Source: Bacteroidales bacterium (GTDB lineage Bacteria > Bacteroidota > Bacteroidia > Bacteroidales > P3). From it: a stretch of DNA of 35,796 nt. Below the pieces are notes generated by a model. The model saw only the letters and a program-made list of their open reading frames with translations, was not told where the DNA came from and made no database searches. Position numbers and translations under genes: made by a program. Positions 1 to 35,796 of the stretch are shown here, piece after piece. Numbering within the stretch: the first letter of the stretch is position 1; each line of letters opens with the position of its first letter. The stretch lies in NCBI GenBank assembly GCA_009783885.1, contig WRCN01000020.1:1-35796 (forward strand). Direction: 5' to 3'.

Positions 1-54
1 GTACAAATTTTTAAGCAATTCACAATAAGGATTATTCCGTTGTGAAAACATTCA

Positions 55-82
55 AGGTGGCGTGTGAGCGTCGCCTTTTTTT
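55..82 (+). terminator. Rho-independent terminator of an upstream transcript
   Basis: An 8-bp stem (55-62 with 69-76, including G-T pairs) with a 6-base loop runs into seven T residues at 76-82. It would end a transcript entering from the left edge. Positions 19-25 and 40-46 form a second short stem (TTCACAA/TTGTGAA), so bases 1-54 may be the 3' end of an upstream gene or RNA that I cannot identify. Confidence 0.6.
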
Positions 83-98
83 GTCGGTGTTTTTCTCT

Positions 99-144
99 AA
101 AAAAAACGAAACACATTGTATTTCATTTTTTTTTCGTATCTTTG
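99..144 (+). promoter_or_regulatory. Promoter with upstream A/T hairpin, DUF3127 gene
   Basis: TATCTTTG at 137-144 matches the Bacteroidota -7 consensus TAnnTTTG; a TTG at 116-118 is suitably spaced for the -33 element. The A-run ending CGAAA (99-111) is complementary, with one mismatch, to TTTCA plus a T-run at 121-133, so an A/T hairpin lies directly upstream of the -7 element. The same design recurs at the rnr and metH promoters. The leader is about 10-15 nt. Confidence 0.75.
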
Positions 145-160
145 CAAAAAAAACTACACT

Positions 161-565
161 ATGGACATTACCGGACAACTAATTAAAATCCTCCCCGAAA
201 CAACTGGACAAGGCGCAAAAGGCCCTTGGATTAAGCAAGAATTTGTAATTGAAACCAAAGAACAATTCCCCAAAAAAGCGTGTTTCAGCGTTTGGGGCGA
301 TAAAGTGGACATCCTTCGAAAATTCAGCATGAGCGATATGATCAAAGTTTCGTTCAATATTGAATCTCGCGAACATAGCACTACCGGACGTTGGTATACT
401 GAACTTCGTGCATGGCGCATTGATCGCGCAAACGACGAAAGCAGTGTATCTGCGCCAGTGCCTGCGTATTCAAATTCTGCGCCTGCTCCAGCAAGTCCAA
501 GACCTACCGAAAATACTGAAGGAATGACGTTTTCCAACGAACCAGCCAACGATTTGCCATTTTAA
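161..565 (+). CDS. DUF3127 family protein
   Basis: This 134-residue protein belongs to DUF3127, a family common in Bacteroidota with no established function. The N-terminal 90 residues are the conserved part (opening MDITGQLIKILPE, then the KQEFVIET and FSVWGDKVDIL blocks) and look like an OB-type beta barrel. The last 35-40 residues are rich in Ala, Pro and Ser and probably disordered, ending in an acidic-hydrophobic tip (NDLPF) reminiscent of the protein-interaction tail of SSB. That resemblance is my inference. The ATG at 161 is chosen because it follows the TATCTTTG promoter by 16 nt; the in-frame start 45 bases upstream lies inside the promoter. The L,D-transpeptidase gene starts 8 nt after the stop, so the two are probably co-transcribed. 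Confidence 0.85.
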   Translation: MDITGQLIKILPETTGQGAKGPWIKQEFVIETKEQFPKKACFSVWGDKVDILRKFSMSDMIKVSFNIESREHSTTGRWYTELRAWRIDRANDESSVSAPVPAYSNSAPAPASPRPTENTEGMTFSNEPANDLPF

Positions 566-573
566 AAAATGCG

Positions 574-2130
574 ATGAAGGAATGGGCGATAGCAGGATTT
601 GTATTGCTGGGATTGACTTCTTGTATAGAAAATCCGCAGTCCAAAAATCCAACTATTGAATATATCAAACGTCCGAAAATCAAGAAAACCGGCCATACAC
701 CAATTTTTGACTATGATTGGCTCACATCGGAAATCGAAACGTATTTTTTGTATTTTAGTTCAGATAGTGATTTGAACCAATTAGATTTGGTGCAAAATTA
801 CTATGCTTTGCACGCTTATCAGCCACATTGGATTGACATTTCCGACACATTGCAACATGCAGAATATTTGAGCATTTTAGCATCTGCCGACATGCACGGA
901 TTAGATCGAAATACTTACCATTACGACCATTTGGCAACCAATTTGGAGAATCTTTCGTTCTTTTATTTCGAAACAGGAGAAATCAATTATCAACTTTGGG
1001 CAGAAAGCGAAATATTACTTTCTGATGGTTTGATTTTGTTGACGGAACACCTGAAACGTGGTGTATTCGACCCTTTGAGTAATGAGGATTATCATTATTT
1101 TATTTCTTCAAAAGACACAACCTTTTTCTCTTTCGGAGTATTTTATGCAGAGAATTTAGGGGATTTTTTTCAAAATTTAATGCCATCGAGTGCACACTAT
1201 AAAGCACTTCAAAACGAATATGTCAAACGTTTGGAAAAACCCGAAAGTTCGAGGACAAATAGGGATATTGATACCTTGAATACGTTACGTGTCAATTTGG
1301 AACGTTGGCGATGGCATCCGTTGTTTACGGATATTGATGAACAAGTGGTTTATGTAAATATTCCGGCGTTTGAATTGTATGTGTTGAAGGCTGATTCCGT
1401 GTTGATGTCGTCGAAAGTCTGTGTAGGTATTAAACGTCCGAAAACATACGTAACGCTTTATCAAAACCATTTGAAAAACCCCGAAAACATACCAAAACCA
1501 AGACATAACGAAACACCCATACTCAAAGATGCCATCACGTATTTGACCTTAAATCCGCAATGGCGTGTTCCAAGCGAGATTGCAAAGAATGAAATTTTGC
1601 GTAACATTCAAAAAGATTCGAATTATTTGAGCAGAATGGGTTATCATGTGTATCAAGGAAACGTGCAAATCGACCCTCATACCGTGAATTGGAATGCGAT
1701 TACTCCTGCTAACCTGACCTACCGATTTGAACAATCTGCCGGGGAATTAAATGCATTGGGTAAAATGAAGTTTATGTTCCCGAATAAATTCAGCGTTTAT
1801 TTGCATGATACGCCCTCCAAAAACGATTACTCGAGACGTGATCGGGCTGTGAGTCATGGTTGTGTGAGAGTTGAAAATTATTTAGAATTGGCACACACTT
1901 TACTTTCAAATATACCGAAATACGATATTGATTATCTTAGAAAAGCCATAGGTTTGGACAAAAAAAACACAAAACCACTGCAAACCGTGAACGTGTTTCT
2001 AAATCCTCCGGTTCCCATTATCATCGACTACAAAACTGCATGGGTTGACCCTTTTGGAAATTTGCACATCTATCCTGATGTATACGAGCGCGATTTACTG
2101 GTTTTGGAAGCGTTGCAAAGCTTGCGTTAA
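574..2130 (+). CDS. L,D-transpeptidase (YcbB/LdtD type), lipoprotein
   Basis: The 518-residue protein has a lipoprotein signal (LTSC, lipidated Cys17), a central alpha-helical scaffold region (about 60-230) of the type in YcbB/LdtD enzymes, and a C-terminal YkuD catalytic domain (about 260-480). The catalytic motif SHGCVR is at 427-432 with nucleophile Cys430; a conserved HDTP lies about 25 residues before it. The block NPQWRVPSEIAKNEILR is typical of the YcbB branch. Such enzymes form 3-3 peptidoglycan cross-links or attach proteins to peptidoglycan. No separate peptidoglycan-binding domain is evident. An earlier ATG at 568 is followed at once by a stop, so 574 is the start. The stop codon abuts the stop of the convergent DUF721 gene. 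Confidence 0.9.
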   Translation: MKEWAIAGFVLLGLTSCIENPQSKNPTIEYIKRPKIKKTGHTPIFDYDWLTSEIETYFLYFSSDSDLNQLDLVQNYYALHAYQPHWIDISDTLQHAEYLSILASADMHGLDRNTYHYDHLATNLENLSFFYFETGEINYQLWAESEILLSDGLILLTEHLKRGVFDPLSNEDYHYFISSKDTTFFSFGVFYAENLGDFFQNLMPSSAHYKALQNEYVKRLEKPESSRTNRDIDTLNTLRVNLERWRWHPLFTDIDEQVVYVNIPAFELYVLKADSVLMSSKVCVGIKRPKTYVTLYQNHLKNPENIPKPRHNETPILKDAITYLTLNPQWRVPSEIAKNEILRNIQKDSNYLSRMGYHVYQGNVQIDPHTVNWNAITPANLTYRFEQSAGELNALGKMKFMFPNKFSVYLHDTPSKNDYSRRDRAVSHGCVRVENYLELAHTLLSNIPKYDIDYLRKAIGLDKKNTKPLQTVNVFLNPPVPIIIDYKTAWVDPFGNLHIYPDVYERDLLVLEALQSLR

Positions 2131-2415
2131 TCAAAGAATTGCAATCTCTCGAACAACCTCTTGTGAAAATTTTGCATTGATTTTCTGACGAAAATCGTCG
2201 GATTGAAGTCGCAAATCGTTTTTTAGTGCAGGCGAATCTACTTTCACAAACAAAATACCGTTTTTCATTTCGATTTTCAGCGTATGTGCGAGGGTTTCAG
2301 GCGACATCAGCGACCTCCAAACGTTCACGGCTTGCGCCTCATCGAACACATGTTGTTTGTTGTGAATTTTCGCGAATGCTTTAATCAGTGTGGTTATCGG
2401 CGTGGGATTCGACAT
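2131..2415 (-). CDS. DUF721 (DciA-like) protein
   Basis: This 94-residue protein belongs to DUF721, the family containing DciA, the replicative-helicase loader/partner of bacteria lacking DnaC or DnaI. The typical pattern is visible: an N-terminal helix, an AVNVWRSLMSPETLAHT segment (W-x-x-h-h-G-like), then the strand KNGILFVKVDSPALKNDLR. Bacteroidota members are short, as here. It is the last gene of the operon, 3 nt after recF; the recF-DUF721 pairing is common and supports a role in replication or repair. DciA function is inferred from the family. No terminator fits between its stop and that of the convergent transpeptidase gene, because the stops are adjacent. Confidence 0.85.
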   Translation of the reverse strand: MSNPTPITTLIKAFAKIHNKQHVFDEAQAVNVWRSLMSPETLAHTLKIEMKNGILFVKVDSPALKNDLRLQSDDFRQKINAKFSQEVVREIAIL

Positions 2416-2418
2416 GGT

Positions 2419-3558
2419 TTAACTTCTTGAGGTTGCAAGCTCGGTTACAATGTTATTTTCGATAATATCAAATAGTTTGAATGTGATGTTTTGCTGATTC
2501 AAAATTTGTTCCAAACGGCGAGCATCCGTATCGGTAATAAATACTTGTCCGAAGTCGCTGCGTCCTACCAATTCAAGCAATTGAAGAACACGAGAGTTGT
2601 CCAATTTATCAAAAATATCATCCAAAAGTAAGATCGGGAAATAGCCGTTTTGGTGTTTGATAAATTCCAATTGAGCCAATCGCATAGCCAATGTGAATGA
2701 TTTTTGTTGTCCTTGCGAGCCGAATTTTTTTACCGGAAAATCATCAATCAACAACACTAAATCATCTTTGTGGATTCCAACCGAAGTATGTTGTAAAATA
2801 CGATCTTTTTGCCGATGATTTTTCAATTGTTCCGAAAATGATAACGTATCTTGTAATTGCGAATTATAGCGGATTTCAACACGTTCAGAACCCTTTGAAA
2901 GACTATCAAAATAATGTTGAAACAAGGTTGAAAATTGATTGAGAAAATGAGTACGTGCATCAAAAATTTTTGTGCCGTGTTGCACTAATTTTTGATCGAA
3001 AACTTCGCAAAGTGTTTCATCGAACCGAGCTTGCGAGCTCAACGAAGTTAAATGTTCGGTTTTCAAAAATTTATTTCGCTGTTCGAGCGCATGGTTGTAT
3101 GCAATCAACTGTTCCAAATAAGACTTATCAAATTGTGAAATGACGATGTCCATAAATTTTCGCCGAACATCGCTTCCGTCGTTAATCAAATCGCTATCAT
3201 AAGGCGAAATCATCACCACCGGAAACAAGCCGATGTGATCAGCAAAACGTTCATGTTCTTTTTTATTTAAGCGCATAATTTTTCGCGCGTTGCGTTTCTG
3301 AATGCAAGAAACCACGTCGCTTTGCTCGTTTTTCTCAAACGTTCCATGAATCGCGAAAAACTCTTCGTTGTGTCGAATATTTTGCATATCGGCACTTTGC
3401 ACATAACTCTTACAAAACGACAAATAGTGAATCGCATCCAACAAATTTGTTTTACCAACACCGTTGTTTCCCGCAAAACAATTGATATTTGGCGAAAAAT
3501 CCAACGTAAGTTCGGCGTAGTTTTTGAAGTTGGTTATGGTTAGTGATTTTAGAAACAT
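2419..3558 (-). CDS. recF: DNA replication/repair protein RecF
   Basis: RecF is an SMC-like ATPase that helps RecOR load RecA at gapped DNA. The 379-residue product has the Walker A motif GNNGVGKTN (30-38), the ABC-type signature GSQGQQKSFTLAMRLAQ, and the Walker B/D-loop PILLLDDIFDKLD, in the usual order. Length is normal for the family. The ATG at 3558 (MFLKSLTITNFKNY) is chosen because RecF proteins begin at this motif; it overlaps the 3' end of ispH by 10 nt. An upstream in-frame ATG at 3594 would add 12 non-conserved residues. The gene is part of the five-gene operon driven from 6737. Confidence 0.95.
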   Translation of the reverse strand: MFLKSLTITNFKNYAELTLDFSPNINCFAGNNGVGKTNLLDAIHYLSFCKSYVQSADMQNIRHNEEFFAIHGTFEKNEQSDVVSCIQKRNARKIMRLNKKEHERFADHIGLFPVVMISPYDSDLINDGSDVRRKFMDIVISQFDKSYLEQLIAYNHALEQRNKFLKTEHLTSLSSQARFDETLCEVFDQKLVQHGTKIFDARTHFLNQFSTLFQHYFDSLSKGSERVEIRYNSQLQDTLSFSEQLKNHRQKDRILQHTSVGIHKDDLVLLIDDFPVKKFGSQGQQKSFTLAMRLAQLEFIKHQNGYFPILLLDDIFDKLDNSRVLQLLELVGRSDFGQVFITDTDARRLEQILNQQNITFKLFDIIENNIVTELATSRS

Positions 3559-4409
3559 GTTGAAATTTGTTTGGCAACATCTTCCATCAACCACATAGGT
3601 GTTGATGTTGCTCCACAGATACCTACGGTATCAATAGTTTTGAACCATTCGCTTTGCAACTCGGAAACGTCCGAAATAAAATGTGTGTTGGGATTGGCAC
3701 GCTTGCAAAGATCGAATAAATACTGACCATTCGAACTGTTTTTGCTGCTTATAAACAGAATAAGTTGATGATTTTGACAAAAATCCGTGAGTTGTTTGGC
3801 ACGATTGGCCACTTGTCCACAGATTGTATTGAAGACAATAAAGTCAGCGTTTTCGGAAAGTTTTTTTCGAATATTTTCCTGTAGTTTTTCGTAGCCTTCT
3901 CTACTTTTTGTCGTTTGCGAGTAAAGACGAATAGGTTTTGAAAAATCTATATTCTGTAAATCAGATTCTTCATCAATAATAATAGCGTTACATTCGGTTT
4001 GGCCTTCTAATCCTACTACTTCAGCGTGTCCGGGTTTGCCGTAAATCAAAATTTGTCCACCGGCTTTTTGCATATCTTGGTAGCCGTCTCTAATGCGTTG
4101 TTGCAATTTGAGCACAATCGGGCACGTTGCATCAATCAATGTGATATTTTGTTTCTTTGCAATGGCATAGGTTTCGGGCGGTTCGCCATGTGCACGAATT
4201 AACACTTTACAATCTGATAATTTTGCAAATTCTTCGTGTGAAATCACGCGAAGTCCTCGTTTGGAAAGGCGTTCAACTTCCGCACTATTGTGAACAATAT
4301 CACCCAAACAATACAGTGTTTCGCCGTTTTGTAACTCCTCTTCAGCACGCTGAATAGCCGAAACCACGCCGAAACAAAATCCCGAATGTTGATCTATATC
4401 TACAATCAT
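3549..4409 (-). CDS. ispH: 4-hydroxy-3-methylbut-2-enyl diphosphate reductase
   Basis: IspH (LytB) is the iron-sulfur enzyme of the last step of the MEP pathway, making IPP and DMAPP from HMBPP. The three cluster-ligating cysteines are at Cys12 (SGFCFGV), Cys96 (DATCPIV) and Cys197 (NTICGQV), the same positions as in the E. coli enzyme. The HGEPP and GKPGHAEVVG motifs are also present. At 286 residues the protein is full length. Its ATG overlaps the phoH-like stop as ATGA, suggesting translational coupling. Together with the polyprenyl synthase at the head of the operon it links isoprenoid precursor supply to chain elongation. Confidence 0.96.
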   Translation of the reverse strand: MIVDIDQHSGFCFGVVSAIQRAEEELQNGETLYCLGDIVHNSAEVERLSKRGLRVISHEEFAKLSDCKVLIRAHGEPPETYAIAKKQNITLIDATCPIVLKLQQRIRDGYQDMQKAGGQILIYGKPGHAEVVGLEGQTECNAIIIDEESDLQNIDFSKPIRLYSQTTKSREGYEKLQENIRKKLSENADFIVFNTICGQVANRAKQLTDFCQNHQLILFISSKNSSNGQYLFDLCKRANPNTHFISDVSELQSEWFKTIDTVGICGATSTPMWLMEDVAKQISTCF

Positions 4410-5737
4410 AAAATGTTTCCGGCTAATTCGGCCAACGGACTGCGTTCGCCTTTTACAAGATTGACGTGAGCAAATAATTCTTGTCCGTGCATTTTGTCGG
4501 TCATGTATGTGATGCCGTTCGAACGCTGATCCAAGTAGGGCGAATCAATTTGAAAAATATCTCCTGTCAGCACTATTTTAGTATTTTCTCCGGCTCTTGT
4601 GATGATCGTTTTGATTTCGTGTGGCGTGAGATTTTGTGCTTCATCAATGATGAAAAACGTGTTACTCAAACTGCGTCCGCGAATGTAAGCTAACGGCGAA
4701 ATATTCATTTTTTCGGTTCGTAGCAATTCGTCAATTTTCAAAAGTTCTTTCGAATTTGGTTTGCAACGGCTTTTGATGAATAAAATATTGTCAAAAAGCG
4801 GCAACATATACGGCCCGATTTTATCTTTGATTTCGCCCGGCAAAAAACCGATTTCTTGATTTTGCAAAGGAATCACAGGACGGGCCAACAAAATTTGGTC
4901 GAAATTCGCTTCTTGTTGAAGCGCTGCAGCCACTGCCAACAGGGTTTTCCCCGTTCCTGCCATACCCGTAAGCGAAACCAATTGCACATTCGGATTGAGA
5001 AGTGCATCAAATGCAAATGTTTGTTCGGAATTTCGTGGTTCGATATTGTAACAGCGTTGTTTTTCAACACGAGTTAAAGTGTCGGTATTTTTTTCATATC
5101 TCGCTAAAGCACTGCTATTGCCATATTTCAATACAAAAAATTGATTGGCTTCTGGTGTTATGTTCAACAGTTTCGCAGCAATTTTTCTATCGGCATAGAA
5201 TTGGTTAAGTAAGCTATCATCAGCAACATCAACGGTTGTAGCGCCTGCTTTCAAATCCAAACTCTTCATATCTTGCACTTTGTCGTTGAGATAATCTTCG
5301 GCAGCAATGCCCAACGATTTTGCTTTAACGCGCAGACTCACATCTTTACTGACCAACGCAACATAACGTTCTGGATTTTGCTTAGCTTCGTGATAAGCAA
5401 CCGTCAAAATGCGATGATCCGGCAAATCTTTGTTAAACAATTTCATTTCATCGGGAAAGGGTTGATCAAGTGCAATACGAAGATTTCCAAGACCTTTTCC
5501 CAACGAAATTCCACCATTAAACAATTTATCACCCAACAATTCATCAATGATACGAATGAATGCACGCGCGTTATAATTAATTTGTTCGTTACCTTTTTTG
5601 AAGTTATCTATTTCTTCGAGCACTACAATTGGAATCACAACATCATTATCTTGAAAGTTGTGAATACAATTGTAATCGTGCAAAATCACGTTGGTATCAA
5701 GTACGAAAATTTTCGGAAGTTTGTTTGTTTTGGCCAT
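4406..5737 (-). CDS. PIN domain - PhoH ATPase fusion protein
   Basis: The 443-residue protein has an N-terminal PIN nuclease-like domain (about 8-150: LDTNVIL at 13-19, E41/E42, D107 in PDHRI, K131-D132) and a C-terminal PhoH ATPase domain (about 235-443) with Walker A GMAGTGKT at 258-265 and Walker B FFIIDEAQ. This is the YlaK / PhoH2-like architecture. Related PhoH2 proteins have been reported as RNA helicase/ribonucleases; the exact role in Bacteroidota is not established. It is the second gene of the operon, 16 nt after the polyprenyl synthase gene, and overlaps ispH by 4 nt. The acidic PIN residues look intact, so nuclease activity is plausible. Confidence 0.92.
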   Translation of the reverse strand: MAKTNKLPKIFVLDTNVILHDYNCIHNFQDNDVVIPIVVLEEIDNFKKGNEQINYNARAFIRIIDELLGDKLFNGGISLGKGLGNLRIALDQPFPDEMKLFNKDLPDHRILTVAYHEAKQNPERYVALVSKDVSLRVKAKSLGIAAEDYLNDKVQDMKSLDLKAGATTVDVADDSLLNQFYADRKIAAKLLNITPEANQFFVLKYGNSSALARYEKNTDTLTRVEKQRCYNIEPRNSEQTFAFDALLNPNVQLVSLTGMAGTGKTLLAVAAALQQEANFDQILLARPVIPLQNQEIGFLPGEIKDKIGPYMLPLFDNILFIKSRCKPNSKELLKIDELLRTEKMNISPLAYIRGRSLSNTFFIIDEAQNLTPHEIKTIITRAGENTKIVLTGDIFQIDSPYLDQRSNGITYMTDKMHGQELFAHVNLVKGERSPLAELAGNIL

Positions 5738-5753
5738 AGTTTTTTTTACGATT

Positions 5754-6725
5754 TTAATGATTTCTATTAGCGATAAAATTCATGAGGTTTTGTAAGGTTG
5801 TTTTCCCAATACTATCCGGAAACGGATTGAGCAAATCTGTTGCTTTTTTAATATGTTCAGCAATTTTTGATTCTGTATAAATCAAACTTTCACTATCTAA
5901 AATTTGTTGCGATAACTGTTGAACTTTATTCACATCTTGATAGTAACTTTGGATGACATCTAACGCTTTTTCTTGATCGGTTTTGTTGGCTGTTCTCAAA
6001 AAATGAATGAGAGGCAACGTAAATTTTTGCTCATGTATATCGTTGTCTTTCAGCTTTCCCGTTTCCGTGTTGGGCAAGAGATCCAAGAGATCGTCCTTAA
6101 TTTGAAACGCCATACCGAGATGCCAACCAATTTGATGAAAAGTCAAAACATTTTTTTCATTTGTGTTTGCTGAAAAAGCACCACAGGCACAAGCCGCTGC
6201 AAAAAGAGAAGCGGTTTTTTTGCTGATAATATCGTTATAAATATCCTCAGAAATATCAATATTTGCTGTGTTTTGCATCTGAGTAAGTTCACCCTCACTA
6301 ACTTTTTTTATGGCTTCATTCATGAGCTCTAACAATTCGTAATCGTTGTGATCAGTCGCTATTTTCAGTGTTTTTGCAAAAAGATAATCGCCAACCAAAA
6401 TAGCAACTTTGTTGTTCCATTTCACATTGACAGATGGCTGATTTCGTCGAATTTCGGCTTGATCAATAACATCATCATGCAATAACGTAGCCAAGTGTAA
6501 CACTTCGGTTAAAACCGCACTCCGATAGGTTTTGGGTGTAATTTCACCACAAATTTCGGCAGACAATAAAATTAAAACAGGTCGAATTTGTTTACCTTGA
6601 GAAGTTTGAATATGGTTGAAAACATCATTAAGCAAAGGCATCTCGGAAGTCATAGCATTCGAAAATTCGTGTTTAAATTTTTGAAACGCCGGCTCAATGG
6701 GTAGTATGATTTCTTTGAATTTCAT
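5754..6725 (-). CDS. Polyprenyl (long-chain) diphosphate synthase
   Basis: This is a trans-prenyltransferase elongating allylic diphosphates with IPP. The 323-residue protein contains GKQIRP (44-49), the first aspartate-rich motif DDVID (84-88) and the second DDLLD (211-215). The residues just before the first motif are small (Ala79, Thr80), with no aromatic block, and the length matches octaprenyl/solanesyl synthases. A product of C35-C45 for menaquinone is therefore more likely than farnesyl diphosphate; this is inference. The start at 6725 is preferred: an upstream in-frame ATG at 6740 lies within the promoter. The -7 element ends only 4 nt before the ATG, so the operon mRNA may be leaderless. 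Confidence 0.9.
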   Translation of the reverse strand: MKFKEIILPIEPAFQKFKHEFSNAMTSEMPLLNDVFNHIQTSQGKQIRPVLILLSAEICGEITPKTYRSAVLTEVLHLATLLHDDVIDQAEIRRNQPSVNVKWNNKVAILVGDYLFAKTLKIATDHNDYELLELMNEAIKKVSEGELTQMQNTANIDISEDIYNDIISKKTASLFAAACACGAFSANTNEKNVLTFHQIGWHLGMAFQIKDDLLDLLPNTETGKLKDNDIHEQKFTLPLIHFLRTANKTDQEKALDVIQSYYQDVNKVQQLSQQILDSESLIYTESKIAEHIKKATDLLNPFPDSIGKTTLQNLMNFIANRNH

Positions 6726-6729
6726 TGTC

Positions 6730-6737
6730 CAAAGGTA
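6730..6737 (-). promoter_or_regulatory. -7 promoter element of the polyprenyl synthase-recF operon
   Basis: Read on the minus strand, TACCTTTG matches TAnnTTTG. Only 4 nt separate it from the ATG at 6725. Transcription usually starts about 5 nt after this element, so the start site would fall at or very near the start codon. No other promoter-like element is seen within the operon. Confidence 0.65.
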
Positions 6738-6769
6738 CAAAAAAAAATTGAGAATTGCAAACTATAGGT

Positions 6770-6835
6770 CGTCATGTCGAGCGTAGTCGAGACATCCCAT
6801 AGCAAGGGGATTCCTCGACTACGCTCGGAATGACG
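6770..6835. repeat. Inverted intergenic repeat, GTCGAG family (compact pair)
   Basis: Two inverted arms, GTCATGTCGAGCGTAGTCGA... (from 6771) and ...TCGACTACGCTCGGAATGAC (to 6834), are separated by the spacer CCCATAGCAAGGGG. Each arm is itself a short dyad (TCGAGCGTAGTCGA). The same unit recurs at 7394, 8824, 11687/11815, 16516 and 19593/19720. It lies between the 3' end of the HATPase gene and the polyprenyl synthase promoter. Confidence 0.85.
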
Positions 6836-6844
6836 GTTTCACGA

Positions 6845-7393
6845 TTATCTATCATACCCAATATCCTTCAAATTTTCCTCAATCAGTTCTTTCAGGTATT
6901 TTTGAATACTGAGGTCTTGAATGGGCAAATCATCCAAAACCACTTTAATTTCTTTGGTATCGAAGGTGTATTCGCCTTTTGGTGTGATGTGTTTATAGAT
7001 AAATTCCAAATTCGGATTCATCGAAGCCAACATCACGACAATACCTGCAATATCACCGATTGGTACTCGATCAATATGGTCAAAATCGAACGTTGCGACC
7101 ACTTTTGTTCCAACTCCGAGTTCCGATGTAATTTGCAAATTTCCATTTGCAAGTTCAGCATTAAGTTTCAGCAAAGGTAAGCCTAATCCCACTTTTCGAG
7201 TTTTTCGAGAAGTTGTATAAGGGTCCGTAACTTTCGCCAAAACTTCGGGTGACATTCCTGTTCCGTTGTCTTTAATCGTCAACACATAGCGATTCTTGAA
7301 TTTGTCTTCATCAATCGTAATCTCAATCAGCGTGGCTTTTGCACTGATCGAATTTTGGACAATGTCTAATATGTGAAGCGATAAATCTTTCAT
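6845..7393 (-). CDS. Small HATPase-domain ATP-binding protein
   Basis: This 182-residue protein has a GHKL/HATPase fold: an N-box (DIVQNSISAKAT, about 8-19), the G1 motif DNGTGM (about 40) and the G2 motif GLGLPLLKLNAEL (about 65-77). It lacks phosphoacceptor-histidine, sensor and membrane regions, so it is not a full sensor kinase. Relatives of this stand-alone type occur near [FeFe]-hydrogenase or NADH-dehydrogenase subunit genes in anaerobes; no such genes are in this window. The C-terminal 80 residues are specific to this group. The ATG at 7393 directly adjoins a palindromic repeat; a start 30 nt upstream would translate the repeat. It probably depends on the glyA promoter. Confidence 0.75.
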   Translation of the reverse strand: MKDLSLHILDIVQNSISAKATLIEITIDEDKFKNRYVLTIKDNGTGMSPEVLAKVTDPYTTSRKTRKVGLGLPLLKLNAELANGNLQITSELGVGTKVVATFDFDHIDRVPIGDIAGIVVMLASMNPNLEFIYKHITPKGEYTFDTKEIKVVLDDLPIQDLSIQKYLKELIEENLKDIGYDR

Positions 7394-7490
7394 GTTGAGC
7401 GAAGCAAAGCGTAGTCGAAACATCCTCTTGCTTTAAGGGGATTCCTCGATGGAGTTTATCCCGAGCGAAGTCGAGGGGCTCGGAATGACG
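7394..7490. repeat. Inverted intergenic repeat, GTCGAG family, filling a gene gap
   Basis: Almost the whole space between glyA (stop at 7496) and the HATPase gene (start at 7393) consists of degenerate GTCGAG-family arms: GAGCGAAGCAAAGCGTAGTC, then AAGGGGATTCCTCGATGGAG, then GAGCGAAGTCGAGG and CGGAATGAC. At least three arm fragments can be seen. No separate promoter for the HATPase gene is visible inside it. Confidence 0.8.
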
Positions 7491-7495
7491 GTTAT

Positions 7496-8776
7496 TTATC
7501 CCACAAACAACGGACGTGAAGACATCATTGCGTTCACTTTTTTACAAATTTCCGCAAGTTTGGCTTCGTCGTCAATGTTGGAAATCACCTCATCAATGAA
7601 GTCTACAATCACCGGCATATCTGTTTCTTTCAAACCGCGAGACGTTACGGCAGCCGTGCCAACACGGAAACCTGAAGTAATAAATGGTGTGCGACTGTCA
7701 AACGGAACCATGTTTTTGTTGATGGTGATATCGGCTTTTACCAAGGCGTTTTCAACTTTTTTTCCGGAAATTTCTGGAAATTTTGAACGTAAATCAATCA
7801 GCATTAAATGGTTATCCGTTCCTCCGGAAATAACTTTGTAGCCCTTGTCAATAAAGGCTTTGCACATGGCTTGTGCATTGGCTTTAACTTGTTTGATGTA
7901 AGTTAAGTATTCGTCGGAAAGTGCTTCGCCGAAAGCCACTGCTTTTGCTGCAATCACGTGTTCGAGCGGTCCGCCTTGAATGCCCGGGAATACAGCCAAA
8001 TTCAGCATTTGCGACATTTTTTTGATTTCGCCTTTCGGAGTTGTCAAGCCCCAAGGATTATCGAAATCTTTACCCATAATAATCAATCCGCCGCGAGGTC
8101 CGCGTAAGGTTTTGTGCGTCGTTGTAGTGATGATATGGCAATACGGAACAGGATTATTCAACAATCCGCGAGCAATCAAACCTGCAGGATGCGAAATATC
8201 GCCCATCAAAATTGCACCCACTTTGTCGGCGATTTCTCTCATGCGTTTCCAGTCCCAATCACGCGAGTATGCAGATGCTCCACCCACAATCAATTTTGGT
8301 TTTTCGCGCAAAGCGATTTCTTCCATTTTATCGTAATTGATCAAACCTGTTTCTTCTTCAACCGTATAAGGGACAGCTCGATACAAAATTCCGGACGAAT
8401 TCACAGGCGAGCCGTGCGAAAGATGTCCGCCGTGCGACAATTCCAAGCCCATAAAGGTATCACCGGGTTTCAAACACGTCAAAAACACAGCCATATTGGC
8501 TTGTGCACCCGAATGTGGTTGCACATTGGCATACTCAGCACCAAAAAGTTGGCAAGCACGGTCAATCGCCAATTGCTCGGTTTGGTCAACAATTTGACAG
8601 CCGCCGTAGTAGCGCGCTCCGGGATAACCTTCAGCATATTTATTGGTTAAGCAAGAACCTTGCGCCTCCATCACTTGCGGGCTTACAAAGTTTTCAGATG
8701 CAATAAGTTCGATGCCAACGGTCTGGCGTTCACACTCTTTTTCGATTAAATCGAAGATTTGTTGGTCTCTTTTCAT
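7496..8776 (-). CDS. glyA: Serine hydroxymethyltransferase
   Basis: GlyA is a PLP enzyme interconverting serine and glycine with transfer of a one-carbon unit to tetrahydrofolate, the main cellular C1 source. The 426-residue protein is full length. Visible signatures are [11 protein letters not shown] near the N terminus, [18 protein letters not shown], and the PLP-lysine motif [14 protein letters not shown] with Lys222. A TATCTTTG promoter lies 17 nt upstream of the ATG. With MetH elsewhere in the window it belongs to folate/one-carbon metabolism. The downstream HATPase gene follows after a repeat-filled gap of about 100 nt. Confidence 0.97.
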
Positions 8777-8793
8777 AAAGTTTTAATTTTTTG

Positions 8794-8801
8794 CAAAGAT
8801 A
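8794..8801 (-). promoter_or_regulatory. -7 promoter element of glyA
   Basis: On the minus strand TATCTTTG is followed by a C/A/T-rich leader of 17 nt before the glyA ATG at 8776. This is an ordinary leader length for the window. Confidence 0.8.
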
Positions 8802-8823
8802 CGAAAAGTTTTTGAATTAAAAG

Positions 8824-8900
8824 TCGTCATTTCGAGCGAAGTCGAGAAATCCCCTTGCTATGGGATGTCTCGATTCCGCTTCGCTCCACTCGACATGACG
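8824..8900. repeat. Inverted intergenic repeat, GTCGAG family
   Basis: Arms GTCATTTCGAGCGAAGTCGA (from 8826) and CGACATGAC (to 8899) enclose the spacer CCCCTTGCTATGGGATG. The element sits between the divergent glyA and pepP promoters. Reading through it on the plus strand gives an apparent 28-residue extension of pepP beginning MSRFRFAPLDMT, which is repeat-derived. Confidence 0.85.
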
Positions 8901-8925
8901 GCTTTGTTGTTTCAATTTTTTTTTG

Positions 8926-8933
8926 TACCTTTG
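8926..8933 (+). promoter_or_regulatory. -7 promoter element of pepP
   Basis: TACCTTTG lies 15 nt before the pepP ATG at 8949, with a TTG at 8907-8909 as a possible -33 element directly after the GTCGAG repeat. Confidence 0.75.
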
Positions 8934-8948
8934 CAGAAAAAACACCTT

Positions 8949-10337
8949 ATGTTCACCAAAGACATCTACACCAACCGCAGAAATCAACTTCGTTCGGACG
9001 TAAAATCCGGTTTGATTTTGCTTCCGGGCAATCAGGAAGCCGCCTACAACTATCACAAAAACACGTATCGCTACCGTCAGGACAGCAATTTCCTTTACTT
9101 TTTCGGTTTGAATAAGCCGAATTTTGTGGGCGTTTTAGACGTTGACTCAGGAGAAGACTGGCTATTCGCTAATGATTTCGACATGGACTCCATTATCTGG
9201 ATGGGCGATATGCCAAAGGTTTCCGAATTGGCAGCCTCCGTTGGAGTTAAAAATTCAACACCTACATCGGAGTTGCAAAAAATGGTCGAAAAAGCCATCC
9301 ACGAAGGAAGACATGTGCATTTTTGCGATCCGTATCGTGCCGTGACACGTCATCAAATCTCGCAATTAATGGGCTTTTACTACAGCACCGTGAAAAATTT
9401 TTCGTCTAAAGAATTGATTAAAGCCATCGTGAAACAGCGAGAAATCAAAGCGGATTATGAAATCGTTGAAATCGAAAAAGCCTGTGATGTGGCTTATTTG
9501 ATGCACACCGAAGCCATGAAAATGGCGAAACACGTGGGCACTTACGAATATCAAATCGCAGGACGCGTCGAAGGTATCGCTATGGAACACGGCGGAACGG
9601 TATCGTTTCCGGTGATTTGCAGTATCAACGGACAAACGCTACATAACCATTATCACGGCAATCAAATCACAGAAGGCAGAATGTTGGTTTTAGACACAGG
9701 GGCTGAATTGGCAAACTGCTATTCGTCCGATATTACGCGGACTGTGCCTGTTGGCGGAAAATTCAGCGATCGTCAAAAAGCCATTTACGAAATTGTTTTA
9801 GAGGCAAACATGAAAAGTATCGAAATGTGCAGACCGGGTATCAAATATCGCGATGTACACTTGGTTGCGTGCCTCACTATTGCTGAAGGTTTGAAGAAAT
9901 TAGGCTTGATGAAAGGTGATATGAAAAAAGCCGTTGAAGTCGGTGCACATGCCTTGTTTTTTCCACACGGATTGGGACACATGATGGGTTTGGATGTTCA
10001 CGATATGGAAAATTTAGGTGAAGATTTTGTGGGTTATGATGATGAGACCAAACGCGCCAAAGAGTTTGGTACGGCCTATTTGCGCTTCGGAAAAAAATTG
10101 AAAGAAGGCTTTGTTTTGACTGTAGAGCCGGGCTGTTATTTCATTCCACAGTTGATCAAACAATGGCGCAACGAACAAAAATTTGCAGACTATATCCACT
10201 ACGACGAAGTAGAAAAGTACTTAGATTTCGGCGGTGTTCGAATTGAAGATGGTATTTTGATTACCAAAGACGGTTGTCGTGTTTTAGGAAAACCTGTTCC
10301 GAAAACCGTTGCAGATATTGAAGCATTAATGGCATAA
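8949..10337 (+). CDS. pepP: Xaa-Pro aminopeptidase (aminopeptidase P, M24B)
   Basis: This dinuclear metallopeptidase removes N-terminal residues preceding proline. The 462-residue protein has the aminopeptidase P N-terminal domain (about 1-140) and a pita-bread catalytic domain (about 170-450). The five metal ligands are Asp249, Asp261 (YSSDITR), His344 (HGLGHMMGLDVHD), Glu393 (VEPGCY) and Glu433 (GVRIEDG). There is no signal peptide, so it is cytoplasmic. The ATG at 8949 is chosen over an upstream ATG because the extra residues come from the intergenic repeat and the promoter would fall inside them. A membrane-protein gene begins 4 nt after the stop, suggesting co-transcription. Confidence 0.95.
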   Translation: MFTKDIYTNRRNQLRSDVKSGLILLPGNQEAAYNYHKNTYRYRQDSNFLYFFGLNKPNFVGVLDVDSGEDWLFANDFDMDSIIWMGDMPKVSELAASVGVKNSTPTSELQKMVEKAIHEGRHVHFCDPYRAVTRHQISQLMGFYYSTVKNFSSKELIKAIVKQREIKADYEIVEIEKACDVAYLMHTEAMKMAKHVGTYEYQIAGRVEGIAMEHGGTVSFPVICSINGQTLHNHYHGNQITEGRMLVLDTGAELANCYSSDITRTVPVGGKFSDRQKAIYEIVLEANMKSIEMCRPGIKYRDVHLVACLTIAEGLKKLGLMKGDMKKAVEVGAHALFFPHGLGHMMGLDVHDMENLGEDFVGYDDETKRAKEFGTAYLRFGKKLKEGFVLTVEPGCYFIPQLIKQWRNEQKFADYIHYDEVEKYLDFGGVRIEDGILITKDGCRVLGKPVPKTVADIEALMA

Positions 10338-10341
10338 AGTT

Positions 10342-10863
10342 ATGAAAACACATCAAGCCTTTACAGAAACCCAACGATTTGGGCAGTGGTGGATTTGGCT
10401 GATATTGGCCGGTATCAACGGCTTATTTATTTATGCAATTATTCAACAAACCATACTTGGGCATCCGTTCGGAGATAAGCCAATGAGTGATACAGGGTTA
10501 CTCCTAGTTTTTGGAGTCCTTCTACTGATAACTTTTTTATTCATTTGTGTTCGACTTCAAACCTACATTGATGAAGACGGTGTTTATGTCAGATTTTTCC
10601 CATTTCGATTGACCTACAAGCGATACGCGTGGACAGAAATTTCAAAATCCTACGTTAAGCAATATCGTCCGATTTTAAAATTTGGAGGTTGGGGATTTAG
10701 ATACAACCTTAGTTTCAGAGAAAAAGCATACAGCGTTTCGGGAAGAGATGGATTAGAACTCGAACTCGTTACAGGAAAAAAAGTTTTAATCGGAACACAA
10801 AAACCGGAAAAACTAACGAAAATACTGATTTCGCTGGGAAAAACAGAAAAGCAAAACAACTAA
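10342..10863 (+). CDS. Membrane protein with possible bacterial PH-like domain
   Basis: The product is 173 residues with two transmembrane segments near the N terminus (about 12-35 and 52-74), followed by a cytoplasmic-looking domain rich in beta strands (about 75-173: YIDEDGVYVRFFPF, KRYAWTEISKSYVK, KVLIGTQKPEKL). Two helices plus a strand-rich region ending in a helix recall bacterial PH-domain membrane proteins, but I do not recognise a named family with certainty. It sits 4 nt after pepP and 13 nt before the nitroreductase gene, with no promoter between, so the three probably form an operon. Function unknown. Confidence 0.7.
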   Translation: MKTHQAFTETQRFGQWWIWLILAGINGLFIYAIIQQTILGHPFGDKPMSDTGLLLVFGVLLLITFLFICVRLQTYIDEDGVYVRFFPFRLTYKRYAWTEISKSYVKQYRPILKFGGWGFRYNLSFREKAYSVSGRDGLELELVTGKKVLIGTQKPEKLTKILISLGKTEKQNN

Positions 10864-10876
10864 AAACACATAAACT

Positions 10877-11650
10877 ATGAAACATTTAATTTCACTAATA
10901 GGATTAATCACCATCATTATGCCCTCCGCTTGCAGTAGTAAAACCACCGAAAACAACGAAAACCTTGTTGTTCTGGCTCAAACAGAAGAAATGCCATTAA
11001 CCTATATTTTACCTTCTCCCAAAACCGATGGTAAAATGAGTGTAGAACAAGCATTAGCGCAACGCCGTTCGCACAGAGCGTATCAGGACAAAGCATTATC
11101 GGCAGAACAATTGTCGCAAATTTTATGGTCAGCTTACGGCATCACAAAACCTGTAGAAGACAACCCCGATCGTCCGTCAAGTCGTCCGTCTTTTAGAGGT
11201 GGATTTCGTACTGCTCCTTCTGCAGGTGCAACATTTCCGTTCGAAATTTATGCAATCGTTGGAAATGTGAACGGAATAGAACCCGGTGTATACAAATACA
11301 TTTCCGAAGACCATAAACTTGTAAGAGTAATCGACCAAGACGTGAGAGTAGAACTTCGCAAGGCAGCGCTGGGTCAAATGATGGTTGAACAAGCACCTGC
11401 AACGGTGTTTTGGAGTGCTATATTTGAAAGAGCAACCGTTCGTTACGGCGATCGCGGTCGTGAACGCTATGTGTGCATGGATTTAGGTCATTCTGGACAA
11501 AATGTTTACTTACAAGCCGAAGCCATGGGCTTAGGCACGTGTGCCATTGGGGCTTTCATAGATGCTGATGTGAGCCGAGTGCTTCAGCTTCCTGCAGAAG
11601 AAGAACCTTTGTATATGATGCCGGTGGGGTATGTTCAAGTACGGCAGTGA
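10877..11650 (+). CDS. SagB/ThcOx-type nitroreductase, predicted lipoprotein
   Basis: The 257-residue protein belongs to the FMN-dependent nitroreductase superfamily, closest in pattern to SagB-type dehydrogenases: RRSHRAYQDKALSAEQLSQI, an APSAGATFPFEIYAI block, and RERYVCMDLGHSGQNVYLQA. SagB proteins oxidise azoline rings in thiazole/oxazole peptide biosynthesis, but many relatives are of unknown function. The N terminus is a lipoprotein signal (MPSAC, Cys19), placing the enzyme outside the cytoplasm, which is unusual for a flavin oxidoreductase. No YcaO, SagC or precursor peptide gene is nearby, so a peptide-modifying role is not supported here. The gene ends before a large repeat/terminator structure. 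Confidence 0.85.
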   Translation: MKHLISLIGLITIIMPSACSSKTTENNENLVVLAQTEEMPLTYILPSPKTDGKMSVEQALAQRRSHRAYQDKALSAEQLSQILWSAYGITKPVEDNPDRPSSRPSFRGGFRTAPSAGATFPFEIYAIVGNVNGIEPGVYKYISEDHKLVRVIDQDVRVELRKAALGQMMVEQAPATVFWSAIFERATVRYGDRGRERYVCMDLGHSGQNVYLQAEAMGLGTCAIGAFIDADVSRVLQLPAEEEPLYMMPVGYVQVRQ

Positions 11651-11686
11651 TTTTGTGGTATGGATAATAATATGTCCGCACCGATG

Positions 11687-11867
11687 TAGCAAGGGGATGT
11701 CTCGACTCCGCTTCGCTTCGCTCGACATGACGGTAACCAGCGGGAAAAAGAAAGAGAAAAAAGAGGAAGCGGCAAAGCCGCTTCCTCTTTTTTCTCCCCC
11801 CTATTCTACCTACCCGTCATTCCGAGCGACGCACACGCAGTGTGCAGAGTCGAGGAATCTCCTTGCT
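11687..11867. repeat. Composite repeat: inverted GTCGAG arms flanking a hairpin
   Basis: The left arm 11687-11733 (AAGGGGATGTCTCGACTCCG... to ...CTCGACATGACGG) and right arm 11815-11867 (CGTCATTCCGAGCG... to ...GTCGAGGAATCTCCTTGCT) are inverted copies. Between them lies the long terminator hairpin at 11755-11795. The right arm carries an inserted mini-palindrome around GCACACGCAGTGTGC. The region at 19593-19772 has the same three-part design. It separates the convergent nitroreductase and SDR genes. Confidence 0.85.
11755..11795. terminator. Strong bidirectional terminator hairpin
   Basis: A perfect 19-bp stem (11755-11773 with 11777-11795) with an AAA loop. Its GC core is flanked by an A-run on the left and a T-run on the right, so it can terminate transcription from both sides. 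It lies between the 3' ends of the nitroreductase and SDR genes. Confidence 0.8.
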
Positions 11868-11884
11868 GTACATACCACAAAAAT

Positions 11885-12673
11885 CTACGTCCAAGAAATT
11901 TTTCGTGATAAATAACCATGCAATTTCGGAAGCCACCGCTTGATGCGAACCATCAGCAATTCACCACTTCCCACGAGAATTTCCGATTTGTTTTTTCGAA
12001 TGCCTTTGAGGATTTGTCGGGCTGCTTTTTGCGGCGTAATACCTTTGTTTTGTCCGGCGTCCATTTTACCATAAGCCTTGCCATCCGCCATAATCGCACC
12101 TAACGAAACATTGGTTTTAATTCGTCCGCCAATGATAATATTGACTTTAATATTGTGCTGATGATTTTCGATTCGTACGGCTTCAAAAAATCCGTGCATA
12201 GCGTGTTTTGCCGCAGAATACGCCGAACGCAACGGAAATCCAAAGACGCCGACCATACTGCTCGTGCAAACCAAATGTCCCCCACCCTGCTTGATCATTT
12301 GCGGCAACACAGCTTTCGTCAAAATTACCGCACCAAAATAATCAATTTCCATAATTTTTCTGTCTACTTCTATTGATGTATCCACGGCCAACCCACGTTG
12401 ACTGATACCTGCATTATTCATCAAAATATCAATTCGACCGAATTGTTCAATCAAACGCTTGGCAAGTGGTTCAAGAGTTTCAGATTGCATTAAATCCAAC
12501 GGTACGCAATGGAAATTTTCAGGACGAGAGGCTTTATTTTTCACCACTTCCAACTCTTCCAAAAACGGTGCGGAAGCAATCACAACGGCGCCTTCATCAA
12601 TCAACGCAAGCGCAGTAGCTTCACCAATTCCGGAAGATGCACCTGTGATCCAGACTATTTTGTTTTTGAACAT
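11885..12673 (-). CDS. SDR-family oxidoreductase (DHRS7-like)
   Basis: This 262-residue classical short-chain dehydrogenase/reductase has the NAD(P)-binding motif TGASSGIG (10-17), NNAG (86-89), the catalytic Ser near 138 (CTSSM) and Tyr152-x3-Lys156 (YSAAK). The pattern resembles the DHRS7B/YqjQ-like subgroup acting on lipophilic substrates. The C-terminal stretch (KRWLPKLHGYLSRKI) is basic and may touch the membrane. Substrate unknown. The start at 12673 lies only 5 nt after a weak TACCTTTA element that overlaps the edge of an inverted repeat. Confidence 0.88.
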   Translation of the reverse strand: MFKNKIVWITGASSGIGEATALALIDEGAVVIASAPFLEELEVVKNKASRPENFHCVPLDLMQSETLEPLAKRLIEQFGRIDILMNNAGISQRGLAVDTSIEVDRKIMEIDYFGAVILTKAVLPQMIKQGGGHLVCTSSMVGVFGFPLRSAYSAAKHAMHGFFEAVRIENHQHNIKVNIIIGGRIKTNVSLGAIMADGKAYGKMDAGQNKGITPQKAARQILKGIRKNKSEILVGSGELLMVRIKRWLPKLHGYLSRKISWT

Positions 12674-12678
12674 AATTA

Positions 12679-12686
12679 TAAAGGTA
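12679..12686 (-). promoter_or_regulatory. Weak candidate -7 element of the SDR gene
   Basis: TACCTTTA on the minus strand departs from TAnnTTTG at the last base. It lies 5 nt from the SDR ATG, so any transcript would be nearly leaderless. The TACC part belongs to the repeat at 12679-12778. Confidence 0.4.
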
Positions 12687-12778
12687 CGGGGTTCTGGGTG
12701 CGAGGTACGAGGTGTATCCTAAAGATTGCTTGGTAAGTTACCTCGTACCCAGCACCTCGTACCTCGTACCTTTTATTC
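12679..12778. repeat. Inverted repeat of GGTACGAGGT words
   Basis: The left arm contains AAAGGTACGGGG, GGGTGCGAGGTACGAGGT; the right arm contains ACCTCGTACCCAGCACCTCG and TACCTCGTACCTTTTA. The arms are inverted relative to each other and each is built from iterations of GGTACGAGG. It fills the gap between the SDR gene and the upstream membrane-protein gene, both on the minus strand. Confidence 0.85.
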
Positions 12779-13255
12779 TTATTCGTTGTGAGTTTTTGAT
12801 GCAAAGATTTTTAATTCTCGTGCATACACAAAAATGAAAATCGCTGTAATTATAGTTCCAAAAACATCCGGAAATTTAATCAATCCGAACGCCATCGGCA
12901 GAAACAACATAATAATTTGCGCCGATGCATAAAAGTGAAAACCAAGTTTGTTCAGTCGCCACATGAGAGCAGCACCTACAATACTGGCAAGAGCGAGCAA
13001 TGCAAGAAGTCCGTAATACCCGTTTCCGGCTTTTTCCATCATTTTGACATAACGTTCGAGAAGTGTAGCCATAGAAGCCATGGCCTCGTCATCTGCAAGT
13101 TCTTCGATTTGTGAGATAACATTTTCAAAAGATAAGGCGATGTAGCCATTTCCGATGAAATTAAGCCCGCTTCCGATGAATGTTAAAACGAGAAAAACAG
13201 ACAATAAGGTTGAACGTTTGGGTTTGGTTTGTTCGGTGTTGAAAGGATTTTCCAT
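12779..13255 (-). CDS. Hypothetical four-helix membrane protein
   Basis: The 158-residue protein has about four predicted transmembrane segments (roughly 17-42, 75-95, 102-120, 125-147). An amphipathic, acidic stretch (IEELADDEAMASMATLLERY, about 50-70) lies between the first and second. I do not recognise a family. The gene is downstream of the alkaline phosphatase gene on the same strand, separated by 54 nt that contain a perfect 29-bp palindrome and no recognisable -7 element, so it may be read from the phosphatase promoter. Confidence 0.7.
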   Translation of the reverse strand: MENPFNTEQTKPKRSTLLSVFLVLTFIGSGLNFIGNGYIALSFENVISQIEELADDEAMASMATLLERYVKMMEKAGNGYYGLLALLALASIVGAALMWRLNKLGFHFYASAQIIMLFLPMAFGLIKFPDVFGTIITAIFIFVYARELKIFASKTHNE

Positions 13256-13273
13256 GATTTTTTTTGTTTGTTT

Positions 13274-13302
13274 GTAGGGGCGGGTTTAAAACCCGCCCCT
13301 AC
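13274..13302. repeat. 29-bp GTAGGGGC palindrome (perfect)
   Basis: A perfect palindrome with 14-base arms (GTAGGGGCGGGTTT and its complement) around one base. It belongs to the same group as 29673-29701 (also 29 bp, same GTAGGGGC ends, different centre) and the GGGGCGTA palindromes at 28871 and 28905. It lies between the phosphatase and membrane-protein genes. Confidence 0.85.
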
Positions 13303-13309
13303 GGTTGGT

Positions 13310-14350
13310 TTATAAATCTAATAATTTTCGTATTTTTTTTTGAATTTCCGTATTTTCATAAATGCCCGAAAACGTTTCGGCACCGGGACCAAACGCAAAT
13401 ACAGGAACCATCACAGGCGAATGGTCAAATGTGGTAAATCTCGAAAACATAACGTCTTCTTGGCGTTTCAGTACAGACAACCCGCCTGTTTCGTGGTCGC
13501 CCGTAACAATGACTAACGTGTTGCCATCTTTTTTTGCAAAATCCAAAACAGCATGAATCGTGTTGTCAAAATCTATCAACTCCGGAATCAAATCATCAAA
13601 ACGATTATCATGACAAATCCAATCAATCTGCGAACTTTCAATCATCAGAAAAAAGCCTTTTGAGTTTTGATTAAGAAGTTCAATGGCCTTTTCTGATGCA
13701 GGTTTTAGAAATTCACCTCGTCCGTTAACCATAGATTCAGGATGCACATCAAACAATAATCCCGCCACTTTCGGATTTTGTGTCTTTAGTATATCGTCTA
13801 ATGTATAAAGCACCTGAAAACCTTGTTTTTTCAAGCTATCTGAAAGACTTCGATTATCTTTACGCTTTTCAAAACGATCTCTACCTCCTCCGATAAACAA
13901 CGTCGGATGCGTGTTTAGCATACTTTCGGCGATATCTTCATAATTTCTGCGATGAATAGAATGCGCCAAAAACGCCGCAGGCGTAGCATGCGTGATATCG
14001 CAAGTGACAACTACTCCGGTAGACAACCCTTTGGCATTACCCAACTGCACCAATGTTTTCAACGGCTGTTTGGTTTCGGGATCAATACTGACGTAGTTAT
14101 TATTGGTTTTTTTGCCCGTTGCTAAAGCCGTCGCTGCTGCTGCGGACTCCGTTACAAACGCATTTGCCGATGACGTTTTTTGAAAACCGACATGCGTGAA
14201 TTGCTCAATGGCATTATCTTTTTTCGCCTCTATCAACGTAAAAAACTGTGTTGTACCCATACCATCACCGATCAGCAGGATGATGTTTTTTTGTGCGGAA
14301 ATAGTCGACACAAAAATAAACCAAAATAAAGAGAAAAATAGTTTTTTCAT
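13310..14350 (-). CDS. Alkaline phosphatase (PhoA family)
   Basis: The product is an exported zinc-dependent phosphomonoesterase of 346 residues with a signal peptide (1-19, ...STISAQ). Motifs: metal-binding GDGMG (Asp29), nucleophile region VTESAAAATALATG with Ser69, DITHATPAAF, an active-site Arg in HRRNYEDIA, ESSQIDWICHDN, GDHETGG and a late His in DHSP. The residue before the nucleophile is Glu instead of the Asp usual in E. coli PhoA (Asp101). The protein is shorter than E. coli PhoA (about 470), as in many Bacteroidota. Its ATG overlaps the stop of a 56-codon upstream gene (ATGA), and both are read from the promoter at 14554. Confidence 0.92.
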   Translation of the reverse strand: MKKLFFSLFWFIFVSTISAQKNIILLIGDGMGTTQFFTLIEAKKDNAIEQFTHVGFQKTSSANAFVTESAAAATALATGKKTNNNYVSIDPETKQPLKTLVQLGNAKGLSTGVVVTCDITHATPAAFLAHSIHRRNYEDIAESMLNTHPTLFIGGGRDRFEKRKDNRSLSDSLKKQGFQVLYTLDDILKTQNPKVAGLLFDVHPESMVNGRGEFLKPASEKAIELLNQNSKGFFLMIESSQIDWICHDNRFDDLIPELIDFDNTIHAVLDFAKKDGNTLVIVTGDHETGGLSVLKRQEDVMFSRFTTFDHSPVMVPVFAFGPGAETFSGIYENTEIQKKIRKLLDL

Positions 14351-14517
14351 GAGATGATAATAGCATTAGATTTTACAATGTCGTTTTTTAACAAACGACG
14401 TATTCGACTTAGAAAATTCTCTCCCCTAAAAAACCCCTTATCTGAAAGGCGAATCAAGGCTTCCTTAAGTAATTTTAATTTGGTAAATATGTCTTGTAAT
14501 GTTTTCATATTTTCCAT
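14347..14517 (-). CDS. Small hypothetical protein coupled to the phosphatase gene
   Basis: A 56-codon reading frame begins with ATG at 14517 and ends with TGA at 14347, overlapping the phosphatase ATG as ATGA. The product begins MENMKTLQDIFTKLKLLKEA, is helical and strongly basic (many Lys and Arg), and has no signal or membrane segment. A TATCTTTG promoter lies 29 nt upstream, so this is the first open frame of the phosphatase mRNA. No family is recognised. It may be a genuine small protein, a leader ORF that couples translation to the phosphatase, or chance. The exact stop/start overlap and promoter position favour real translation. Confidence 0.55.
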   Translation of the reverse strand: MENMKTLQDIFTKLKLLKEALIRLSDKGFFRGENFLSRIRRLLKNDIVKSNAIIIS

Positions 14518-14546
14518 CTGTGATTTTGTATTGAGTAAGCAACTGA

Positions 14547-14554
14547 CAAAGATA
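14547..14554 (-). promoter_or_regulatory. -7 promoter element of the small ORF-phosphatase operon
   Basis: TATCTTTG on the minus strand. It is about 200 nt from the phosphatase start codon but only 29 nt from the 56-codon ORF, which supports that ORF being the first gene. Confidence 0.75.
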
Positions 14555-14834
14555 CGAAAAAAAGTTGAAATAAAAAATCTGAAAAGTGTTAAAATAGGAA
14601 AAGGCTGAAAAGAAATCTGCCTAATATTACGCAGAGCATACGGACGTGGACGTCCCCAAAATGGTTAGCGATTATAATGAGATGTTTAATACACCTTTAA
14701 ATTCTGTAAGCAATGTTTTCGGAAGCCCGTCATTAACATAGTCGACATTGCTCCACTGATTAGTCCGATGTGTTGTGTAACTTGAAAGTTGAAGAATGTT
14801 TCTTGTAGTTGCGGTTTAATTTCATTATTTTTTG
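14555..14834. other. Gene-poor divergent region with possible decayed coding fragments
   Basis: This stretch between the divergent phosphatase and M28 promoters has no convincing gene. On the plus strand a frame ends ILRRAYGRGRPQNG-stop near 14664; on the minus strand a frame without an ATG reads NQWSNVDYVNDGLPKTLLTE within about 14690-14770. Both look faintly protein-like but match no family I recognise. No RNA gene or terminator is clear. Confidence 0.35.
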
Positions 14835-14842
14835 TATCTTTG
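14835..14842 (+). promoter_or_regulatory. -7 promoter element of the M28 peptidase gene
   Basis: TATCTTTG followed by a 24-nt leader to the ATG at 14867. Confidence 0.78.
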
Positions 14843-14866
14843 TAATGTTTTTATTGATATAGCTAT

Positions 14867-16303
14867 ATGACAAAATTTAGAAGATTTTTTGTTTTTCTGT
14901 TTGTTTCCTTAACACTTCTTTCCGTTAATGCACAAACTGGGTTAAAAGAAAGATTGGAGCAACATGTTTACACCCTTGCTGCCGACTCGCTGCAAGGGCG
15001 AAAAGCCGGAACGGAATACGCTCAAAAGGCGGCCGCATATATCGTGAAACAGTTTGCACTAATCGGAATTGAACCTTTTGGAGACACTTTGTTTTTGCAA
15101 CGTTTCAACGATGATATGTATCGAAATGTTGTTGGGATCATTCATGGAAACGACTCTATTTTAAAAAATGAATACATCATTGTTGGTGCACATTACGATC
15201 ATCTTGGTGTTAGAAACGGAGATGTTTACAATGGAGCCGACGATAATGCTTCGGGTGTTGCTACGCTGATTGAACTTGCTCGAAAATTGAAAAACGATCA
15301 ATCGAACTTGAAACGAAGTGTTATTTTAATTGCCTTCGATGCTGAAGAAATCGGATTGATTGGCTCAACCTATTTTATTAATCATACGGAAATTCCGATA
15401 GAAAATATCAAACTTATGATGAGTCTTGATATGGTTGGCTGGTACAAAGAGAGCGGAAAAGTGGAGTATATCGGAAGCGGGACGATAAAAGGCGGAAAAA
15501 AAATAATTGAAAACTCACAACTTGTTCCGGAAGGTTTGAATGTAGTTGCTAAAAAATTTGAAACCCATATCTTCGCGGGAACTGATACACATCCTTTTGC
15601 ACAAAAAGGTATTCCAACGCTTGCTGTGAGCACAGGAATGAAGTCGCCTTATCATAAACCTGAAGACGAAGCGCATTTGATTGACTACGACGGAATGGCA
15701 CTGATAACCGAGCATTTGAAAAATTTGGTAGAGGCTGTTGCTAACGATCCGGATTTCAAATCATCGGGCAGAGTGGCAAAAAAACATCGTCTAAACCAAA
15801 AGTTTGAGTTTGGAGTTTCGGTAAACACCGGCACAAATCGGCATCATTATACAGCCGGAGCTGTTACCGGAAAAAGTACGTTTTCGTATGGTATAGGATT
15901 GATGTCGCAAGTCAATTTTGGTAATTTTGCTATTCGTCCGGAAGTGTATTACGACAAAGCTCGTGCAAAATATCCTGCCGGAACCATTGCAACCGATAAT
16001 CTGACTGTACCTTTGAGCATTGTGTTGAAAACCGCTCAACAGCAGGCCGGTGCTGATTTATTCCTTGGAGGTTACTATACCTATCGCTTCGACGGCAAAC
16101 AAGGCAAAGAAAAAATTGATTTCGAACATACTTTCAATCGTCAAGAAGTCGGTTTGACTTATGGATTTAGCCTATATGTAAAACCTTTCAAAATAGGATT
16201 TACGGGTCGGCGTGCATTGACAAATTTCTCTCAATCCTCCAACGCCAATCATGCACATTTACGAAACCGAGCAGGTTATTTTACGATAACGTATCTGTTT
16301 TAA
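14867..16303 (+). CDS. M28 aminopeptidase with C-terminal beta-barrel-like domain
   Basis: The 478-residue exported protein has a signal peptide (1-22, ...LSVNAQ) and an M28 zinc-peptidase domain (about 25-295). The metal ligands are visible: His109 (GAHYDHLG), Asp125 (GADDNASG), Glu160/161 (FDAEEIGLIGS), Asp188 (LDMVG) and His263 (SPYHKPED). The remaining 176 residues (about 303-478) are alternating-hydrophobicity strands with aromatic girdles (FAIRPEVYYDKARAKY, YGFSLYVKPFKIGF) ending FTITYLF. That is the pattern of small Bacteroidota outer-membrane beta barrels (PorT/OMP_b-brl type), with the terminal Phe used by the BAM machinery. Most M28 enzymes lack such a tail. The domain assignment of the C-terminal part is by eye and is the uncertain point. 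Confidence 0.88.
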   Translation: MTKFRRFFVFLFVSLTLLSVNAQTGLKERLEQHVYTLAADSLQGRKAGTEYAQKAAAYIVKQFALIGIEPFGDTLFLQRFNDDMYRNVVGIIHGNDSILKNEYIIVGAHYDHLGVRNGDVYNGADDNASGVATLIELARKLKNDQSNLKRSVILIAFDAEEIGLIGSTYFINHTEIPIENIKLMMSLDMVGWYKESGKVEYIGSGTIKGGKKIIENSQLVPEGLNVVAKKFETHIFAGTDTHPFAQKGIPTLAVSTGMKSPYHKPEDEAHLIDYDGMALITEHLKNLVEAVANDPDFKSSGRVAKKHRLNQKFEFGVSVNTGTNRHHYTAGAVTGKSTFSYGIGLMSQVNFGNFAIRPEVYYDKARAKYPAGTIATDNLTVPLSIVLKTAQQQAGADLFLGGYYTYRFDGKQGKEKIDFEHTFNRQEVGLTYGFSLYVKPFKIGFTGRRALTNFSQSSNANHAHLRNRAGYFTITYLF

Positions 16304-16330
16304 CGAAAAACAAGTGTAGTTTGTGTAGAA

Positions 16331-16366
16331 AACAAAAAGCCTTTCAACAAATTTTCTGAAAGGCTT
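16331..16366 (-). terminator. Terminator of the tRNA-Ile transcript
   Basis: A perfect 10-bp stem (AAGCCTTTCA at 16337-16346 with TGAAAGGCTT at 16357-16366), loop of 10, followed on the minus strand by TTTTTGTTT. It starts 10 nt after the tRNA 3' end. On the plus strand it may also end the M28 peptidase mRNA. Confidence 0.8.
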
Positions 16367-16376
16367 GATTTTGCAG

Positions 16377-16450
16377 TGGGCCCTGAGGGACTTGAACCCC
16401 CGGCCAATTGATTATGAGTCAACTGCTCTGACCGACTGAGCTAAGGGCCC
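16377..16450 (-). tRNA. tRNA-Ile with CAU anticodon (tRNA-Ile2)
   Basis: The 74-nt gene starts GGGCCCTTAGCTCAGT (acceptor and D-stem) and ends ...GGGTTCAAGTCCC... TCAGGGCCCA. The acceptor stem GGGCCC/GGGCCC is perfect and CCA is not encoded. The anticodon CAT is at 16416-16414. The body closely follows the known tRNA-Ile2 sequence pattern (TTAGCTCAGT, GACTCATAATC) rather than initiator or elongator Met. Such tRNAs read AUA after TilS converts C34 to lysidine. It has its own TATCTTTG promoter and a terminator. Confidence 0.93.
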
Positions 16451-16475
16451 GTTCCGAAAATCGGAAATAGGAGTG

Positions 16476-16483
16476 CAAAGATA
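16476..16483 (-). promoter_or_regulatory. -7 promoter element of tRNA-Ile
   Basis: TATCTTTG on the minus strand, 25 nt upstream of the mature tRNA 5' end. The 5' leader contains the small dyad TTCCGAAAATCGGAA. Confidence 0.75.
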
Positions 16484-16515
16484 CAAAAAAAAATCGAATT
16501 ATAAAATGTTTTTTT

Positions 16516-16542
16516 GTCATTCCTCACTTCGTTCGGAATGAC
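16516..16542. repeat. Minimal GTCGAG-family hairpin
   Basis: GTCATTCC (16516-16523) and GGAATGAC (16535-16542) form an 8-bp stem around TCACTTCGTTC. It is a shortened relative of the GTCGAG repeats and sits just after the hydrolase gene stop. Confidence 0.75.
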
Positions 16543-16549
16543 AACAGTA

Positions 16550-17302
16550 TTACCTCAAAAATTCAATTGTCTCTTTCTCACACTCCAAAAATCCCATGTG
16601 CCCGCAATTCAAATACAACACCTCCGCTTGATTGCAAAGTTGTATTTGCGAAAACATCAACTCATCCGTACATCGTTTATCCTGTTTGCCTTGAATAAAA
16701 ATGACGGGGTTTTGTGCAGTTTTCAATGTATCTAATCGACAGGCACGGTCGCGCATACCGAGTTGTGCGGCAATGATGTTTTCGACGGTCATGGCTTGTG
16801 CGATTTCGATTAAATTTCGAATTTCGGTTTGAAATTTTTCAACGTTTTCAGGTGCAAATAAATCGGGAATAAATTGCGAAATAAATCCTTTTTTGTTTTG
16901 TTTCAACAGATCAATAACACGATTACGATTGGCTTTCCCTTGCTCGGTTTCGGTAGCGGCTTGCGAATGAAACAAACCGAATTGTGTTGTGCGTTCGGGA
17001 AACAAACGTGCAAATTCTAATGCGACATAACCGCCCATAGAATGTCCAATAATAGTGGTTTTTTCAATATTTTCAGCATCCAACACGGTTTTTACGCATT
17101 CCGCCATAAATGACATGGTGTGAATATCGGCGAATTGTGGGGTATGTCCGTGACCGGGCAAATCAAGCGTAATTACACAGCGTTCTTCGCCAAGCACTTT
17201 GAAGAATGAATCCCAAATGGCTTGGCTTTCCATGAATCCGTGAAGTAAAACCAAGGGTTTTTTTGTGCCGGAACTGCGACGATAGTTTATTTTTTGAATC
17301 AT
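16550..17302 (-). CDS. Alpha/beta hydrolase
   Basis: The 250-residue protein has an alpha/beta-hydrolase fold: oxyanion-hole HGF (21-23), DLPGHGHT (47-54), nucleophile elbow GHSMGG with Ser88, an acid in the IFIQGKQD region, and a catalytic His in NCGHMGFLE near the C terminus. There is no signal peptide. The overall pattern resembles MenH/BioH-like carboxylesterases, but nothing shows the substrate. It is a single-gene unit. The ATG at 17302 lies only 4 nt after a TATCTTTG element, so the mRNA may be leaderless. Confidence 0.88.
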   Translation of the reverse strand: MIQKINYRRSSGTKKPLVLLHGFMESQAIWDSFFKVLGEERCVITLDLPGHGHTPQFADIHTMSFMAECVKTVLDAENIEKTTIIGHSMGGYVALEFARLFPERTTQFGLFHSQAATETEQGKANRNRVIDLLKQNKKGFISQFIPDLFAPENVEKFQTEIRNLIEIAQAMTVENIIAAQLGMRDRACRLDTLKTAQNPVIFIQGKQDKRCTDELMFSQIQLCNQAEVLYLNCGHMGFLECEKETIEFLR

Positions 17303-17306
17303 GATG

Positions 17307-17314
17307 CAAAGATA
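17307..17314 (-). promoter_or_regulatory. -7 promoter element of the hydrolase gene, adjacent to the ATG
   Basis: TATCTTTG on the minus strand, separated from the ATG by CATC only. Predicted transcription start is at the start codon. Confidence 0.7.
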
Positions 17315-17320
17315 CGAAAA

Positions 17321-17384
17321 AGTTATGAGTTAGACACTTCGAATACGATTTGGCAAAGCTACTCATCATTCATAACTCATAACT
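17321..17384. repeat. Inverted repeat AGTTATGAGTTA between divergent promoters
   Basis: AGTTATGAGTTA (17321-17332) and TAACTCATAACT (17373-17384) are perfect 12-bp inverted arms around 40 nt. It resembles the AGTTAAGAGTTAAG repeat at 23948 and lies between the hydrolase and rnr promoters. Confidence 0.7.
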
Positions 17385-17423
17385 AAAAAACGAAACAAAG
17401 TTTCGTTTTTTTTCGTATCTTTG
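17385..17423 (+). promoter_or_regulatory. rnr promoter with directly upstream A/T hairpin
   Basis: AAAAAACGAAA (17385-17395) pairs with TTTCGTTTTTT (17401-17411). The T-run is followed by CG and the -7 element TATCTTTG at 17416-17423. The leader to the ATG at 17436 is 12 nt from the element. Confidence 0.78.
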
Positions 17424-17435
17424 CAAAAAAAATCT

Positions 17436-19568
17436 ATGAAATCCCAACTTCTTCGTTTTTTCGCCAAACATCCATTCGATGCGTTTAATCAAAAGCAACT
17501 CTCTGCTCGCTTAGGTATTAGCGACAAGGCGGGGCGCGAACAAATGGCCGCACTTATCTTGGAATTAGCCAAACAAAATGTTCTTTTGGAACAAAAACGC
17601 GGAAAATATAAGTTAAATCCGAAATACATTGTTGAAGACAAGCCAAAAAGTGTGATTTTAGGAACTGTGGATATGAAATCCACCGGAAAAGCCTATATTT
17701 TGCCGCAAAACGAGAATATGGAAGATATTTTCGTTGGTGCCAACAACACCAATCACGCGTTGAATGGAGATTTGGTGAAAGTATCTCTATTTCCGCAGCG
17801 CAAGGGAAAACGTTTGGAAGGAAAAATCATTGAAATCGTTAAACGTCATAAGGAAAATTTTGTCGGTGTTTTGCAGATTTTTCCAAAATACGCCATGGTT
17901 GCGGTCGACAACAATGGAACGGATATTTTTATTCCGAAAGAAGATATAGGCAATGCGAAAAATGGTCAAAAAGTATTGGCCAAAATCACCGATTGGCCTA
18001 AGCAAATGCAGAATCCAACAGGCGAAATCGTTATGGTTTTAGGCAATCCGGGAGAAAACAATGTCGAAATGCAATCCATTTTGGTGGAGTTGGATCTTCC
18101 GCTGTTTTTTCCGAAAAACGTGGAAGCGGAAGCGGAAAAAATTCCGCTGGAAATTCCACAGGCTGAAATCGCCAAACGTCGCGATTTTCGCAATGTTCCA
18201 ACGATGACGATTGACCCTGCCGATGCCAAAGATTTTGATGATGCATTGTCATTTCGCACATTGGAAAACGGAAACCTCGAAGTGGGGGTTCACATTGCGG
18301 ATGTGTCGTATTATGTGCAGCCGAATTCGATTATCGACAAAGAGGCCTACAATCGTGCAACGTCGATTTATTTAGTGGATCGAACCATTCCGATGTTGCC
18401 AGAAAAACTATGCAACGGCGTGTGTTCGCTACGTCCAAATGAAGATAAACTCACGTTTTCTGCAGTGTTTGAATTGAACGAAAAAGCACAGGTTGTAAAT
18501 TCGTGGTTTGGACGAACCGTGATTCGCAGCATTCGCAGGTTTAATTATGACGAAGCACAAACCGTGATTGAAACAGGCAAAGGCGATTGTGCCGAACAAC
18601 TTTTGCCGATGCACAAATTGGCTACAATCCTACGAAAAAAGCGATTTGAGCATGGCGCAATCAATTTTCAATCCACAGAAGTGCGATTTAAATTAGACGA
18701 ACAAGCCCGTCCAATCGGTGTTTACGTCGTGGAAAGTAAAGAAGCAAATTGGTTGATTGAAGAGTTTATGTTACTGGCGAATAAACAGGTTGCAGAATTT
18801 GTCGGACGCAATAAAAATCAACTGTCGCAATCGGGGAAACCCACAAAAGCCAAGACATTCGTGTATCGTGTACATGCCGAACCCAATACCGAAAAATTGG
18901 CAACCTTTGTACAATTCGTTGGAAAATTGGGGTATAAAATGAAAACCGGAAATCGTTCGGAATTGGCATCATCGTTCAATAGTTTATTCAAAAATATTGC
19001 AGGAAAAGGTGAGGAAACGATGATTGAAACCATTGCCGTTCGCACGATGAGCAAAGCCTATTATTCCACCGAAAACATTGGACATTACGGCTTGGCGTTT
19101 CCGTTTTATTCGCACTTTACATCACCCATTCGACGTTATCCGGATGTGATGACGCATCGTTTATTGGAGCGTTATTTGGAAAATCAATCGTCCGCAAATG
19201 CAAAAGAGTACGAAGAGTATTGCGAACATTGTTCAAAAATGGAAAAAAAAGCCGCCGATGCCGAACGTTTATCCATCAAATACAAACAGGCAGAATTCAT
19301 GAAAGACCATATTGGAGAAGTTTTCAATGGTGTTATTTCTGGCGTAAGCAAGTATGGAATTTTCGTAGAAATCGAAGGTAATAAATGCGAAGGCATGGTT
19401 TCATTGCAAACCCTACACGATGATATTTATTATTTGGATGAGGAAAATTATCAAGTAATTGGTCGACGTTACGGAATACAATATAAGCTTGGTGACAAGG
19501 TTAAAATCAAAGTACAAAACGTGGATTTGGCTAAGAAAAGAATGGATTTTTTATTAATGGAGAATTGA
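17436..19568 (+). CDS. rnr: Ribonuclease R
   Basis: RNase R is a processive 3'-5' exoribonuclease that degrades structured RNA. The 710-residue protein has an N-terminal winged-helix segment (about 1-65), cold-shock/OB domains (about 70-220), the RNB catalytic domain (about 245-575) with the acidic motif DPADAKDFDD (260-269), and a C-terminal S1 domain (about 625-705: GEVFNGVISGVSKYGIFVEI). The basic tail of E. coli RNase R is missing, since the protein ends at KKRMDFLLMEN. The ATG at 17436 is preferred over a TTG at 17421, which lies inside the promoter element. Confidence 0.95.
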   Translation: MKSQLLRFFAKHPFDAFNQKQLSARLGISDKAGREQMAALILELAKQNVLLEQKRGKYKLNPKYIVEDKPKSVILGTVDMKSTGKAYILPQNENMEDIFVGANNTNHALNGDLVKVSLFPQRKGKRLEGKIIEIVKRHKENFVGVLQIFPKYAMVAVDNNGTDIFIPKEDIGNAKNGQKVLAKITDWPKQMQNPTGEIVMVLGNPGENNVEMQSILVELDLPLFFPKNVEAEAEKIPLEIPQAEIAKRRDFRNVPTMTIDPADAKDFDDALSFRTLENGNLEVGVHIADVSYYVQPNSIIDKEAYNRATSIYLVDRTIPMLPEKLCNGVCSLRPNEDKLTFSAVFELNEKAQVVNSWFGRTVIRSIRRFNYDEAQTVIETGKGDCAEQLLPMHKLATILRKKRFEHGAINFQSTEVRFKLDEQARPIGVYVVESKEANWLIEEFMLLANKQVAEFVGRNKNQLSQSGKPTKAKTFVYRVHAEPNTEKLATFVQFVGKLGYKMKTGNRSELASSFNSLFKNIAGKGEETMIETIAVRTMSKAYYSTENIGHYGLAFPFYSHFTSPIRRYPDVMTHRLLERYLENQSSANAKEYEEYCEHCSKMEKKAADAERLSIKYKQAEFMKDHIGEVFNGVISGVSKYGIFVEIEGNKCEGMVSLQTLHDDIYYLDEENYQVIGRRYGIQYKLGDKVKIKVQNVDLAKKRMDFLLMEN

Positions 19569-19592
19569 TAAAATATGGAAAGGTATAATAAC

Positions 19593-19772
19593 AAGGGGAT
19601 GTCTCGACTACCCCTTCGACTCACTTCGTTCGCTCGACATGACGGCTTTTTTTATAGAATAGTATGGAAAGAGGGGCGACTAAGTTGCCCCTCTTTCCAT
19701 CTCTCCATCCTACGTTCACCGTCATTCCGAGCGTAGCACACACAGTGTGCGTAGTCGAGGAATCTCCTTGCT
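19593..19772. repeat. Composite repeat: inverted GTCGAG arms flanking a hairpin
   Basis: Left arm 19593-19645 (CAAGGGGATGTCTCGACTAC... to ...GCTCGACATGACGG), central 14-bp hairpin (19664-19677 with 19687-19700, built on GGAAAGAGGGGC), right arm 19719-19772 (CCGTCATTCCGAGCGTAG... to ...CTCCTTGCTATG). The right arm carries the inserted mini-palindrome GCACACACAGTGTGC. The architecture matches 11687-11867 although the central hairpin sequence differs. It fills the rnr-glycosyltransferase gap. Confidence 0.85.
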
Positions 19773-19789
19773 ATGTTCTCTTTTTTTCG

Positions 19790-19797
19790 TATCTTTG
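19790..19797 (+). promoter_or_regulatory. -7 promoter element of the glycosyltransferase gene
   Basis: TATCTTTG preceded by a T-run and CG; a 33-nt A-rich leader follows to the ATG at 19831. Confidence 0.78.
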
Positions 19798-19830
19798 CAA
19801 ATTAAAAACTATTTTCCGTTAAAAACAACA

Positions 19831-21528
19831 ATGATAACAACAAGACACATAACTCAAATCAATTGGAAAACCTTGTTTTTGCTCCTATTAGCAGTTTGGT
19901 TTGGTATAAATATCTTGCAAGCCATTTTCACCGAAATTATTGACGACGAAAGTTACTATGCCTTTTGGGGCGAGCATTTGGCATGGGGCTACTACGACCA
20001 TCCGCCGATGGTTGGCCTGATAACACACGTTTCTGCACTGTTGCTTGGCGGAAATTTATCAGTGAGATTTTTAACCGTTCTCATTCAAATTTTCACACTC
20101 TGCTTAATTTGGAAATTGCTTAACGAAAAAGCACCATCGACAAAAAAAGTTTGGTTGTTTTTTGTTCTTTCGGCGAGCATGATCATGTTTTCAGCGTATG
20201 GGTTTATTACAACCGCTGATGCTCCGTTATTGTTTTTTGCTGCATTATTTTTGTGGATTTATCAACGATTTTTGAAAGAGGAGTCTTGGGATAATGTGTT
20301 TTTATTGGGTTTAAGCATGGCCGGAATGATGTACAGTAAATATCACGCTGTACTTGTCATTGGTTTGATTGTGTTGTCAAATCTACGATTATTGACACGT
20401 TATAAATTTTGGTTGGCAGGAATTTTCGCAATAATTTTATTGGTTCCGCATTTGCTTTGGCAAATTTCAGAGGGATTTCCCGGATTTTCTTATCATTTAA
20501 CCACAAGAGGGGTCGGCTTTGTTTGGAAGTATTTTTTGATTTATTGGCCGAATCAATTGGTGGTTTTTAATCCGCTTGCATTTGGTGCAGTGCTTTATAT
20601 TTTGTTCAAATACAAACCGCGTGATGTTTTTGAAAGAGGCTTGCATGTCTTGATTCTCGGATTTATCGGTTTCTTTTTTGTGATGGCGTTTCGTGGGCAT
20701 GTTGAGCCGCATTGGACAGTGGCAGCTACAATTCCGATGATTGTGTTGTTGTATAAATACAGTCTTCGGGATCGAAAATTGCTTCGTTTTGTGAAGTACG
20801 GAATTGCGCCTTTTGTGATTTTGGTTTTCGTGGTACGGATTATTTTGGCAACGGATAATAATTTGTCGAGAACGCTAAATTTTGCAGGAAAAGAAGCAAA
20901 ATTCAAAGCCTTGGAAACTCTCGTCGGAGACTTGCCTGTCGTGTTTACGGGAAATTTTCAAAACCCATCCATGTATCGTTTTTTTACAAAGCAAGAAACT
21001 ACTCTTTTAAGTTCTTTGACCTATCGTCAAACGCAATTCGATATTTGGCAGAAAGAACTTGCATGGCAGGGTCAACCGGCTTTTGTTATTGGTTACGTTC
21101 CCGGATTATCGCAAGATTTTATAGTTGGAAATTACAAATTTCATGGATTTTTCTGTGAAAATTTTCAGTCGGCTAATCGTTTAAGTATAACATTCGATTT
21201 GACAGAAGGTGCTTATTTTGCAGGCGATACATTGGATATAGGTTTTGGAATTCGCAACCCACAACCCAACGAAATAGATTTTCATCATCCTGAACTTCCG
21301 GTTACATTGAAAGCTGTGTATTATTTCAATAAACGGACGATGTTTTTTGTTGATTGTGAATTGATTTATCCGATTAAAAAATTAGCGCCTCAAGGAGGAG
21401 AAAAAGGTATGTTAAGAACCATAATCCCCGACTTGGAAGGCGAATTTCAATTCGGATTAACGTTGGATAACAAACTTGTTCAGCCTGTAAATAGTCGATT
21501 TGTCAAACTTCAAATTAAAAATAGGTAA
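19831..21528 (+). CDS. GT39/ArnT-like GT-C glycosyltransferase
   Basis: The 565-residue polytopic membrane protein has about 8-10 transmembrane helices in the first 380 residues. The first external loop carries the acidic motif DDESYYAFWGEHLAWGYYDH (38-57), characteristic of GT-C enzymes of the GT39/GT83 group (PMT/ArnT-like), which transfer sugars from polyprenyl-phosphate donors on the periplasmic side. A soluble C-terminal domain (about 390-565) follows. The acceptor, which could be protein, lipid A or other glycan, cannot be told from the sequence. The ATG at 19831 follows the promoter; an upstream in-frame ATG at 19747 lies in the repeat and precedes the promoter. Confidence 0.87.
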   Translation: MITTRHITQINWKTLFLLLLAVWFGINILQAIFTEIIDDESYYAFWGEHLAWGYYDHPPMVGLITHVSALLLGGNLSVRFLTVLIQIFTLCLIWKLLNEKAPSTKKVWLFFVLSASMIMFSAYGFITTADAPLLFFAALFLWIYQRFLKEESWDNVFLLGLSMAGMMYSKYHAVLVIGLIVLSNLRLLTRYKFWLAGIFAIILLVPHLLWQISEGFPGFSYHLTTRGVGFVWKYFLIYWPNQLVVFNPLAFGAVLYILFKYKPRDVFERGLHVLILGFIGFFFVMAFRGHVEPHWTVAATIPMIVLLYKYSLRDRKLLRFVKYGIAPFVILVFVVRIILATDNNLSRTLNFAGKEAKFKALETLVGDLPVVFTGNFQNPSMYRFFTKQETTLLSSLTYRQTQFDIWQKELAWQGQPAFVIGYVPGLSQDFIVGNYKFHGFFCENFQSANRLSITFDLTEGAYFAGDTLDIGFGIRNPQPNEIDFHHPELPVTLKAVYYFNKRTMFFVDCELIYPIKKLAPQGGEKGMLRTIIPDLEGEFQFGLTLDNKLVQPVNSRFVKLQIKNR

Positions 21529-21577
21529 AAGGAAGGGTAAAAAGTAAAATACCCCTTAACCTTTGACCCTTAACCTT
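21529..21577. repeat. Imperfect inverted repeat of AAGGGTTAAGG-like words
   Basis: AAAGGAAGGGTAAAAAGT is followed by CCCCTTAACCTTTGACCCTT and AACCTT. The two halves are degenerate inverted matches, and the right half repeats the word CCTTAACCTT. It is a possible weak hairpin between the glycosyltransferase and DUF4159 genes. Confidence 0.5.
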
Positions 21578-21585
21578 CGACCAAA

Positions 21586-22239
21586 ATGAACTTAAAAACA
21601 TCACTCTTAGCTATAACGCTATTTTTAACAACAAACGGCTTTACTCAAACGATAAGTATTGCAGTGGTAAAATACGGTGGTGGTGGCGATTGGTACGCCA
21701 ATCCGACATCGTTGCCAAATTTAATTCGGTTTTGCAATCAACACCTCAACACATCGCTAACCCCTGTTGCTGCTACGGTTGAAGTGGGTTCGCCGAATTT
21801 ATTCAATTATCCGTTTGTGCATTTGACCGGACATGGCAACGTGCTTTTTTCCGAACGAGAAGCCGCGAATTTGCGTAATTACCTGATAGGTGGAGGATTT
21901 TTGCATATTGACGACAATTATGGTTTAGACCCGTTTATTCGCAGAGAAATGCAAAAAGTTTTTCCTGATATTGCGCCGATAGAATTGCCGTTTACACATC
22001 CCATTTTTCATCAAAAATTCAAATTTCCAAACGGATTGCCAAAAGTTCATGAGCATGACGGGAAGCGTCCGCAAGGCTTTGCTTGGATTTACAACGGACG
22101 TGTTGTGTGTTTTTATACTTATGAAACCGATTTAGGCAACGGCTGGGAAGATCCCGAAGTTCACAACAACAGCGAAGCCATACGTTTGAAAGCCTTACAA
22201 ATGGGTGCGAATATTGTGCAATTTGCGTTTACGCAATAA
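21586..22239 (+). CDS. DUF4159 domain protein, exported
   Basis: The 217-residue protein has a signal peptide (1-20, ...TTNGFTQ) and is otherwise a single DUF4159 domain: VKYGGGGDWYANPTSLPNLI, HLTGHGNVLFSE, GGGFLHIDDNYGLDPFIRRE, and the conserved ELPFTHPIFH. The fold is probably like class-I glutamine amidotransferase/ThuA domains. No enzymatic activity has been established for the family to my knowledge. It lies 57 nt after the glycosyltransferase gene with no promoter motif in the gap, so it may share that transcript. Its TAA is immediately followed by the stop of the convergent AI-2E-family gene. Confidence 0.85.
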   Translation: MNLKTSLLAITLFLTTNGFTQTISIAVVKYGGGGDWYANPTSLPNLIRFCNQHLNTSLTPVAATVEVGSPNLFNYPFVHLTGHGNVLFSEREAANLRNYLIGGGFLHIDDNYGLDPFIRREMQKVFPDIAPIELPFTHPIFHQKFKFPNGLPKVHEHDGKRPQGFAWIYNGRVVCFYTYETDLGNGWEDPEVHNNSEAIRLKALQMGANIVQFAFTQ

Positions 22240-23352
22240 TCACATCCGCTGTGTAAGTTTATTCACCAATTTCGAATGTTTGAAAAATTCCTTTGCGATA
22301 ATCCGCGCAAGCGTATAAACAGGAATTGCAAAAATCATACCTCTTACGCCTGCTATTGAGCCGGCCATCATGATGACTAAGAAAATTTCCAACGGATGTG
22401 CAAATACGGATTTGGAATATACAATCGGCTGAATCACAAAATTATCAAATAAATTACACGCCGAAAATGCAATAAGCACCTTTACCACAACCCAAATCAA
22501 ATCGGGTGAAAAACCGCCGGTAAGTGCTGCCATATAAGCTAAAATAGAAGCTAATGTTGCACCAATCACCGGTCCCAAATAGGGAATAATATTGAGCAAC
22601 CCTCCCATAAATCCCAACAAAAGCGCATTGTTCACACCCAAAGCCCACATCGTTGTTGAGAGCAAAATCATCATCGAGCCAATTTCTGTCAATAAGCCGA
22701 CAAAATAACGGGAAAGCAATTTTTGGGAATTTTTAATGATATTTTCAGCTTGTTTTTCGTATTGTTCCGGAATAAGTAGCATTAGAATATTATGAAATAA
22801 AGATTGGTCCTTCAAAAAGAAAAACGTTACAAAAATAACCGAAAAAATGCCAATAAACAAATTCGACAACGCTGACACGACATTGGAAAAAACCGCTTCA
22901 AAATGAATTGAACTCACGACGTGTTGAATGCCATTTGCTATGGATTGTTCCAGCGTGTGGTCTTTAGGCATAAGCCCGTATGTCCAAAGATAATCTTGAA
23001 ATCTATTTAGCACAATTGCTAAATCTTTGCTTAATGCGGAAAAATCAATTTGTTGAAAAGTATTGATTTGTGCCGAAATCAACGGAATGGCCAACCACAC
23101 AAATCCCACGAAAACAGCGGCAAAAGTAAACATCGTAATTAAACAACTCCACGTGCTTGGAATGCGCAATTTGTTTTCCAAAAAATGCACCATAGGTTTA
23201 CCAATCATCGAAATGATAAACGCTATAATCAAATAGATGATGATGTTTGAAAAAAACGTAAACGCTATGCCAATTAATAATGCCGCAGAGATTAGAAAAA
23301 TCCAAGTGCGACCGTTTTTGGCTAATTTTCCGAGGGTTTCTGATGTGTTCAT
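22240..23352 (-). CDS. AI-2E transporter family membrane protein
   Basis: The 370-residue protein has the AI-2E/PerM/TqsA family layout: two N-terminal hydrophobic segments (about 14-50), a third (about 60-85), a long soluble stretch (about 90-150), then four or five helices. The family motif GGLLNIIPYLGPVIG is present. Members are autoinducer-2 exporters or Na+/H+ antiporters; the substrate here cannot be predicted. The ATG at 23352 gives the standard N terminus; an upstream in-frame start would overlap gldD. It lies 22 nt downstream of gldD, so they probably share a transcript. Confidence 0.9.
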   Translation of the reverse strand: MNTSETLGKLAKNGRTWIFLISAALLIGIAFTFFSNIIIYLIIAFIISMIGKPMVHFLENKLRIPSTWSCLITMFTFAAVFVGFVWLAIPLISAQINTFQQIDFSALSKDLAIVLNRFQDYLWTYGLMPKDHTLEQSIANGIQHVVSSIHFEAVFSNVVSALSNLFIGIFSVIFVTFFFLKDQSLFHNILMLLIPEQYEKQAENIIKNSQKLLSRYFVGLLTEIGSMMILLSTTMWALGVNNALLLGFMGGLLNIIPYLGPVIGATLASILAYMAALTGGFSPDLIWVVVKVLIAFSACNLFDNFVIQPIVYSKSVFAHPLEIFLVIMMAGSIAGVRGMIFAIPVYTLARIIAKEFFKHSKLVNKLTQRM

Positions 23353-23374
23353 AATAATCAAAATTATGGTAAGG

Positions 23375-23947
23375 TTATTTTCTCCATTTAAATGTTTCAA
23401 TTAAATGGTCTATATCCATTTTCAAAAAATCAATCACCGGTGCTAACGAGTCATTGTTCGGCGCATGGTCAAAATACAGTGCGCCACGAACAAAATGTTT
23501 GACACTATCTGTTATATAAAATTGATACGCTGACGCAACTCCGGAACCTCTAATGTCGAAAATCATGCCATAAATGCGGTTCTCGGGATCGTTAAAATCT
23601 AATTCTCGAATGCGCGAAGCCTTGCCATGGTGTCTATCGATGAAGGTTAAGGCATCAGCAATATGTTCCCTCAAATTGGTAGTGTTTAAGGCCTTATAGC
23701 TCAAATTTATTTTTGCGTTGAACGCCGGAAAATTGACGTTTGCCCAAAATTTTTCGTTCACTGCCTCATACGGTGTAACATTTGCATAAACCGGAATTTC
23801 ATAAGTATACGGATACATTTTTTCATCAAAAAGTTGATACGCTCTTTCCGGCAAATCAATGCGGTGATATGCTCTCGGTTTTGGCACGTAATGCTCTGTG
23901 CAACTTACGAGCGCAAACATTAGTGATATAACGTATATTTTTTTCAT
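23375..23947 (-). CDS. gldD: Gliding motility lipoprotein GldD
   Basis: The 190-residue lipoprotein (lipobox ALVSC, Cys16) matches GldD: after the signal it begins PKPRAYHRIDLPERAYQ, the hallmark of the family, followed by the conserved YTYEIPVYA and a FDIRGSGVASAYQFYITDS block. GldD is needed for gliding in Flavobacterium johnsoniae but is also widespread in non-gliding Bacteroidota, so motility cannot be claimed. The usual neighbours ssb and gldE are absent; here it lies between proS and an AI-2E-family gene. A repeat-rich 89-nt gap separates it from proS. Confidence 0.92.
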   Translation of the reverse strand: MKKIYVISLMFALVSCTEHYVPKPRAYHRIDLPERAYQLFDEKMYPYTYEIPVYANVTPYEAVNEKFWANVNFPAFNAKINLSYKALNTTNLREHIADALTFIDRHHGKASRIRELDFNDPENRIYGMIFDIRGSGVASAYQFYITDSVKHFVRGALYFDHAPNNDSLAPVIDFLKMDIDHLIETFKWRK

Positions 23948-24035
23948 TAGTTAAGAGTTAAGAACTAAGAGTTAAGAGTTATAGATTTCTATTTGACGCA
24001 GCAATTCTTAGTTCTTAACTTTTAGTTCTTAGTTT
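23948..24035. repeat. Inverted repeat of AGTTAAGAGTTAAG words
   Basis: The left arm (23948-23980) iterates AGTTAAGAGTTAAGAACTAA; the right arm (24003-24033) iterates TTCTTAGTTCTTAACTTTTA. They are inverted copies around the spacer ATTTCTATTTGACGCAGC. The arms touch the gldD start codon on one side and the proS stop on the other, so the element would form a long hairpin in a proS-gldD transcript. Confidence 0.8.
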
Positions 24036-24036
24036 T

Positions 24037-25506
24037 TTAGTATGCTTTCGCGAAAACCACCCGCCCCTTCGAGGGTTTCCCGCTGAATACGCATTTGCCG
24101 TTTTCATCCATCATGTCTAACGGAATCGCACGAATGGTCGCTTTGGTTGCGGCTTTAATAGCTTCTTCGGTTTCGGAAGTACCGTCCCAATGTGCGAGAA
24201 TAAAACCGCCTTCTTCAACTTTTTTCTGAAATTCGTCCCATGTATCTACTTTGAAGGTGTTGGTTTCTCTATAATTCAGGGCCTTTTTGAAAAGATTGCT
24301 TTGGATCTCGTCCAATAAAATCGGAATGTGATTTTCCAATTCATCCAATTTGATGATTTGTTTTTCCAACGTATCTCTACGCACCACTTCGGCTGTGCCT
24401 TCTTCCATATCTCGCGGGCCAATCGCTACACGAATCGGCACACCTTTGAATTCGTATTCGTTGAATTTCCAGCCGGGTTTTTGCGAATCGCGATCGTCGT
24501 ATTTTACAGAAATACCTTTTGCAATAAGTTTTTTCTTGATTTCGTTTACCTTTTCGGAAATGGCATCCAATTGCTCCATTTGTTTGTAAATCGGAACAAA
24601 AACCACTTGAATTGGTGCTAATTTCGGTGGCAAAACCAAACCATTATCATCGGAATGCGTCATAATCAAAGCTCCCATCAATCGAGTGGAAACGCCCCAA
24701 GACGTCGCCCAAACGTATTCTTGCGTATTGTTTTTACTCAAAAATTTCACATCAAACGCTTTCGCGAAATTCTGACCTAAAAAGTGCGAAGTGCCTGCCT
24801 GTAAAGCCTTTCCGTCTTGCATCAATGCCTCAATGCAAAAGGTTTCCAATGCTCCTGCAAAACGCTCGTTGGGCGATTTTGTTCCTGTTAACACCGGCAA
24901 CGCCATAAATTCTTCGGCAAATGTTTTGTAGACACCCAGCATTTGACGGGCTTCCACCATCGCTTCTGCCTCAGTTTCATGAGCCGTGTGCCCTTCTTGC
25001 CATAAAAATTCCGCTGTGCGTAAAAACAACCGTGTGCGCATTTCCCAACGTACTACATTTGCCCACTGGTTCACCAAGATCGGCAAATCGCGATACGATT
25101 GAATCCAGTTGCGATACGTGTCCCAAATAATAGTTTCCGAAGTCGGGCGAACAATCAGTTCTTCTTCCAATTTTGCGAATTCATCGACCACAATCTTGCC
25201 ATCAGCATCATTTTTCAAACGATAATGTGTTACAACTGCACATTCTTTGGCAAATCCTTCCACGTGCGAAGCCTCCTTGCTGAAAAACGATTTGGGGATA
25301 AAAAGCGGAAAATAAGCATTCTGATGCCCCGTGTCTTTAAACATTTTATCCAACGCATCTCGCATTTTTTCCCAAATCGCATACCCATAAGGTTTGATAA
25401 CCATGCAACCTCTGACTGCAGAATTTTCTGCCAAATCAGCTTTGATAACCAATTCATTATACCATTCGGAATAATTTTCTTTACGAGAAGTGAAGTTTTT
25501 TGCCAT
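24037..25506 (-). CDS. proS: Prolyl-tRNA synthetase, type 3 (archaeal/eukaryotic-like)
   Basis: ProRS charges tRNA-Pro. The 489-residue protein is the short type-3 form without the editing insertion: class II motif 1 near [16 protein letters not shown], motif 2 [36 protein letters not shown], and a C-terminal domain that ends in Tyr (VVFAKAY), as type-3 enzymes do. This form is standard in Bacteroidota. The promoter is about 60 nt upstream. It is followed by gldD on the same strand and faces, divergently, the low-complexity lipoprotein and OmpP1/FadL genes; proS next to a FadL-like gene recurs in the phylum. Confidence 0.96.
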
Positions 25507-25567
25507 AAAATTTTTAAGTTTGGTACGGTTTTTGTATATATAAAATAAAATGATGTAAAATTCACTG

Positions 25568-25575
25568 CAAAGTTA
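25568..25575 (-). promoter_or_regulatory. -7 promoter element of proS
   Basis: TAACTTTG on the minus strand, followed by an A/T-rich leader of 61 nt containing TATATATA. The leader is longer than others in the window; no riboswitch or T-box fold is apparent. Confidence 0.7.
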
Positions 25576-25625
25576 CAAAAAAATACGCAATAAATCAAAC
25601 CAAATATAGAGAAAGGATCAAAGTC

Positions 25626-27200
25626 ATGAAAAAATTAATGTTTACAGCCGGATTTTTAGCACTATTATTAAGTGCTTGTCAAACATCGCAAAATGTGAGT
25701 TCTGCTCGCCACGACGATCAGTTTTTCACAAGAGCCGATGCTCAACGCGAAGCTGCTCAAGAACGTGAAGCACGTGAACAAGCGGCAGCTCAAGCCGAAG
25801 CTCGATTGAGACAGCGCGAAGCCGCAGAAGCTGCTGCAAGACGTCAAAATCAACATGCAAACGTTGAATATGACGACGACGCTTATTATGATGATAACTT
25901 TGTGTCAGGTTATGACCCTGATGATTACTACGATTTTCAATATTCCGCACGTATACGCCGTTTCCACAGTGCCACCTCTTTCCCGGGTTATTATAACGAT
26001 TTTTATACCAACATGTTTTTTTACACCGCTGATCCGATGTTTTTCGGAACCAGTATCTATTTTGGGTCAAGTTGGTGGTTTCCTCGCACACGTTGGCACA
26101 TTTGGTGGCGCCCAACTTGGATGGCCCCGACTTGGGGTTGGTCATCGTGCTGGGGTTGCCCGTCTTGGGGCTGGGGACCCTCATGGGGTTGGGGACCTTC
26201 GTGGGGATGGGGTAGTCCCGGTTGGGGATCTCCTTGGGGATGGCGTCATCCGTTTGATCGTCGAAGCGACTGGCACTTTTATCGATGGAACTACAATTTC
26301 TTTGATAGAAATACGGTCAACTTCCGTAATTTTGAACCTCGTCCGAGACCGGGCGGTTCGGGTGGCTTAGCAAACTCCAGCTTTGGCAGAGATGATCGTC
26401 GACCAACTACAGCTGTAAGACCCGGTTCGGATGCTACTTCCAGTCGTCCCAGTCGTCCATCAAGAGATTTTGTAACGAGTTACGAAAATTCGATTAGAAA
26501 CAACAATAATCAACGTCCAACTCGAGGTGATGTTACAACAGGCACACCCACTACTCGTCCCGGCACAGGAGCCACAGCCACACGTCCTTCACGCGATAAC
26601 GAAAATAATAATGTTTCAACGATTAATCGCGAACGTCCAGGCACAGAAAATGTAGGTAATGTTAATAATCGTGAACAACGCCCTACTACAGGACAAGCAG
26701 ATGTTACCCGTCCGACGACTCGCGACAGACAAGATGTTTCAACATTTCCAACTCGTCCGGATGTAAGTTCTGGAGGCGCATCCACACCTTCGCGTGAGGC
26801 TCGTCCGCAACAGCCTGCACAAGGTGTACAAGGTAGTGTTCCTCGTCCGGCTCGCAATAATGTAGTAGTGCCTAACAATCCGCAACCTGTTCGCGGCACT
26901 ACGCCTTCGGCAACCACATCGGAACCCAGACGTTATCAACCGGTAACCCAACCATCGCGGTCAAGCAATGAATTTAGCAGTCCGTCTTCGAGATCGTCGT
27001 CAACACCAAGTTCAAGCAGTCCGTCGAATGTTTCGAGACCATCATCAAGCGGATCGTCATCAGTAGGGAGTAGCCCTTCAAGGGGTGGCGGAGGTTCTAC
27101 GTCAAGCGGAAGTTCGTCATCAAGCAGTAGTTCGTCAAGAGGCGGTGGATCTTCATCATCAGGAAATTCAGGTTCAGGTTCTACACGTCCGGGTAGATAA
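25626..27200 (+). CDS. Large low-complexity lipoprotein (coiled coil, W/G repeat, disordered tail)
   Basis: The 524-residue protein has a clear lipoprotein signal (LLLSAC, Cys18). Regions in order: an Ala/Glu/Arg coiled coil (38-74); an acidic Tyr/Asp stretch (81-104); an aromatic core (110-160); a Trp/Gly/Pro/Ser repeat (167-206) iterating WGWGPS; and from about 235 a disordered tail rich in Arg, Pro, Thr, Asn, then Ser/Gly homopolymers (about 440-524). I know no function; a surface or periplasmic matrix or wall-associated role is a guess. No TAnnTTTG element lies upstream, but AAAGGA 8 nt before the ATG is one of the few Shine-Dalgarno-like sequences in the window. A 136-nt repeat-bearing gap separates it from the FadL-like gene. 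Confidence 0.8.
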   Translation: MKKLMFTAGFLALLLSACQTSQNVSSARHDDQFFTRADAQREAAQEREAREQAAAQAEARLRQREAAEAAARRQNQHANVEYDDDAYYDDNFVSGYDPDDYYDFQYSARIRRFHSATSFPGYYNDFYTNMFFYTADPMFFGTSIYFGSSWWFPRTRWHIWWRPTWMAPTWGWSSCWGCPSWGWGPSWGWGPSWGWGSPGWGSPWGWRHPFDRRSDWHFYRWNYNFFDRNTVNFRNFEPRPRPGGSGGLANSSFGRDDRRPTTAVRPGSDATSSRPSRPSRDFVTSYENSIRNNNNQRPTRGDVTTGTPTTRPGTGATATRPSRDNENNNVSTINRERPGTENVGNVNNREQRPTTGQADVTRPTTRDRQDVSTFPTRPDVSSGGASTPSREARPQQPAQGVQGSVPRPARNNVVVPNNPQPVRGTTPSATTSEPRRYQPVTQPSRSSNEFSSPSSRSSSTPSSSSPSNVSRPSSSGSSSVGSSPSRGGGGSTSSGSSSSSSSSSRGGGSSSSGNSGSGSTRPGR

Positions 27201-27210
27201 TAATAGCGGA

Positions 27211-27293
27211 GACTTCGGCGTTTCGACCTCGTTCAACGTCCGAAGCTCAGCTGCTATGACACAACTCGCTCCCTGAGCGGAGTCGAAGGGAGC
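27211..27293. repeat. Intergenic hairpins including a GAGCGGAGTCGAAGGGAGC repeat
   Basis: GAGACTTCGG (27210-27219) pairs with CCGAAGCTC (27240-27248), and GCTCCCT (27268-27274) pairs with AGGGAGC (27287-27293) around GAGCGGAGTCGA, a relative of the GTCGAG repeats. No T-run follows, so these are not obvious terminators. The gap has no -7 element, so the FadL-like gene may be read from the lipoprotein promoter. Confidence 0.65.
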
Positions 27294-27336
27294 ACCTCTC
27301 CAAATTAATAAAACAACAAACAAAAAAAAAACAGCT

Positions 27337-28839
27337 ATGAAAACAATCTTAAAAATCTTCGCATTATCGTTGCTTGCAACTCCGGTATTTGCTTATTCGT
27401 ACCAATTTCAATATCTTGACCAAGATGCCCTTCGTTTAACCATGTCATCGCTAAACGGCAATGCACGTTTTGTGAGTATGGGCGGTGCTTTCGGAGCTTT
27501 GGGCGGAAACCTTTCGGCATTAAGCACAAATCCTGCAAGTATTGGGATTTACCGAAGTAACGAATTTTCATTCACACCGGCATTAACGATCGGACAAACC
27601 GAAACCACACCCGGAGACGCACGTTCGCGACAACCCATGGATCTTTGGAATTTTAATCTTGGAAATTTTGGATTAGTTTCTGTGTGGGATGTTGCAAAAT
27701 CGGATAATCCAAACGAGTGGAAAATGCTGCAATTCGGAGTAGGATTAAATCGTTTGGCCGATTTTTGGAATCGATCAGGCTACACACGTTTTGCATCTCC
27801 ATGGGAAACCTATTTGGATGTACTTACCAATGAAGCTAACAGAACAGGTCGTCCTTTAAATCCATATTACAGCGGATTAGCCGAAAGAGCCGATTTGATT
27901 TACTTTGACTCTGTTGATGGAGCATTCTTTAACGATTTAATGTGGCAAGATGTAAATGGAGATTGGCAGAAGCCAATAGGGCTCACCCAACGTCAAAATA
28001 CTAGAACAACAGGCGGCATTAACGAGTGGGTATTTAGTTTTGGAGGAAATTATGGCGATATGTTGTATTTAGGCGCAACAATTGGTATGCCGTCTGTAAA
28101 CTTTCGTCAAACCAAAACGCTTACCGAAAAAAATGAAGGTAATGCGAATCCTGTTTTTCATGAGTGGAGAATTAGAGAAAATTTGGAAGTTTCGGGATTA
28201 GGTATAAATTTAAAATTAGGAGCTATTTACAGACCTGCGGACTTTGTACGCTTGGGTTTGGCTATTCACACGCCGACACGCTATGCGTTGAAGGAGAAAT
28301 TTTCTACGGAAATTTCGGGGAATACGGCTTTTATCTCAAATCCCGGAAGAGTACATACTGAAAGAGGAGCATGGGATTATAATATTCGCACCCCGATGCG
28401 TTTGATTGGCTCGGTTGGTTTTGTAATTGCAAGACAACTCCTCATTGGTGCAGAGTACGAATATGTGAATTATGATCGCATGCGAATTAGTGATATAGAT
28501 GATAGTTTTGAAGCCGACAACGATTTTATTGCAGATAATTACCGCGCAGGCGGAACCATTAGAGTTGGCGGCGAATACCGTATGGATCAGGTAAGTTTGA
28601 GATTAGGCTATAACTACACCATGGTGCCTTATGCCGATAATTTAAATAGAAATTTTTCCGGACATTCGCTCTCGGCAGGTCTTGGATTTATTACCGGTTC
28701 CACCACGATTGATTTGGCGTATGTCAACACTATTAGAAAATTCAGAATGTCACCATATCCGCAAATGCCCAATGATTTTTACAATCATTATAGTGTAACA
28801 GGACACCAGTTTCTGGTAACATTTGGCTGGCGATTTTAA
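27337..28839 (+). CDS. OmpP1/FadL-family outer membrane protein
   Basis: The 500-residue protein has a signal peptide (1-19, ...ATPVFA) and the Bacteroidota FadL/TodX-like N terminus: NARFVSMGGAFGALGGNLSA followed by LSTNPASIG, the hatch region of FadL-type barrels. The rest consists of amphipathic strands, and the last residues (FLVTFGWRF) end in Phe as expected for an outer-membrane barrel. FadL proteins admit hydrophobic substrates such as fatty acids; the substrate here is unknown. A GC-rich hairpin with a T-run terminates the unit 32 nt downstream. Confidence 0.9.
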   Translation: MKTILKIFALSLLATPVFAYSYQFQYLDQDALRLTMSSLNGNARFVSMGGAFGALGGNLSALSTNPASIGIYRSNEFSFTPALTIGQTETTPGDARSRQPMDLWNFNLGNFGLVSVWDVAKSDNPNEWKMLQFGVGLNRLADFWNRSGYTRFASPWETYLDVLTNEANRTGRPLNPYYSGLAERADLIYFDSVDGAFFNDLMWQDVNGDWQKPIGLTQRQNTRTTGGINEWVFSFGGNYGDMLYLGATIGMPSVNFRQTKTLTEKNEGNANPVFHEWRIRENLEVSGLGINLKLGAIYRPADFVRLGLAIHTPTRYALKEKFSTEISGNTAFISNPGRVHTERGAWDYNIRTPMRLIGSVGFVIARQLLIGAEYEYVNYDRMRISDIDDSFEADNDFIADNYRAGGTIRVGGEYRMDQVSLRLGYNYTMVPYADNLNRNFSGHSLSAGLGFITGSTTIDLAYVNTIRKFRMSPYPQMPNDFYNHYSVTGHQFLVTFGWRF

Positions 28840-28870
28840 ATCTAATTTTGGAACTATTGGATTTGTTGTT

Positions 28871-28896
28871 GGGGCGTACACGTACGCCCCTTTTTT
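28871..28896 (+). terminator. Terminator after the FadL-like gene
   Basis: GGGGCGTAC (28871-28879) and GTACGCCCC (28882-28890) form a perfect 9-bp stem followed by six T residues. The palindrome belongs to the GGGGC family seen at 13274 and 29673. Confidence 0.8.
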
Positions 28897-28904
28897 GTTT
28901 TGAT

Positions 28905-28927
28905 GTGGGCGTATGCTATACGCCCCT
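28905..28927. repeat. GGGCGTA palindrome beside the lptB 3' end
   Basis: GGGCGTAT (from 28907) pairs with ATACGCCC (to 28925) around GCT. It lies 4 nt from the lptB stop and is a sister of the neighbouring terminator palindrome. On the minus strand no T-run follows directly. Confidence 0.7.
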
Positions 28928-28930
28928 ATA

Positions 28931-29653
28931 TTATCGCAATTCGAAATTCGCACCTAAATATTTCTCACGAATGATAGGATCTTCCGATAATTCTTTAGCC
29001 GTTCCCGAAGCAAATATTTTTCCATCGAACAGCATATACGCTCGATCAGTGATCGACAGCGTTTCGTGAACATTGTGATCCGTGATTAAAACACCTATAT
29101 TTTTTTCTTTGAGTTTCGTTACAATTTTCTGAATGTCTTCAACAGCAATGGGGTCAACGCCTGCAAAAGGTTCGTCGAGCAAAATAAATTTCGGATCCAT
29201 TGCTAAAGCGCGTGCAATTTCCGTGCGACGACGCTCTCCTCCCGAAAGTTGAATACCCAAACTTTTACGCACATTTTGCAAACCGAATTCATCCAACAAA
29301 TTTTCTAATTTCTCTTTTTGTTCGGCTTTGGAAAGACTTGTAAATTCGAGAACAGCAGCGATATTATCCTCAACGGAAAGATGACGAAACACCGATGCTT
29401 CTTGCGGCAAATAACCGATGCCGTTTTGCGCACGTTTGTACATAGGCATGGATGTAATGTCCAAGTCGTTCAAGAAAACTCTGCCTTCCAACGGACGAAT
29501 TAAGCCCACAATCATGTAGAAGGACGTGGTTTTCCCGGCTCCGTTAGGCCCTAAAAGCCCAACGATTTCGCCTTGTTCAACGGCGATATTCACGTGATCA
29601 ACAACAGTGCGTTTGCCGTATTTTTTTACAATGTTTTCGGTTCTGATTTGCAT
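28931..29653 (-). CDS. lptB: LPS export ABC transporter ATP-binding protein LptB
   Basis: LptB is the ATPase of the LptB2FG complex that extracts LPS from the inner membrane. The 240-residue protein has Walker A GPNGAGKT (35-42), the Q-loop region [10 protein letters not shown], the signature [15 protein letters not shown], Walker [14 protein letters not shown], and the H-loop [10 protein letters not shown]; the last is typical of LptB. The start [18 protein letters not shown] fits the family; a second ATG 12 nt upstream (29665) is also possible. The 5' leader contains a 29-bp palindrome between promoter and start codon. Confidence 0.94.
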
Positions 29654-29672
29654 ATCATTTATCATTTTCGTG

Positions 29673-29701
29673 GTAGGGGCAAGGCTATGCCTCGCCCCTA
29701 C
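29673..29701. repeat. 29-bp GTAGGGGC palindrome in the lptB leader
   Basis: A near-perfect palindrome (GTAGGGGCAAGGC... with ...GCCTCGCCCCTAC) with the same length and ends as 13274-13302. It lies downstream of the lptB -7 element and 20 nt before the start codon, so it would form a stable hairpin in the 5' UTR. Confidence 0.8.
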
Positions 29702-29714
29702 ATTAATTATAATG

Positions 29715-29722
29715 CAAAGATA
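29715..29722 (-). promoter_or_regulatory. -7 promoter element of lptB
   Basis: TATCTTTG on the minus strand. The predicted leader of about 55 nt contains the 29-bp palindrome. Confidence 0.72.
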
Positions 29723-29797
29723 CAAAAAAAAATGAAATACATCGTACAAATTTTACCGGATTTTGTAATTTTATTTTTTTATTTCAGAAAATAAGCG

Positions 29798-29805
29798 TAT
29801 TTTTG
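29798..29805 (+). promoter_or_regulatory. -7 promoter element of the yitT pair
   Basis: TATTTTTG followed by a 13-nt leader to the ATG at 29819; divergent from the lptB promoter. Confidence 0.65.
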
Positions 29806-29818
29806 CAAAAAAATCGTC

Positions 29819-30712
29819 ATGCAAAAAAACACGCTTACCCAAGAACTCAAAAGTTATGCTATCATCACGTTTTTTTTAGCGCTGTATTCCGTTTCATTGG
29901 TTGGATTTATCATTAATTCAGAGATTGTCGGCGGCGGCGTTAACGGTCTGGGAACACTGATTTTTTATGCGACCGGGAAGGCTATTCCGGTGGGGTATAC
30001 CTCGCTTGCAATAAACGGCATTTTATTGCTGATTGCGCTAAAAGTGCTGGGGCGAGGCTTTGGTGCAAAAACGGTTTACGCGATTTTTGTGATTTCATTT
30101 TTCATCACGTTGGCGCAAAGATACATTACCGAACCGTTTTTGGATGATGTAACGCTCTCAACCGTCATTGGTGGAGCCATGATCGGCTTGTGTTTGGGTT
30201 CGATATTCAATCATGGCGGAAGCACCGGCGGAACAGACATTGTAGCCATGATTGTGAACAAATATCGCGAAGTGAGTCCCGGACGGGTGATTTTGTATTT
30301 GGATATTTTTATTATTGGATCGGGATTTATCGTATTTCATTTCTTTTTGGACAAAACCGTATTGGAAGCGTTTCGCATTTTGGTTTATGGTTTTATTTCC
30401 GTTTTTGTTGCGTCTTACACGATAGACTTGATGGTATTGGGGCAGCAACAGTCTGTGCAAATGTTTATTTTTTCGAAAAAACATGACGAAATTGCAGATG
30501 AAATCGGCACAAATTTACATCGCGGTGTGACTCTGATTCATGGCAAAGGCTGGTACACAAAGGAAGAAACCGAGATTTTGATGGTTGTTGCACGAAAAAA
30601 CGAAATGCAAGATGTGCTTCGAGTTGTTAAACGTATCGATCCCCATGCGTTTACGAGTATCGGTATGGTAAGCGGCGTTTATGGAAAAGGATTTTCACAA
30701 ATTAAAAACTAA
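29819..30712 (+). CDS. YitT family membrane protein (first of two)
   Basis: The 297-residue protein has five or six transmembrane helices (about 1-205), including the glycine-rich family segments IVGGGVNGLGTLIFYATG and FNHGGSTGGTDIVAMIVNKY, followed by a soluble DUF2179 domain (about 212-297). Transport or regulatory roles have been proposed for YitT proteins, but the substrate is unknown. Its TAA shares one base with the ATG of the next gene, a paralogue of the same length, so the two probably form a coupled pair and perhaps a heteromer. Confidence 0.88.
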   Translation: MQKNTLTQELKSYAIITFFLALYSVSLVGFIINSEIVGGGVNGLGTLIFYATGKAIPVGYTSLAINGILLLIALKVLGRGFGAKTVYAIFVISFFITLAQRYITEPFLDDVTLSTVIGGAMIGLCLGSIFNHGGSTGGTDIVAMIVNKYREVSPGRVILYLDIFIIGSGFIVFHFFLDKTVLEAFRILVYGFISVFVASYTIDLMVLGQQQSVQMFIFSKKHDEIADEIGTNLHRGVTLIHGKGWYTKEETEILMVVARKNEMQDVLRVVKRIDPHAFTSIGMVSGVYGKGFSQIKN

Positions 30713-31605
30713 TGTCGAAAAAATTTTTCAAAGATTATACCTTTATCATTCTTGGAGCTTTTATTGTGGCTTCAGGCTATGTGTTTTTTATCACGCCGTA
30801 TAAAATTATTCCGGGCGGTGTTTACGGTATTTCTATTGTGATACACTACCTCACAGAGGGCATGTTTACAGGATTTCCGGAAGGTTTGCCGATTGGTATG
30901 ACGGCACTTTGTTTCAACATTCCGCTAATGTTTGCAGCTTACAAATTATTAGGTGCAGGTTCTCTTCCCAAAACCATCACAGCGTTTGTAGCAACAGCAG
31001 TTTTTGTAGATTTGCTCACCATGTTTCATGGGTATGGGCAAGTTGTTTTGGGTGATTCGTTGTTGGCTTCGATTTATGGTGGCGTGCTGATTGGTATCGG
31101 TGTTGCTATGATTTTTAAAGCGAAAGCGACAAGTGCAGGCACTGATGTCGTATCGAAAATTATCACCAAATATTTTCGAATACCCGTTGGATTCAGCATT
31201 ATCATTGTGGATTCGATAGTGGTGTTGATCGGTTTGATTGCGTTTGGCGATTGGGCGGTTCCACTTTATTCGTGGATTACGATTTTTGTGTATGGAAAAG
31301 TTGTAGACATCTTGCAGGAAGGGCTTTCTACCGATCGCGCCGTGTTTATCATCACACCAAAAAGTAAGGAAATGGGCGATATGATCAACACCAAACTCAA
31401 ACGTGGCGGCACGTACTTTCATGGCAAAGGCATATACAAAGGCGAAGAACGTGAAATCGTATACACCGTTGTGAATTCCCGTCAAATTCCTAAACTAAGA
31501 GAACATATTCACGAGATTGACCCAACGGCATTTATTACCATTTTGCCTGCGAATGAAATTTTAGGACAAGGGTTTAAAGCGTTGAATGAACGGATTGAGG
31601 AATAA
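30712..31605 (+). CDS. YitT family membrane protein (second of two)
   Basis: A 297-residue paralogue of the preceding protein with the same plan: helices with IIPGGVYGISIVIHYLTEG and KAKATSAGTDVVSKIITKYF, then the DUF2179 domain (about 215-297: DRAVFIITPKSKEMGDMINT, GIYKGEEREIVYTVV). Start and upstream stop overlap as TAATG. The last 32 nt overlap the 3' end of the convergent metH gene, so the two mRNAs are complementary at their ends. Function unknown. Confidence 0.88.
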   Translation: MSKKFFKDYTFIILGAFIVASGYVFFITPYKIIPGGVYGISIVIHYLTEGMFTGFPEGLPIGMTALCFNIPLMFAAYKLLGAGSLPKTITAFVATAVFVDLLTMFHGYGQVVLGDSLLASIYGGVLIGIGVAMIFKAKATSAGTDVVSKIITKYFRIPVGFSIIIVDSIVVLIGLIAFGDWAVPLYSWITIFVYGKVVDILQEGLSTDRAVFIITPKSKEMGDMINTKLKRGGTYFHGKGIYKGEEREIVYTVVNSRQIPKLREHIHEIDPTAFITILPANEILGQGFKALNERIEE

Positions 31606-32623
31606 AATCCCTACATTTTCGGGGCTCGTATTTTGCAATAATTTCCGCATATTTCGCAATATGTTCGGGCGTTGTTCCGCAACAACCGCCGATGATATTG
31701 ACCATTTTTTTTTTCAAAATCGCCTCCACGTAAATCGCCATCGTTTCAGGCGTTTCGTCGTATTCGCCTAACTGATTCGGCAGTCCTGCATTGGGATAAG
31801 CCGATGTATAAAACGGCGAAACCGAGCCTTTGGCGAGCTCAGCGAAGCTAATTTTGCTCAATTCTTCTAAATGCGGACGAATGTGTTTCACTCCAAACGA
31901 ACAATTCAAGCCTATACTCAACAACGACACATGCGACAACGATTCAACAAAAGCCTGAATAGTTTGCCCGGAAAGATTGCGTCCATTCTTTTCCAACGTT
32001 ACGGAAACCATAATTGGTAAGGTTTTTCCAAGTTTTTCAAACACATTTTGAATGGCAAATAAGGCTGCTTTCGCATTCAACGTATCGAAAACGGTTTCAA
32101 CCAAAAGCACGTCAACCCCGCCAACAATGAGCCCTTCGGCTTGCTCGGCATAAGTATCTGCCATTTCATCAAATGTAATCGTACGAAATCCCAGATCATT
32201 AGCTTTTGGAGAAAGTGAAAGCGAACGATTGGTTGGTCCCATGGAGCCTGCGACAAATCTTGGTTTCTGAGGATTTTTCGCCGTGAATTTATCCGCACAA
32301 CAGCGCGCTAATTTCGCAGCTTCCACATTCAATTCGTATGCCAAATGTTGCAAGTCGTAATCCGCCAAACTTACGGTTGTCGCATTGAACGTATTGCTTG
32401 AAATAATATCTGCACCGGCTTCCAAATATTGCTCGTGAAGGTCCGCAATAATTTCGGATTTCGTCAGCACAAGTAGATCCATGCACCCTTTCAAATTACT
32501 TTTGTTATCGGCAAAACGCTTGCCACGATAATCCGTTTCGGTCAGTTTATACTTTTGTATCATTGTGCCCATCGCGCCATCTAAAATAAGCACACGATGT
32601 TCGAGTTGTGAAAGTATGGACAT
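31574..32623 (-). CDS. metH: MetH N-terminal homocysteine S-methyltransferase module
   Basis: The 349-residue protein corresponds to the homocysteine-binding module of cobalamin-dependent methionine synthase. It starts with the typical LDGAMGTMIQ motif and contains the zinc ligands Cys241 (LNCSFG) and Cys314-Cys315 (GGCCGTTPEH), close to Cys247/310/311 of E. coli MetH. The folate, cobalamin and activation modules are absent. In many Bacteroidota MetH is encoded as two polypeptides, so the rest is probably outside this window. The ATG at 32623 is chosen; an upstream start would run into the promoter. The 3' end overlaps the convergent yitT gene by 32 nt. Confidence 0.9.
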   Translation of the reverse strand: MSILSQLEHRVLILDGAMGTMIQKYKLTETDYRGKRFADNKSNLKGCMDLLVLTKSEIIADLHEQYLEAGADIISSNTFNATTVSLADYDLQHLAYELNVEAAKLARCCADKFTAKNPQKPRFVAGSMGPTNRSLSLSPKANDLGFRTITFDEMADTYAEQAEGLIVGGVDVLLVETVFDTLNAKAALFAIQNVFEKLGKTLPIMVSVTLEKNGRNLSGQTIQAFVESLSHVSLLSIGLNCSFGVKHIRPHLEELSKISFAELAKGSVSPFYTSAYPNAGLPNQLGEYDETPETMAIYVEAILKKKMVNIIGGCCGTTPEHIAKYAEIIAKYEPRKCRDFIPQSVHSTL

Positions 32624-32635
32624 AGTATTTTTTTG

Positions 32636-32679
32636 CAAAGATACAAAAAAACGAAACACTATACAGCGTTTCGTTTTTT
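32636..32679 (-). promoter_or_regulatory. metH promoter with directly upstream A/T hairpin
   Basis: On the minus strand a perfect 12-bp stem (AAAAAACGAAAC / GTTTCGTTTTTT; 32679-32668 with 32657-32646, loop of 10) runs into a T-run, then GTATCTTTG with the -7 element at 32643-32636. The ATG follows 12 nt later. The design copies the rnr and DUF3127 promoters. Confidence 0.78.
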
Positions 32680-32722
32680 CTTAACAAATCAAATCCAAAT
32701 ATATTTACCGTGTTACAATAAT

Positions 32723-32797
32723 TTATTCTCGAATCAATTCTCCGTTGCCTTCCATGTGCAAGTAGTACGTGCGGATTGCAATGATGATGTATTGAAA
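32723..32797 (-). other. In-frame open extension behind the TAG of the winged-helix gene
   Basis: Directly after the TAG of the upstream small gene, 24 further codons stay open in the same frame (beginning FQYIIIAIRTYYLHM, ending GELIRE) before TAA at 32725-32723. The sequence looks protein-like. It could be a C-terminal piece lost through a recent nonsense mutation, a fragment of another gene, or chance. Confidence 0.35.
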
Positions 32798-33052
32798 CTA
32801 AGCATAAATCCTCTCATACCCCTTTTCGGTTAATCTAAAGCCTTCTTGTCCGGATTTGCCTATTTCATAGCGGATGTAACCTTCGTCAATAAGGTCATTG
32901 GCTACATCTTTAAACAAATTTTGTTCTTTGGGATTCAGCACCGGAATAACCGTATGGTTATACGTTCGTGTCATAATAAAGTGGCCTACTCGGCCACTCC
33001 TTTCTCTGAATTTACCAAGAATAAGTTTGGCGATTTTTTCTTTGGATTCCAT
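32798..33052 (-). CDS. Small winged-helix-like protein
   Basis: The 84-residue basic protein reads as a helix-turn-helix/winged-helix unit: helices at about 4-17 and 40-57, then a possible wing (RYEIGKSGQEGFRLTEKGYE, 60-79). EGFRLTEKGYE is a common end of winged-helix DNA-binding domains of the PadR/MarR/DUF type. No family is assigned with certainty. It is divergent from the signalling-like operon at 33357 and shares its 304-nt upstream region, so it could regulate that operon; this is inference. The frame continues open for 24 codons beyond its TAG. Confidence 0.65.
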   Translation of the reverse strand: MESKEKIAKLILGKFRERSGRVGHFIMTRTYNHTVIPVLNPKEQNLFKDVANDLIDEGYIRYEIGKSGQEGFRLTEKGYERIYA

Positions 33053-33144
33053 TTGGGCTGTTTTTAGTTGTTGGTTAGTTTTGACTTGAACAGATAGAAT
33101 CTATTTGTATAGACAGGAAAAGTTTTTTAATTTTGTTTAGACTT

Positions 33145-33166
33145 CAAAATTAAGACTACAAAATTA
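33145..33166 (-). promoter_or_regulatory. Two candidate -7 elements of the winged-helix gene
   Basis: TAATTTTG occurs twice on the minus strand, at 33166-33159 and 33152-33145. Either would give a leader of about 85-100 nt, the longest A/T-rich leader in the window, containing a small dyad around ATAGAATCTAT. Confidence 0.45.
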
Positions 33167-33186
33167 CAAATAAATTTCAATAAAAA

Positions 33187-33308
33187 CAAGCGAAAAGTGC
33201 TAAAAATCACCATTTTGAGCGAAAAGCCCAATTTGAAGTTTTTTTTCAGAGAAACGTATTTATACATCAATAAATGGCGTTCTTGAATTGGGCTTTTCGC
33301 CCAAAATG
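33187..33308 (+). promoter_or_regulatory. Inverted-repeat operator candidate of the GNAT-E1-LuxR operon
   Basis: A 23-bp block at 33211-33233 (CATTTTGAGCGAAAAGCCCA...) recurs inverted at 33286-33308 with one mismatch; centres are about 75 bp apart. The core of the right copy is the dyad GGGC-N5-GCCC; the left has GAGC-N5-GCCC. A third partial copy, AGCGAAAAGTGC, lies at 33189-33200. The right copy ends about 24 bp before the -7 element, a place for a regulator touching RNA polymerase. The LuxR-type protein of the operon is the natural candidate to bind it. Confidence 0.65.
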
Positions 33309-33331
33309 CATTTTATATCAAAAATAAGTGC

Positions 33332-33339
33332 TATCTTTG
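33332..33339 (+). promoter_or_regulatory. -7 promoter element of the three-gene operon
   Basis: TATCTTTG, 17 nt before the ATG at 33357. It is the only such element ahead of the three overlapping genes. Confidence 0.78.
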
Positions 33340-33356
33340 TGAAAAAAAATCAACGT

Positions 33357-34004
33357 ATGGGTTATATTTTGCAACATTTTAATGCTTTTGATCTATGGAA
33401 AGTGGAACAAAATGATCTATCAGATTTCACTAAGTTTGTTTTGCGCATCTATTACGAACATCATTTAAATATTCCCGCACCGATAGATGAAGTTGAAATG
33501 TGTATCAAAGAAGACGATCTACTCTATCCATACACCCATTTTTATGCTTTAAAAACCAAAGAAAGAAAAATTTTTGGCGCTATAAATGCCTGTTTGTGGG
33601 ATGGTATAGAAGAATTGGCTATTGAACGAGAATACAATTTAAATTTAAAACAACTGATAAAAGCACGTGGTTTGAGTCCTCCCGAAATTTGGCATATCGG
33701 GCGTTTTGCTATTGACCGAAAAATAATCAATCAAAATCAAATATTAAGAAAGTTGCAGGGGTTTTATTTCAAATTGTTAATGACATACGCATTTGCCCAT
33801 GTTTGCACACATTCGGACAATTTGATGATTGCAGAATGCGATAAAAAACTACAAGGAATACTTGTCAAACTTGGCATTGTTTCCGAAGAACTAAGCAAAG
33901 GGCATTTTGTTTTGGGTTCGGAAGCTTTACCAATTCTCAACACAGGTGCAGGATTGCGGCCATTTGTTGAAAAACACAAACATTTACTTAATTATGTATT
34001 GTAG
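33357..34004 (+). CDS. GNAT-like acyltransferase resembling LuxI-type autoinducer synthases
   Basis: The 215-residue protein has the order of elements of the autoinducer-synthase/N-acyl amino acid synthase branch of GNAT folds. There is an N-terminal helix (DLSDFTKFVLRIYYEHH, 20-36), an acidic loop (KEDDLLYP, 51-58), paired strands HFYALKTK and KIFGAINACLW (61-81), the strand IWHIGRFAID (111-120), a helix, then MIAECDKKLQGILVKLGI (157-174). IGRFAID matches the conserved sRFaVD strand of LuxI proteins, with Arg116; the Glu usually three residues before that Arg is His113. Substrates cannot be predicted. The ATG at 33357 follows the promoter; an upstream ATG at 33288 lies in the inverted repeat. 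It overlaps the E1-like gene by 11 nt. Confidence 0.68.
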   Translation: MGYILQHFNAFDLWKVEQNDLSDFTKFVLRIYYEHHLNIPAPIDEVEMCIKEDDLLYPYTHFYALKTKERKIFGAINACLWDGIEELAIEREYNLNLKQLIKARGLSPPEIWHIGRFAIDRKIINQNQILRKLQGFYFKLLMTYAFAHVCTHSDNLMIAECDKKLQGILVKLGIVSEELSKGHFVLGSEALPILNTGAGLRPFVEKHKHLLNYVL

Positions 34005-34749
34005 AAATAGAATTTATATCAACAAAAACGAACAACAACGCATGCGCGATTTTAAAATTGTATTTGGCGGATTAGGCCTGGGTAGTGTAATTGCGGAATG
34101 TGCCTTGCGAATGGGTTTTGAAACTTTACATTTGATTGATGGCGATAGTGTAGAACTATCTAATTTGAACAGACAGAATTATACGCAAAATGATATTGGA
34201 AAACCCAAATGCGAAGCTCTTTACAGGCGATTGAAACAAATTAACCCCAACGCCAACATCACCTATTCAAATGTATATTTAACAGCAGAAAATCTTTGCG
34301 AACATTTGACAGGTGCAGATATTGCCATTAATGCCATTGATTTTACATCTTCGGCGCCGTTAATTTTTGATGATGTTTGTTTCGCTATGAATATTCCCGT
34401 TGTTCATCCCTATAATTTAGGCTATGGCGGGTTGGCTTGTGTTTTGACCAAAGAGAGTGCCAATCTTAGAAGTTTGAGCCAAACGTTTGAGGGTATGGAG
34501 ATAAACGTGGCTAACCATGTATTAAATGTACTTGAAAAAAAAGGTCTTTATATAAACGCTTTTAAAGATATGTTGACTGAATACATCGCCGAGCAAGGTA
34601 AAGAGCAGCCGCCTCAATTATCTATTGGGGCATGGTTGTTGGGTGGACTTTGTACAGATATTTTTTTGAAAATATTACGAAACAAACAAATTTTCATTTT
34701 TCCTGATTTTTATTATTTGGATAGTAAACTAAATCATTTCAACCCATGA
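33994..34749 (+). CDS. E1/ThiF-like adenylating enzyme, minimal
   Basis: The 251-residue protein has the ThiF/MoeB/E1 Rossmann-like ATP-binding domain. Motifs: an N-terminal R-x-Y-x(4)-EQQ segment, the nucleotide loop GGLGLGS (25-31), DGDSVELSNLNRQ (49-61, with Asp51, Asn57, Arg60, Gln61), Lys70/Lys72 in DIGKPK, and Asp116 in NAIDF. These are the adenylation residues of the family. The CxxC zinc pairs of MoeB/ThiF and any added rhodanese domain are missing. The late motif LSIGAWLLGGL is typical of family C termini. No ubiquitin-like or ThiS/MoaD gene is nearby, so the substrate may be a free carboxylate. It overlaps both neighbours. Confidence 0.82.
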   Translation: MYCRNRIYINKNEQQRMRDFKIVFGGLGLGSVIAECALRMGFETLHLIDGDSVELSNLNRQNYTQNDIGKPKCEALYRRLKQINPNANITYSNVYLTAENLCEHLTGADIAINAIDFTSSAPLIFDDVCFAMNIPVVHPYNLGYGGLACVLTKESANLRSLSQTFEGMEINVANHVLNVLEKKGLYINAFKDMLTEYIAEQGKEQPPQLSIGAWLLGGLCTDIFLKILRNKQIFIFPDFYYLDSKLNHFNP

Positions 34750-35492
34750 AAATTTCAATTACAAAAAAAACATGGAAGGTTCCAAAAAACAAGCTCAAAA
34801 TATTCAGCATAGAAGAAATTGAAGAATTTCTAAAAGCTTTGAATTTGGCATGTAGCGGAGAATTTTATATGGTGGATTATTACAGAGAAAAAATCTTTGT
34901 CAGCTCTCCTTCGGCCTTAATTTTGTGTGGACATTCTAAAGAATCTATGGTGCAAGAAGGCTTTGGTTTTTATTATTACATTTTGAAAAAAAACGAATGG
35001 GCTTGGATTATGCAAATGAATGAAGCTGCCTATGAAACCGTTTTTTGTTTTCCGGAACATCAGCGTATAAATTGCGTTGTTTCCTACGATTTAACCATAC
35101 AAACCATTAACGCCAACGAATTAATTTTGCATCATAAAGTTGTTCCTTATAAGTTGTGCAATAATGGGAATGTATGGTTGGCGCTATGTCATGTTACGAG
35201 GTCTTCCGCCAAAAAAATGCAAGGCACGGCTCATATAACAAACATGACAACAGGTGAACAATACGATTTTGTAGAAGACGAATTTGTTTTGTCTAAGATT
35301 GAAGTTTTATCCAACGATGAAACACAAATCTTAGAATGGATGGTTAAAGATATATCGCCGGAACAAATATGCGATTTGTTGAATATTTCCATAAGCAATT
35401 TCAAACGCAGAAGACAAACTATCTACAAAAAACTTGGTGTAAATACACCCGCCGGAGCCATTCACAAGGCACATTTGATGGGGGTTATTTAA
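34746..35492 (+). CDS. PAS-like sensor with LuxR-type HTH, transcription regulator
   Basis: The 248-residue protein has an N-terminal sensory region (about 35-150) resembling the PAS-like domain of Bacteroidota LuxR-type regulators (EFYMVDYYREKIFVSSPSAL, then a strand-rich core). A C-terminal GerE/LuxR HTH (about 185-248) contains LSNDETQILEWMVKDISPEQ, ICDLLNISISNFKRRRQTIY and KKLGVNTPAGAIHKAHLMG. No receiver domain or conserved phosphorylatable Asp is apparent, which points to control by a ligand or partner. Its ATG overlaps the E1-like stop as ATGA. In context it is the likely responder to whatever the two upstream enzymes make, and may autoregulate through the inverted repeat at 33211-33308; both are inference. 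Confidence 0.82.
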   Translation: MKISITKKTWKVPKNKLKIFSIEEIEEFLKALNLACSGEFYMVDYYREKIFVSSPSALILCGHSKESMVQEGFGFYYYILKKNEWAWIMQMNEAAYETVFCFPEHQRINCVVSYDLTIQTINANELILHHKVVPYKLCNNGNVWLALCHVTRSSAKKMQGTAHITNMTTGEQYDFVEDEFVLSKIEVLSNDETQILEWMVKDISPEQICDLLNISISNFKRRRQTIYKKLGVNTPAGAIHKAHLMGVI

Positions 35493-35543
35493 GATTTTTT
35501 TGACTTTGTTTGGTGTACGGAATTAGTTAGGAAGTTCACAGTA

Positions 35544-35674
35544 CCCGCTGGTGCGAGTTTGTAACTCGTGCCGACACTAAACTTTGCATATATTTTCGCA
35601 TTTTCCTGCATTTTTTTAAATTGTTTTTCTTTACTTTGCTGTATTGGCACGGGTCACAGACCCGCGCCAGCGGG
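35544..35674. repeat. Inverted pair of CCCGCTGG repeats
   Basis: CCCGCTGGTGCGAGTTTGTA... (35544-35572) and, inverted, GGCACGGGTCACAGACCCGC... (35646-35674) match at about 24 of 29 positions; the differences turn G/C pairs into A/T within each inner dyad, so each arm keeps its own hairpin. About 73 nt of A/T-rich sequence lies between. The right arm interrupts the transposase-like fragment at 35631-35744. Confidence 0.75.
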
Positions 35675-35744
35675 ACAAACGAAAATTTAAAAACAGCTTC
35701 TCTTGATAGTCTTTAGTGCCTTGCATTTGGTAAGATTTTGACAT
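35631..35744 (-). pseudogene. Truncated IS1182-like transposase N terminus
   Basis: On the minus strand a 37-codon frame opens after a TATTTTTG element (35754-35747). Its first 24 residues contain MQGTKDYQEKLFLNFRLS, which resembles the N terminus of IS1182-family transposases as I know it from Bacteroidota. The likeness stops where the CCCGCTGG repeat begins; repeat-derived residues and a stop (35633-35631) follow. The start could be 35744 or 35726. The rest of the transposase is not found on the other side of the repeat. Confidence 0.5.
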
Positions 35745-35796
35745 TACAAAAATACTGCTTTTTTTATGAATTACACAATAATTTTATGAATTTTTA

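Follow-up and report, generated by a model that had tools for sequence, protein, structure and literature searches.

By their E1-like enzyme, and by the genes that accompany it, the three overlapping genes described here belong to the acyl-cyclolysine (ACL) system reported from Bacteroidota, as an unusual version of that system and not as a new one. They are very probably the counterparts of its parts, predicted to make and to sense N-acyl-cyclolysine, and they place an uncultured Bacteroidales lineage inside a signaling system that was reported in 2025. The genes lie near one end of the window, the 35,796-nucleotide stretch of DNA that was analyzed, which is an entire contig (C20 of genome G000) from a genome of 2.05 Mb in 60 contigs, 98% complete.

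All three genes are open frames on the forward strand. The first (33357..34004, 215 aa) encodes a GNAT-fold acyltransferase of the FeeM/LuxI-like kind, the predicted N-acyl-lysine synthase of the acyl-cyclolysine system. The second (33994..34749, 251 aa) encodes an adenylating enzyme of the AclA family, E1-like and with the ThiF fold, the predicted cyclase. The third (34746..35492, 248 aa) encodes a LuxR-type regulator, the predicted signal receptor. The original prediction had these genes overlapping by 11 and 4 nt, and the open frames confirm both overlaps, the GNAT with the E1 frame at 33994..34004 (forward strand, 11 nt) and the E1 with the regulator frame at 34746..34749 (forward strand, 4 nt, as ATGA). 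The contig ends 304 bases past the trio, and the view of downstream genes stops there. Just 3' of the trio, at 35540-35675, two GC-rich stretches appear by eye to be roughly complementary, and are perhaps another intergenic repeat.

N-acyl-cyclolysine signals of Bacteroidota are the subject of Linares-Otoya et al. (Nature 2025, 646, 423-432, doi 10.1038/s41586-025-09418-9), as cited in a 2026 review (PMC13419125). The E1-like enzyme of the window is close, by fold comparison, to AclA of Tenacibaculum discolor, and the same first author (Linares-Otoya) co-authored work on T. discolor, according to the reference list of PMC12565237. From the abbreviation, the phylum and this co-authorship, the "Acl" in the PDB title of AclA presumably stands for acyl-cyclolysine. 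The linkage suggests, in turn, that the published ACL system uses the GNAT family found here. The original prediction had held that no such system was described; this falls with the closeness of the E1 to AclA and with the acyl-cyclolysine signals that, going by the review just cited, are already in print. A literature search on this exact trio found nothing.

To obtain an N-acyl-cyclolysine, a lysine must be acylated, its carboxylate activated, and a ring closed. The trio matches parts of the 2025 system, and therefore likely makes and senses a small signal built from lysine. Here, the FeeM/LuxI-fold acyltransferase would first move a fatty-acyl group to the alpha-amine of L-lysine. The E1-like enzyme, judging from its match to AclA, would then activate the carboxylate of lysine by adenylation with ATP, after which ring closure by the epsilon-amine would give a seven-membered lactam. 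Last, the LuxR-type regulator would bind the product and switch on target genes at sufficient density. The chemistry first put forward had the E1 activating an acid, the GNAT joining it to an amine, and the regulator responding. The enzyme types in that proposal stand; their order is probably the reverse.

That the second gene encodes an E1-like enzyme is borne out by its match to ThiF in Pfam (5.3e-34) and by its ATP-site residues, which are kept, as are the residues invariant in the family. Its start at 33994 is supported because the frame from that point takes in the RNR segment at the N-terminus: of 36 family members, 35 retain one of its arginines and 34 the other. A sulfur-carrier E1 (ThiF/MoeB) was considered and rejected, as the protein misses the NCBIfam equivalog cut-offs (107.5 of 159 bits for NF006395, 94.8 of 275 for TIGR02356).

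The GNAT protein of the window gives no match above cut-off in Pfam. Within its family, the FeeM family PF21926 is matched by 31 of 64 members at a cut-off of E <= 0.01, the best of them reaching 6.2e-9; the protein of the window is not among the 31. The LuxI family is absent from the five Pfam families that the 64 proteins match at E <= 0.01, and LasI reaches only E 0.83 by profile. In a fold search, FeeM and LuxI score 15.8 and 14.3 against 13.2 for other GNATs, a modest margin; Foldseek puts FeeM ahead, with RimL-type enzymes close behind. The fold search, by this modest margin, bears out a FeeM/LuxI-like acyltransferase fold, where a LuxI-like GNAT had been claimed. A clear placement in an unrelated GNAT family with a known substrate, an outcome that had been allowed for, was not seen.

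The regulator matches GerE in Pfam (2.6e-7, residues 187-241), and its N-terminal part matches no Pfam family. The LuxR-type helix-turn-helix holds, with GerE present in the window regulator and in all 38 family members. The PAS label that went with it finds no support in sequence, as a PAS family is found in 0 of the 38. The profile of the regulator family matches the solved structure 3clo (1.1e-20). Identity to the regulators of 36 canonical trios is 20-27%, as against 84% to that of L010, a locus from the Bacteroidales isolate Crp329_bin6 whose GNAT is 92% identical to that of the window and whose trio has the identical gene order. A tree of 46 rows groups the 13 rows from the window clade with four paralogs from the two related genomes, that of the window and that of L010, as one set (100/100).

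The genome of the window holds two further regulators in tandem (G000:C39:11156-12730, L154), and on C13 a third regulator match, to the HTH only. Behind the tandem pair come a TonB receptor and a DUF4249 gene, an arrangement that recurs in the genome of L010 (L155 4545-6154). Between the promoter of the trio and that of this pair no common 10-mer was found, and at length 9 only runs of A and T are shared. The extra pair suggests that listening may have expanded beyond the locus that makes the signal.

Conservation of the gene set is seen at two scales. Of 395 Bacteroidia genomes drawn evenly, 6 carry the GNAT and 6 an AclA-type E1 (E <= 1e-40), and these are the identical six. If the two were independent, the chance of identical sets would be about 1e-11 (own genome left out, 5 of 394 each, relatedness ignored). 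Because the GNAT and the E1 occur in the identical 6 of 395 genomes, the gene set is beyond chance. Genome G272 has two copies of each, and G032 carries just a partial GNAT that contains an in-frame stop. Of 393 genomes from the order, 6 gave a GNAT match, some of these partial, weak or split.

The second scale is that of the locus. Contigs were scanned with a single motif, [IV]WH[IV]GRFA, which gave 97 stretches, of which 85 were confirmed and 80 kept, many of them close relatives; L057 and L082 are both on one contig. A regulator lies in the examined flank of 77 of these 80 GNAT loci, the exceptions being L065 and two loci whose GNAT sits at the end of a contig, L077 and L087. An E1 lies in the examined flank of 59, and is partial in two (L076, L088). 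A search for E1 in 24 genomes, those of the 21 loci without a flanking E1 plus those of L088, L004 and L007, found it in 22, missing it in the genomes of L053 and L077. The 59 complete loci run E1+ REG- GNAT+ in 54 cases and REG- GNAT+ E1+ in four (L011-L014), where REG is the regulator; the order of the window, GNAT+ E1+ REG+, is otherwise found in one only (L010). For the window clade, linkage is indicated indirectly by 17 of 31 GNAT entries (P0001-P0031), which match an E1 entry by an equally long longest contig. Conservation of the trio across genomes had been proposed as a check; the trio is conserved across Bacteroidota, and homologs occurring mostly alone were not seen.

GNAT frames split in two, or carrying an in-frame stop, occur at L008/L093 (G032), L092/L096 (G739) and L076. 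Both L008 and L076 retain a regulator, together with at least a portion of an E1, beside the broken GNAT. Possibly, such loci have lost the making of the signal and kept the listening.

The regulator/GNAT intergenic regions of the relatives share a palindrome, AAACTACAC-N4-GTGTAGTTT. It scores at least 15 of 18 in 56 of 77 relatives, where the best scores in shuffles average 10.9; the score had been fitted to these very loci before they were counted. When the left half is required to be exact and the right half to agree at 6 or more of its 9 positions, 35 sites are found, where 20 scrambled half-sites gave 0-2. Elsewhere in the 1.2 Mb, 75 more sites score at least 15, some within frames: in 18 loci such sites lie 42-70 nt 5' of the E1 frame, and in many just 3' of the GNAT, ahead of the next operon. 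As far as sequence can speak, this placement fits a regulator that would control the synthase, the cyclase and the adjoining operon. The palindrome could, in this way, help to find genes throughout Bacteroidota that are candidate targets of the system.

In the window and in L010 the palindrome is absent, the best site scoring 12 of 18. This absence would suit a reading in which the clade makes a different cyclized N-acyl amino acid, with another amino acid or acyl chain, heard by a receptor subfamily of its own. So would the regulator clade that stands apart from the canonical one, with its two more paralogs in the genome. So, too, would two residues: position 77 of the GNAT, Asn in the window and Arg in 41 of 64 family members, and position 144 of the E1, Tyr in the window and Trp in 33 of 36. 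Because Asn77 and Tyr144 depart from most relatives, the product of the window may indeed differ. However, Asn77 is also found elsewhere (13 of 64 GNATs) and so is not peculiar to the window, and 34 canonical relatives share 40-49% identity with the E1, whose invariant residues are kept. A separate signal of this kind is accordingly judged unlikely, and N-acyl-cyclolysine stays the expected product.

The neighbors of the 80 loci bear on whether the trio signals at all. In flanks of up to 8 kb, raw counts give C39-ABC exporters at 32 of the 80 loci, NHLP-like leaders at 19, LanC at 13 and LanM/DUF4135 at 12, where each cluster label comes from one Pfam-scanned representative and the leader label from a match below cut-off (23.5 of 27.2 bits). 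At least one C39-ABC, leader-like, LanC or LanM gene is near 50 of the 80 loci, again as a raw count. E1-like enzymes are, moreover, known in RiPP pathways, according to a review (PMC12250964). The GNAT and the E1 might, then, modify a metabolite or peptide that is exported, or have a role in defense, the regulator merely controlling them. Such a role is highly improbable. The type of neighboring cluster varies among loci while the trio is constant, and no natural-product genes were seen near the trio of L010, which no peptide or exporter cluster adjoins; its neighbors are purine-biosynthesis-like frames (by eye) and a small frame that also flanks the trio of the window. A defense system was tried and rejected as well: PADLOC E1-E2 models match the E1 (best 3.8e-16), yet the matches cover these models partly, over the ThiF core alone.

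The genome of the window has four C39 peptidase matches, none on the contig of the trio. A bacteriocin target of the trio was sought there and rejected, as no regulatory link to these four was found. One of the four, a C39 peptidase exporter on G000:C14, has a double-glycine-like leader frame near it (leader and exporter at L190 11755-12012 and 5778-7970), unlinked to the trio.

Upstream of the GNAT, TATCTTTG at 33332-33339 resembles the Bacteroidota -7 box. Farther 5' lies an unstranded inverted repeat (33211..33308, arms 33211-33233 and 33286-33308), a dispersed intergenic repeat. In its own genome, GGGCGAAAAGCCCAA at no more than one mismatch finds only the two arms; at no more than two it finds 12 sites, where the reversed pattern, used as a control, finds 5. 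In the window, at no more than three, it finds 9 matches against 1.36 expected. A diverged copy of the block lies at G000:C3:901-986, 5' of an rpoC-like frame (by eye), and the genome of L010 has five copies in varied contexts, that of its own trio (L010 7857-7954) included. The repeat had looked like a lineage-specific operator; because of these copies, such a specific role was rejected. Neither a gapped pattern nor a DNA search found a further full copy in the own genome.

It is tentatively suggested that this lineage has made the ACL system into a free-standing, co-transcribed operon. Its receptors would form a subfamily of their own and number several in each genome, a tandem pair of them lying beside a TonB receptor/DUF4249 operon; its signal may have changed, and it would be uncoupled from the bacteriocin-type clusters that often adjoin the system. 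The trio of the window shows that the predicted synthase, cyclase and receptor can be brought together in one operon even as the receptor and the upstream DNA diverge.

How does the trio compare with known systems? The LuxI/LuxR acyl-homoserine lactone systems differ from it, as its set includes an E1 component; in a weak alignment, LasI also has Glu where the GNAT of the window has His. FeeM, an N-acyl amino acid synthase (PDB 2g0b), is 11% identical to that GNAT in the fold alignment, and the GNAT of the window has an E1 partner. The E1-like enzymes ThiF, MoeB and TcdA give lower fold scores to the E1 of the window than AclA gives. From the ACL system, the trio differs in being all co-directional and overlapping, in its divergent regulator, with two more regulator paralogs in the genome, and in missing the palindrome of the relatives, which is not known as a published ACL criterion. 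With that system it shares the AclA-family E1, and the same GNAT and regulator families stand beside AclA-type E1s throughout Bacteroidota, T. discolor DSM 18842 included.
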